Origin: Elusimicrobiota bacterium | Lineage (GTDB): Bacteria; CG03; SLGR01; PWQF01 | Length of the DNA stretch: 45,462 nucleotides | NCBI GenBank assembly: GCA_003557485.1 | Contig: PWOI01000091.1 | Coordinates: 1 to 45,462 of the forward strand | Direction: 5' to 3' | Part shown: positions 1 through 45,462 of the stretch, one piece after another | Layout of the letters: every line of letters starts with the position of its first letter | How positions within the stretch are numbered: the first letter of the stretch is position 1 | Position numbers and translations under genes: made by a program | Notes under the pieces: model-generated | Databases searched by the model: none | Seen by the model: the letters and a program-made list of their open reading frames with translations, nothing else | What the model was told of the DNA's origin: nothing

Positions 1-2675
1 CCGCCGTGAAATTCACCGGAAGAAATCTCCTCAACCTTTTCAAGCAGCAAATCTCCCGCTTTTCTTATGACTTCTGCCGGACGCTCCTTCGAAAAATCTA
101 TATCCGCTCGCATCTTATCACTTTCTTTCCTTAGCCAGTATACTGAGAATACTGCCGGAGCGGGCCTGCGGGCCCAGTAGTAAATCGGAATCTGGAAGTC
201 GTTACCCCTTTCAACCTCATTCAGCAGGGCTGTTTCCATTTTTGACCGTTTGCCGCTTTTATAATCAATGACCCTTTCGTAGCCGGTCTCAAGACGATCT
301 ATCCGGTCATACCGTCCTTTAAGAGTTACTCCCCGGAAATCTATTTCAAAACTCTCTTCTGTAGAAACAACTTCAAATTCTTCATGTTTTATACAAGTGT
401 AGTAGTTTTTGAGCATATCCCTGACTGCAGCAAACAAATTCCTACTTTCAAAAAAAGAATAAAAACCGATATCTCCCCAAATTTGCTTAAATCTACGGAT
501 ACCTTCTTCGTACTTATTGAGAGATTCATTATGTATAATTTCCAGCAGCCTGTGGACTGCAATTCCAAGATACTGGTTAACCGTAGGTGGTTCTTTTATT
601 TTGAGAATATGTGAATAAAAAAATTTCCTGGGGCAGGATGTGAAGCTTTTAAGGATTGTAGGAGAATACTTTTCAGGGAGGCCTTTTTTAACTTTATCGC
701 AGAGACTCTCCGGATTAAATTCCAATATCCTTTTAAGAAACTTCAGGGCTGATTTTATTTCACCCTTTTTTTCGGAGGCATTCAATTTATCCATTTCGTC
801 CGCAGGTATCACATCTGCAGCCTTAAGAAGGAAATCATGTATATCTATTATTTTTTCTCCCGATAAAAACTTTTCAGGGCTGATTTTTCTCTCCGCCACA
901 AATGGAGAGATATCCGCGGACGCGCCGCTGTCGTCTGTCCTGTACCAGCAGTAAACCGTACTTTTTCCGCGGGTCCGGGCTATATTAAAAAGTCTTTTTT
1001 CAAACTCATACTGCTCTTCAACCCCCGGGTAAGGTTTAAGTTCCAGGTTTCTCCGGTCCTCAGAGGAAAGAAGAGGATTTTCCCTATAGGGCCTGGGAAA
1101 CTCATCTTCATTCATATCCACAAGATAGGCCTTTTCGAATTTTTCTCCCTTGGACTGCTGTACAGTTATAATCCTTACAGCTTCAAGTTCAGGAGCATAA
1201 GGAATATCCATATCTTTGCCGAACCCCTTGAGAAGTTCCGAAAGGTTTTCCATAAAAACTTTGAACGTAAGGGGTTTTCCGTTGAACTTTTTGAAGTGCT
1301 CCGAGTATTCCTCAACAACCCTGAGAAAATAACCGTAAAGCGAGGCAAGAAATTCACAACCGGATGATTTTTTGAGAAAATCCAGTTCTTCCATAATGCG
1401 GTATATAAAAGAAGCAGCTTCAAGCCCGCTGCTTTCATCCAGAAGTCCTTTGATTTTTTCCTTAAAAAAAACGTATTCTTCGGGATATTCTCCGCCAAAA
1501 ACCTCATCAAAAGCTTTTTTGCTGAGCTGCTGTTTTATACGCAGGGAATCAAGCCGGTCTTCACTAAGGGTTCCGGTTGAAATTATCGTTCTATAAATAT
1601 CCAGTTCCGGAGAGTCAAAACCCTCCAGCACACACTTCAGGAAAGAAAGCAGATTTATTATCTCTTTCTGCCTGAAGAAACCCACACCTCCGCCTATTAT
1701 ATAGTTTACCCCCCTGCTTTTAAGGGCATCGGTAAAGCTTTCCATAGTTTCGCCGGAAGAGCGGGAAATAATGCAAATCCTATCAGGGCTGATACCCGAT
1801 TTAATGTCCTCGGCTATATGGGATGCCACAGCCCGTGCCTGTTCGTCTCTTGTATAACCGCTTATAATATATTCCCCTCTTTGATTACCTGGCTCATTCA
1901 TAATCTTGACTGCCGGAGTAAAATTTCTTTCCAGAGCTTCCCTGAAATATCGGGGCCGGGCGCCCCTGAACCTGTATATAGAGCTGCCGTGGCTCATTGA
2001 AATAACCGAGTCCGAAGCATTCTTCAGCAGGGCAATGACAATACGTGTCATTATGCTGTCCATATCTTCAGCCTCATAAACGAAAACCTTTTTAAACTTC
2101 ATCAGGCCTTTTTGTTTTTCAAGGAGTTTTGCTGTAAAAAGTGTAAGATCGGCAAAATCAAGGTAATTGAATTTTTTAAGAACTTTAGCATATTTATTTT
2201 CCAGAAAACTCAAATCGGCATACTTTTCAGCGGCGGACCCGGAGAAATTTTTTGTGTTATTATTCCAACCGGGATTACGTTTCGATATATCAAGAAAATC
2301 CGATACGTCTTTTACCAGGCCACGGCCGAAACCTGTCACGAATCCAGGAGTAGCTCTGTTTTTAAGGATATTGCGCACAATAAGGCGTTTTTCAAAGTCG
2401 CTTACAACGCGAAAACCCGGATTTACATCTTCTGATAAATGATAATTTTCGCGAAGCACTTTTTTGCAGAATGAAGTTATACTCTCACACCACAACTCGG
2501 GGTAGGAGTTAAGCGACAGGCGGGCAGCCTCCTTAAACCGGAGTGCCGATTTACGCGAATTTGTAAGTATGAGAATCTCTCCAGAAGATGCCGAATTAAG
2601 CGCTTCGGCGATAGATTTTTTTAAGTATTCTTTTTTGCCGGAAGCGGGCGGACCGGTTATCAGTTCAACTGCCAC
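1..2675 (-). CDS. AddB/RecB-like protein: P-loop helicase-like N-terminus plus C-terminal PD-(D/E)XK nuclease; 3' end off window
   Basis: My own reverse-strand translation from GTG at 2675: VAVELITGPPASGKKEYLKKSIAEALNS.. (P-loop-like). Near the left edge: SCPRKFFYSHILKIKEPPTVNQYLGIAVHRLLE and RYDRIDRLETGYERVIDYKSGKR (PD-(D/E)XK motifs). Missing from the ORF track because it has no stop inside the window. Confidence 0.8.
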   Translation of the reverse strand, partial: MAVELITGPPASGKKEYLKKSIAEALNSASSGEILILTNSRKSALRFKEAARLSLNSYPELWCESITSFCKKVLRENYHLSEDVNPGFRVVSDFEKRLIVRNILKNRATPGFVTGFGRGLVKDVSDFLDISKRNPGWNNNTKNFSGSAAEKYADLSFLENKYAKVLKKFNYLDFADLTLFTAKLLEKQKGLMKFKKVFVYEAEDMDSIMTRIVIALLKNASDSVISMSHGSSIYRFRGARPRYFREALERNFTPAVKIMNEPGNQRGEYIISGYTRDEQARAVASHIAEDIKSGISPDRICIISRSSGETMESFTDALKSRGVNYIIGGGVGFFRQKEIINLLSFLKCVLEGFDSPELDIYRTIISTGTLSEDRLDSLRIKQQLSKKAFDEVFGGEYPEEYVFFKEKIKGLLDESSGLEAASFIYRIMEELDFLKKSSGCEFLASLYGYFLRVVEEYSEHFKKFNGKPLTFKVFMENLSELLKGFGKDMDIPYAPELEAVRIITVQQSKGEKFEKAYLVDMNEDEFPRPYRENPLLSSEDRRNLELKPYPGVEEQYEFEKRLFNIARTRGKSTVYCWYRTDDSGASADISPFVAERKISPEKFLSGEKIIDIHDFLLKAADVIPADEMDKLNASEKKGEIKSALKFLKRILEFNPESLCDKVKKGLPEKYSPTILKSFTSCPRKFFYSHILKIKEPPTVNQYLGIAVHRLLEIIHNESLNKYEEGIRRFKQIWGDIGFYSFFESRNLFAAVRDMLKNYYTCIKHEEFEVVSTEESFEIDFRGVTLKGRYDRIDRLETGYERVIDYKSGKRSKMETALLNEVERGNDFQIPIYYWARRPAPAVFSVYWLRKESDKMRADIDFSKERPAEVIRKAGDLLLEKVEEISSGEFHG

Positions 2676-3945
2676 GAATATAGAGTTTCAGGCGCTGGTT
2701 AGGATAAATACGGGCAGAAGAAAGGTTATTCCACTGTTTTATCTGCGCAACGCTGACATTATATCTGCGCGATATAACCCAGAGATTATCTCCCCTGCGG
2801 ACATTATAGTATTCCACCCTTCTTATACGCCTGTTTATCTCCTCCTGGCTCAGGTATGCTTCCGAGGCAGGAAGCGATTCGAAATTCGACACAAATTTTT
2901 CGTAGTTTTCTTCGGGAATCCTTATATTGTACTCGCTCACCGGCGGCGTTACCATTCTTCTGATTTCGGGGTTCAGGAACTGAATATCACGTATATCTGT
3001 CCCGCTCAGAGATGCTATACTCCTTAAGTCGACAGCTCCCTTCAGAGTATATTTTCTGTAGCTCAGAGGACTGCTCTCAATGGTTTCAAATCCGAAAAGT
3101 TCAGGCTCTTTAGCTATAAAAATAGCTGCCATTATTTTAGGAACAAACTCTTCAGTCTCTCTGGGAAGATAAATTTCCCAATAGTCGTCCGTATTCCACC
3201 TGCGGATATTTCTTCTAACAGCAGTCGGGCCGTAGTTGTATGCAGCAAGAGCCATCTCCCAGCTTCCAAACTCTTCATAAAGGTCCCTCAGGTAAGATGC
3301 CGCAGCGCGGGTTGATTTGCCGGGATCCCGCCTTTCATCGACCCAGTAGTCTATTTCCAGCCCTTTCATTTTTGCCGTTCGCTCCATGAACTGCCACAGC
3401 CCCACAGCTCCGGCATGTGAACGGGCAAACGGATAATAACCCGATTCTATTATCACAACATAGGCAAGATCAAGCGGAAGCCCCTCTTCGGCAAGGATCC
3501 CCTTCACCTCCTCCATATAAATAGCGGCCCTTCCGAGATAACGGCTGAAGTGCTCCCTGCCCCTTGTAGTGTAATAGTTTTTCCATCTCTCAACCCTGGT
3601 ATTATAGATAAGCGGAAAAAGATCGCTTTCTATAATTTCCGCCCTGTGCTGGTGTGAATGCGCTGATTTTAATCTTAAAACGGCAATCTCTGCATGAAAC
3701 ATCTCATAATCCCGGACGGTAAAATGATGGCGTGATTCAATCAGCTTAAGCAGAGCCCTGTCACTTATCTCTCTTGTAAGAATTATATCTCCTTTTGCAA
3801 GAGCTGCACGGGACTCTTCGATTTTTTCCGCGACAATCCTTGACAGAACACCTGATTCAATGGCATCAGACGGGGTTGCTGCCCTCGAAAACGCGCACGA
3901 TCCTAAAAACAGGGCAGATAGAACAATAAGCGCGAAGTTTCTCAT
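2665..3945 (-). CDS. mltD: Membrane-bound lytic murein transglycosylase D-like, with C-terminal LysM
   Basis: SLT motifs ESGYYPFARSHAGAVGLWQFM and AAYNYGP; C-terminal YNVRRGDNLWVISRRYNVSVAQIKQWNNL (LysM); lipoprotein-like N-terminus (LGSCA). Confidence 0.88.
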   Translation of the reverse strand: MRNFALIVLSALFLGSCAFSRAATPSDAIESGVLSRIVAEKIEESRAALAKGDIILTREISDRALLKLIESRHHFTVRDYEMFHAEIAVLRLKSAHSHQHRAEIIESDLFPLIYNTRVERWKNYYTTRGREHFSRYLGRAAIYMEEVKGILAEEGLPLDLAYVVIIESGYYPFARSHAGAVGLWQFMERTAKMKGLEIDYWVDERRDPGKSTRAAASYLRDLYEEFGSWEMALAAYNYGPTAVRRNIRRWNTDDYWEIYLPRETEEFVPKIMAAIFIAKEPELFGFETIESSPLSYRKYTLKGAVDLRSIASLSGTDIRDIQFLNPEIRRMVTPPVSEYNIRIPEENYEKFVSNFESLPASEAYLSQEEINRRIRRVEYYNVRRGDNLWVISRRYNVSVAQIKQWNNLSSARIYPNQRLKLYIRGS

Positions 3946-4184
3946 TTTTCCTTATCCTCTTTTCTTCTATCCTCGGTGCGCTGCAGAAGTTCCTGCTGAA
4001 GCCCTCTTACCCTCTCTATCGCGTTTTTTTCACTTTCGGGATCCGGACTCATCTCAATTTTCAAATGCATCCCCTCGCGTATTTTAAAAGGAAATGCATC
4101 GGAAGGAAGAAGCATTTCTCCCCCTTCCTCAAGTATAATGACCGCAACTCTGCTGTCCTCTATTCTGTCTATAAAACCTTTCAT
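3942..4184 (-). CDS. DUF3006-like small protein
   Basis: MKGFIDRIEDSRVAVIILEEGGEMLLPSDAFPFKIREGMHLKIE; overlaps the mltD start by 4 nt. Confidence 0.65.
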   Translation of the reverse strand: MKGFIDRIEDSRVAVIILEEGGEMLLPSDAFPFKIREGMHLKIEMSPDPESEKNAIERVRGLQQELLQRTEDRRKEDKEK

Positions 4185-4345
4185 TTAATCCTCCTGCAGT
4201 AATTTTCCGCATGAAAATGCTTTTCAAACCACAAAAACTAAAGCTATTCTAATAAATTTCACCCGGTGTATCAAACTTGAGCCAAAAGACATTTTTTTAT
4301 AATATTCATTAAAAGACGTACGGGTATAAATAAGGAGGATAGAAA

Positions 4346-4534
4346 ATGCCTTTCATTATTGTAAAAATGTGGACCGGGAGAAGCGCGCAGGAGAAAAAGG
4401 ATCTTATTGAAAAAATGACACAGGCAACTGTTGAAGCCATAAAATGCCCGCCCCAAGCCGTACAGATTGCCATAGAAGAGCTCAACAAAGAAAACTGGGG
4501 AATATGTGGCAGGCCCGCTTCCGAGCAGTCTTAG
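4346..4534 (+). CDS. 4-oxalocrotonate tautomerase family protein
   Basis: 62 aa, MPFIIVKMWTGRSAQEKKDLIEKMTQATVEAI; N-terminal Pro after Met and Arg at canonical position 11; AGGAGG-type RBS upstream. Confidence 0.85.
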   Translation: MPFIIVKMWTGRSAQEKKDLIEKMTQATVEAIKCPPQAVQIAIEELNKENWGICGRPASEQS

Positions 4535-4602
4535 AATTGACTTGCAGGCTACTTAAAGTACATTGTAGTTGTTTTCCTTATATGTACTTACTAAAAGAGA
4601 AA

Positions 4603-5241
4603 TCAACCTAAGTACATTATTAATCTGTCCTTAATTTCGGCTTTATCAAAACCGAACATTATAGATATATTTTCAAGGGCCTCAGGGCTGTAGAAGAATA
4701 CATGCGACGGGTCATTTTTGTAATACCAGCGGTCAAAATTCACTTCATCTGAATATATTTCTGTCTTGCAGAACAGCATCCCCCCTTTTTTCAGAATATT
4801 CCTTAGGAGCGTAAACTCGTGCCCGGGATTTCTGAAATGTTCTATAACTTCGCAACATGCAATGTAATCATATTTATCTTTAAGAAGCTCGGGCCTGTTT
4901 CTGAAAAACGGATCGTACTGAACTATATTATATTTTTCCTCGGAAAGCATTGCAGCTATAGGAGATTCGGCGCCGGACCCGAAATCAAGTCCTCTATGAA
5001 AAGGCGAGAACCTTTTTTTTATCGCATCAACAATTCCTGATACAAATCTCCGGTATCCCGGCTCATCAGGATCATTATTATGCTCCTGGTATCTTTTTTT
5101 TTCGCCTTCCGGGGAAAGGAACGATTTGCGCTCCATAAAGACAGAACCGCAAACGGCGCATTTTAAGTATCTCCTTGAAGCTGCTTCGGCGAAGAAGGAG
5201 GATTTGCCGCGACATAGAGCGCAGGCGGGGTCAGAATGCAT
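4603..5241 (-). CDS. Class I SAM-dependent methyltransferase with N-terminal Cys-rich (zinc-ribbon-like) segment
   Basis: CALCRGK..CAVCGSVF followed by GLDFGSGAESPIAAML..NIVQYDPFF..YDYIACCEVIEHFRNPG. Start may be 5262 or 5241. Confidence 0.8.
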   Translation of the reverse strand: MHSDPACALCRGKSSFFAEAASRRYLKCAVCGSVFMERKSFLSPEGEKKRYQEHNNDPDEPGYRRFVSGIVDAIKKRFSPFHRGLDFGSGAESPIAAMLSEEKYNIVQYDPFFRNRPELLKDKYDYIACCEVIEHFRNPGHEFTLLRNILKKGGMLFCKTEIYSDEVNFDRWYYKNDPSHVFFYSPEALENISIMFGFDKAEIKDRLIMYLG

Positions 5242-5839
5242 CCCGCCTGAAAAAATCAACACAGTTTTTTACAGTAGTAAAAAGGAGCGTTCGCATACCG
5301 TGACGGCCTGCCATCCCTGTCACCCTGGGTTTATCATCCACCAAAAGAATATCGTCCGGATTGAGTCCTGTTTCCCCGGCAGGCAGCCTGTAGAAACCAT
5401 CATCTTGTTTTGTCAGCCCTTTTTCAAATGATATGCATTTATAACTGAAGTGTTTTAAAAAACCGTATTTCCCGTCAAGCTCGTATATCCAGTTTGTCTG
5501 GTCGGAAAATAAACCGATCATGTATTTTTCAGAAAGCCTTTCAGCAAGCTTAACCATATCTTTACGGGGCTGGAAGTTATCAAGAATAAGGTCCCTGCAA
5601 GGCGTCAGGTCTTCATCCGTATTAAGCAGTTTTGAAACTGTTTTCCAGTATACTTCTTCCGGAACTTTTCCTGCTGTGTATCCTGTGCCTATACCAGCCT
5701 TTTTACCTGCTATTTCGTACATTTCATCAAAACTCATATTAAATCTCTGAGCCATTTTAAGAATTCCCAGCTGGAAGCCCTCCGGTGCCAGAACCCCGCC
5801 GTAATCAAACATAATCATCCGCTTACCTTTTAAATTCAC
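5231..5839 (-). CDS. HAD-family hydrolase
   Basis: MIMFDYGGVLAPEGF, GLFSDQTNW, LLVDDKPRVTGMAGRHGMRTLLFT. Confidence 0.82.
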   Translation of the reverse strand: MNLKGKRMIMFDYGGVLAPEGFQLGILKMAQRFNMSFDEMYEIAGKKAGIGTGYTAGKVPEEVYWKTVSKLLNTDEDLTPCRDLILDNFQPRKDMVKLAERLSEKYMIGLFSDQTNWIYELDGKYGFLKHFSYKCISFEKGLTKQDDGFYRLPAGETGLNPDDILLVDDKPRVTGMAGRHGMRTLLFTTVKNCVDFFRRDAF

Positions 5840-6381
5840 AGCCCCAGCTCCGTATCTATTGATTTCATAGCATCAAGGCATTCACCTATAAAATCTTCCA
5901 GTTCAAGGCCGGTATTAATACAGCTTTTTATCTGCTGCCGGTCTGCTCCGGCCGCAAAACGTTTCTCGGAGAATCTATTCATAAGAAACTCCATATTTAC
6001 CGGCTTCAGTTTCCTGTCCGGATGCATAAGGGCCGCTGCCACTATAAGACCGGTAAGGGGGTCGGCGGCATACAGGGACCACTCAAGAATATTATCAGGA
6101 TTTTTTTTGCCGGCATGCGCTTTAACGGCGTCAATAACCTGCTTTGACGCTCCCATTTCCTTGAGTATTTCGGCAGAATCAAGCCCGTGCCGGGCAAAAT
6201 TATCTCGCGTGGCATCATAATCAATATCATGGGCAAGCCCTGCAAGCGCCCAATCACTACTCTCAAGCCCGAACCTGTACGCAAGCCGTTTCATACACGC
6301 CTCGGCTGCAAGCATATGTTTTATAAGGTTTTTATCGGAAACTTTTTTTTCTATTTCCCTGATCACATCATTCCTGTTCAT
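5836..6381 (-). CDS. HD-domain phosphohydrolase
   Basis: H..AAEACM..WALAGLAHDIDYDATRDNFARHGLDSAEIL; overlaps the HAD gene by 4 nt. Confidence 0.8.
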   Translation of the reverse strand: MNRNDVIREIEKKVSDKNLIKHMLAAEACMKRLAYRFGLESSDWALAGLAHDIDYDATRDNFARHGLDSAEILKEMGASKQVIDAVKAHAGKKNPDNILEWSLYAADPLTGLIVAAALMHPDRKLKPVNMEFLMNRFSEKRFAAGADRQQIKSCINTGLELEDFIGECLDAMKSIDTELGL

Positions 6382-6464
6382 TCTTAAAACTCCAGATTCT
6401 CATCGGCCTTTATTTCGTCTATTTTTCTTTTTTCTCTTTTTAAAATAGTCTTAAACCCTTTTTT

Positions 6465-7448
6465 TCAGTTCAGGTATTTATTTATTTTCCGCATAAAATC
6501 TCCAAACCTTTTGCGGATCATTTTATTGTCACCTGCAATCCTTCTGCTCTCTTTAAGCATAATCTCTACATCCTTCCTTGATATTTTGTTGCCTTTACCG
6601 GAACTGACCGAAAGCAGTGTGGCGCAGGCTAAAATAAGCGGTATAAGACAGAAAAAACGGATGCTTTGCTCCTGCAGGGGAATAAGTGACACATACTCCA
6701 CCGCATCCTCCAGGCCCCCCAGGGCCCATCTGCAAAGAGCAGAAACTGTTTTTTTATCGGCCGCCGGGCCTGAGGCCGTATCCGTAACGGTCCGGGGAAC
6801 ATACATCCACCCTCTTTCAATGTCTTTTTTCCAGTCCTTGGCTATATTTGTAAGCTGAAGCCCTTCTCCAAACCCGGCATCATATTTCCGGAGTTCTTCT
6901 TTAAACGGAGTTACGGCATCATTCAGGACAAAAATTTCTGTAAGCATTTTTCCAACGACCCCGGCAACATAATAACAGTATAAGCGCAGTTCGTTGAAGT
7001 CCTTCATCTGGTAGACTCTGCAGCAGCAACCCGCTTTCTTATCCTGGAATTCAGCCATACCCTCTGAGGTTTCGGCAATACGGGAGGATAAAACTCTTAT
7101 GAAAGGAGAAGGAAGCGAAAAGTATACTTCAAAGATTTTTTCCCCGTTAAGCATAAGTTCTCTTTCCGGGGATTCTTTCTTCCATATATTTCTAAGAGGC
7201 TCGTAAAGTTCAAGCGCCTCTGAGAGGTTTTTACTGTCCGTGAAAATACGGGCAAATTCCCTCAGGTTTTCCGCTTTTTTAGCGGCGGACTGAAAAACAG
7301 AATCCTCAATGCAGTCCGCCATCCTGAAAAGAAGGTACCCGCTTAAAACTGCCCTGTGGGTCAAACCCTCAAGAGTACTTATATTGAGGGCAAAAGTACG
7401 GGAAACTCCCGTGAGTATCTTTTTTGAAAACTCCCAGCTGTCCTTCAT
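6465..7448 (-). CDS. Squalene/phytoene synthase family protein
   Basis: SRTFALNISTLEG..SGYLLFRMADCIEDS, YCYYVAGVVGKMLTEIF, LQLTNIAKDWKKDIERGWMYVP (two Asp-rich motifs of trans-isoprenyl head-to-head synthases). Confidence 0.85.
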   Translation of the reverse strand: MKDSWEFSKKILTGVSRTFALNISTLEGLTHRAVLSGYLLFRMADCIEDSVFQSAAKKAENLREFARIFTDSKNLSEALELYEPLRNIWKKESPERELMLNGEKIFEVYFSLPSPFIRVLSSRIAETSEGMAEFQDKKAGCCCRVYQMKDFNELRLYCYYVAGVVGKMLTEIFVLNDAVTPFKEELRKYDAGFGEGLQLTNIAKDWKKDIERGWMYVPRTVTDTASGPAADKKTVSALCRWALGGLEDAVEYVSLIPLQEQSIRFFCLIPLILACATLLSVSSGKGNKISRKDVEIMLKESRRIAGDNKMIRKRFGDFMRKINKYLN

Positions 7449-7460
7449 AACTGAAGAAAC

Positions 7461-8798
7461 CTACAGAATGGGAAGATACGAATCAATTTCATAATTGGTA
7501 ACTCGGGTTCTGTACCGGTCCCATTCAATTTTCTTGTTGGCTATAAAGCTTTTAAATACGTGTTCCCCCAGCGCCTTTTTCAGAAACTCAGATTTTTCCG
7601 CCGCCTGTATTGCTTCTATAAGACTGCCGGGAAGAGTTTTTATCCCCCTCTCCTTCCTTTCTTTTTCAGTAAGGCGGAAAACATCGTACTCTACCGGATC
7701 CTCCAGCATATATTTGTTTTTTATCCCTTCAAGTCCCGCAGCAAGCATAACGCTGAAGGCAAGATACGGGTTACAGGCGGGATCGGGGAACCTCAGTTCA
7801 ACCCTGGTGGCATTCTCCTTGCCCGGCTGGTAACGCGGAACTCTTATAAGGGCGGACCGGTTTTTCTGTCCCCATACAATATAAACCGGCGCTTCGTATC
7901 CGGGGACAAGACGTTTGTAGGAGTTTACCCACTGGTTTGTTATTGCGCATATCTCTCCGGAATGCTTCATTATACCGGCTATGAAGCTGCGTGCAACAGG
8001 AGTAAGCTGATAATCCCCGAATTCATCGTAGAAAGCATTCTTTCCGTCTTTAAAGAGAGACATATGCACATGCATCCCGCTTCCGTTAACTCCGGTTATC
8101 GGTTTGGGCATAAATGAAGCATAGGCCCCGTGATTCATAGCTATTGCCTTTACCGCCACTTTGTAGCTTATCACATCATCAGCCATCTCTATTGCCGGAG
8201 CGTACTTAAGGTCTATCTCGTGCTGGCTGGGCGCCACTTCATGATGGGAATACTCAACCGGTATTCCCATATTTTCAAGAACAAGTATTGTATCACGCCT
8301 CAAATCATGACCAAGATCAAGAGGAAGGAGGTCAAAATATCCCCCTTCATCCATAATTTCGGGAGAGCGATCGTTTTTGAAATAAAAATATTCAAGCTCA
8401 GGACCGACATTGAAGGTGTCGAACCCGGCTTTTTCCATTTCTTTAAGATTTTTTTTCAGCACATAACGGGGGCACCCGCAGTAGGGTTCACCTTCGGGAG
8501 TCCTTATATCACAGAACACTTTCGCAACTGCGCCCTCTCCCTGCCTCCAGGGAAGCAGTGTAAATGTGGAAGGATCCGGCATTGCTATCAGATCGCTTTC
8601 GTAAATCCTGGCAAAACCTTCTATTGAAGATCCGTCAAAACCCATGCCGTTTTCAAAAGCGTTTTCAAGTTCCGCCGGGGTTACCGAGAAGGATTTTACC
8701 TGTCCCAGTATATCTGTAAACCAGAACTTTATAAATTTTATTCCTTTTTCTCTGACTTCTTTAATAACTTCGGCCTTTTTAAGTCTTCTGTCTCTCAT
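7461..8798 (-). CDS. glnA: Type I glutamine synthetase
   Basis: IKFIKFWFTDILGQVKSFSVTPAEL, GFDGSSIEGFARIYESDL, VNGSGMHVHMSLF, NRSALIRVPRY. Confidence 0.95.
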   Translation of the reverse strand: MRDRRLKKAEVIKEVREKGIKFIKFWFTDILGQVKSFSVTPAELENAFENGMGFDGSSIEGFARIYESDLIAMPDPSTFTLLPWRQGEGAVAKVFCDIRTPEGEPYCGCPRYVLKKNLKEMEKAGFDTFNVGPELEYFYFKNDRSPEIMDEGGYFDLLPLDLGHDLRRDTILVLENMGIPVEYSHHEVAPSQHEIDLKYAPAIEMADDVISYKVAVKAIAMNHGAYASFMPKPITGVNGSGMHVHMSLFKDGKNAFYDEFGDYQLTPVARSFIAGIMKHSGEICAITNQWVNSYKRLVPGYEAPVYIVWGQKNRSALIRVPRYQPGKENATRVELRFPDPACNPYLAFSVMLAAGLEGIKNKYMLEDPVEYDVFRLTEKERKERGIKTLPGSLIEAIQAAEKSEFLKKALGEHVFKSFIANKKIEWDRYRTRVTNYEIDSYLPIL

Positions 8799-8824
8799 TT
8801 TTTAATATCTCCTCTGTTTTCTGG

Positions 8825-8852
8825 ATTATAATAAAACGTATTATTTTTTCAA
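8825..8852 (-). promoter_or_regulatory. Putative sigma70 promoter of glnA
   Basis: Minus strand TTGAAA (8852-8847), 16-nt spacer, TATAAT (8830-8825), just upstream of the glnA start at 8798. Confidence 0.6.
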
Positions 8853-8909
8853 TTTTAAGTTCTTAAAAGGAAGAGTAATGCCGGATATATATTTATAGAC
8901 AGGAACCTT

Positions 8910-9731
8910 TTATTCTTTAACGTCCCGATGTATGGTTATAAGAGTTTTAAATGCGTGATTTTCTATTTCTTCAAGCACAGATATGTATTGGTCCCATTTA
9001 CTGTCATCGTCCTCTGTGGCACGAACAGCCTGCATACGCATTTGCTCTGCAAGAGCCTGAACCTCGGATATCCTGCCCTGCTGCATAAGCTCCTGCATCC
9101 TGGCGGCCATCTCTTCGGATGACCGCTCCATTTCTTCCATTGATCCGCCTTTATGGTAATCTTCTATCAAAGCCCTGGCAAGGTTCATCTCTCTTCCCCG
9201 GCTGTCCGTTCTTCCGGAATCGGGGAAATAAGACCAGGTAAGATGTATAAACCTGTCAACCGCCTCATTGTAATCTTCCCAGTCCCTTCCCGAGAGCCGG
9301 GCAACAAGAGCCTCGAGAGGCCTGAAATAATCGTGCTGGTACGAAGCCATATGTATGTCCTGTTCAACTCCGGCATACTGCTGGCGAGGATCTTCATCGG
9401 GTTTTTTCGTTTTTACCATTACTCCGAGACGGTCAGGCTGAAGAGCCGCTTTTCCCACCCTGATTCTTTTTACTGTATAGTTATATTCTCTGCCCTGCCG
9501 CACTTCTTCCATATCTCCAAGCCGGCCTTTATAAAACTCAACCACTTTTTCAATAGGGTCGGCTGAATAAAAAGCGCTGACATACTCTGAAAGGTATTCA
9601 GGAATCTCATGGTCCGCTGCCACCGAACCGGGATAAACAGGCGCTACCAGCTCGGCTTGAGCAAATCGCAGGTTCACAAAACCTGCAAAAGAAAAAAATC
9701 CAATCAAAAAAAAAGAAAAGAAAAATTTCAT
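8910..9731 (-). CDS. Exported protein of unknown function
   Basis: Signal peptide MKFFFSFFLIGFFSFAGFVNLRFAQA from internal ATG at 9731 (track ORF extends to 9836); VYPGS..PIEKVVEFYKGRLG. Confidence 0.7.
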   Translation of the reverse strand: MKFFFSFFLIGFFSFAGFVNLRFAQAELVAPVYPGSVAADHEIPEYLSEYVSAFYSADPIEKVVEFYKGRLGDMEEVRQGREYNYTVKRIRVGKAALQPDRLGVMVKTKKPDEDPRQQYAGVEQDIHMASYQHDYFRPLEALVARLSGRDWEDYNEAVDRFIHLTWSYFPDSGRTDSRGREMNLARALIEDYHKGGSMEEMERSSEEMAARMQELMQQGRISEVQALAEQMRMQAVRATEDDDSKWDQYISVLEEIENHAFKTLITIHRDVKE

Positions 9732-9744
9732 TTTGACCTCCGTT

Positions 9745-10161
9745 TTACAGGTCGTAATCACCCGCTTTTTCGGGCTGGTAGAGTATTTCTTCAATTTTAA
9801 TGCGGCTTGTGCCTCCGGGCACAGGCCACTCAACAATATCCCCTTCCGAATAACCCAGAATAGCTGTTCCTACCGGCGACATAATTGAAATCCTTCCGCT
9901 GTCTATATCGGCATCCTCGGGAAATACCAGCGTAAAAACAACCTCCTCGTCATTATCCAGGTCAAGCATGCGGATTTTTGAGTTCATTGTTACAATGTCG
10001 GGAGGGATTTTTTCCGGCTTTACCCGGCTGGCTTTTTCAAGCTCATCGTTTAAGTCTCTTATATAATCCGGGCCGTCATAGGTAAACTCGTTAACTACAA
10101 TGGTAAGTTTTTTTAATCGTTTATAATCAAATTCAGTAATATAAATTTTTCTTTTCTGCAT
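9745..10161 (-). CDS. GreA/GreB-type C-terminal domain protein, Rnk-like
   Basis: IYITEFDYKRLKKL and SIMSPVGTAILGYSEGDIVEWPVPGGTSRIKIEEILYQPE. Confidence 0.85.
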   Translation of the reverse strand: MQKRKIYITEFDYKRLKKLTIVVNEFTYDGPDYIRDLNDELEKASRVKPEKIPPDIVTMNSKIRMLDLDNDEEVVFTLVFPEDADIDSGRISIMSPVGTAILGYSEGDIVEWPVPGGTSRIKIEEILYQPEKAGDYDL

Positions 10162-10215
10162 CTTTAAAAGCCTCCGGAAGGTTACTTATTCCATACCAGA
10201 TTATATATCTTAACA

Positions 10216-11448
10216 TCAAATTTTACAATCACATTCAGGGACCGGGTAAGCGCCGTTCCATACTACTCTCCTGTAAACATCAGGATCCGTATCCCCTTCG
10301 GTATTGATAAGAAGAACCTGAGATTTTTTTCCCAGACCCGCAGTTTCTCTTAAATCAGACAAGGACGGGCACTGCATAATGAAACTTAAAACCCCGAGCG
10401 TAACAGCGCCTGACTCACCCGAAACTACAGCAGGGTCATTCTTCAGCGGAACGGCATATATCCTCATACCCCGGGCAGCCATATAATCCGGACAGGATAT
10501 AAAAATATCAGCACAGCTACTGAGAACCTCCCATGAAAGAGGGTTCGGAACCCCGCATGAGAGACCTGCCATTATAGTATTTAGGTCTCCTTCAAACAAA
10601 TGCGGATTCCCGTCTCCTATACGAGCCGACTCGTAAATGCAGGCGGCTTTATCGGGTTCTATAACTATAAAAACAGGCGCCTTATCTCCTAGAAGACCTT
10701 TGTAGAAAGCCACCACTGAAGCAGCAAGAGAACCCACTCCAGCCTGTACCAGCACGTGGGTCGGGTATTCTGTCCCTGACCCGGAAAACTGCCGCTGAGC
10801 CTCAGAAAACATTGTAGTATAACCCTGTATAACCCACCTAGGAATTTCTTCGTAACCTTCCCATGCGGTATCGGATATAACCTGCCAGCCGTTACGGGAA
10901 GCATCCTGCTTAACACTTTCAACCGCATCGTCATAGGTCCCGTTAATAACCTCAACACTGGCTCCGTAGTTCTCAATAGCTTTTATACGCCATGAACTGG
11001 TACCACGGGGAACATAAACAACTGAACTGTGCCCGAGTTTTTCAGCCGACCACGCAACACCCCTTCCATGATTGCCATCAGTTGCCGTTGCAAATGTAAT
11101 GGTACCGAGCTTGCTTTTAACCTCGGATGAAGTAAGATCCTTAAAGTCTATATCTTCCTTTATGCCCAGGCGTTCCTTAAGATGCATATATATAGCATAG
11201 GATCCCCCCAGAACCTTAAAAGAATTGAGGTCAAACCGTTTTGACTCGTCTTTTACCCATATTCCTCCGAGACCCAGCATACACGACAGGTTCTTAAGGC
11301 TTTTTAACGAACCTGTTTCATAGCCTGATACTTGTGAATGAAATTTCAGAACACGCTCCGGGACTGCTTCAGGCATAAGATTCAATACGGGGGCCGGCTT
11401 CGGTGAATTATCTTTATTTTTGTTAATTGTCCAGTCTAAAAGCTTCAT
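10216..11448 (-). CDS. ygeX: Diaminopropionate ammonia-lyase (PLP-dependent, fold type II)
   Basis: KDESKRFDLNSFKVLGGSYA (PLP Lys), TFATATDGNHGRGVAWSAEKLG, SDTAWEGYEEIPRWVIQGYTTM. Start taken at MKLLDWTINK (11448), not the track start 11523. Confidence 0.9.
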   Translation of the reverse strand: MKLLDWTINKNKDNSPKPAPVLNLMPEAVPERVLKFHSQVSGYETGSLKSLKNLSCMLGLGGIWVKDESKRFDLNSFKVLGGSYAIYMHLKERLGIKEDIDFKDLTSSEVKSKLGTITFATATDGNHGRGVAWSAEKLGHSSVVYVPRGTSSWRIKAIENYGASVEVINGTYDDAVESVKQDASRNGWQVISDTAWEGYEEIPRWVIQGYTTMFSEAQRQFSGSGTEYPTHVLVQAGVGSLAASVVAFYKGLLGDKAPVFIVIEPDKAACIYESARIGDGNPHLFEGDLNTIMAGLSCGVPNPLSWEVLSSCADIFISCPDYMAARGMRIYAVPLKNDPAVVSGESGAVTLGVLSFIMQCPSLSDLRETAGLGKKSQVLLINTEGDTDPDVYRRVVWNGAYPVPECDCKI

Positions 11449-11554
11449 ATAAAAACTCCTTTCGTTCACTTGCAGAGTGCATCTCAGTCTTTTCCCTTTT
11501 GTTTTAACAGGTGCCTGTCGCACATTTTATCAGGGTCAACTTTCCACATTCTCA

Positions 11555-12445
11555 TCAACTGATGATTCCCGCTGCCTTTAATTTCCTGCCGTCTAGCTTT
11601 ATAATATCCCTGTTTCTCCACCAGGTAAGCTGCCTGCGTGCGTAGTTACGCGTAGTTTTTTTTATTGCCTCAACGGCCTCTTCAAAAGATAGCTCTCCTT
11701 TTATATAAGATGCTATTTCGCCGTACCCTAACCCTTCGAAAACAGGGGCGCCGCGGCCATATTTCTCCAGAAGTTTCTCAGTTTCTTTTTCTATCCCCAT
11801 TGAGCACATCCTGTCCACCCTTCTGTTTATTCGGCTGTAAAGTTCCTCCCTTTCCCACGATATACGCAGAGCTGCGAAGTTATATGGAGGAGGAGAGGTT
11901 TTCTTTAAAAGTTCACTCATTTTTTTACCTGTCTGGATAAAAACACCAAGCGCCCTTATAATCCTTTTTCTCATATTAGGATGTATTTCCGATGCCCTTT
12001 CTGGATCTTGATCCTTAAGCTGCCGGTAAAGTTCTCCTGTAGGTTCAAGTTCCAGATTTTTCTCAACTTCTTCATCAAGAGGCGGAATATCGGCAATACC
12101 TTCCATAAGGCTTGTTACATAAAGCGCTGTTCCCCCGGCCACAACCGGAAGTTTATTCTTCCGGTGCAGATTATCTATCACGGAGCGCGCGGTCCGGCAG
12201 AACGAACCGGCGTCATACCACCGGTCCGGTTCTATTATATCAATTAGATGGTACCTTACTTCTTTTAAATGTTCCGGAGGAGGTTTTGATGTAAGTATGT
12301 CCGCATTGCGATAAACCTTCATTGAGTCGGCTACTATAACTTCTCCCCCGCATTCACGCGCAATTTTGTGGGCAAGGGAGGCCTTACCGCTTGCAGTAGC
12401 CCCGGTTATAACAAGAACCGTATTATCTTGAAAATCTTGTATCAA
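11555..12445 (-). CDS. miaA: tRNA dimethylallyltransferase
   Basis: VITGATASGKASLAHKIA, VADSMKVYRNADILTSKP, PVVAGGTALYV, RRQLTWWRNRD. Confidence 0.94.
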   Translation of the reverse strand: MIQDFQDNTVLVITGATASGKASLAHKIARECGGEVIVADSMKVYRNADILTSKPPPEHLKEVRYHLIDIIEPDRWYDAGSFCRTARSVIDNLHRKNKLPVVAGGTALYVTSLMEGIADIPPLDEEVEKNLELEPTGELYRQLKDQDPERASEIHPNMRKRIIRALGVFIQTGKKMSELLKKTSPPPYNFAALRISWEREELYSRINRRVDRMCSMGIEKETEKLLEKYGRGAPVFEGLGYGEIASYIKGELSFEEAVEAIKKTTRNYARRQLTWWRNRDIIKLDGRKLKAAGIIS

Positions 12446-14204
12446 TCTCTTTTTCCGTAAACCTTATGATCACCGGACGCCCGTGAGGGCACCTGTGAGG
12501 TACCTGGCAGCTGTTAAGCTTGTCTGTCATCTCTTTTATTTCCTCATTTGTGAGGCTGTCCCCGGCCATAACGGAAGAGCGGCAGGCTATAAGTTTAAAT
12601 ATTTCATCGGCAAGTTCGTCTCTGGAAGGGCTTTTGCCTGCTTTTTCAACTGTTTCTATTATTTCCTCAATCATTTCCGCTGCCTCTTCTCCGCTTATTG
12701 TTTTACCCACACAGGCCGGCACTGCCGTTACCTTGAACGCAGACGGCCCGAATTCTTCTATAATCAACCCGTATTCCCTTAGCAGCCCCGTATAATTTGC
12801 CACGATATGCGCTTTTGAACGTTCCAGTTCAATTACTTCAGGAATAAGAAGACCCTGTACCGCCGGCTTGTCCGCGACCGCTTCTTTTTTTAAATTTTCG
12901 TAATTGATTCTTTCCCACGCCGTATGCTGGTCTATAAAAAGTATCCCCTCGTCATCCTCGGCAACAATGTACTTGTTTTTAAACTGGAAAGCCGGCCTTA
13001 TTGACCCCTCTCCTGAGGGTGCCCGACCGGAGTCTGAAAGAGACGGCGGAGAAAAACTGAATTTTCTAACCTCACTGAGATCTATATCCTTCAGCTTTTC
13101 CAGTGAAGTCCTTTCCGGCTTACTGCCCGGACGGGAAGCAAAACTGCGAACGGGCCTTCTTTTGTCTTTTTCTGCTCCGGAATATCGATCCGGCATCAAG
13201 TCATCCTGCTGTATATCAAAAATCCCCGGGGTTTTTTCAAGTGCGCTTTTCAGTACTTTTGAAACAATCTGGTGAACGCCCTGCTGATTGACAAATTTTA
13301 CTTCCCGTTTGGCGGGATGCACATTCACATCAACAAATTCAGGTTTCGTATTGATATAAAGCACGCAGGCCGGATATTTTCCCTGCGGAATAAACTGCCT
13401 GCAAGCCCTTGAGATTGCATGCAGCACAAGGGGAGAATAAACGCTCCGTCCGTTAACAAAGACATAGATGCGCCCCCTGTTGGAAAAAGACAGAGATGGA
13501 AAAGATACATACCCGGAAAGGCGAACATACGGATTCTCAAAACTTACCTCTGCAAGCTTTTCCGAGAGGTTTTTCCCGGCGACCTCACAGAACCGGTTTT
13601 TTACATCAGCGGGAGGAAAATCAAAAAGCAGGCGTTCCTTTTCATTAAGCGCAAACGAAACCTCGGGGCTGGCAAGAGCCGCCGCTTCAACCGTCTCTAT
13701 GATATGTTTTTTTTCCGTGGCATCGGATTTAAGAAATTTTCTTCTGGCCGGAGTATTATAGAAAAGGTCCTTTACCTCTACAGTAGTACCCCTGCCACGG
13801 GCAGCCGGCTGTAATTCGGGCCTGGAACCCCCACCCAGCTTAAACATTACAGGCTGGCTATTCTCCGCCTTTGTTGTAATTGACATTCTGGATACAGCTC
13901 CTATGGAAGGAAGAGCTTCACCCCGGAATCCCAGAGTTTTGATTTTTTCAAGATCTACGGCACTTTTAATTTTTGATGTCGCGTGCCTTCTAACAGCAAC
14001 TTCAACTTCCGAACCGCTCATCCCGTTTCCGTTATCGGATACACGCATTGTCTTCCCGCCCGCTTCAAAAGAAATATCCACCCGGGACGCCTCTGCGTCT
14101 ATTGCGTTCTCAATAAGTTCCTTTACTGCCGAAGCAGGCCTCTGGACAACTTCACCGGCAGCAATCATGTTTATCACATCAGAGGAAAGTATATTAATCT
14201 TCAC
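12423..14204 (-). CDS. mutL: DNA mismatch repair protein MutL
   Basis: IAAGEVVQRPASAVKELIENAIDAEA, LGFRGEALPSI, GRGTTVEVKDLFYNTPARRKFL; C-terminal CPHGRPV. Confidence 0.97.
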   Translation of the reverse strand: MKINILSSDVINMIAAGEVVQRPASAVKELIENAIDAEASRVDISFEAGGKTMRVSDNGNGMSGSEVEVAVRRHATSKIKSAVDLEKIKTLGFRGEALPSIGAVSRMSITTKAENSQPVMFKLGGGSRPELQPAARGRGTTVEVKDLFYNTPARRKFLKSDATEKKHIIETVEAAALASPEVSFALNEKERLLFDFPPADVKNRFCEVAGKNLSEKLAEVSFENPYVRLSGYVSFPSLSFSNRGRIYVFVNGRSVYSPLVLHAISRACRQFIPQGKYPACVLYINTKPEFVDVNVHPAKREVKFVNQQGVHQIVSKVLKSALEKTPGIFDIQQDDLMPDRYSGAEKDKRRPVRSFASRPGSKPERTSLEKLKDIDLSEVRKFSFSPPSLSDSGRAPSGEGSIRPAFQFKNKYIVAEDDEGILFIDQHTAWERINYENLKKEAVADKPAVQGLLIPEVIELERSKAHIVANYTGLLREYGLIIEEFGPSAFKVTAVPACVGKTISGEEAAEMIEEIIETVEKAGKSPSRDELADEIFKLIACRSSVMAGDSLTNEEIKEMTDKLNSCQVPHRCPHGRPVIIRFTEKEIDTRFSR

Positions 14205-16776
14205 TTTTTATCTGCTCCTGAAGGTCTTTTATTATATTCATAAGCTCAAGCGGGGAAATTTCTTCCAGGTTAAGCTCTTTCAATTTCGCCCTGTATTTCC
14301 TGTCTCCGTATTCAAAGAGGCCCATTTGGTCCTGGTTCTGCCGGGGTACTGGTCTCGGATAACCCCTTGAATTATATTCTTCCTCTTCAAGTTTTCTAAA
14401 TATGTCCCAGGCTCGCTTTATTACTTCACCCGGAACTCCGGCAAGTTCTGCGCAGTGTATTCCGTAAGATTTGTCGGCGCTGCCCTCATTAAGCTTTCGA
14501 AGGAAAACAATTTTCCTTTTATCTTTCCATTCCCTGACGCTGAAATGATAGTTTTTAACAGAATCCATGCAACCCGCCATTTCAGTTAATTCAAAATAAT
14601 GCGTTGCAAAAAGAGTCCTGCTCCCCATTTTATCTATTTTTTCGAGAACCGCCCAGGCAATACTGATACCGTCAAATGTAGAGGTCCCTCTTCCCACTTC
14701 ATCCATAATAAGAAGGCTTTTCTCCGTAGCGCTGCTTAGTATAGCAGCTACTTCGGTCATCTCAACCATAAAAGTTGATTCTCCCGCTGCAAGGTTTTCT
14801 CCGGCTCCTATTCTTGTAAAAATTCTGTCAGCTATACCTATTCTTGCTTCACCCGCAGGCACAAAACACCCCATCTGGGCCATTATTGTTATCAGGGCAA
14901 CCTGCTTAAGGTAGGTAGATTTGCCTGCCATGTTGGGGCCGGTAATGACAAGTATTTGATGCCGCCCGCTTTCTATAAAAGCATCATTCGGCACAAATTC
15001 GTTAACCGGTAGATTACGTTCCACCAAGGGATGCCTGCCATCTTTGATTTTTATTATTTTTCCGTCATCCACCCGGGGCTTTACATATGAATACTTTACC
15101 GAAGCAGAAGCAAAACTGTTGAGCGCATCCAGACGAGCTATTAAATCAGCATTCATCTGTATAGTTTCAGATAAACTGCATACTTTCTGCCTTAAAGAAC
15201 TGAAAATACTGTATTCAAGGGCGCACTTTTTTTCTTCGGCGCCAAGAATTGAATTCTCCCTTGCCTTGAGCTCTCCGGTAATATATCTTTCAGCGTTTAC
15301 AAGTGTCTGCTTGCGGGTATAATCTTCCGGCACTTTTTCCACATGAGTTTTTGTCACCTCGATATAGTAACCGTGGACCTTATTATAGCCAACTTTCAGG
15401 GAAGGTATCTTGAGCCTTTTTCTTTCTTTCTCCTGAAGCGCGCTTACCCATTTTTTATCCCCTCCGGATTGCTCTATAAGCGCATCAAGCTCTTTGGAGT
15501 AACCTTTTTTTATCATCCCCCCTTCCTTTACAGCAAGAGGCGGACTATCTACAAGGGAATTTTGAAGTTCTGCTGAAAGCTGTTTCATTTCATCAAGCCC
15601 GACGGCTATCTCTTTCAGAATCGCAGCCTCTGTTTTCTTAAGCAATTTCTTTATATCCGGTATTACATTGAGAGAATCTCTGAGTGCCACAAGATCCCGC
15701 GCGTTGGAGGAACCAAAACCGGCTCTCGATATTATTCTTTCCATATCATTAACGCTTTTTAATATATCTCCCAGCCGGGAAGAAAGAATCGCATCTTCAC
15801 AGAGCTCCTGTACGCTGTTAAGCCTTTTCCTTATTACTCCTGTTTCTTTAAGGGGCCTTGCTATCCACCTGGCAAGTTTTCTTTTGCCCATGGAAGTAGC
15901 GGTAAAATCGAGTATTCCAAAGAGAGTATTTTTCTTCCCTCTGTCCTGAAGGTTCTTTAAAAGCTCCAGGTTTTCCTGGGTGTTCCTGTCAAGAACCATA
16001 TGCCTATCGGAAGTATAAAACCGAAAATTTTTCAGTACGGATTTTTTTCCTTTCCCAGTTTCCCTTATATAGCTTACAAGGGCCCCGCAGGCTGCCTCCG
16101 CAGACGGGCTCCTGTCAAGTTCCCAGCCTTTAACGGTAGCAATTTTGAAATATTCCTTAATCTCCTCTTCAGCCTTTGACGGAGTAAAATACCATCCATC
16201 CCTTTCAGTCACGGATATTTCAGGAAATCGCAGCTTCAACATCTCCCTGAGTTCGTCATTATCCTGGCTTATGAGAGCCTCCCTTACCGGAAACCTTGAA
16301 ATCTCCGCCTCCAGTGAAGCCCGCCTTTTAAAGGAACTCCCCATAAAATCACCTGTTGAAATATCAAGAAACACAACCCCCCATTCTCCCGAAACCTCCG
16401 CTATTGATAAAAGAAAATTATTTTCATCATTTGAAAGAAGTTCATCCTCAATAACTGTTCCCGGAGTAATAACACGAACCACTTCTCTTTTCACTATACC
16501 TTTGGATTTAGAAGCTTCTTCAACCTGCTCGCATACTGCTATTGATTTTGAATGGTTCAGTAATTTCTTAATATACCCGGAGGCGCTGTGATACGGTACC
16601 CCGCACATTGGGGTTCCCTGCCGCTTTGTTAGTGTTACCTCCATAAGTTTGGAAGCTTTTATGGCATCTTCGCCGAAAAGTTCGTAAAAATCACCCAGAC
16701 GAAAAAAAAGAAAGCAGTCCGGATATCGCGATTTTATACTTTTGTACTGCTTTGTAAGGGGGGTCTCTCTGGACAC
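14194..16776 (-). CDS. mutS: DNA mismatch repair protein MutS
   Basis: PLTKQYKSIKSRYPDCFLFFRLGDFYELF, VITGPNMAGKSTYLKQVALI, MDEVGRGTSTFDGISIAWAV; GTG start. Confidence 0.97.
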   Translation of the reverse strand: MSRETPLTKQYKSIKSRYPDCFLFFRLGDFYELFGEDAIKASKLMEVTLTKRQGTPMCGVPYHSASGYIKKLLNHSKSIAVCEQVEEASKSKGIVKREVVRVITPGTVIEDELLSNDENNFLLSIAEVSGEWGVVFLDISTGDFMGSSFKRRASLEAEISRFPVREALISQDNDELREMLKLRFPEISVTERDGWYFTPSKAEEEIKEYFKIATVKGWELDRSPSAEAACGALVSYIRETGKGKKSVLKNFRFYTSDRHMVLDRNTQENLELLKNLQDRGKKNTLFGILDFTATSMGKRKLARWIARPLKETGVIRKRLNSVQELCEDAILSSRLGDILKSVNDMERIISRAGFGSSNARDLVALRDSLNVIPDIKKLLKKTEAAILKEIAVGLDEMKQLSAELQNSLVDSPPLAVKEGGMIKKGYSKELDALIEQSGGDKKWVSALQEKERKRLKIPSLKVGYNKVHGYYIEVTKTHVEKVPEDYTRKQTLVNAERYITGELKARENSILGAEEKKCALEYSIFSSLRQKVCSLSETIQMNADLIARLDALNSFASASVKYSYVKPRVDDGKIIKIKDGRHPLVERNLPVNEFVPNDAFIESGRHQILVITGPNMAGKSTYLKQVALITIMAQMGCFVPAGEARIGIADRIFTRIGAGENLAAGESTFMVEMTEVAAILSSATEKSLLIMDEVGRGTSTFDGISIAWAVLEKIDKMGSRTLFATHYFELTEMAGCMDSVKNYHFSVREWKDKRKIVFLRKLNEGSADKSYGIHCAELAGVPGEVIKRAWDIFRKLEEEEYNSRGYPRPVPRQNQDQMGLFEYGDRKYRAKLKELNLEEISPLELMNIIKDLQEQIKSED

Positions 16777-16782
16777 TTAGCC

Positions 16783-17139
16783 TTATTTATTTTTGCCGTT
16801 ATCCTGTCCGTAAGATTCTTCGGAAGGTTCGTACTCCTCTATTTTCTCCTCAAGCTCCCTTATTTTAAGCTGCAACTTCTCTTCCTTGGCTTTAAGGGCG
16901 CCGTTATCCTTATCAAGAATAGAGATTTTCTTCTTAAGTTTCGATTGGGACAGAAAGCCCAGCAAGGCGGAAAGAACAACACCAATAAGTATTGTTCCAA
17001 GCACTATTACAACCAGAGACATATTTGAAATAATGGGCCTATTGAAAAAATAGATATTAACCGACTCTTGATTTGATACTGCAAATACTGCAACCAAAAA
17101 GGCAAAAAGACTTAATATTATAAGTTTAAACTGACTCAT
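16783..17139 (-). CDS. LapA-like (DUF1049) two-TM protein with C-terminal coiled coil
   Basis: SNQESVNIYFFNRPI..VVIVLGTILIGVVLSALLGF followed by a charged coiled coil. Confidence 0.7.
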   Translation of the reverse strand: MSQFKLIILSLFAFLVAVFAVSNQESVNIYFFNRPIISNMSLVVIVLGTILIGVVLSALLGFLSQSKLKKKISILDKDNGALKAKEEKLQLKIRELEEKIEEYEPSEESYGQDNGKNK

Positions 17140-17594
17140 TTTTCTCCCTCTTCTTTAAATTCCTTTTTTATACTCTTGCCGCATAGCGGGCTGAAACTGC
17201 ATCCCGGAAAACAGGCTTTATCACGTTTAACAATAAATCTCACTTCACATATATCGTAATCTTCAGCCATTTTTTCAACCACCTGTTTAAGTTTACGGCT
17301 TTCTTTATCGAATGTCACTCCTACCATATGCACATCTTCAAATTTTCGTTCAACCCGCACGATCTTGCCGCGCATTTGTCTCTTAACTCCCATAAAATCC
17401 AGATCAAGTTCTATCATGCTGCCTTCCGGAATATGGTCAAATACAATCAGGGCCATGCCTCCCGCGGAAATATTAGCAAGTATGCCGGGAATTGTCTTGT
17501 CATAATGTTCGCTGTGAAACTCAAGCCGCATCGGCTTTGCAATTGAAAGCGTAAGCGGCAGCCTCTTATTTGATCTTCTTTCGTTTTCAGTCAT
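17136..17594 (-). CDS. PilZ-domain protein with C-terminal Cys cluster
   Basis: RRSNKRLPL (RxxxR) and NISAGGMAL ((D/N)xSxxG); tail ACFPGCSFSPLCGK. Confidence 0.8.
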   Translation of the reverse strand: MTENERRSNKRLPLTLSIAKPMRLEFHSEHYDKTIPGILANISAGGMALIVFDHIPEGSMIELDLDFMGVKRQMRGKIVRVERKFEDVHMVGVTFDKESRKLKQVVEKMAEDYDICEVRFIVKRDKACFPGCSFSPLCGKSIKKEFKEEGEK

Positions 17595-17728
17595 TAAGTA
17601 CCTCTTCTGCTTCTATAGCCTGCCTGATCGCGCATTCTTTGAAATTTTCAAGTATACATATGCTATGTTTCTTTTATTCTTATAGATATTTTTATCTTTT
17701 TTTTCAAGTTCTGACGCTGCACCACCAC

Positions 17729-17760
17729 AGAATAAACTTACTGTTCTTCTAGTTTATTCT
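17729..17760 (-). repeat. 10-bp perfect inverted repeat spanning the miaB stop codon
   Basis: AGAATAAACT (17729-17738), 12-nt loop, AGTTTATTCT (17751-17760); miaB TAG at 17749-17751. Confidence 0.6.
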
Positions 17761-19023
17761 CTCGCCTTTAAGCGAATGCGGAAGAGCCTTTTCTATTCTT
17801 ACCCTTACCTCTTCTCCGGCTGCCGCCCTGGAACCTTTAAAATGTACAATTTTGTTTTCACCCGTCCTTCCCGAATTTTCTCCATCAGAAAAAACAGTTT
17901 CCTCCCTCCCCTCAAAAAGCCTGTTTCTTTCAAGTGAAGCTGCATTACACATTTCATTAAGCTTCTTCAGCCTATCTTGTTTTTCTTCTTCTGTTACCGT
18001 TTCTTCATACCCGGCAGCTTTTGTTCCGGGTCGCGAAGAGTATTTAAAGGTATAACTCTGGTCAAATTTAATTTTTTTAACTGCATCGATTGTCTTTTCA
18101 AAGTCAGATTCTGTTTCTCCCGGAAATCCGACTATAAAATCAGTTGAGATAGAAGCAAAGGGAATTGTTGCCCGGATATAAAGAGCTGAATCCAGATATT
18201 TGGATAAAGTATATCTCCTCTTCATCTTTTTAAGTATTTTGTCGGACCCGGACTGCAGGGGTATATGGAACATATTACAAAGGGTCTCGTTCTCCCGAAC
18301 AATATCAATTGTTTCGCGGTCCATCTTGCCCGGATATGAAGTTAAGAAGCGGACCCTCTTGAGTCTTTTCACAACCGCTGCTTCTTTAAGTATCTCTTTA
18401 AATTCCGGATGGGAATTTACCGCCTGGCCCAGCAGCGTTATTTCCTTTATACCCTTACCGCCAAGAACCCGGCACTCAGCTATTATGTCTTCTTTTTTAC
18501 GATATTTTTCTCTTCCCCTGACATAGGGTACTATACAGTACGAACAGAAGTTATCGCAACCTCTCATTATCGGGACATACCTTGCAAATTCTGATTCCCC
18601 GGCGATGACACCCGGAAAAAACTCTTTGTAGTCCCTGTTTTCGGGATCGTCCGTAAAAACACCTGATCCTGCCCCATCATAAAGAATGCCGGGCAGTTCA
18701 AACATCAAAGAAGGCCCTGCAACGACATCAACGTGAGGAAGGCGTTTTTTTATTTCTTCACCCATCCTTTGAGCCATACAACCCACAACGCATATTTTAA
18801 TGGAGGGCTTTTTATCTTTAAGGAATTTCAGCCGCCCTATATGTGAAAGGGCTTTATTTTCAGCGTGCTCCCTAACTGAGCAGGTATTGTATATAACAAC
18901 ATCGGCATCCGACTCATCGGAGATGACACTTCCGCCATATGCGGCGAAAGATTCCTCCAAACGTTTGGAGTCAGACTTATTCATCTGACACCCGAAAGTT
19001 TTGATGTAGACTGATTTTTTCAT
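17749..19023 (-). CDS. miaB: tRNA-2-methylthio-N6-dimethylallyladenosine synthase
   Basis: KTFGCQMNKSDS, VGCMAQRMGEEI, RGCDNFCSYCIVPYVRGRE (radical SAM CxxxCxxC), LGQAVNSH, C-terminal TRAM region. Confidence 0.95.
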   Translation of the reverse strand: MKKSVYIKTFGCQMNKSDSKRLEESFAAYGGSVISDESDADVVIYNTCSVREHAENKALSHIGRLKFLKDKKPSIKICVVGCMAQRMGEEIKKRLPHVDVVAGPSLMFELPGILYDGAGSGVFTDDPENRDYKEFFPGVIAGESEFARYVPIMRGCDNFCSYCIVPYVRGREKYRKKEDIIAECRVLGGKGIKEITLLGQAVNSHPEFKEILKEAAVVKRLKRVRFLTSYPGKMDRETIDIVRENETLCNMFHIPLQSGSDKILKKMKRRYTLSKYLDSALYIRATIPFASISTDFIVGFPGETESDFEKTIDAVKKIKFDQSYTFKYSSRPGTKAAGYEETVTEEEKQDRLKKLNEMCNAASLERNRLFEGREETVFSDGENSGRTGENKIVHFKGSRAAAGEEVRVRIEKALPHSLKGERIN

Positions 19024-19562
19024 TTAAACTCCAATTCTTTTTTGAAAAGTTTAAATTCCTCTGACTTATTTTCTTTTTCAGACCACGCCTCGATGTCCTT
19101 AATATTTGTTTTTTGGTTTTTTGCTACCAACAAAGCCTGCTCCAAGGATTGGGGATCATTCCAATGATAATATGCAGCAAGCCTATCCTTAACGCAGTCG
19201 GTTGGAGTAAGCAGTGTTACTATACCTTTTCCGCTGTCCAACTTATTAAATTTTGTTATTGCCTTGCTGCCACCCAGAGTAACAGGCCAGGTGACAAATT
19301 CTATATAAAACTTACACTTTTTGATTTCAAATCTATTTGGTGCTGTTTGCTTAAAGCCGATTTCTTCAAGACAAGGTTTTATTTCCTTTATTGTGTTATA
19401 GGAAGAATAATCCAAGTCATAAGAAAGGTATTTGTTGCCAGAGTATATTGATACACACGCTCCCCCTACCAGAACCGCATCTATATTATTTTTCTTTAAT
19501 GCATAAGAGACTATGCCGGCGAATTCTTTAATTGTTATACTTTCCCAGTTGATTTTGGTCAT
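19020..19562 (-). CDS. Nucleotidyltransferase-fold protein (AbiEii/DUF6036-like), candidate toxin
   Basis: NIDAVLVGGACVSIYSGNKYLSYDLDYSS (GG..DxD motif), YIEFVTWP, TPTDCVKDRLAAYYHWNDPQSLEQALLVA. ATG at 19562; stop overlaps the miaB start (ATGA). Confidence 0.72.
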   Translation of the reverse strand: MTKINWESITIKEFAGIVSYALKKNNIDAVLVGGACVSIYSGNKYLSYDLDYSSYNTIKEIKPCLEEIGFKQTAPNRFEIKKCKFYIEFVTWPVTLGGSKAITKFNKLDSGKGIVTLLTPTDCVKDRLAAYYHWNDPQSLEQALLVAKNQKTNIKDIEAWSEKENKSEEFKLFKKELEFK

Positions 19563-19888
19563 CAAGGTTTTCCGGTTTTTCTCGGACGGGTTCTATTTCT
19601 GTAATATTTCTTTTTTTCTTTTTCCGGAAGCAATTTTAAGGCCTTATTTAAAAGGTTTTTAAGTTCATCTAAAAAAATATATCTAGGATTAAAAGTAAAT
19701 ATCCTTGTATTACCTTTTTTCTGACTTACAAGGACACCTCCTTCCTCTAATCTATTTAACTGCTGCTGAACACCATTAAGAGATATACTAAACGTATCTG
19801 CCATTTGTTTTGCATATCCTTCTTTGTAGACAGCTATGAAAAAAAGGATCCTTTCTATAGTAGAATTACCTAAAATTGTTTCTAACAT
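19562..19888 (-). CDS. Winged-helix transcriptional regulator, candidate antitoxin/autorepressor
   Basis: NSTIERILFFIAVYKEGYAKQMADTFSISLNGVQQQLNRLEEGGVLVSQKKGNTRIFTFNPRYIF (wHTH); stop overlaps the NTase ATG (TGATG). Confidence 0.78.
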   Translation of the reverse strand: MLETILGNSTIERILFFIAVYKEGYAKQMADTFSISLNGVQQQLNRLEEGGVLVSQKKGNTRIFTFNPRYIFLDELKNLLNKALKLLPEKEKKKYYRNRTRPRKTGKP

Positions 19889-19901
19889 ATATCCTCCTTG
19901 A

Positions 19902-19939
19902 TACCATGTTTTATGGTAACATTACCATGTTTTATGGTA
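19902..19939 (-). promoter_or_regulatory. Two tandem identical 17-bp palindromic operators 21 bp apart
   Basis: TACCATgttttATGGTA at 19902-19918 and again at 19923-19939; they flank/overlap a putative TTGATT (19947-19942) - N17 - TAATGT (19924-19919) promoter just upstream of the wHTH start. Confidence 0.82.
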
Positions 19940-19980
19940 TTAATCAAGAGAAAAGAGAGATCTACGTAATCTCTATAAAA

Positions 19981-22194
19981 CTATTCTTTTTCCAGAACTT
20001 CGGAAAAACTTGAATCTTTCCCGGCAAGGACAAGAACCGTACTGGGCATATTTTCGATACGCCTGCTTATATTCTCATAACTGGCGGTAAAATTTTTACC
20101 GGGGACAGGCAGTCCGTGAAATATAATATCGGCGTTTTTTGATGACTCAATAAATATTTCATCAAAACTCCGGTTCATCCCTTCAATAACTTCATATTCC
20201 ACATCAGTGATATTATATGTAGTTATCATATTTTGAAGATTCTCCCGCGCTCCTTTTACGGCAGATTCGTCCGAAACCACAAGCTTAACCGTAAGTTTGG
20301 ACCCCCTCCATGGATCTTCCAGCCTGAGAGAATCTGCAAGTATAAGCATAAGCCCGCCGTTGCCTTCAAGCCCCCCCCACCAGACATCGATATTTTTCAC
20401 TTGCCTACCTTCCGGTTCACGGTCAAGAGGAGTGGCAGGATTATTTCTGAATATCATCGCGTTTTTGCCGCTATGGTAGATATGTTCCAAGAGTTTAAAA
20501 TACTTTTCCCGAACTTCCCTTTCTTCCCTTTCCGTATCTCCTAGAAGTATTGTGTTGGGGACAATCGGGCCCAACCCATAAGCCTCGATAAGACGTTCAG
20601 CTCCGGTAAACGGATCCGGCGCCGATATCAACCGGACCAGCGCAGGGACTCCTCGTTTATCCATATAGTCTTTAATAGCCCTCTCCAGTCCGGCTTTCTG
20701 CTTTGCGTCTTTGCTGTCATACGGAAGGACTGTAACAACAGTAAACATACCTCTTCTCTGCGTGATCATATCAGAGAGTTCAATCAGGTGCCATCTCCTT
20801 GTGGGAGCTCCCGATAAGACAAGAATATTAGGCCTCCAGTTTCTGGAATCGGGCGTCATGTCAATTTGAAAGAGGCCGGTGCGGATAAGCATCATCCATA
20901 ATCCGCTGCGGATATCACCCCACTTGCTTTCCAGGCCCCGCCGTTCAAGCCATACATATATCGATATAACAGAAAAGGCCGCAACTGCTGTTGCTGTCGG
21001 ATTAATGAGAAACATAATGGTTATACACCCTAATGCACCAAGCATTGGAAAAAACCAGTGTACCCGCAAAGACGGTTTAAAAGAAGGATTCTTTAAAAAG
21101 CTCTCAATACCTGCTGTAAAATTAAGAACAAGGTATGTAGCCAGAAAAAACATCGTAAGAACAGGAGCCAGCATATTAAGATTCCCTATATAAACAAGAA
21201 AAAGGGCTATCAGCATTGTTATGGCAGTCCCTGCCCGAGGCTCCCCTAGAACTCCCGCGCCCCGGCCAAGCCACCGCATCCAATCCGGCAGAACTCTTTC
21301 CCGGGCCATAGCCTGAAGAACCCGCGGGGCGCTAAGAAACATTCCGATGGCGCTTGAAAGAGTTGCGCCCCACACACCGAGCAGAACCAGAGCGCCCCAC
21401 CTTGCGCTGTCAAACATAACCAGAGGATTGCTTATAAGCTCACTTGCGGAAACACGCGTGGAAAATAATATTGCCAATCCCATATATACAATATAACCCA
21501 AGATAACCGCTGCCATTGTACCGAGAGGAATGGATCTTCCCGGATTTTTAAGATCTCCGGACATATTTATACCTACATCCATTCCGGTCACAGCCGGAAA
21601 GAAGACTGCAAAAACAGGCCAGAAACCTGCCCGCACGGCCGGCTCTACTGTTTGAGCCCCTGCTGGATCCGCTCCCGAGCCCAGCAGAAAAGATATCAAT
21701 GAAGCTGCTATAGCAGCCATTATCAGATACTGGGCTTTCAGCGCCGTTTTTGCAGATTTATAAGCCAGCATTGCAACAATAAAAACAGTAATTATTCCCG
21801 CAGTCCTCTGGTTTATGCTGGGTAAAGCAAAAGCAAGGCTCTCGGAAAAACCCATTATGTAAAAAGGAATTGAAAAAGCCTGGGCTATATAGAGAGGAAT
21901 ACCTATCGCTCCTCCGGCTTCAAACCCCAATGCCCTGCTGATCATATAGTATGAACCGCCAGCGCGAACTTTTTTATCCGTAGCAATAACAGATACTGAG
22001 AGGCCTGTAAGAAAAGATATACTGCTTGCAGCCGTAATGATAACAAGTGTGCCGGTTAATCCTACATTACCTACCACCCAACCCAGCCTCAAGTACATTA
22101 TCACGCCGAGTATAGTCAGTATGGATGGAGTAAATACTCCCCCGAACGTACCGAATTTTGCGTTCTCTTTTTTATCCTGCGTTCTATTTTTCAT
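19981..22194 (-). CDS. Cation-chloride cotransporter (SLC12/CCC)-like APC-superfamily transporter with C-terminal soluble domain
   Basis: KFGTFGGVFTPSILTILGVIMYLRLGWVVGNVGL, RAGGSYYMISRALGFEAGGAIGIPLY; soluble tail NWRPNILVLSGAPTRRWHLIELSDMITQRRGMFTVVTVL. Confidence 0.87.
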   Translation of the reverse strand: MKNRTQDKKENAKFGTFGGVFTPSILTILGVIMYLRLGWVVGNVGLTGTLVIITAASSISFLTGLSVSVIATDKKVRAGGSYYMISRALGFEAGGAIGIPLYIAQAFSIPFYIMGFSESLAFALPSINQRTAGIITVFIVAMLAYKSAKTALKAQYLIMAAIAASLISFLLGSGADPAGAQTVEPAVRAGFWPVFAVFFPAVTGMDVGINMSGDLKNPGRSIPLGTMAAVILGYIVYMGLAILFSTRVSASELISNPLVMFDSARWGALVLLGVWGATLSSAIGMFLSAPRVLQAMARERVLPDWMRWLGRGAGVLGEPRAGTAITMLIALFLVYIGNLNMLAPVLTMFFLATYLVLNFTAGIESFLKNPSFKPSLRVHWFFPMLGALGCITIMFLINPTATAVAAFSVISIYVWLERRGLESKWGDIRSGLWMMLIRTGLFQIDMTPDSRNWRPNILVLSGAPTRRWHLIELSDMITQRRGMFTVVTVLPYDSKDAKQKAGLERAIKDYMDKRGVPALVRLISAPDPFTGAERLIEAYGLGPIVPNTILLGDTEREEREVREKYFKLLEHIYHSGKNAMIFRNNPATPLDREPEGRQVKNIDVWWGGLEGNGGLMLILADSLRLEDPWRGSKLTVKLVVSDESAVKGARENLQNMITTYNITDVEYEVIEGMNRSFDEIFIESSKNADIIFHGLPVPGKNFTASYENISRRIENMPSTVLVLAGKDSSFSEVLEKE

Positions 22195-22211
22195 GAGAAA
22201 CTTCTGTTTTG

Positions 22212-24458
22212 CTATAAGCTTTCAGGTTCTTCTTCATTTTCAGGAAGAGTTTTCAGTGTGAATGTAAAGGTTGTTCCTGCTCCCATTTCGCTTTCGGCCC
22301 ATATCCTGCCTCCATGATCTTCAATTATATCCCTGCTTATTGAAAGGCCAAGGCCCTTACCCTCTTCTTTACTGTCAAGCTGCATATACTTTTTGAATAT
22401 TTTTTCAAGATTTTTTTCTGGGATACCCGGGCCGGAATCCGAGACGGATAGATATACCATATCCTTTTTGCGGTATGCAGAAATTTTAATATCGTCACCC
22501 GACCTGGTATATCTGACAGCATTGCCCAGAAGATTGGTAATCACCCAACATATTTTATGGGCATCAACACTGACCGGCGGTAAACCTTCTTGTATGTCAG
22601 ATAAAATATTAACCTGTTTTTCCGCTGCCTGTTTTTCAATTGATTTAAGAGCAAATTTAATCATCCGCTCAACTTCAGTATCCTCATGGTGGGAATATTC
22701 CAGTTTTATTTCAGGCAGTTTGCCGGAAACCTCTTTATGGTAAGCTTCCAGAATATCTTTCCTGCTTATAATGCCTTTCAATTTAACCACCTCATTTTTT
22801 TCTATGACAGGCAAATATTTCAACTTGATTTTACTTGTCAGTTTTAAGGCTTTCATTAAATCATCGTTTTCGGATAACGAGGCAGGAGAAGGGAAAGTGA
22901 TATCCTTTACCTGCAAATTTTCATTTTCGGCCTCAGAAAAGGATAAAATTTGACGGGAATTTAACATTCCAAGGAAGTTGCCGGTTTTTTCTTCAATAAC
23001 CGGCAAATGAGAATAAAATGCTTTCTTAAAGATATCTTTTGCCACTCTTATATTACAGGAAGCCTCCAGCACAACAGGATCAGTATCCATAACATCTCTG
23101 ACCGAAATATTTCTTAAAATACTGGTTTCACGAAAGGAATCAATATCTATACCTCTGTTAAGCAATTTTGTAGTATAGATATTTCTATCCTGAAAGCGTG
23201 AAGTAATAACCGTGCTTATTATACAGGCAAACATCAAAGGCAGAAAAATCATGGGTTCTCTTGTCATTTCAAAGAGTATGATTATCGCGGTTAAAGGAGC
23301 GTGGGCTGCTCCTGCAAAAACAGCTCCCATTGCAACTATACCGTAGGAACCGGCGCCGGCCACAATATCCGGAAAAAAAGAATGAAGTAATCCGCCGTAG
23401 GCGCTTCCCAGCATTGCACCTATAAAAAGAGAGGGAGCAAAAATTCCTCCGGAACCGCCGCTACCGAGCGTCAGGTCAGTAGCTAAAATTTTAGTCAGCA
23501 TCAGAGTAATAACTAAAGTTATAGGCAAATAACCATGAAGGGCCTGGACCATAACCGGATAACCCGTAGAATGGACCTGCGGAACCCACAGGGCAAGCGA
23601 ACCCAGCAATAATCCTCCCAGAGCCGGCTTTAAAAAAGAGGGAAATTTTATCTTCTCGAATAAATGTTCCAAAGAATAAAGTGAACTTGAAAAAAGCAAA
23701 GCCACTATAGCGGCAAGCACACCCAGGCCGATATACGGAATAAATTCCCAGAAACTTACGATGTAATATTCAGGAACATGAAGTAAAGCCTTGCGCAGAC
23801 CGAAAAAAAGATTTGCTATTACCGTCCCTACGACCGAAGCGACAATAATGGGAGCAAAACTATCCATTTCTATATCTTTTAATAAGACTTCTATACTGAA
23901 TATCACCCCTGCCAGGGGAGCGTTAAACGTTCCGGCAATGCCGGCGGCCGCGCCGGCTCCCAGTAAGGTCTCGGTTTTTTTCGGACTTAACTTTAAAAAC
24001 TGCCCCACGGAGGAGCCGAAAGATGAGCCGATTTGAACAATAGGGCCCTCCCGTCCGGCAGCGCCGCCCGTGCCTATACATATAGCAGAAACAAGAGCTT
24101 TCAGCGGAGCGACAAGGGGTCTAATCTTGCCGGATTTAAGAGCAACGGCTTCCATTACCTCGGGAACACCATGTCCTTTCGCCTCTTTAACAAGATAGGT
24201 GATTACTGGCCCTACAATCAATCCGCCTATAGCGGGTACAGCTATCCTATAATACCAGGGTAATGCCTGTATGGCTCCTATAAAACCTTCACCGGCAGGA
24301 GAACCGAAAAAAAGTATCTTTATGCCGTTTATTAAATAATGAAACCCTACCGCGCCCAGCCCGCCGACAACTCCGATTACTACCGACAGGGCAATCATAC
24401 CGGGCGTGTCGGCATCTTTGAAAAACTTAAAAATTGTTTTTGGTTGTATTTTAAACAT
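22212..24458 (-). CDS. ClC-family chloride channel/transporter - CBS pair - HATPase_c (histidine-kinase-type) fusion
   Basis: ClC: GHGVPEV, GGAAGREGPIVQIG, NAPLAGVIFSIEV, GGSGGIFAPSL. CBS: VRDVMDTDPVVLEAS..SHLPVIEEKTGNFLGML..LKYLPVIEK..LKGIISRKDIL. HATPase: N box NLLGNAVRYT, G1 DSGPGI, G2 GKGLGLSI. One continuous 748-aa ORF. Confidence 0.92.
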   Translation of the reverse strand: MFKIQPKTIFKFFKDADTPGMIALSVVIGVVGGLGAVGFHYLINGIKILFFGSPAGEGFIGAIQALPWYYRIAVPAIGGLIVGPVITYLVKEAKGHGVPEVMEAVALKSGKIRPLVAPLKALVSAICIGTGGAAGREGPIVQIGSSFGSSVGQFLKLSPKKTETLLGAGAAAGIAGTFNAPLAGVIFSIEVLLKDIEMDSFAPIIVASVVGTVIANLFFGLRKALLHVPEYYIVSFWEFIPYIGLGVLAAIVALLFSSSLYSLEHLFEKIKFPSFLKPALGGLLLGSLALWVPQVHSTGYPVMVQALHGYLPITLVITLMLTKILATDLTLGSGGSGGIFAPSLFIGAMLGSAYGGLLHSFFPDIVAGAGSYGIVAMGAVFAGAAHAPLTAIIILFEMTREPMIFLPLMFACIISTVITSRFQDRNIYTTKLLNRGIDIDSFRETSILRNISVRDVMDTDPVVLEASCNIRVAKDIFKKAFYSHLPVIEEKTGNFLGMLNSRQILSFSEAENENLQVKDITFPSPASLSENDDLMKALKLTSKIKLKYLPVIEKNEVVKLKGIISRKDILEAYHKEVSGKLPEIKLEYSHHEDTEVERMIKFALKSIEKQAAEKQVNILSDIQEGLPPVSVDAHKICWVITNLLGNAVRYTRSGDDIKISAYRKKDMVYLSVSDSGPGIPEKNLEKIFKKYMQLDSKEEGKGLGLSISRDIIEDHGGRIWAESEMGAGTTFTFTLKTLPENEEEPESL

Positions 24459-24466
24459 TGTTTCGA

Positions 24467-26185
24467 TCAGGCGCAGAGGCCGGTTTCATAAACCGCGCGT
24501 CGCAGAATGGTCAGTATTTCATCCGCAGTTTTTGCTTTTTCAACCAGTTCTTCCCTATTTCCCGCGTTGTCTACAACTCGTGAAATACCCCTCAGTATCT
24601 GCAACTGGTATTCCGGATCATCCTCCGGGGTAAAGACCATAAATATCAGATGCACTTCTTTTCCGTCGGGGGAGTTCCACTCAATACCCTGAATACTCCT
24701 TCCCATTAAAATCACGGGTCGGGAAAGACCCTTTAATCTGGCGTGAGGAAAGGAAACCCCTTCTCCCAGGGCGGTGGTCATCTGACTTTCGCGCTCCCTG
24801 ACCGCATCTACCAGAGATTCAGTAGAATAGCCGAGTATCTCCCTTCGAGCGCGGACACATAACTCTTCAATAGCCCCGTCTCTATGAGTAGCCTCAATAT
24901 CGGCAGAAATAGCATCTACCGGTAAAAAAGAGAGCCAGTCACAAGACTGAACTTCCTTAAGAACTTTTTTCATACCCGGACCGGCAATCATAGATGAAAG
25001 GACCGCCCCGAAAACGATAGCAACATAGACAGGGTCGGTGATAACCCTGTACTGCAGAGCAAGAAGTCCTATAACAATCTGCATCTGCCCGCCAGGTATA
25101 TGAGCCAGGGCTATAAACTTGCTGTGCGCGTGTTGCTGTTTTATAAGCCGGCCGCCAATGTAAGCCCCTATGTACCTTCCGAAAACGCCTGCAGCAAATA
25201 TGAAAAAGACCAGAAGAACATCAAAATCTCCTATAAAATCCAGTCTCAGCGCTATTGAGGCGAAAAAGACCGGAACAAGTACGGCATGAACCATTTCTGA
25301 AAATATCCTGCGAGTATTTTCCGATATCAGATCCGACTCCCCCGCTACTATACCGCCTATAAAAAAACCAAAAAGTGCATGTATTCCTATCCAGGTAGTA
25401 ATAGCGCCGCCGGCAAGACCGGCTAGGCATACAAGGGTAAGGGAGCCGGCAGGTTCCGGAACTTTTTTCTTTCTAAGAAAAAGGAGCATCCGGTTAAAAA
25501 TCCCTGGGCCCAGCCAGAGGCTTATACCGGCAAATGCGGCGGTAGCGGTCAATACAAAAAAGATACTCCCAACAGTGAATACAGCTTCGGTGAAGGCCCC
25601 GAGTATCAGGGCAAAAACAACCCAGCCGGCAACATCGTTTATTGTAAGGGCAGACATTATCAGAAGCCCCGTATCTGTACGGTATATTTTTAGCTCCTGC
25701 ATTATTTTAGCGGTAACCGGCAGAGCGCTTATCGTCATAATGGTTCCTATAAAAAGAGCAAAAACAAGAACCGTACTTCCGGGCCCTATGTACCGGCCCG
25801 GAAGAAAAAATACCAGGCCAAAGGCCAGCGCCATGGGTATTACAAGGTCGCTGACAGAAAGTATAAGTGCAGGTCCCCTCTGTCGCCAGGCAGTTGCCAG
25901 GTTGGTATCCAGCCCGGCATCCAGCATAAAGAAAAGGATACCTACCCAGGCAAAAGTATCCAGCATATTCATCTGAACTTCTTCTACAGGAAAGAGAAAT
26001 CCGTGCAGTCCTGGAAAAAGCCTCCCCAGAACAGTCACCCCCATTATAACCCCTACAAGTATTTCAGCCGTAATAGTAGGCTGACCCCGGCGACGGAATA
26101 TCTCTCCCAGACCCCGGGCAAGCCCCAGCAGAATTACTATCTGAATAAGGAATACAAGAATATTATGTTCGCCTATCTGGGTCAT
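24467..26185 (-). CDS. CPA-type cation/proton antiporter fused to C-terminal PTS EIIA (type 2)-like domain
   Basis: N-terminal RRRGQPTITAEILVGVIMG, TINDVAGW (ND motif); C-terminal LVDAVRERESQMTTALGEGVSFPHARLKGLSRPVILMGRSIQGIEWNSPDGKEVHLIFMVFTPEDDPEYQLQILRGISRVV. Confidence 0.9.
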   Translation of the reverse strand: MTQIGEHNILVFLIQIVILLGLARGLGEIFRRRGQPTITAEILVGVIMGVTVLGRLFPGLHGFLFPVEEVQMNMLDTFAWVGILFFMLDAGLDTNLATAWRQRGPALILSVSDLVIPMALAFGLVFFLPGRYIGPGSTVLVFALFIGTIMTISALPVTAKIMQELKIYRTDTGLLIMSALTINDVAGWVVFALILGAFTEAVFTVGSIFFVLTATAAFAGISLWLGPGIFNRMLLFLRKKKVPEPAGSLTLVCLAGLAGGAITTWIGIHALFGFFIGGIVAGESDLISENTRRIFSEMVHAVLVPVFFASIALRLDFIGDFDVLLVFFIFAAGVFGRYIGAYIGGRLIKQQHAHSKFIALAHIPGGQMQIVIGLLALQYRVITDPVYVAIVFGAVLSSMIAGPGMKKVLKEVQSCDWLSFLPVDAISADIEATHRDGAIEELCVRARREILGYSTESLVDAVRERESQMTTALGEGVSFPHARLKGLSRPVILMGRSIQGIEWNSPDGKEVHLIFMVFTPEDDPEYQLQILRGISRVVDNAGNREELVEKAKTADEILTILRRAVYETGLCA

Positions 26186-27018
26186 CTGTTTTTGCCTATT
26201 ATTCGAACTCTTGTTATCAAGAGTCTTCTAATATCATCTATTTCTCCGGCCTTATGCCATTCATCATAGAAATCTTCCATGCGTACCACCTGAGCTATAA
26301 CCGCCAGAACCCTCAGGTAAAAATGCCACTGATCCTCTGTCCCGGCCATCGCAAAGACAGAAGAGACTTTGGGCGACTCGTTTGAAAACCATATTCCATT
26401 CTTTCCCCTTGCCACTACCATTTCAAAGCCCCCGGAGCCGTCTATTATTATATGGGGTATAGCAAATTCAGGTTTGAGAGCCGTAACCGCCTCCCTTTCT
26501 CTCTGGCGAAACCTTCTTGCTATTTCCCGGGGTGAGGAGTCCCGGGCCGTGGCTATTGGTTCACCTATAATTTCAAAAAGGCTGTCGCTGTTAATATGCT
26601 CATCTATGTCAAGTATTGTACATGTTTCAAATATCCTTACAAGCCTGTCTTTTTCAAACTGGTCCTTGCGCCTTGTTACATCCCATAGTTCCGACTCTAT
26701 TTCCCTACCCAGCAGACCATCGGCAGTTACCCTCTCAACTCTAATTCCTGAACTGTGGGCTGCCCGCGCTATGACATGGGCGGAAGCCGGATTTGTAAGA
26801 AGCACAAAAATCATACAGATAAGAGCTTTTGCCGCAAGAGGGCCGGGACCGGCATAAACTGCTGCGCCAATGAGAATAAAAGTGGTTCCTACGGTTACGG
26901 CTTTTGTCGCAGCCTGCAGCCTCGTGTATACATCGGGCATCCTAACAAGTCCGAGGCAGGCAAGGATATCATAAATTATTCCAATGCCTATAAGAGTGAA
27001 CCCTATATACTCATTCAT
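26182..27018 (-). CDS. mnhG: Mrp antiporter subunit G fused to C-terminal PTS EIIA-like domain
   Basis: MnhG: IGIGIIYDILACLGLVRMPDVYTRLQAATKAVTVGTTFILIGA..LLTNPASAHVIARAAHSSGI. EIIA-like: EREAVTALKPEFAIPHIIIDGSGGFEMVVARGKNGIWFSNESPKVSSVFAMAG..WHFYLRVLAVIAQVV. Start taken at MNEYIGF (27018). Confidence 0.88.
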   Translation of the reverse strand: MNEYIGFTLIGIGIIYDILACLGLVRMPDVYTRLQAATKAVTVGTTFILIGAAVYAGPGPLAAKALICMIFVLLTNPASAHVIARAAHSSGIRVERVTADGLLGREIESELWDVTRRKDQFEKDRLVRIFETCTILDIDEHINSDSLFEIIGEPIATARDSSPREIARRFRQREREAVTALKPEFAIPHIIIDGSGGFEMVVARGKNGIWFSNESPKVSSVFAMAGTEDQWHFYLRVLAVIAQVVRMEDFYDEWHKAGEIDDIRRLLITRVRIIGKNR

Positions 27019-27277
27019 CGAAATCTTTTCCTTCCAGGTACTTACCCAGGGCAAGACTTCCTATAAAACTCAGCAGAGCCCACCCTATGGCAACCGATAT
27101 GTAAAAATCCTCGCCGGTGAGAATACTTAAAAGCGTACAGAAACCCACCAGGATTATTCCCATAATTTCTATTGCCACCGCCCGGTCCGGAGCAGTAGGG
27201 CCTGATGCCATCCTGCGCAGGCAGAGAAAAATGCCCAATGTCAACAATATTAATCCGGCATATATAAATTCTGTCAT
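27011..27277 (-). CDS. mnhF: Mrp antiporter subunit F
   Basis: RRMASGPTAPDRAVAIEIMGIILVGFCTLLSILTGEDFYISVAIGWALLSFIGSLALGKYLEG. Confidence 0.9.
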   Translation of the reverse strand: MTEFIYAGLILLTLGIFLCLRRMASGPTAPDRAVAIEIMGIILVGFCTLLSILTGEDFYISVAIGWALLSFIGSLALGKYLEGKDFDE

Positions 27278-27280
27278 AGT

Positions 27281-27799
27281 TTAGTCATCCTCCTCAAAAA
27301 TCTTATGAAGATAGTACTCGAATTTTCCGGCTATCATACGCCCGGCTTCCGCTTCATCTACAGTTTCAACTCTCAGCCAATGTATATAAAGCACTCCGTC
27401 TTCTGTTGCCTCAACTGTCATTGTTCCCGGAGTGAGGGTTATACAATTTGAAAGAACAGTTATAGCAGCGCGATTTTTAAGCTTGGTGTGTATTTTTACT
27501 ATTCCAGGTTTTATAGGCAGTCCGGGATGTATAACCTGATAGGCCACATGCAAACTGGATTTGAGGCAGTAGTAAATAAATACCGGGACAAACCGTATTA
27601 CATACAACCACCTTCGGGGACGCAGTATTTCGGCAGGGTGTTCCGAAAAGCCTTTTCCGAATATTACAGCAACTAAAAACGAAGCAGCCAACCCGGCAGC
27701 AATACCCTGAATATACAGTCCATACGCTCTTGAATAAGGCCATACCAGCAGGCACCAAAGAAAAAAAGAAAGCAAAAATACTTCTATTCTGCTTTTCAA
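27281..27799 (-). CDS. mnhE: Mrp antiporter subunit E
   Basis: VRFVPVFIYYCLKSSLHVAYQVIHPGLPIKPGIVKIHTKLKNRAAITVLSNCITLTPGTMTVE..LYIHWLRV. Confidence 0.92.
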   Translation of the reverse strand: MKSRIEVFLLSFFLWCLLVWPYSRAYGLYIQGIAAGLAASFLVAVIFGKGFSEHPAEILRPRRWLYVIRFVPVFIYYCLKSSLHVAYQVIHPGLPIKPGIVKIHTKLKNRAAITVLSNCITLTPGTMTVEATEDGVLYIHWLRVETVDEAEAGRMIAGKFEYYLHKIFEEDD

Positions 27800-29289
27800 C
27801 GAAGGCTCCCCTCAACCCCTGCTCTTACCTGAGGCATAATGCTTAATCTTGCCGGCTCAATAATCCTTTCCCTCAAGACAGGAATAAACAGAAGCCAGAG
27901 CAGAATACACAAAGCTGAAAGAGACCAGATCGGTATCTTCATCAACAAGGGTATTCTTCCGGATATATTCCGGGCTTTCTTTCTTTTAATCCTGAAATTA
28001 ATTATATTGCTGCGCGTAAGGGAAATTAATGTATATACTGCGGCAGCTGAGGCAATCACACCTGCAGCAAAACCGGAATAAGTCCCGGATATGAAACAGG
28101 CCGCTATTATCATTGCCTTACTTATAAAACCGGCAAACGGAGGAACCCCGGCAAGCGAAAGGATTCCGGCATAAGAAACACCAGGAAAATCTCTGTCTCT
28201 TTTTTCTGGATATTCTGCAGCTCCTGATTTCAAAAAAATAAGCGGAGTGAATACTGCGTAATTCAGCAAATGAAAAATAGCCCCGCTGCCGGCGAGAAAA
28301 ACCGCGGCGGCGGAAGACTCCGAATAAATAAGATGCCACGCAAATCCAAATCCCAGCAATATATATCCAACCTGGGAAATGCTGTAATATGAAATTTTCC
28401 GTTTGTATTCTTTAGTTCCGGAAGCAGTCAGGGTACCGGCGGCAACTGAAAAAAGGCCTATCGCAGCTACTGCCGGACCGAGCCTTAAAGCCCCGGAGAA
28501 TACAGTGTTAACCGTTCTAAGAAGAGCATATATTCCCGTAGAGCTTATAAGAGCACCGGAGACGATGGCGGAAACCGGAGCCGGGGCGGCTGATAGGGCG
28601 TCAGGCTGCCATATATGTAAAGGAAAAGCTGCTGCCTTAAAAACAAAACCCGTTATAGCAAGGCCGGCGGCAAGATGAAGCGGGCTGAACGGATATACAG
28701 TTTCCAGTCCGGATATCACCTCTCCAAGGAGAGCCATATCAACCGTTCCGTAGAGAGCGTAGAGGAAAGCTATCCCAAAAAGGCTGACAGCCGAAGCGGC
28801 CGCTCCCAGTACAGCATATTTCAGAGCTGCGGTTAGTTCTTTCGCTCCGCAACCGAACCCCACAAGCACATACGAAGCTATGGCTGCCAGTTCTACATAT
28901 ACAAATCTGTTGAATATATCGCCGGCAAGAAGCGTGCCGTTTATTCCGGCAGTCATCATAAAAAATAATACATAATAACGATTACGGGACGTGTATGTCT
29001 TCATATAATTTATTGAAAAAAGCATCACTGATAAACCTACAAATGATACAGCGATAAGCATGAGCCACCCGAAAGAGTCAATATGCAGATTTATTCCCAC
29101 AGGGGAACTCCATCCCCCTATTTCATAGATACCTTCATAGCCGTAAAGTGCTGCAGCCATAAGAAAAACAATGGATGATGCAACTAAAGCAATAGAATCT
29201 GCCGATTTCAGCCACTTTCCAGGCAAAAGAGCAAGTATAAAACCTGCAGCAAGAGGAAAAGCAACTAAAATTGGAATAAGGTTATTCAC
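27796..29289 (-). CDS. mnhD: Mrp antiporter subunit D (NuoL/M/N-type proton-translocating subunit)
   Basis: GDIFNRFVYVELAAIASYVLVGFG, LAAGLAITGFVFKAAAFPLHIWQPDALSAAPAPVSAIVSG, ISQVGYILLG. Confidence 0.92.
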   Translation of the reverse strand: MNNLIPILVAFPLAAGFILALLPGKWLKSADSIALVASSIVFLMAAALYGYEGIYEIGGWSSPVGINLHIDSFGWLMLIAVSFVGLSVMLFSINYMKTYTSRNRYYVLFFMMTAGINGTLLAGDIFNRFVYVELAAIASYVLVGFGCGAKELTAALKYAVLGAAASAVSLFGIAFLYALYGTVDMALLGEVISGLETVYPFSPLHLAAGLAITGFVFKAAAFPLHIWQPDALSAAPAPVSAIVSGALISSTGIYALLRTVNTVFSGALRLGPAVAAIGLFSVAAGTLTASGTKEYKRKISYYSISQVGYILLGFGFAWHLIYSESSAAAVFLAGSGAIFHLLNYAVFTPLIFLKSGAAEYPEKRDRDFPGVSYAGILSLAGVPPFAGFISKAMIIAACFISGTYSGFAAGVIASAAAVYTLISLTRSNIINFRIKRKKARNISGRIPLLMKIPIWSLSALCILLWLLFIPVLRERIIEPARLSIMPQVRAGVEGSLR

Positions 29290-29645
29290 GTTTTTTCCTC
29301 TTCCTGCTTTTTCTTTATTTCATCAATATTATAGGTGCCGTAAATGTGATACAATCTCAGTGCTATAGCAATCATAAGAGCCATAACACTTAAGCCTATT
29401 ACTATGGAAGTAACAACCATAGCCTGCGGAAAAGGATCAACCGACAATTCCATAATTTTCCCGTGAGATGTATGCCGGGTAATGATTGGGGCAAGCCCCT
29501 CTTTCCTGTACCCGACGAGCACCAGAAAAAGATTTACGGCGCTTTCAATAATAGAGACCGATATAATAATCTTTATTATATTCCGCTGCGTAAGAAGACC
29601 AAAAAGCCCTACCAGAAAAAGAACGGAAGTCAAAGTATAGAGCAT
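29286..29645 (-). CDS. mnhC: Mrp antiporter subunit C
   Basis: MLYTLTSVLFLVGLFGLLTQRNIIKIIISVSIIESAVNLFLV..DPFPQAMVVTSIVIGLSVMALMIAIALRLY. Start ATG at 29645 rather than 29732. Confidence 0.9.
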   Translation of the reverse strand: MLYTLTSVLFLVGLFGLLTQRNIIKIIISVSIIESAVNLFLVLVGYRKEGLAPIITRHTSHGKIMELSVDPFPQAMVVTSIVIGLSVMALMIAIALRLYHIYGTYNIDEIKKKQEEEKT

Positions 29646-30112
29646 CAGTCCTCCTCCATCGTTTTCATCTCTGTATCTTTTCCGACACGAAGGGCGCTTA
29701 TGAACAGTATAACAAGAAAAATTGAGGCGCATATCTTTATGCCTATTGCAAAATTATTAATCATTACCGTCCCCGCGCTGAAGAGCCGTAATTCCTGCCC
29801 GGGAAAGATCTGATTAAGAAAATTCAAAAAGAAAACCCTGGCAAAAATCAAACCTGCAAATGCGGTCAAAAGAAAAATAAAAGCGCCGGAAGCATCAAGT
29901 TTTTTGGCAAAAACATAAGGCATGCGTTTCAAAGCCGCAAGTTTACCCCGGGCAAGTAGAGCAAGGATAAACGAACAGGCAAGAACTACTCCACCGGGAA
30001 AACCGCCGCCCGGGGAAAGATGTCCGTATGCTATAAGATGAACTCCATAAAGAAAAATAAACGGTGAAACCCATCTTGATATAATTACTGCTATCAGGCT
30101 ACGGTCTTTCAA
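29645..30112 (-). CDS. mnhB: Mrp antiporter subunit B
   Basis: WVSPFIFLYGVHLIAYGHLSPGGGFPGGVVLACSFIL. Confidence 0.9.
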   Translation of the reverse strand: MKDRSLIAVIISRWVSPFIFLYGVHLIAYGHLSPGGGFPGGVVLACSFILALLARGKLAALKRMPYVFAKKLDASGAFIFLLTAFAGLIFARVFFLNFLNQIFPGQELRLFSAGTVMINNFAIGIKICASIFLVILFISALRVGKDTEMKTMEED

Positions 30113-30684
30113 GCTGTATCCCCCCTGCTTACCTCATCACCAGCGGAAATATTCCTTCCCCTTTTTCTCAACAGGGCAATTCCGCCCAGTACCGCTGTAA
30201 ATATTACGGTTGCTTCACCAAGTGTATCATACGCCCTGAAATCCAGGAGTATGGCCGTAACCAGATTTGACGCACCGGTAGAATGCAATCCATATTCTAT
30301 ATAAAAAATTGAGGGTGCATATTGTACCCTGCCCATCACAGCGTCTCCGAAAGCAGGAAATAGCCTGAGTGAAAAAGCAAAGACAAAAGATGTAAGAAGG
30401 ACTACAGCACCGGCAACTGCAGTACGGGTTTTTGAACAACAGCCGGCAGTAAGCCTCAGTCCCACACCAATGGTAACCCTGATTAGAAGAACAAGAGAAA
30501 CAACCTCAACAACTATCTGGGTAATTGCAAGGTCAGGAGCGCCCATAATAAGGTATGCAATACTTCCGCCGAAACCCAATGCCCCGATAGCTATTATGGC
30601 GGAAATAAGTTCGTCGGTAAAAAGCGCCACAACAGAAGATATTATCATAAATACGAGGATGGAAATAAGGAGGGATTCGGTCAT
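30109..30684 (-). CDS. Stand-alone MrpA C-terminal (MbhD/MbhE, DUF4040-like) subunit
   Basis: ISAIIAIGALGFGGSIAYLIMGAPDLAITQIVVEVVSLVLLIRV, then NLVTAILLDFRAYDTLGEATVIFTAVLGGIALLR. Confidence 0.85.
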   Translation of the reverse strand: MTESLLISILVFMIISSVVALFTDELISAIIAIGALGFGGSIAYLIMGAPDLAITQIVVEVVSLVLLIRVTIGVGLRLTAGCCSKTRTAVAGAVVLLTSFVFAFSLRLFPAFGDAVMGRVQYAPSIFYIEYGLHSTGASNLVTAILLDFRAYDTLGEATVIFTAVLGGIALLRKRGRNISAGDEVSRGDTA

Positions 30685-30775
30685 GGGTTTAGTGCTTTCA
30701 TTATTTATTTAATCAGGAAGGATTTCCCTCCCCGAACTTACTCTGATTTTTTTGCTGAATTTATCTGCAGGCAAA

Positions 30776-30804
30776 ATTATTCCCCTATTCCGATTTGCTG
30801 TCAA
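30776..30804 (-). promoter_or_regulatory. Putative sigma70 promoter for the ion-transport operon
   Basis: Minus strand TTGACA (30804-30799), 17-nt spacer, AATAAT (30781-30776), upstream of the start at 30684. Confidence 0.68.
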
Positions 30805-30888
30805 AAGAATACAAATTTTTCAGGGAATATTCAAGTATAAGGAAAATTAAGAAGAGATAAATAAGGAAGGATTTAAGACAGGTTCTTT

Positions 30889-32064
30889 TTATTCAGAAAC
30901 TCTGAACTGGACTTCGTCTATGAAAACAATCCCCTCCTTGTTGGATACATTCCACTCATCAAACATTATATTAAATTGTTTTATGGACGTTTTATCTAAA
31001 CCATCGAAATCATTTAATGGTATAACATATTCATTCCAATTAGTAGTTATGTCTTCAACAACCTCATCGCGGGTATCTGTTTCATCCACTAATTCTAATC
31101 TGATATTCTCGGGATTTTCCCCGGCGCTGCTGGCTTTTATATAAAAACTAAGGTAATTGTAATCTGATAAATCAACTTCCTGTTCATCACCCCCGTCTCC
31201 ACCACCGCCAAATAACATCCAAACTCCACCCCATGAGCCTTCAACATCGTACTCTATTCTCATAGAATTAGGATAACTTACATATTCCGATTCATCATAA
31301 TATTCACTGGCTCCTCCCATTGCTCCGTTATTGCCTCCCAGAGCGTTACGGCCCCATTTATCCCCGAAGTGGTCTATTCGCAAAATATCCTTGGGATCAT
31401 CGGTAAACATAAGCTCGTCTATATAAAGTATTGCGTCCTTAGGAAAATCATTAACTTCCGCATAGGCCTCTTCAAAAACAAACGATATTACATCAACGTT
31501 TTCAAAACTGTCCAGGTTAGCAAAAGCTTCCAGAGGTATTTTCACTTGCTGATATTCATCGGTAACCCCTCCGTCAAGGTAATCATTAATATAAAGTAAA
31601 GACTTTCTTCTGTCAGCATCCAAACTGCGGTTTTCAAGCTCTATTTTTACAGGTATATTATCAGTAGAGCCCTTAACCTGGAAACTGAGATAGGTATATG
31701 TGGTTATATCAACACCGGACTCGTCACCGGTAAGAGTGAAAAAGACTCCTGCCCAATCATCTGGTCCGGAAACATCATAATCCAGAGCCAGGCAGTAATC
31801 GCCTACTTTAGCATGCTCTGAATCATAATTCATTTCTATGGATCCGTGATCATCCATTTTTTCAATTACACCGCCCCAATAATTTTGTCCCTGTATGTGA
31901 TCAAAATCATCTATTAAGTTTTCGGGAACATCCGGCGGTAAAACTGTGGCTGTAGCCGTTATGGATGAAGAAACGACAGCATCGCCATATAAACTTGTAG
32001 GTTGGAATAATGCTGTAAGCAGTACTATTGTCGCTGATATCTTTATTATTTCCGGTAGTTTCAA
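30889..32064 (-). CDS. Exported protein with two tandem CBM11-like/beta-sandwich domains
   Basis: Signal peptide; internal duplication: LIDDFDHIQGQNYWGG..YLSFQVKGS..ILYIDELMF versus RIDHFGDKWGRNALGG..YLSFYIKASS..IVFIDEVQF. Confidence 0.75.
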   Translation of the reverse strand: MKLPEIIKISATIVLLTALFQPTSLYGDAVVSSSITATATVLPPDVPENLIDDFDHIQGQNYWGGVIEKMDDHGSIEMNYDSEHAKVGDYCLALDYDVSGPDDWAGVFFTLTGDESGVDITTYTYLSFQVKGSTDNIPVKIELENRSLDADRRKSLLYINDYLDGGVTDEYQQVKIPLEAFANLDSFENVDVISFVFEEAYAEVNDFPKDAILYIDELMFTDDPKDILRIDHFGDKWGRNALGGNNGAMGGASEYYDESEYVSYPNSMRIEYDVEGSWGGVWMLFGGGGDGGDEQEVDLSDYNYLSFYIKASSAGENPENIRLELVDETDTRDEVVEDITTNWNEYVIPLNDFDGLDKTSIKQFNIMFDEWNVSNKEGIVFIDEVQFRVSE

Positions 32065-33024
32065 TTAAAACCTCCCCGAAAGAGACACCCTGTGGGAACC
32101 GTAGGATTCTCTTATACCATTAACAGGAAGAATAAATGAGTAGTCTATACTCATTTTAACCATCTCTTCAAATTCATGCAAAAATCCAGTTCCAAGCGAT
32201 ATGCCGTTAAGGCCTGCTCCCGTAAAATCCAACCCCCCCCTGAAAGGAAGTGTCTCATCAAGAAACCAACCTTCAACACCCGCTTTAAACGAAATCTTAT
32301 CCCTGTCGTCCCCCCACTTCTGGAAGCGCCAGCATATGTCCAGCGCAGTTACTATATTTCTTGCCGGGACTTGTTCAAAAAGCAGAACATTAGGAAGCCT
32401 GTAAGCTGCACCCAGTCTTAAAACCGGAGGAACTATATCTTTATGTGTAAGCCCGATATCGGCCGGAATCAGATTCTGTCCTGCAGCGGCAAGGTTTAGA
32501 TCCTGGAGGGGCTTGAAAATAACACCCAGGTCTGCCGTAACAGCATCTGAATACTTCCCGCCTTCAAATACCGGGTCGGCTTTAGCATATTTATCAAGAG
32601 TATATCCCTGTCCCAGGTACTTGAGGCTCACACCTCCGCTAAGCTGAGGAATAAATCTGTGTCCGTATGATATGATAAAAGTATCTTCTCTGTAAAGATC
32701 GCGGGCATTAAGATTTGTCCAGGCAACCCCAATACCGCCTGCATAATGAACTGGCATAGCAAATGAAACCAGGTTGAGTCCTATTTTTACCTCATCAAGC
32801 CCCATAAAAAGACCGGCATGCATTGCGCAGGCATTATATTCCTTAATATTCGTAAGGCCGGCGGGATTAAAGAAAACGGCATTGGAATCATCAGAAACTG
32901 CCGTGAAAGCTCCCCCCATACCGGTAGGACGCGCCCCCCATCCCGGGTCAAGAAAAGCTGCGCGTGAGTGACCGGCTGAAAGTATTATTATAAATATTAT
33001 TATACTATGTTTTATTTTCTTCAT
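32065..33024 (-). CDS. PorV/UPF0164-like outer-membrane beta-barrel protein
   Basis: Signal peptide, GWGARPTGMGGAFTAVSDDSNAVFFNPAGLTNIKEYNACAMHAGLF, C-terminal aromatic SGRF. Confidence 0.8.
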   Translation of the reverse strand: MKKIKHSIIIFIIILSAGHSRAAFLDPGWGARPTGMGGAFTAVSDDSNAVFFNPAGLTNIKEYNACAMHAGLFMGLDEVKIGLNLVSFAMPVHYAGGIGVAWTNLNARDLYREDTFIISYGHRFIPQLSGGVSLKYLGQGYTLDKYAKADPVFEGGKYSDAVTADLGVIFKPLQDLNLAAAGQNLIPADIGLTHKDIVPPVLRLGAAYRLPNVLLFEQVPARNIVTALDICWRFQKWGDDRDKISFKAGVEGWFLDETLPFRGGLDFTGAGLNGISLGTGFLHEFEEMVKMSIDYSFILPVNGIRESYGSHRVSLSGRF

Positions 33025-34349
33025 TTTGCCACCGCCACCATACCGGAGACAAGCTGGTTTTTACCATCTACTTTAACCTTAAACTGGTAAATATAGATAC
33101 CGCTCTCAACAATATTGCCCCGGCCGTCCGTACCATCCCATATATATGGTTCTCTTGTTAGTTTGGACACTTCTCTGCCGGTAATGTCAAATATTCTTAC
33201 AGTTGTGCTCTGTCCGCTAAGGCCCTGAAAGACAAGCTCGGTATTCATAACGCTGCAGGCCGGAGTTATTATCCTTTTCCGGGGGCGAAAATCATCCCCG
33301 GAAAGAGTATTTACGGCATATATTCCATAAATGCCTGTTTTGTTGAGGTTTACTCCCAAAAACAAGTCTCCCTCAAAAGGTTCTTCATCTCCCCCTATAA
33401 ATTCCCACTCTTCAAACTGATTGTCCCAGTGAAAAAGAGATATTTTGCTGATACTGTGGGCAGAAATACCGGGACCTAAGTCCGCTGTTTTAAGCCCGTA
33501 AAACCATAATTTTACAGGCCGCTTAAATTTCAGCCCTTCCGGCTCAATTTTATATACATTTAAAGGTTTATTGTCGGCTGCCTGCTTAGGGGATTCTTTA
33601 TCAAAAACATCCGTGTTTAATTGATAGAGTGTAATCACTGTATCTTTTTCTAAGGCTTTTGGAGGAATTTCAATATATGAGCCGTTACTAAGTGTGATTT
33701 TTCCTCCTTTTGCAGCTTTTACTGCTGCAGAAGATTTATCAACTACGGAATCAGGTTCCGGATCTACGGGAAGAATCTCTTCAATGGCTAGATCAACTGT
33801 TATTAGCGTTTGATAATAACCCGGAGACGCTTGAGAAAAATCTCCCTGTATATACATATGGGCTGTTGTTCCTGAAAGAGTTTTATTAGAAAGGTTTGCA
33901 AAAGTAGGCACAACCGATATATCTTTTTTATCTTCTATTCTATGCCATCCGGCACCTGTACCGGTAGAAGGAGTAACAAAAGGAGCTTCTTTGAGTATAT
34001 TGCAAAACAAATCAACACTCTCAAAATATTGATCGGTTATGGTATTTGTTGCAATCAGGCCGCGATAGGGTCCCTCGCCGCTCTGCCCGCGCAGAGTCTT
34101 TCCTTCTATACCGAAATTCTCAGTATTATTTGTATAAGCACGAAACCAGACATTAAACTCCTCATCTTCGAAAGTTATTTCTACATGAGGAACACCTATG
34201 ACATAGCCGGCACTACGGGAAAGGCCCTCTCCGAAAGATATGGGAGCAGTAGTTATATTAACATTAATGCTGCCGGCTGAAGCTCTTACGGCAAACAACA
34301 ATAAGCAGACAAATATTATAGATATAGTTTGTAAATATCTTCGGATCAT
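33021..34349 (-). CDS. Exported protein with ZU5-like segment and C-terminal FlgD-like/T9SS-type domain
   Basis: Signal peptide; GGKITLSNGSYIEIPPKALEKDTVITLYQL; C-terminal TTVRIFDITGREVSKLTREPYIWDGTDGRGNIVESGIYIYQFKV. Confidence 0.75.
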   Translation of the reverse strand: MIRRYLQTISIIFVCLLLFAVRASAGSINVNITTAPISFGEGLSRSAGYVIGVPHVEITFEDEEFNVWFRAYTNNTENFGIEGKTLRGQSGEGPYRGLIATNTITDQYFESVDLFCNILKEAPFVTPSTGTGAGWHRIEDKKDISVVPTFANLSNKTLSGTTAHMYIQGDFSQASPGYYQTLITVDLAIEEILPVDPEPDSVVDKSSAAVKAAKGGKITLSNGSYIEIPPKALEKDTVITLYQLNTDVFDKESPKQAADNKPLNVYKIEPEGLKFKRPVKLWFYGLKTADLGPGISAHSISKISLFHWDNQFEEWEFIGGDEEPFEGDLFLGVNLNKTGIYGIYAVNTLSGDDFRPRKRIITPACSVMNTELVFQGLSGQSTTVRIFDITGREVSKLTREPYIWDGTDGRGNIVESGIYIYQFKVKVDGKNQLVSGMVAVAK

Positions 34350-35116
34350 TTTACCATAAATTCTGTTGAATCTCCCTTAACAGAATATTCTCTGTCATAA
34401 TCCATACCATATTTGATAAGCGGCTGAGCAATATATCTGCCCGAAGGCAAATCCAATTCATTGAGAACGGCCTGTCTTGCAGAAAATTTTTCGATCTGTC
34501 CCGGAAAAATAGGAGTACGTCCGACAAGTTCAATTTTTGCTGCAGAACTATCTCCACTTCCGGAAATAAAAACATGAACTTCGGGCCTAATATGCGCATT
34601 GCCGTCATTCTCAATTCTTAAGCTCATAGAAGCGTTTGATATTTTAATATCGGTTACATTGCAGGACATATTCAATCCTTCGTCTGCTGCAGCATATACA
34701 GGAAACCCGAATCTTCTCTGAACAGACACTCCCCCTCCGGATATGTCAATGTTTTGGACTGCGAAAAAATTCATAGCAACAACTTCTCCGTTTAAACCCG
34801 ATGGCAGCTTTATGCTATAATCAATTGCCCGGGTTTCACCGGGATCAAGAGTAAATTCACGTGGAGTCAATGTAAACCATTCGGCAACATCAATACCGGA
34901 ATTCTCACTGTTAATGCCCCTGAGCTTAAGCCAGTTTTCCGAAGCCACACTGAAAGAAACCGTATCGGATGAAGGATTTTTAATTATATACTCTCCAGAG
35001 TATGCTTTTCCTGAAGGTATTGCAACCCTTATCATTTGCGGGTTAACCTGCAGATCTGATCTCAGAGTACCGCTGGCAGCAAGACACAAAGCCGTTGCTG
35101 CCAGCAATTTTTTCAT
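34346..35116 (-). CDS. Periplasmic chaperone-like/Ig-like exported protein (PapD- or DUF916-like)
   Basis: Signal peptide MKKLLAATALCLAASGTLRS; LQVNPQMIRVAIPSGKAYSGEYIIKNPSSDTVSFSVASENWLKL..WFTLTPREFTLDPGETRAIDYSIKLP. Confidence 0.6.
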   Translation of the reverse strand: MKKLLAATALCLAASGTLRSDLQVNPQMIRVAIPSGKAYSGEYIIKNPSSDTVSFSVASENWLKLRGINSENSGIDVAEWFTLTPREFTLDPGETRAIDYSIKLPSGLNGEVVAMNFFAVQNIDISGGGVSVQRRFGFPVYAAADEGLNMSCNVTDIKISNASMSLRIENDGNAHIRPEVHVFISGSGDSSAAKIELVGRTPIFPGQIEKFSARQAVLNELDLPSGRYIAQPLIKYGMDYDREYSVKGDSTEFMVK

Positions 35117-35192
35117 AAATGAAGCTGCCATCCGCGTTATCTCTCGATAGAGCAGATACTGCGGCTATATAAAGGAGAAAGAACCACCCCTT

Positions 35193-35867
35193 TTACTCAA
35201 GAAACATATCAACCACAAAATTTCCGCTGTATTCTCCTGGAGCATTATTCTCATAAGTACAGAGATACACGTGAAATTCAAAAGGGGATTCCAGGGTATA
35301 AAGACCGGCGGGTGCCCCCACTACATTAAACCACTCACTAAAACTTCCAAAACCGAGATTAAGGTAGGAATCATAGACAAAACCCATATCTCCGGTATCC
35401 GCTACCCATCTCCAATGGTCGTAATTAGTCATCGCATCATTGCCCGGATCAGCGGGTTCCGGTACTGTTCCCGCCGCCGTTGTACTTGTCGGTACAGCGG
35501 CCCAGGCAAGTCTGACGGTTGACGAAGAAACTTTATTGACAAGCCCGCCGAACTCATCAGTCTGCCAGGCAACAGTGTCAGGTGTAACATCAAAATTGTT
35601 GGTGTAAATTGCTAAATTCCAGGCAGCATAATTTGCTGTTGCTTTTACTATAATGTAATTTTCACCTAAATGATACCGCTCATTAATGGTACCAAGTGCC
35701 AATATTGTAGGATCTCCACCCGATGATACTATAGAAAGAGAAATGGTTTCTCCCACTGTTGCTGTTGCGCTGAGTTCCTCTGATAAAAGTGCCTGCGCTC
35801 TTGCAGTTGAAACAACAAAAAACGCAACTAGCGTTCCCGCTGCTACTAATCCGATTAGTCTTTTCAT
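35193..35867 (-). CDS. Exported protein of unknown function, candidate surface subunit
   Basis: Signal peptide MKRLIGLVAAGTLVAFFVVSTARA, then LSEELSATATVGETISLSIVSSG; predicted beta-rich. Confidence 0.65.
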   Translation of the reverse strand: MKRLIGLVAAGTLVAFFVVSTARAQALLSEELSATATVGETISLSIVSSGGDPTILALGTINERYHLGENYIIVKATANYAAWNLAIYTNNFDVTPDTVAWQTDEFGGLVNKVSSSTVRLAWAAVPTSTTAAGTVPEPADPGNDAMTNYDHWRWVADTGDMGFVYDSYLNLGFGSFSEWFNVVGAPAGLYTLESPFEFHVYLCTYENNAPGEYSGNFVVDMFLE

Positions 35868-35905
35868 TTTCCTTCTCCTTATTAATACTTCCTTAATTAT
35901 ATTAT

Positions 35906-35920
35906 GCAGTTTCTAACTGC
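35906..35920 (-). promoter_or_regulatory. Perfect short hairpin upstream of the surface-protein operon
   Basis: GCAGTT-TCT-AACTGC, 38 bp upstream of the 35867 start codon. Confidence 0.45.
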
Positions 35921-36082
35921 TCTTTCTTATGAACTTGGCCTTAATAACCTATAATTATGTTTTTTTTATCTTATGCACCACCTCCATGAAGTAGATTTTA
36001 AAATAATATGTATTTAATGTAAACGATTTCATAAGTAGTATTACAAATTAAATTTTCTCTGTCAAGAAATTTTTACCCTTGT

Positions 36083-36643
36083 TTATCTGCTATACTCAAG
36101 CAGCCGGGACAATGACTCTATCTTTAACTCGCGGACTATGTATTCAAGCACCTGTATTGTTACAGCTGCATCTGAGAGCGCGCGGTGGCTGGTCTCATGT
36201 GGTATATCCAGATAGTCGGTTATGCTTGTAAGCGAGTTGCTTGGAAAACTGAAAGCCCTTCTCAATATCTTTAAAGTGTCAACTATAATGTTATCCAGCG
36301 GTTCAAGTCCCGCCGCCATCAGTTCTGATTGGATAAAGGCAAGGTCAAAAGCAGCGTTATGAAAAACCAGAACAGATCTTCCTACTACATTTTTGAACTC
36401 TCCGGCAATCTCTCTGAAGGTGGGCGCATCCCTAACCATATCATCTGTTATTGAATGTATAGCGCTTACCTGCGGGGGGATATCAATAAGCGGGTTAATG
36501 AAAGATTCATATACTTCCGTAACCTTCCAGTTAAGAGTTTTTACCACTCCTACTTCACATATCCTGTTTCCGCATGCCGGTGAAAAACCAGTAGTTTCGG
36601 TATCAATGGCTGCAAATTTAATTTCTGATATAGGTTTATTCAT
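36083..36643 (-). CDS. DnaQ-like 3'-5' exonuclease (Pol III epsilon family)
   Basis: FAAIDTETTGFSP (Exo I), VLVFHNAAFDLAFI (Exo II), HRALSDAAVTIQVL (Exo III). Start 36643 or 36664. Confidence 0.92.
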   Translation of the reverse strand: MNKPISEIKFAAIDTETTGFSPACGNRICEVGVVKTLNWKVTEVYESFINPLIDIPPQVSAIHSITDDMVRDAPTFREIAGEFKNVVGRSVLVFHNAAFDLAFIQSELMAAGLEPLDNIIVDTLKILRRAFSFPSNSLTSITDYLDIPHETSHRALSDAAVTIQVLEYIVRELKIESLSRLLEYSR

Positions 36644-37847
36644 CTCTAATTTCTGTTCCTGCACGGTATATCAATCCATCGCCGTATTTGTTCCTTATTT
36701 TATCAACAGCATTATCAAGCCTGATATTTTTTTTATGTTCTTGGCTGTTTTCTTCGGCAAAGAGTTTTAGCTGTTCTTTTTTATCTTTAAAATTATCGAC
36801 TTTCACTCCCAGCAGGCGGATTTTCTTTGACTTGTGAGACCTGCGAAAATCCCTGAAAAGCGAACGGGCAGCGGAGTAAATTTCCTCAACTGTATTTACT
36901 TTTCCCCCGGGCTGTTTTGTGCGTGTATAAGTTTTAAAATTCTCAAGACGTATTTTAACAGACACATTTCTTCCGGCAAGGGATTTTTTTCTTAAACGGC
37001 CTGCAACTTTATCAGAAAGTTTCAGCAAAACAGCCTCTGCCGTTTCGTTTTTTGAAATATCCTTTTCAAAAGTGTACTCGTTTGAAACCGACTTTACAAT
37101 ACCGGCGGCCTCAACTTCCGAATTGTCAACTCCTCTTGCCAGGTTATAGAAACGGAGTCCGCTCTTTCCGAACTTTTCAACCAGTTTGTCCGCTGAAAGA
37201 CCTGCTAAATCTTTTACATTATGTATTCCTATGGATTTAAATAATTCAGCTGTTTTACCTCCTATTCCATAGATCTTATCTATGGAAAGAGTTTCCAGAA
37301 AACATTTTATTTCTTCAGGCCGGACCACAAAAAATCCGTCAGGTTTTTTATGTTCCGAAGCAAGTTTCGCAAGAAATTTGTTCGGGGCCAGCCCAACAGA
37401 AGCGTTAAGCAATGTTTCCGTTTTAATTCTTTCTTTCAACCTGCGGGCTGCATCTTCAGGTGTTCCGAAAAGGTGCCAGCTTCCGCTTATATCTATGAAG
37501 GCTTCATCTACAGAAACCACCTGAACCTTCGGAGAAAAGTCATTAATTATATTGAATATCTTTTCAGAAACTTTAAGATATCTATCCATATCCACAGGCA
37601 AAAAGACTGCACCGGGACATTTTTTATAAGCCTGAGAGATAGGCATTGCGGAATGGATTCCGTACTTTCTTGCCTCGTAAGAACAGGCGGCCACCACCCC
37701 TCTTCCCTTTCCCTGTTTGGGGTCAGAACCTACTATTACCGGTTTGTTTTTCAGGGAAGGATTATCCCTCTGTTCAACGGATGCAAAAAAAGCATCCATA
37801 TCAATATGGATTATGAATCTTTCAGAAGCTGCATACGGCATTTTCAA
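36636..37847 (-). CDS. dinB: DNA polymerase IV (Y family)
   Basis: IIHIDMDAFFASVEQRDNPSLKNKPVIVG, VVAACSYEARKYGIHSAMP, VVSVDEAFIDIS, LAPNKFLAKLASEHKKPDG; QLKLF clamp-binding-like motif. Confidence 0.95.
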   Translation of the reverse strand: MKMPYAASERFIIHIDMDAFFASVEQRDNPSLKNKPVIVGSDPKQGKGRGVVAACSYEARKYGIHSAMPISQAYKKCPGAVFLPVDMDRYLKVSEKIFNIINDFSPKVQVVSVDEAFIDISGSWHLFGTPEDAARRLKERIKTETLLNASVGLAPNKFLAKLASEHKKPDGFFVVRPEEIKCFLETLSIDKIYGIGGKTAELFKSIGIHNVKDLAGLSADKLVEKFGKSGLRFYNLARGVDNSEVEAAGIVKSVSNEYTFEKDISKNETAEAVLLKLSDKVAGRLRKKSLAGRNVSVKIRLENFKTYTRTKQPGGKVNTVEEIYSAARSLFRDFRRSHKSKKIRLLGVKVDNFKDKKEQLKLFAEENSQEHKKNIRLDNAVDKIRNKYGDGLIYRAGTEIRDE

Positions 37848-37849
37848 AT

Positions 37850-38401
37850 TTATAGTTTATACTTTTTATTCTCACTGATACGTTTAAGGACTTTCTTATG
37901 AATATCAAGCACTTTTGAATCATGCAAAATAAAACGTATCTTTTTTACAAATTTAAGCTCAGGTGCGGTTGCGGCAACTGTTTCCAGCGCAATTTCTGCA
38001 GCTTCGTTGACCGGATAACCGAAGACTCCGGCAGATATAGCAGGAAATGCAATTGTTTCTATACATTTTTTGTCGGCAAGAAGCAGAGCATTCCTGTAGC
38101 AGGCGGCAAGAAGCTCCTTTTCGGGTTTATCCACTCCGTAGACAGGGCCCAGGCAATGAATCACATAACGGTTCGGAAGGTTGTGTCCTCCTGTTATGAC
38201 GGCCTGACCCGGCTTGACAGGAGCCATCTTGCGGCACTCCTCGGAAAGTCCGGCTCCGGCAGCGCGGTGAATAGCGCCGGCCACGCCCCCTCCCGGCATA
38301 AGCTGCGAATTGGCTGCATTAACAACAGCATCTGCATCACTCTGGCAGGCAATATCACCCGTTACACATTCTATTTCCACTCCGTCTATTTTCTCTTTCA
38401 T
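37850..38401 (-). CDS. Macro-domain protein (O-acetyl-ADP-ribose deacetylase-like)
   Basis: VTGDIACQSDADAVVNAANSQLMPGGGVAGAIHRAAG, IAFPAISAGVFGYPVNEAAEIAL. Confidence 0.93.
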   Translation of the reverse strand: MKEKIDGVEIECVTGDIACQSDADAVVNAANSQLMPGGGVAGAIHRAAGAGLSEECRKMAPVKPGQAVITGGHNLPNRYVIHCLGPVYGVDKPEKELLAACYRNALLLADKKCIETIAFPAISAGVFGYPVNEAAEIALETVAATAPELKFVKKIRFILHDSKVLDIHKKVLKRISENKKYKL

Positions 38402-38402
38402 T

Positions 38403-39347
38403 TTAAGCCGGATTAATAAAGCTAAGAGTTGCTTTGTCCAGTATATGTCCGCTCATTGCCTTTTCCAGTTTAAGGCATTTTGAGCCCTCAGGCAGATCAA
38501 GTTTACAATCCAGAGCATATAACTTAAAGACGTAAATATGGTGTAAAGATGAAGAAGAGGGCCCCAAATATCCGGTATTGCCATAATCGTTTATTCCTGG
38601 AACACAGAGTGGATATGTACCTTCTTCTATTTCTTCTGTTTCCGGCGGGATATTCCATAAAATCCAATAGATTCTTACCCCCAGAAGCCCCTCGTAATCC
38701 GACATTATAAGGGCCAGGGATTCCGTCCCCTCCGGAACGCTGTCAATTCTTAAAGGAGGTAAGATATTCTCTCCCCTGCACGTATACTTTTCAGGAATTT
38801 CACCGCCGTCAGGGAAAGCAGGACTGGATAGTTTCATCCCGGGCCTTTTGGACGGTTCGTCTCCTATCAGGTTTATTATATAAGGTTTCACAAGGTTCTT
38901 TAAGCCAAGCATTATAACTACCGCTGCGGCCATAAAAACAAGGGTCCTTATATTCCACTCGTTAAGGACAAGGCCCAGCGCAATCCCGGCAGCCGGAGGA
39001 TGTTCTGTATTTGTTGCGACCATTATGAAGATTGCCACTCCGACAGCCACTCCGCCTGCTATATAAAGGGCATATTTATCCGGAAGGGCGGGCGTAAAAA
39101 AAAGATCCATCAAAACACCTACAAGCATACCCACGGTATATCCCCCCGCTACCGTTCTCAAAGAACTCATAAAATGTCTCGGACGGGTAAAAATAGTAAA
39201 AGATGTTGCCCCTAAAGAAGCTATAAGAGCGGTCTGAATTTCAAGGTCAAGAAAAACAAGAATTAAAGCTATGGAAAATATAGCCGCAAGGCTCTGCAGT
39301 ATATATTTATAAGGGTCTCTTCTAAGTTTCCAGTCAAAAAGATACAT
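38403..39347 (-). CDS. HPP-family membrane protein fused to PEBP (YbhB/RKIP) domain
   Basis: HPP part: LGATSFTIFTRPRH..NTEHPPAAGIALGLVL. PEBP part: MKLSSPAFPDGGEIPEKYTCRGENILPPLRIDSVPEGTESLALIMSDYEG..YWILWNIP..HHIYVFKLYALD. Confidence 0.88.
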   Translation of the reverse strand: MYLFDWKLRRDPYKYILQSLAAIFSIALILVFLDLEIQTALIASLGATSFTIFTRPRHFMSSLRTVAGGYTVGMLVGVLMDLFFTPALPDKYALYIAGGVAVGVAIFIMVATNTEHPPAAGIALGLVLNEWNIRTLVFMAAAVVIMLGLKNLVKPYIINLIGDEPSKRPGMKLSSPAFPDGGEIPEKYTCRGENILPPLRIDSVPEGTESLALIMSDYEGLLGVRIYWILWNIPPETEEIEEGTYPLCVPGINDYGNTGYLGPSSSSLHHIYVFKLYALDCKLDLPEGSKCLKLEKAMSGHILDKATLSFINPA

Positions 39348-39413
39348 ATTATTAACTCCGTTAAACTTATCAAAGAAAGCTTAACAAATATTTTATAATA
39401 TGTGAAGGTTAAA

Positions 39414-39425
39414 GTTTCTAGAAAC
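39414..39425. promoter_or_regulatory. Perfect 12-bp palindrome in the divergent promoter region
   Basis: GTTTCTAGAAAC, 11 bp upstream of a putative -35 for the crtI operon. Confidence 0.45.
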
Positions 39426-39436
39426 CGTTTTTCATT

Positions 39437-39465
39437 TTGATTATAGAAATTAATTTTAGTAGAAT
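39437..39465 (+). promoter_or_regulatory. Putative sigma70 promoter of the DUF2141-crtI operon
   Basis: TTGATT (39437-39442), 17-nt spacer, TAGAAT (39460-39465); ATG at 39495. Confidence 0.5.
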
Positions 39466-39494
39466 AATATTTCATAATCTGAGGATAATTATTA

Positions 39495-39929
39495 ATGAAA
39501 CTTTTAATCTCTTTTTTATTATCAGTCTCTTTACCTGCTGTCCTTTATTCCGGACAGCAAAAAGGTGATATCACTATACATTTTGAAGACTTAAGAAATA
39601 TACAGGGAGGGATAGGAGTACTTCTTTTTACTTCTCCAAAGGGGTTTCCCGGGAATCCCGAAAATGCTTATATAAATTACTACAGCACGCTCTCTGCCCC
39701 TAATCATACTGTAAAGTTTTATGAGCTGGACTACGGGACCTATGCCGTTTCTGCATTCCACGATGAAAACAGCAACAAAAAGCTTGATACAAACTGGCTT
39801 GGATTGCCCCGTGAAGGAGTCGGGGTTTCCTTAAACGCCCTGAGGCCTTTCGGTTCGCCGCGTTTCAGGGATGCCGCATTTGAGCTAAATAGCAGCTCCG
39901 CAACTCTTAATATCGGAATTAACTACTAA
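39495..39929 (+). CDS. DUF2141-like exported protein
   Basis: Signal peptide; ITIHFEDLRNIQGGIGVLLFTSPKGFP..YGTYAVSAFHDENSNKKLDTNWLGLPREGVGVS. Confidence 0.82.
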   Translation: MKLLISFLLSVSLPAVLYSGQQKGDITIHFEDLRNIQGGIGVLLFTSPKGFPGNPENAYINYYSTLSAPNHTVKFYELDYGTYAVSAFHDENSNKKLDTNWLGLPREGVGVSLNALRPFGSPRFRDAAFELNSSSATLNIGINY

Positions 39930-39951
39930 TACAGAAATTGTGAGGATATAA

Positions 39952-41490
39952 ATGAAAAAAAAGAAAATTGTTATTGTAGGAGCCGGGCCAGGGGGGCTGA
40001 CAAGCGGTATGCTTCTTGCCCACAGGGGCGCAGAAGTTGAGATATATGAAAAAGAGACCCGCCCTGGAGGCAGAAACAGGGCAATACGTTTAGGGAATTT
40101 TACTTTTGATACCGGGCCCACGTTCCTGATGATGAAATATATACTGGATGAGATGTTCCAGGAAACAGGCAGAAAATCATCAGACTACCTCGATTTTGTC
40201 AGGCTTGACCCTTTTTACAGGCTGCAGTTTCCCGGTAAAAGATTTTTCCCTTCAGGCAACAGGGATAAAATGAAAAAACAGATTGGTGAACTTTTTCCGG
40301 GTAATGAAAAAGGCTTTGAACAGTTTATGGAAACAGAAGGAAACAGGTTCAGGAAACTTATCCCCTGCCTCCAGAAAGATTACTCGACATTAGGCGCATT
40401 TTTGAATCCCATATTCATAAAAGCAGCTCCCTATATAGCCCCGAGCAAAACACTTTTCGGAAACCTGGGAAGATACTACGATCAAGATGAACTTAAGCTT
40501 GCTTTTACATTTCAGTCAAAATACCTGGGTATGTCTCCCTGGGACTGCCCTGCCCTTTTTACAATACTTTCCTATATGGAGTATGAATACGGAATATACC
40601 ATGTTATGGGAGGCCTCAACAGGATTTCGGCGGCTATGGAAAAAGTACTCAAAGAAGAAGGCGGCAATGTATTCTACAACAAAAAGGTCCGCAAGGTAAT
40701 TAACGAAGAAAAAAATGTAACAGGAATAGAACTTGAAAACGGAGAACAGATAGATGCGGACGAGGTTATAATAAACGCTGATTTCGGATATACGGCGAGC
40801 AATCTTCTTCCGAAAGAATATATTAAAAAATGGGCTCCGGAAAAACTTGAGAAGAAAAATTTTTCATGCGGAACTTTTATGCTGTACCTAGGGCTGGATA
40901 AAAAGTACGAGACACTTCAGCACCACAACATAATATTTGCGGATGATTACAGACAGAATGTGGAAGTTATGTTTAACAACCATAAAATGACTGATGACTT
41001 CTCCTTCTATGTTCACAATCCTTCCGTTACCGACCCCTCTCTTGCCCCTGAAGGAAAAGCGTCTCTTTATGTTCTTGTTCCTGTACCAAATAACAGAAGC
41101 GGAATAGATTGGAACATAGAGAAAGGCCCCTTCCGGGAGAAAGTATTAGATAAAATCATTGAAAAAACAGAAATGAAGGACATACGGGAACATATAGAAG
41201 AAGAAAAAATAATTACTCCCCGTGAATGGGAAAAAGACTATAATGTATATATAGCCGCCGAATTCAGCCTTGCGCACAACCTTTCCCAGATGCTCTATTT
41301 CAGGCCCCACAATAAGTTTGAAGAGCTTAACAATCTTTATCTGACAGGAGGCGGGACCCATCCCGGAAGCGGCCTTCCCACTATATATGAATCAGGCAGG
41401 ATATCAGCTAATCTCATTTCAAAAAAATACGGCCTGCCATACAGGGAACCCTCTTTCAGCGCAAAAGACATTCTGCCTCATGAAAACTGA
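39952..41490 (+). CDS. crtI: Phytoene desaturase/CrtI-CrtN family FAD oxidoreductase
   Basis: KIVIVGAGPGGLTSGMLLAHRGAEVEIYEKETRPGGRN..FDTGPTFL; C-terminal LYLTGGGTHPGSGLPTIYESGRISANLI. Confidence 0.92.
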   Translation: MKKKKIVIVGAGPGGLTSGMLLAHRGAEVEIYEKETRPGGRNRAIRLGNFTFDTGPTFLMMKYILDEMFQETGRKSSDYLDFVRLDPFYRLQFPGKRFFPSGNRDKMKKQIGELFPGNEKGFEQFMETEGNRFRKLIPCLQKDYSTLGAFLNPIFIKAAPYIAPSKTLFGNLGRYYDQDELKLAFTFQSKYLGMSPWDCPALFTILSYMEYEYGIYHVMGGLNRISAAMEKVLKEEGGNVFYNKKVRKVINEEKNVTGIELENGEQIDADEVIINADFGYTASNLLPKEYIKKWAPEKLEKKNFSCGTFMLYLGLDKKYETLQHHNIIFADDYRQNVEVMFNNHKMTDDFSFYVHNPSVTDPSLAPEGKASLYVLVPVPNNRSGIDWNIEKGPFREKVLDKIIEKTEMKDIREHIEEEKIITPREWEKDYNVYIAAEFSLAHNLSQMLYFRPHNKFEELNNLYLTGGGTHPGSGLPTIYESGRISANLISKKYGLPYREPSFSAKDILPHEN

Positions 41491-42454
41491 AAAACCTTTA
41501 ATACTCTGCAGCCGGTGCCTGGGTTTTGACAACTGCAGATACAACGGAGAAATAATACCGGCACCTTTTATCGAAAAACTTTCAGATTTCTGCCGGATTA
41601 TAAATGTCTGTCCCGAAGTTGAAATTGGCCTGGGGGTTCCTCGCAAACCTGTACGAATAATAAAAAAAGGCGATAATTTAAGATTAATACAAACTGAAAC
41701 GCTTAAAGACCAGACTGATAAAATGAATATCTTTTCTGCTCAGTTTATCAACAACCTTCGCGAAGTCCACGGATTTATATTGAAATACAAATCCCCCTCC
41801 TGCGCCCTGAAAGCGGCTAAATATTATCCGTCAACAGATAAGAGTCCTGTATCCGGAAAGGGTCCCGGTTTATTCGGAAAAGCTGTTCTTGACGCCTTTC
41901 CCGGGTATCCGGCAGAAACAGAAACCCGGCTGACAAACTTTAACATAAGAGAACATTTTCTAACCAAACTTTTTACCTTTTCCAGGTTTGATTCAGTCAG
42001 AAAAGAAAGCAGGATAAAACAGCTGATTGACTTTCATGCTCAAAACAAACTGCTTCTTCTTGCATACAACCAGAAGAATATGAGGCTGATGGGGAATATT
42101 CTTGCCAACCAGAAAGAAAAAGGTATGGATAGTACAAAAGAAGAATATAAAATCCTGCTTCTTGATTCATTTAAGAAAAACGCTTCACACAATTCCCATA
42201 TAAATGTAATACAGCACGCAATGGGCTATTTTTCAAAAAAAATAAAAAGAGAAGAGGTCTCGTTTATAACTAATCTCATATCGGAATACAAGAACAATAA
42301 AATTCCCTTGAGTGCCTTAAGAATGGTAATAAGATCTTACATAGTAAGGTTTGATATCGAATATCTAAAATCACAGAGCTACTTTGAGCCCTACCCCGCA
42401 GAACTGGCTGAAGTATCAGATTCGGGTAAGGGAAGAGACTTGAGGCACATATAA
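41480..42454 (+). CDS. DUF523 + DUF1722 (YbgA) two-domain protein
   Basis: LCSRCLGFDNCRYNGE..VCPEVEIGLGVPRKPVRII (DUF523), then LTKLFTFSRFDSV..LIDFHAQNKLLLLAYNQKNMRLMGNIL (DUF1722). ATG 41480 overlaps the crtI end. Confidence 0.85.
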   Translation: MKTEKPLILCSRCLGFDNCRYNGEIIPAPFIEKLSDFCRIINVCPEVEIGLGVPRKPVRIIKKGDNLRLIQTETLKDQTDKMNIFSAQFINNLREVHGFILKYKSPSCALKAAKYYPSTDKSPVSGKGPGLFGKAVLDAFPGYPAETETRLTNFNIREHFLTKLFTFSRFDSVRKESRIKQLIDFHAQNKLLLLAYNQKNMRLMGNILANQKEKGMDSTKEEYKILLLDSFKKNASHNSHINVIQHAMGYFSKKIKREEVSFITNLISEYKNNKIPLSALRMVIRSYIVRFDIEYLKSQSYFEPYPAELAEVSDSGKGRDLRHI

Positions 42455-42460
42455 AAGTTT

Positions 42461-43135
42461 TTAAAAAACATGACCCTCCCCTTTTTCTTTTTTCAGCAAG
42501 CCTTTTTCCAGCACATAAATTTCTCCTTCTGCGCAGAGCCTTTTAAGAAGCTGCACATCCTGTGATATTAAAATAAAGGAATCGACTTTAGAGAGGTAGT
42601 CCAGTACAATCTGCAGGTGATGGCCGTCAAGCCATTCAAACGGCTCATCAAGAAGTATTATATCCGGTTTCATAGCGGCTATGCCCGCAAGTGCCACAAG
42701 GTGCTTTTCCCCTCCTGAGAGCTTAAACGTGTTCCTTTTTTTAAGTGATTTCAGTCCGAATTCTTTAATAACCTCCGTGACTATTTCCCCTGTTTCAATT
42801 CGGTTTTTCCCCTGGTTGAGCGGCCCGAAAGATATATCCTCCTCAACCTCCGGAAAAAGAATCTGATCATCCGGGTTCTGGAAAAGATAACCTATTTTAG
42901 TCCTGAACCGGGAAAAGTCTTTTTCCTCTTTCATTTCGTTTCCGAAAAGCTCTACAGACCCGGCCTGGGGTTTAATAAGTCCGCTTATTATCTTAAGCAG
43001 TGTTGATTTACCACTGCCGTTGGAACCTGTTATACCTGCGCGGATGCCGGCGGTTAGGCTGAAGTTCAGACCGGAAAAGATATCATCACTTCCGGGGTAA
43101 TGGAATTTAATATTTTTTAAAGCTATTGTATCCAT
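42461..43135 (-). CDS. cbiO: ECF-type cobalt/nickel transporter ATPase
   Basis: GITGSNGSGKSTLLKIISGLIKP (Walker A), LSGGEKHLVALAGIAAMKPDIILLDEP. Confidence 0.92.
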   Translation of the reverse strand: MDTIALKNIKFHYPGSDDIFSGLNFSLTAGIRAGITGSNGSGKSTLLKIISGLIKPQAGSVELFGNEMKEEKDFSRFRTKIGYLFQNPDDQILFPEVEEDISFGPLNQGKNRIETGEIVTEVIKEFGLKSLKKRNTFKLSGGEKHLVALAGIAAMKPDIILLDEPFEWLDGHHLQIVLDYLSKVDSFILISQDVQLLKRLCAEGEIYVLEKGLLKKEKGEGHVF

Positions 43136-43836
43136 AACATAAAAGAGACAAATATGGCTGAACCCATAGTAAAAACAATATCATTTATTTTTAGCTTTTC
43201 CCTTAAGAATGACGGAAACCTGCCTTTAAAACCGCGGCAGAGCATAGCGTCGTAAAGAGTTGCGGAATGTATGCGGCTTTTAAGGAGGAGAACCCCTAAC
43301 ATTGTTCCCATTGTCTTGTAAGTTTTTAAATTTGTTTTTGCTATAAAGCCTTTCATTTTCATTGCTTCCTTTAATTTTATGTAATCAGAATGAAGTACGC
43401 TTATATACTTATTGCAGAAATAAAACATCCCGGCAAGCTTACCTGGCATTCCGAAGAATTGAAGAGCTGAAACATTGTTTACAAGAGCAGAGGTTCCTAT
43501 AAGGGAAATTACAAAAAAAGCTATCGCATTGGCTTTCAGAGTTATAGATAATGCGACCTCCACACCGCCTCTGGTATCTCCCGGAAAACTCAAAGGTATG
43601 ATTATCCAGAAAAACAGAATAAAGATATTAACAGCGTAAAGCCTCTGAAGGACTTTCCGAGAATTTAACTTTGAAAAAAGACAAAAGAAGAAAGCAGCAG
43701 CAAAATAAAGCAGTAGCGGATATAATGAGGAAATAAGGGCTACATGAAGGGAAAAGAGAGTAAATACAGGTATCTTGACTCTTTCGTCAAGCAAGTGAAA
43801 AAACGAATCTCCCAGGGAAAACTCATCAATATGCAT
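43123..43836 (-). CDS. cbiQ: ECF-type cobalt/nickel transporter transmembrane protein
   Basis: HLLDERVKIPVFTLFSL; KEAMKMKGF and YDAMLCRGFKGRFP coupling motifs. Confidence 0.88.
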   Translation of the reverse strand: MHIDEFSLGDSFFHLLDERVKIPVFTLFSLHVALISSLYPLLLYFAAAFFFCLFSKLNSRKVLQRLYAVNIFILFFWIIIPLSFPGDTRGGVEVALSITLKANAIAFFVISLIGTSALVNNVSALQFFGMPGKLAGMFYFCNKYISVLHSDYIKLKEAMKMKGFIAKTNLKTYKTMGTMLGVLLLKSRIHSATLYDAMLCRGFKGRFPSFLREKLKINDIVFTMGSAIFVSFMLWIQ

Positions 43837-44419
43837 TGTTCTTCATTATCATTTCAGGCGAGGTTTTTATAATAAAAGAAACCGCTGCTGCTGTTATGAA
43901 TCCCTCCAGAAGCGCTACCGGGAGATGCCCTGCTGCTATTATTCTTGCAGCCGGAATAAAACTCTGCCTGCTCAGGGAAAGAGAAATATATAAAAGCACT
44001 ACTGAAACAAACACCGAAAGAACCCCGGCTACGAAACCAGCTGCCCGCTTATGTTTTATCAGAGAAAAAAGTTTCCAACACAAAAGTCCCGGCAAAGCCA
44101 TATTTAAAGTATTTACTCCCAGAGCTGTAATTCCACCGTGACCGAATATCAAAGCCTGAAGAAGCAGTCCTGTAAAAAGAGCCGGAAAAATACCCCAGCC
44201 GAGTATTATCCCTGCCAGACCATTGAGAATAAGATGAGCTCCCGCCGGGCCGACGGGAATATGGATAAGCGAAACCACAAAGAAAGCGGAAGTCATAACC
44301 GCAAGGGTAGATATTTCTCTATATGAAATTTTTTTAAGTCCAAGCGATATTCCTGCGGCAGCAAGAATTGTTCCGGCAGCCAGTACTCCGGGAGAAAGCA
44401 CACCATCGGATATATGCAT
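43826..44419 (-). CDS. cbiM: Cobalt/nickel ECF substrate-binding membrane protein (CbiM/NikM)
   Basis: MHISDGVLSP N-terminus, VSLIHIPVGPAGAHLILNGLAGIILGWGIFPALFTGLLLQALIFGHGGITALGVNTLNMALPGLL. Confidence 0.93.
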   Translation of the reverse strand: MHISDGVLSPGVLAAGTILAAAGISLGLKKISYREISTLAVMTSAFFVVSLIHIPVGPAGAHLILNGLAGIILGWGIFPALFTGLLLQALIFGHGGITALGVNTLNMALPGLLCWKLFSLIKHKRAAGFVAGVLSVFVSVVLLYISLSLSRQSFIPAARIIAAGHLPVALLEGFITAAAVSFIIKTSPEMIMKNNAY

Positions 44420-44856
44420 TATTTATCTTTCTTTCCCATTGTCAGAGCAAAGAGTCCCCATAAGCCGAATATCAGGCTGACACCGGTTACAATACCGAAA
44501 AAACCCGGGGTATATTTACTTTTGTCATTAATGTCAATTTTCAGCGCCTCATTTACAACAATATTTTTTATGATCCTGTGACCCATACCATCATCTATTA
44601 CAGTCTTCCAGTCCCCGGCTGTATCCGGCAAAAAGGCAAAAACACCGTTCTTATCTGTCATACCGGTTATAAATTCTTCCCCGTCAGGCCCATATATTAT
44701 CACATCCGCAAAAGCCGCAGGAGTACCGCCGTCATAATAACTTTTTACAAATAAAGCCCCAGTGCCTTCAGAAGCATATATGGGGTGTCCCCGGACAGCT
44801 GCAGATGCCATATAAACTATTGCTAATGTCAGGAGTATGGATTTAATCACTTTCAT
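44419..44856 (-). CDS. NikL-like periplasmic Ig-like protein with C-terminal TM
   Basis: Signal peptide, ADVIIYGPDGEEFITGMTDKNGVFAFLPDTAGDWKTVIDDGMGHR, C-terminal TM; directly upstream of cbiM. Confidence 0.7.
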   Translation of the reverse strand: MKVIKSILLTLAIVYMASAAVRGHPIYASEGTGALFVKSYYDGGTPAAFADVIIYGPDGEEFITGMTDKNGVFAFLPDTAGDWKTVIDDGMGHRIIKNIVVNEALKIDINDKSKYTPGFFGIVTGVSLIFGLWGLFALTMGKKDK

Positions 44857-45462
44857 TTTTTATTCCCGGAATAGAAAATGTAAACGAGATGTCTATACCT
44901 TCCGCTCTTGAAGTAACAAGATATTCTCCCGCAACATCTGCTTTTATTTCCGCCGGCCTGGATTGGGTTGTACGTATTCTGTAACTGCGTCCAACTGGCG
45001 GATACACCCTCAATATTCCCCCTCCCCTTTCTCCCGAATTGAAGACTCCCAACTGAACAGTTTCCTTTTTGCGGAGGCTGAATTCTTTATTTACAGGAGC
45101 TATTTCCGCAGCTTTTCCGTTGAGATTAAAATCGGAATATTTCTCGCATATAATAACTGTACTCCCACAAGCAACGGGACTTTCCATTTGCGGCCTCTGT
45201 AATTGATAAGAGACAGTATACGTTCCTGTTGATTCCAATTTTAATACTGACAATAGGCTCTTTGATTTGCTGTCTGTTTTTATATCCAGAGTTTTTAAAC
45301 CTCCGCACGGAAGGATAACATTGACTCCCTTGATGAGCCTTTCGGATAGAGCAAGATCGCTTTCGGGAAAATCATGGCCGCACCCTATATGAAGTCGGAC
45401 CTCTTCGCCGCGGCCGCCGTAATGGCTTTCTGCTGTGATCCAGTTGTAATGCCCGTAAATAG
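44843..45462 (-). CDS. DUF4198/NikK-like periplasmic metal-binding protein; 5' end off window
   Basis: The 45253 start in the track is an internal TTG. I translated further upstream to the edge: IYGHYNWITAESHYGGRGEEVRLHIGCGHDFPESDLALSERLIKGVNVILPCGGLKTLDIKTDSKSK.. Confidence 0.7.
   Translation of the reverse strand, partial: IYGHYNWITAESHYGGRGEEVRLHIGCGHDFPESDLALSERLIKGVNVILPCGGLKTLDIKTDSKSKSLLSVLKLESTGTYTVSYQLQRPQMESPVACGSTVIICEKYSDFNLNGKAAEIAPVNKEFSLRKKETVQLGVFNSGERGGGILRVYPPVGRSYRIRTTQSRPAEIKADVAGEYLVTSRAEGIDISFTFSIPGIKNESD

Follow-up and report, generated by a model that had tools for sequence, protein, structure and literature searches.

The gene at positions 22212..24458 (minus strand) of the window, which is the whole 45,462-nt stretch of DNA that was analysed, encodes a ClC protein fused to a CBS pair and to a histidine-kinase-type ATPase domain. 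It raises the question of what such an ATPase does at the end of a ClC protein that has no obvious phospho-acceptor. Cytosolic control of ClC channels and transporters is for the most part ascribed to CBS domains. A natural ClC that had a kinase-type ATPase but lacked a phospho-acceptor would demonstrate that this fold can be redeployed to gate or sense transport directly.

Domain architecture of the ClC-CBS-HATPase protein

The original prediction of one uninterrupted 748-aa ORF was borne out by the ORF itself, by Pfam and by full-length homologues, and its domain coordinates agreed with the Pfam and PDB alignments. All of the domains lie on the minus strand. The ClC core occupies residues 20-440 (23139..24401), as delimited by alignment to CLC-type PDB chains and by a residue table; Pfam placed Voltage_CLC at residues 78-419 (E 1.1e-97), and a PDB sequence search matched the N-terminal part of the protein to CLC-ec1 type structures at about 1.8e-42. 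The CBS pair at residues 450-575 (22734..23111) was recovered by Pfam as two stretches from residue 453 to about 575 (E 8.4e-19), and was also delimited by PDB CBS proteins and the residue table. A poorly conserved linker (residues 577-592; 22683..22730) leads to the HATPase_c domain at residues 593-738 (22245..22682), which was defined by Pfam, alignments to histidine kinases and the residue table. This domain was recovered in two ways. Pfam found it at residues 633-736 (E 1.1e-28), starting later than the domain because the Pfam model omits the first strand and helix. In the PDB search, residues 589-744 matched the sensor kinases WalK/YycG (2e-24), VicK and HK853 (8e-20), within a range of about 1e-25 to about 1e-20.

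The motifs claimed for the focal protein were found as described. The ClC core carries GREGP with Glu137 (Glu_ex) and the selectivity loop GSGGSGGIFAP, so that a Voltage_CLC core with GxEGP and a loop of this type, the feature of ClC membership, is present. The HATPase domain carries the N box NLLGNAVRYT (N642/N646), the G1 box DSGPGIP (D674-G676-G678), F688 and the G2 box GKGLGLSI (G700-x-G702-L-G704-L705); these N, G1, F and G2 boxes are the catalytic-domain feature of histidine kinases. Since DHp is absent, the protein is not a histidine kinase. By its sequence, it belongs to both the ClC family and the HATPase_c superfamily, outside the histidine kinases.

The predicted lack of a DHp domain was confirmed. 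Neither the whole focal protein nor its last 188 residues gave a HisKA/DHp match at E values up to 10, while the positive control in the same scan, the kinase L081, scored HisKA 2.8e-21; a hidden DHp was therefore rejected. The HK853 alignment begins at about focal residue 590, just past the end of the HK853 DHp, and approximately 16 residues, with 12-69% identity between homologues, separate the CBS pair from the HATPase. In the residue table of five homologues, no His was conserved in the CBS pair or the linker, and the sole conserved His outside the ClC core was H715, within the HATPase fold. With no DHp, so short a linker and no conserved His except H715, phosphotransfer in cis on a conserved His appears very unlikely in these fusions.

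In the ClC core, Glu_ex (E137), E190 (equivalent to E202 of CLC-ec1) and Tyr428 are kept. The Glu_in (E203) position is Val191 and the Ser_cen (S107) position is His96 (GHGVPE) in all five fusions, which thus lack the Glu_in and Ser_cen features of the CLC-ec1-type Cl-/H+ antiporters. Since Val and His at these positions were also found in most of the non-fused relatives sampled, they are features of the subgroup. All CLC channels have Val at E203, and some antiporters also have no dissociable residue there (PMC3519907). The fusion is predicted to be a ClC-type anion channel or transporter, and the Glu_in residue does not decide between the two. The original wording of a ClC chloride channel thus stood for the ClC core, whereas "channel" and "transporter" are both possible, given the Val at Glu_in and the His at Ser_cen. 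In CBS2, R566 and D568 (RxD) are kept in all five homologues, and we take D568 to be the counterpart of Asp753 of AtCLCa from knowledge of the motif rather than from an alignment. CLC proteins bind nucleotides through their CBS domains. In AtCLCa, the CBS2 residue Asp753 contacts ATP and control by ATP needs no hydrolysis (PMC10423218). Nucleotide control could be attributable to the CBS pair alone.

The fusion was compared with four known systems. The prokaryotic ClC-CBS and ClC-CBS-TrkA_C proteins (GHGVPE subgroup; NCBIfam ClcB-like PRK01862) are about 41-46% identical to it over the ClC core and CBS pair, and share the GHGVPE/GREGP motifs, the CBS pair and the lack of Glu at Glu_in; however, the C-terminal module of these proteins is TrkA_C or is absent. 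TrkA_C, a small domain that binds ligands in K+ channels and transporters, came straight after the CBS region in nine of the ten related ClC proteins with long C-termini that were scanned, and the shorter relatives sampled ended after the CBS pair. Therefore, the HATPase sits in the slot of a regulatory ligand-binding domain. Eukaryotic CLCs (AtCLCa, ClC-1, ClC-3/4/5) likewise have a cytosolic CBS pair with a conserved CBS2 Asp, and nucleotide control has been reported there (PMC10423218), but they carry no GHKL domain and the nucleotide lies between the CBS domains. The SLC5-STAC histidine kinase CbrA resembles the fusion in having a transporter and a HATPase in one polypeptide; nevertheless, CbrA keeps a full kinase, with STAC, PAS and a DHp containing the essential His766 (PMC7096432), whereas the fusion has ClC in place of SLC5 and no DHp, and Pfam finds in it ClC, CBS and HATPase_c only. 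The HAMP-PAS-HisKA-HATPase kinases, such as L081 of genome G039, share with it a HATPase (44% identical) and a W-containing N-box helix, but they have HisKA/DHp and sensor domains and no ClC. No description of the ClC and HATPase combination was found in the open-licence literature, in agreement with the original remark that no characterised ClC with a kinase-type ATPase was known; the combination may already stand in a domain-architecture database.

Recurrence and origin of the fusion

The architecture of about 750 aa comprising ClC, CBS and HATPase_c was found by Pfam in five copies from four genomes of two phyla. Apart from the focal gene, these are a full-length paralogue in the window's own genome (G000:C110; 51% identity to the focal protein), a full-length homologue in a genome of the same order (G005:C48; 52%) and full-length homologues in both sampled genomes of another phylum (G033:C15 and G061:C83; 50-51%). 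The window's genome is a fragmented draft of 212 contigs, in which two genes might have been joined by assembly or sequencing. However, this junction is also present in four further genes, which lie on separate contigs (five copies over four genomes). Since the architecture recurs at full length in all of them, chance or misassembly is excluded and the assembly chimera was rejected. Such an artefact, which had been foreseen as one of the points on which the prediction might fail, is left with virtually no probability.

Within the window's phylum, two of 16 genomes have the fusion. Two overlapping searches of 386 genomes each, covering many families at E <1e-120 and <1e-140, limits that very diverged members could escape, gave no further fusion. 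With five copies in a total of roughly 400 different genomes, the fusion is therefore rare. Wider taxon searches covered small phyla of four and six genomes and added little. Peptide patterns in the GTDB contig collection returned only distant HATPase matches in unrelated kinases, and the viral contigs contained no ClC-HATPase relatives. The recurrence in two phyla suggests that the ClC-HATPase protein is a rare, real regulatory design.

In a ClC-core tree of 46 sequences, the five fusions formed one clade (support 100/99), in which the focal protein branched before the other four. They grouped in one clade again (100/98) in a tree of 40 HATPase domains, taken from these genomes and from others, with the same inner order and the focal domain basal. 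The two trees are most simply read as a single capture of a kinase HATPase, after which both parts descended together. W638 and T641 in the N-box helix are common to the five fusions, and a similar KIGWVISNLIGNALRYT is present in L081. An L081-like kinase may be near the donor type of the fusion HATPase, a link that the HATPase tree does not resolve. The locus L012 (G047:C60) was tried as a sixth member and rejected, as its ClC did not join the fusion clade in the tree. The ClC of L012 is 51% identical to the focal core and ends at the contig end, and no convincing C-terminal half was found for it.

The ATP site and selection on the HATPase domain

The original prediction of an intact ATP site holds for the focal copy, which is basal in the tree and keeps every box, but not for the family, in which four of the five copies are degenerate (L065:4759-7026, L062:2323-4581, L063:1388-3649 and L064:8917-11172). 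In these four, H or S stands in place of the first N-box Asn, the G2 glycines G700 and G702 are lost (GxG to [EQ][KR]C), and part of the ATP lid is missing; the stretch from G1 to G2 counts 28 residues in the focal copy and 23-26 in the others. Invariant in all five are N646 (the Mg Asn), D674 (the adenine Asp of G1), G676, G678, F688 and G704-L705. With G2 and the first N-box Asn degenerate in four copies, ATP binding may not be what the five proteins have in common. In the four degenerate homologues, Cys invariably takes the place of the second G2 glycine (KC[LQ]GL / RCLGL). The window's genome encodes both an intact and a degenerate member, so that ATP-dependent and ATP-independent regulation could readily be compared there.

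Approximately 27 residues of the HATPase domain are invariant over the five genes. Between G000b and G005, dN/dS was 0.38 for the HATPase, 0.20 for the CBS pair and 0.09 for the ClC core; by these ratios, the HATPase domain is held under purifying selection. Since the catalytic glycines were lost and yet the domain was kept, a binding or regulatory module is likelier than an enzyme.

Gene neighbourhood and proposed regulation

In the window, a same-strand (minus) run comprises Mrp/Mnh genes, MnhG-EIIA, CPA2-EIIA, the ClC-HATPase gene and an SLC12-type permease. Immediately upstream of the fusion, after an 8-nt gap, lies a CPA2 Na+/H+ exchanger fused to a PTS EIIA domain (24467..26185; Pfam, NCBIfam), and next to it an MnhG antiporter subunit fused to an EIIA domain whose AIPH motif is retained in the translation (26182..27054; Pfam, NCBIfam). 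Other Mrp/Mnh-type antiporter genes (MbhD/E-like, MnhB, MnhC-like (Oxidored_q2), MnhD and MnhE; Pfam and ORF list) fill 27011..30684, and the ORF at 27011-27277 is a probable MnhF, by its position and size only. Downstream, after a 17-nt gap, lies the SLC12-type (K-Cl cotransporter-like) permease (19981..22194; TIGR00930 3e-125; Pfam). The paralogue at G000:C110 stands tail to tail with a second Mnh-MnhG-EIIA set; in G005, an SLC12 gene is just upstream of the fusion and MnhG-EIIA is convergent; in G033 and G061, TrkH and TrkA are convergent to the fusion. With Mrp/CPA2/SLC12 or Trk neighbours, both phyla thus keep the fusion beside bulk cation transport. Phosphorylation of EIIA domains normally proceeds through EI and HPr. 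Each of the four genomes has EI, and HPr was found in three of them but not in the incomplete G000, so that EIIA control of the neighbouring transporters is plausible. The EIIA tails on the CPA2 exchanger and on MnhG, the latter recurring at G000:C110 and in G005, suggest a PTS-type phospho-control of Na+/H+ antiport.

Several explanations of the captured domain were weighed. The HATPase fold might be retained chiefly as a platform for protein-protein contacts or for stabilising the dimer, with ATP binding residual or irrelevant. The losses in the G2 box, the N box and the lid of four of five copies speak for it, as does the faster evolution of the HATPase compared with the ClC core; however, every box is kept in the focal copy, and D674, N646 and the G1 glycines never vary, and we regard a pure docking role as possible but doubtful. 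The relaxed constraint, the motif loss in several members and the narrow distribution would also fit a recent decay or neutral fusion, which would make the HATPase a functionless C-terminal extension that the protein tolerates. This is quite improbable for a domain kept at full length in five genes over two phyla, with its invariant residues and a dN/dS below 1. An anti-phage defence role was rejected, the only match being a weak one to the HATPase alone (PDC-M43B, 4.5e-6).

The other suggestion was a kinase acting in trans, in which the HATPase would phosphorylate another protein, either one with DHp/HPt or a partner of the Ser/Thr or phospho-His kind, for example the neighbouring EIIA domains, and so report anion flux or volume. 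The focal ATP site is intact, EIIA-bearing transporters adjoin the gene and the MnhG-EIIA proteins have the AIPH motif, and signalling transporter-kinase fusions such as CbrA exist (PMC7096432). Nevertheless, no member has a DHp, the catalytic glycines are lost in four of five, no response regulator or two-component partner gene was found among the neighbour proteins scanned, and the usual phosphorylation of EIIA is by EI and HPr, which these genomes encode to the extent given above. As for an RsbW/SpoIIAB-type Ser kinase, the HATPase_c_2 match stayed below the cut-off of 27.4 bits, with 18.5 bits for the whole protein and 22.2 bits for the C-terminal 188 residues. A trans-acting kinase is therefore unlikely. 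Between the two functions originally offered, ATP-dependent gating or a trans kinase, nucleotide-dependent regulation fits better and the kinase less well, because the G2 glycines and the first N-box Asn are gone from four of five copies while the gene stays under purifying selection, and because the sister proteins carry TrkA_C; gating by ATP itself is a possibility.

The HATPase is thus most likely an allosteric nucleotide-sensing or docking module and not a kinase, as judged from its residues and its slot. As the best overall explanation, to which we give about an even chance (roughly 0.5), a captured HATPase_c would serve as a second cytosolic regulatory module of a ClC and control its anion flux. 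In this proposal, the domain would have been captured, without DHp, from a histidine kinase having a KIxWVIxNLxGNAxRYT N-box helix, would replace the TrkA_C found at the same place in many sister ClCs, and would be stacked as a GHKL/HATPase_c module after the CBS pair. Two HATPase copies would then hang under the ClC/CBS dimer; the AlphaFold single-sequence models had mean pLDDT values of 33 and 35, too low to be informative on the packing. ATP/ADP would be the likeliest ligand of the focal copy, and a partner or another ligand that of the copies with a degenerate lid. Ligand binding would alter the CBS/HATPase packing and turn the anion flux up or down, in step with the K+/Na+/H+/Cl- transporters encoded alongside. 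For the focal copy, this would couple anion flux to energy status or to how active the neighbouring cation transporters are. Nucleotide binding, allosteric control, the direction of the effect and a role in volume, turgor or pH balance are what we infer for the fusion. More tentatively, the anion flux of the ClC dimer might be directly controlled by ATP binding, or by a hydrolysis cycle, in the captured GHKL domain, with the second clade converted to a shortened-lid sensor with the conserved Cys at the second G2 glycine. If true, direct ATP control through a captured GHKL domain would be a new coupling of the cell energy state to anion transport.

Two further observations were made elsewhere on the minus strand of the window. 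A run of ORFs at 30889-35867 has CBM30-like matches, weak CHU_C/FlgD_ig matches or no Pfam match, and perhaps encodes exported proteins. At 38403-39347, a 314-aa ORF combines an HPP transmembrane domain (PF04982) with a phosphatidylethanolamine-binding-protein domain (PF01161), which is an unusual pairing.
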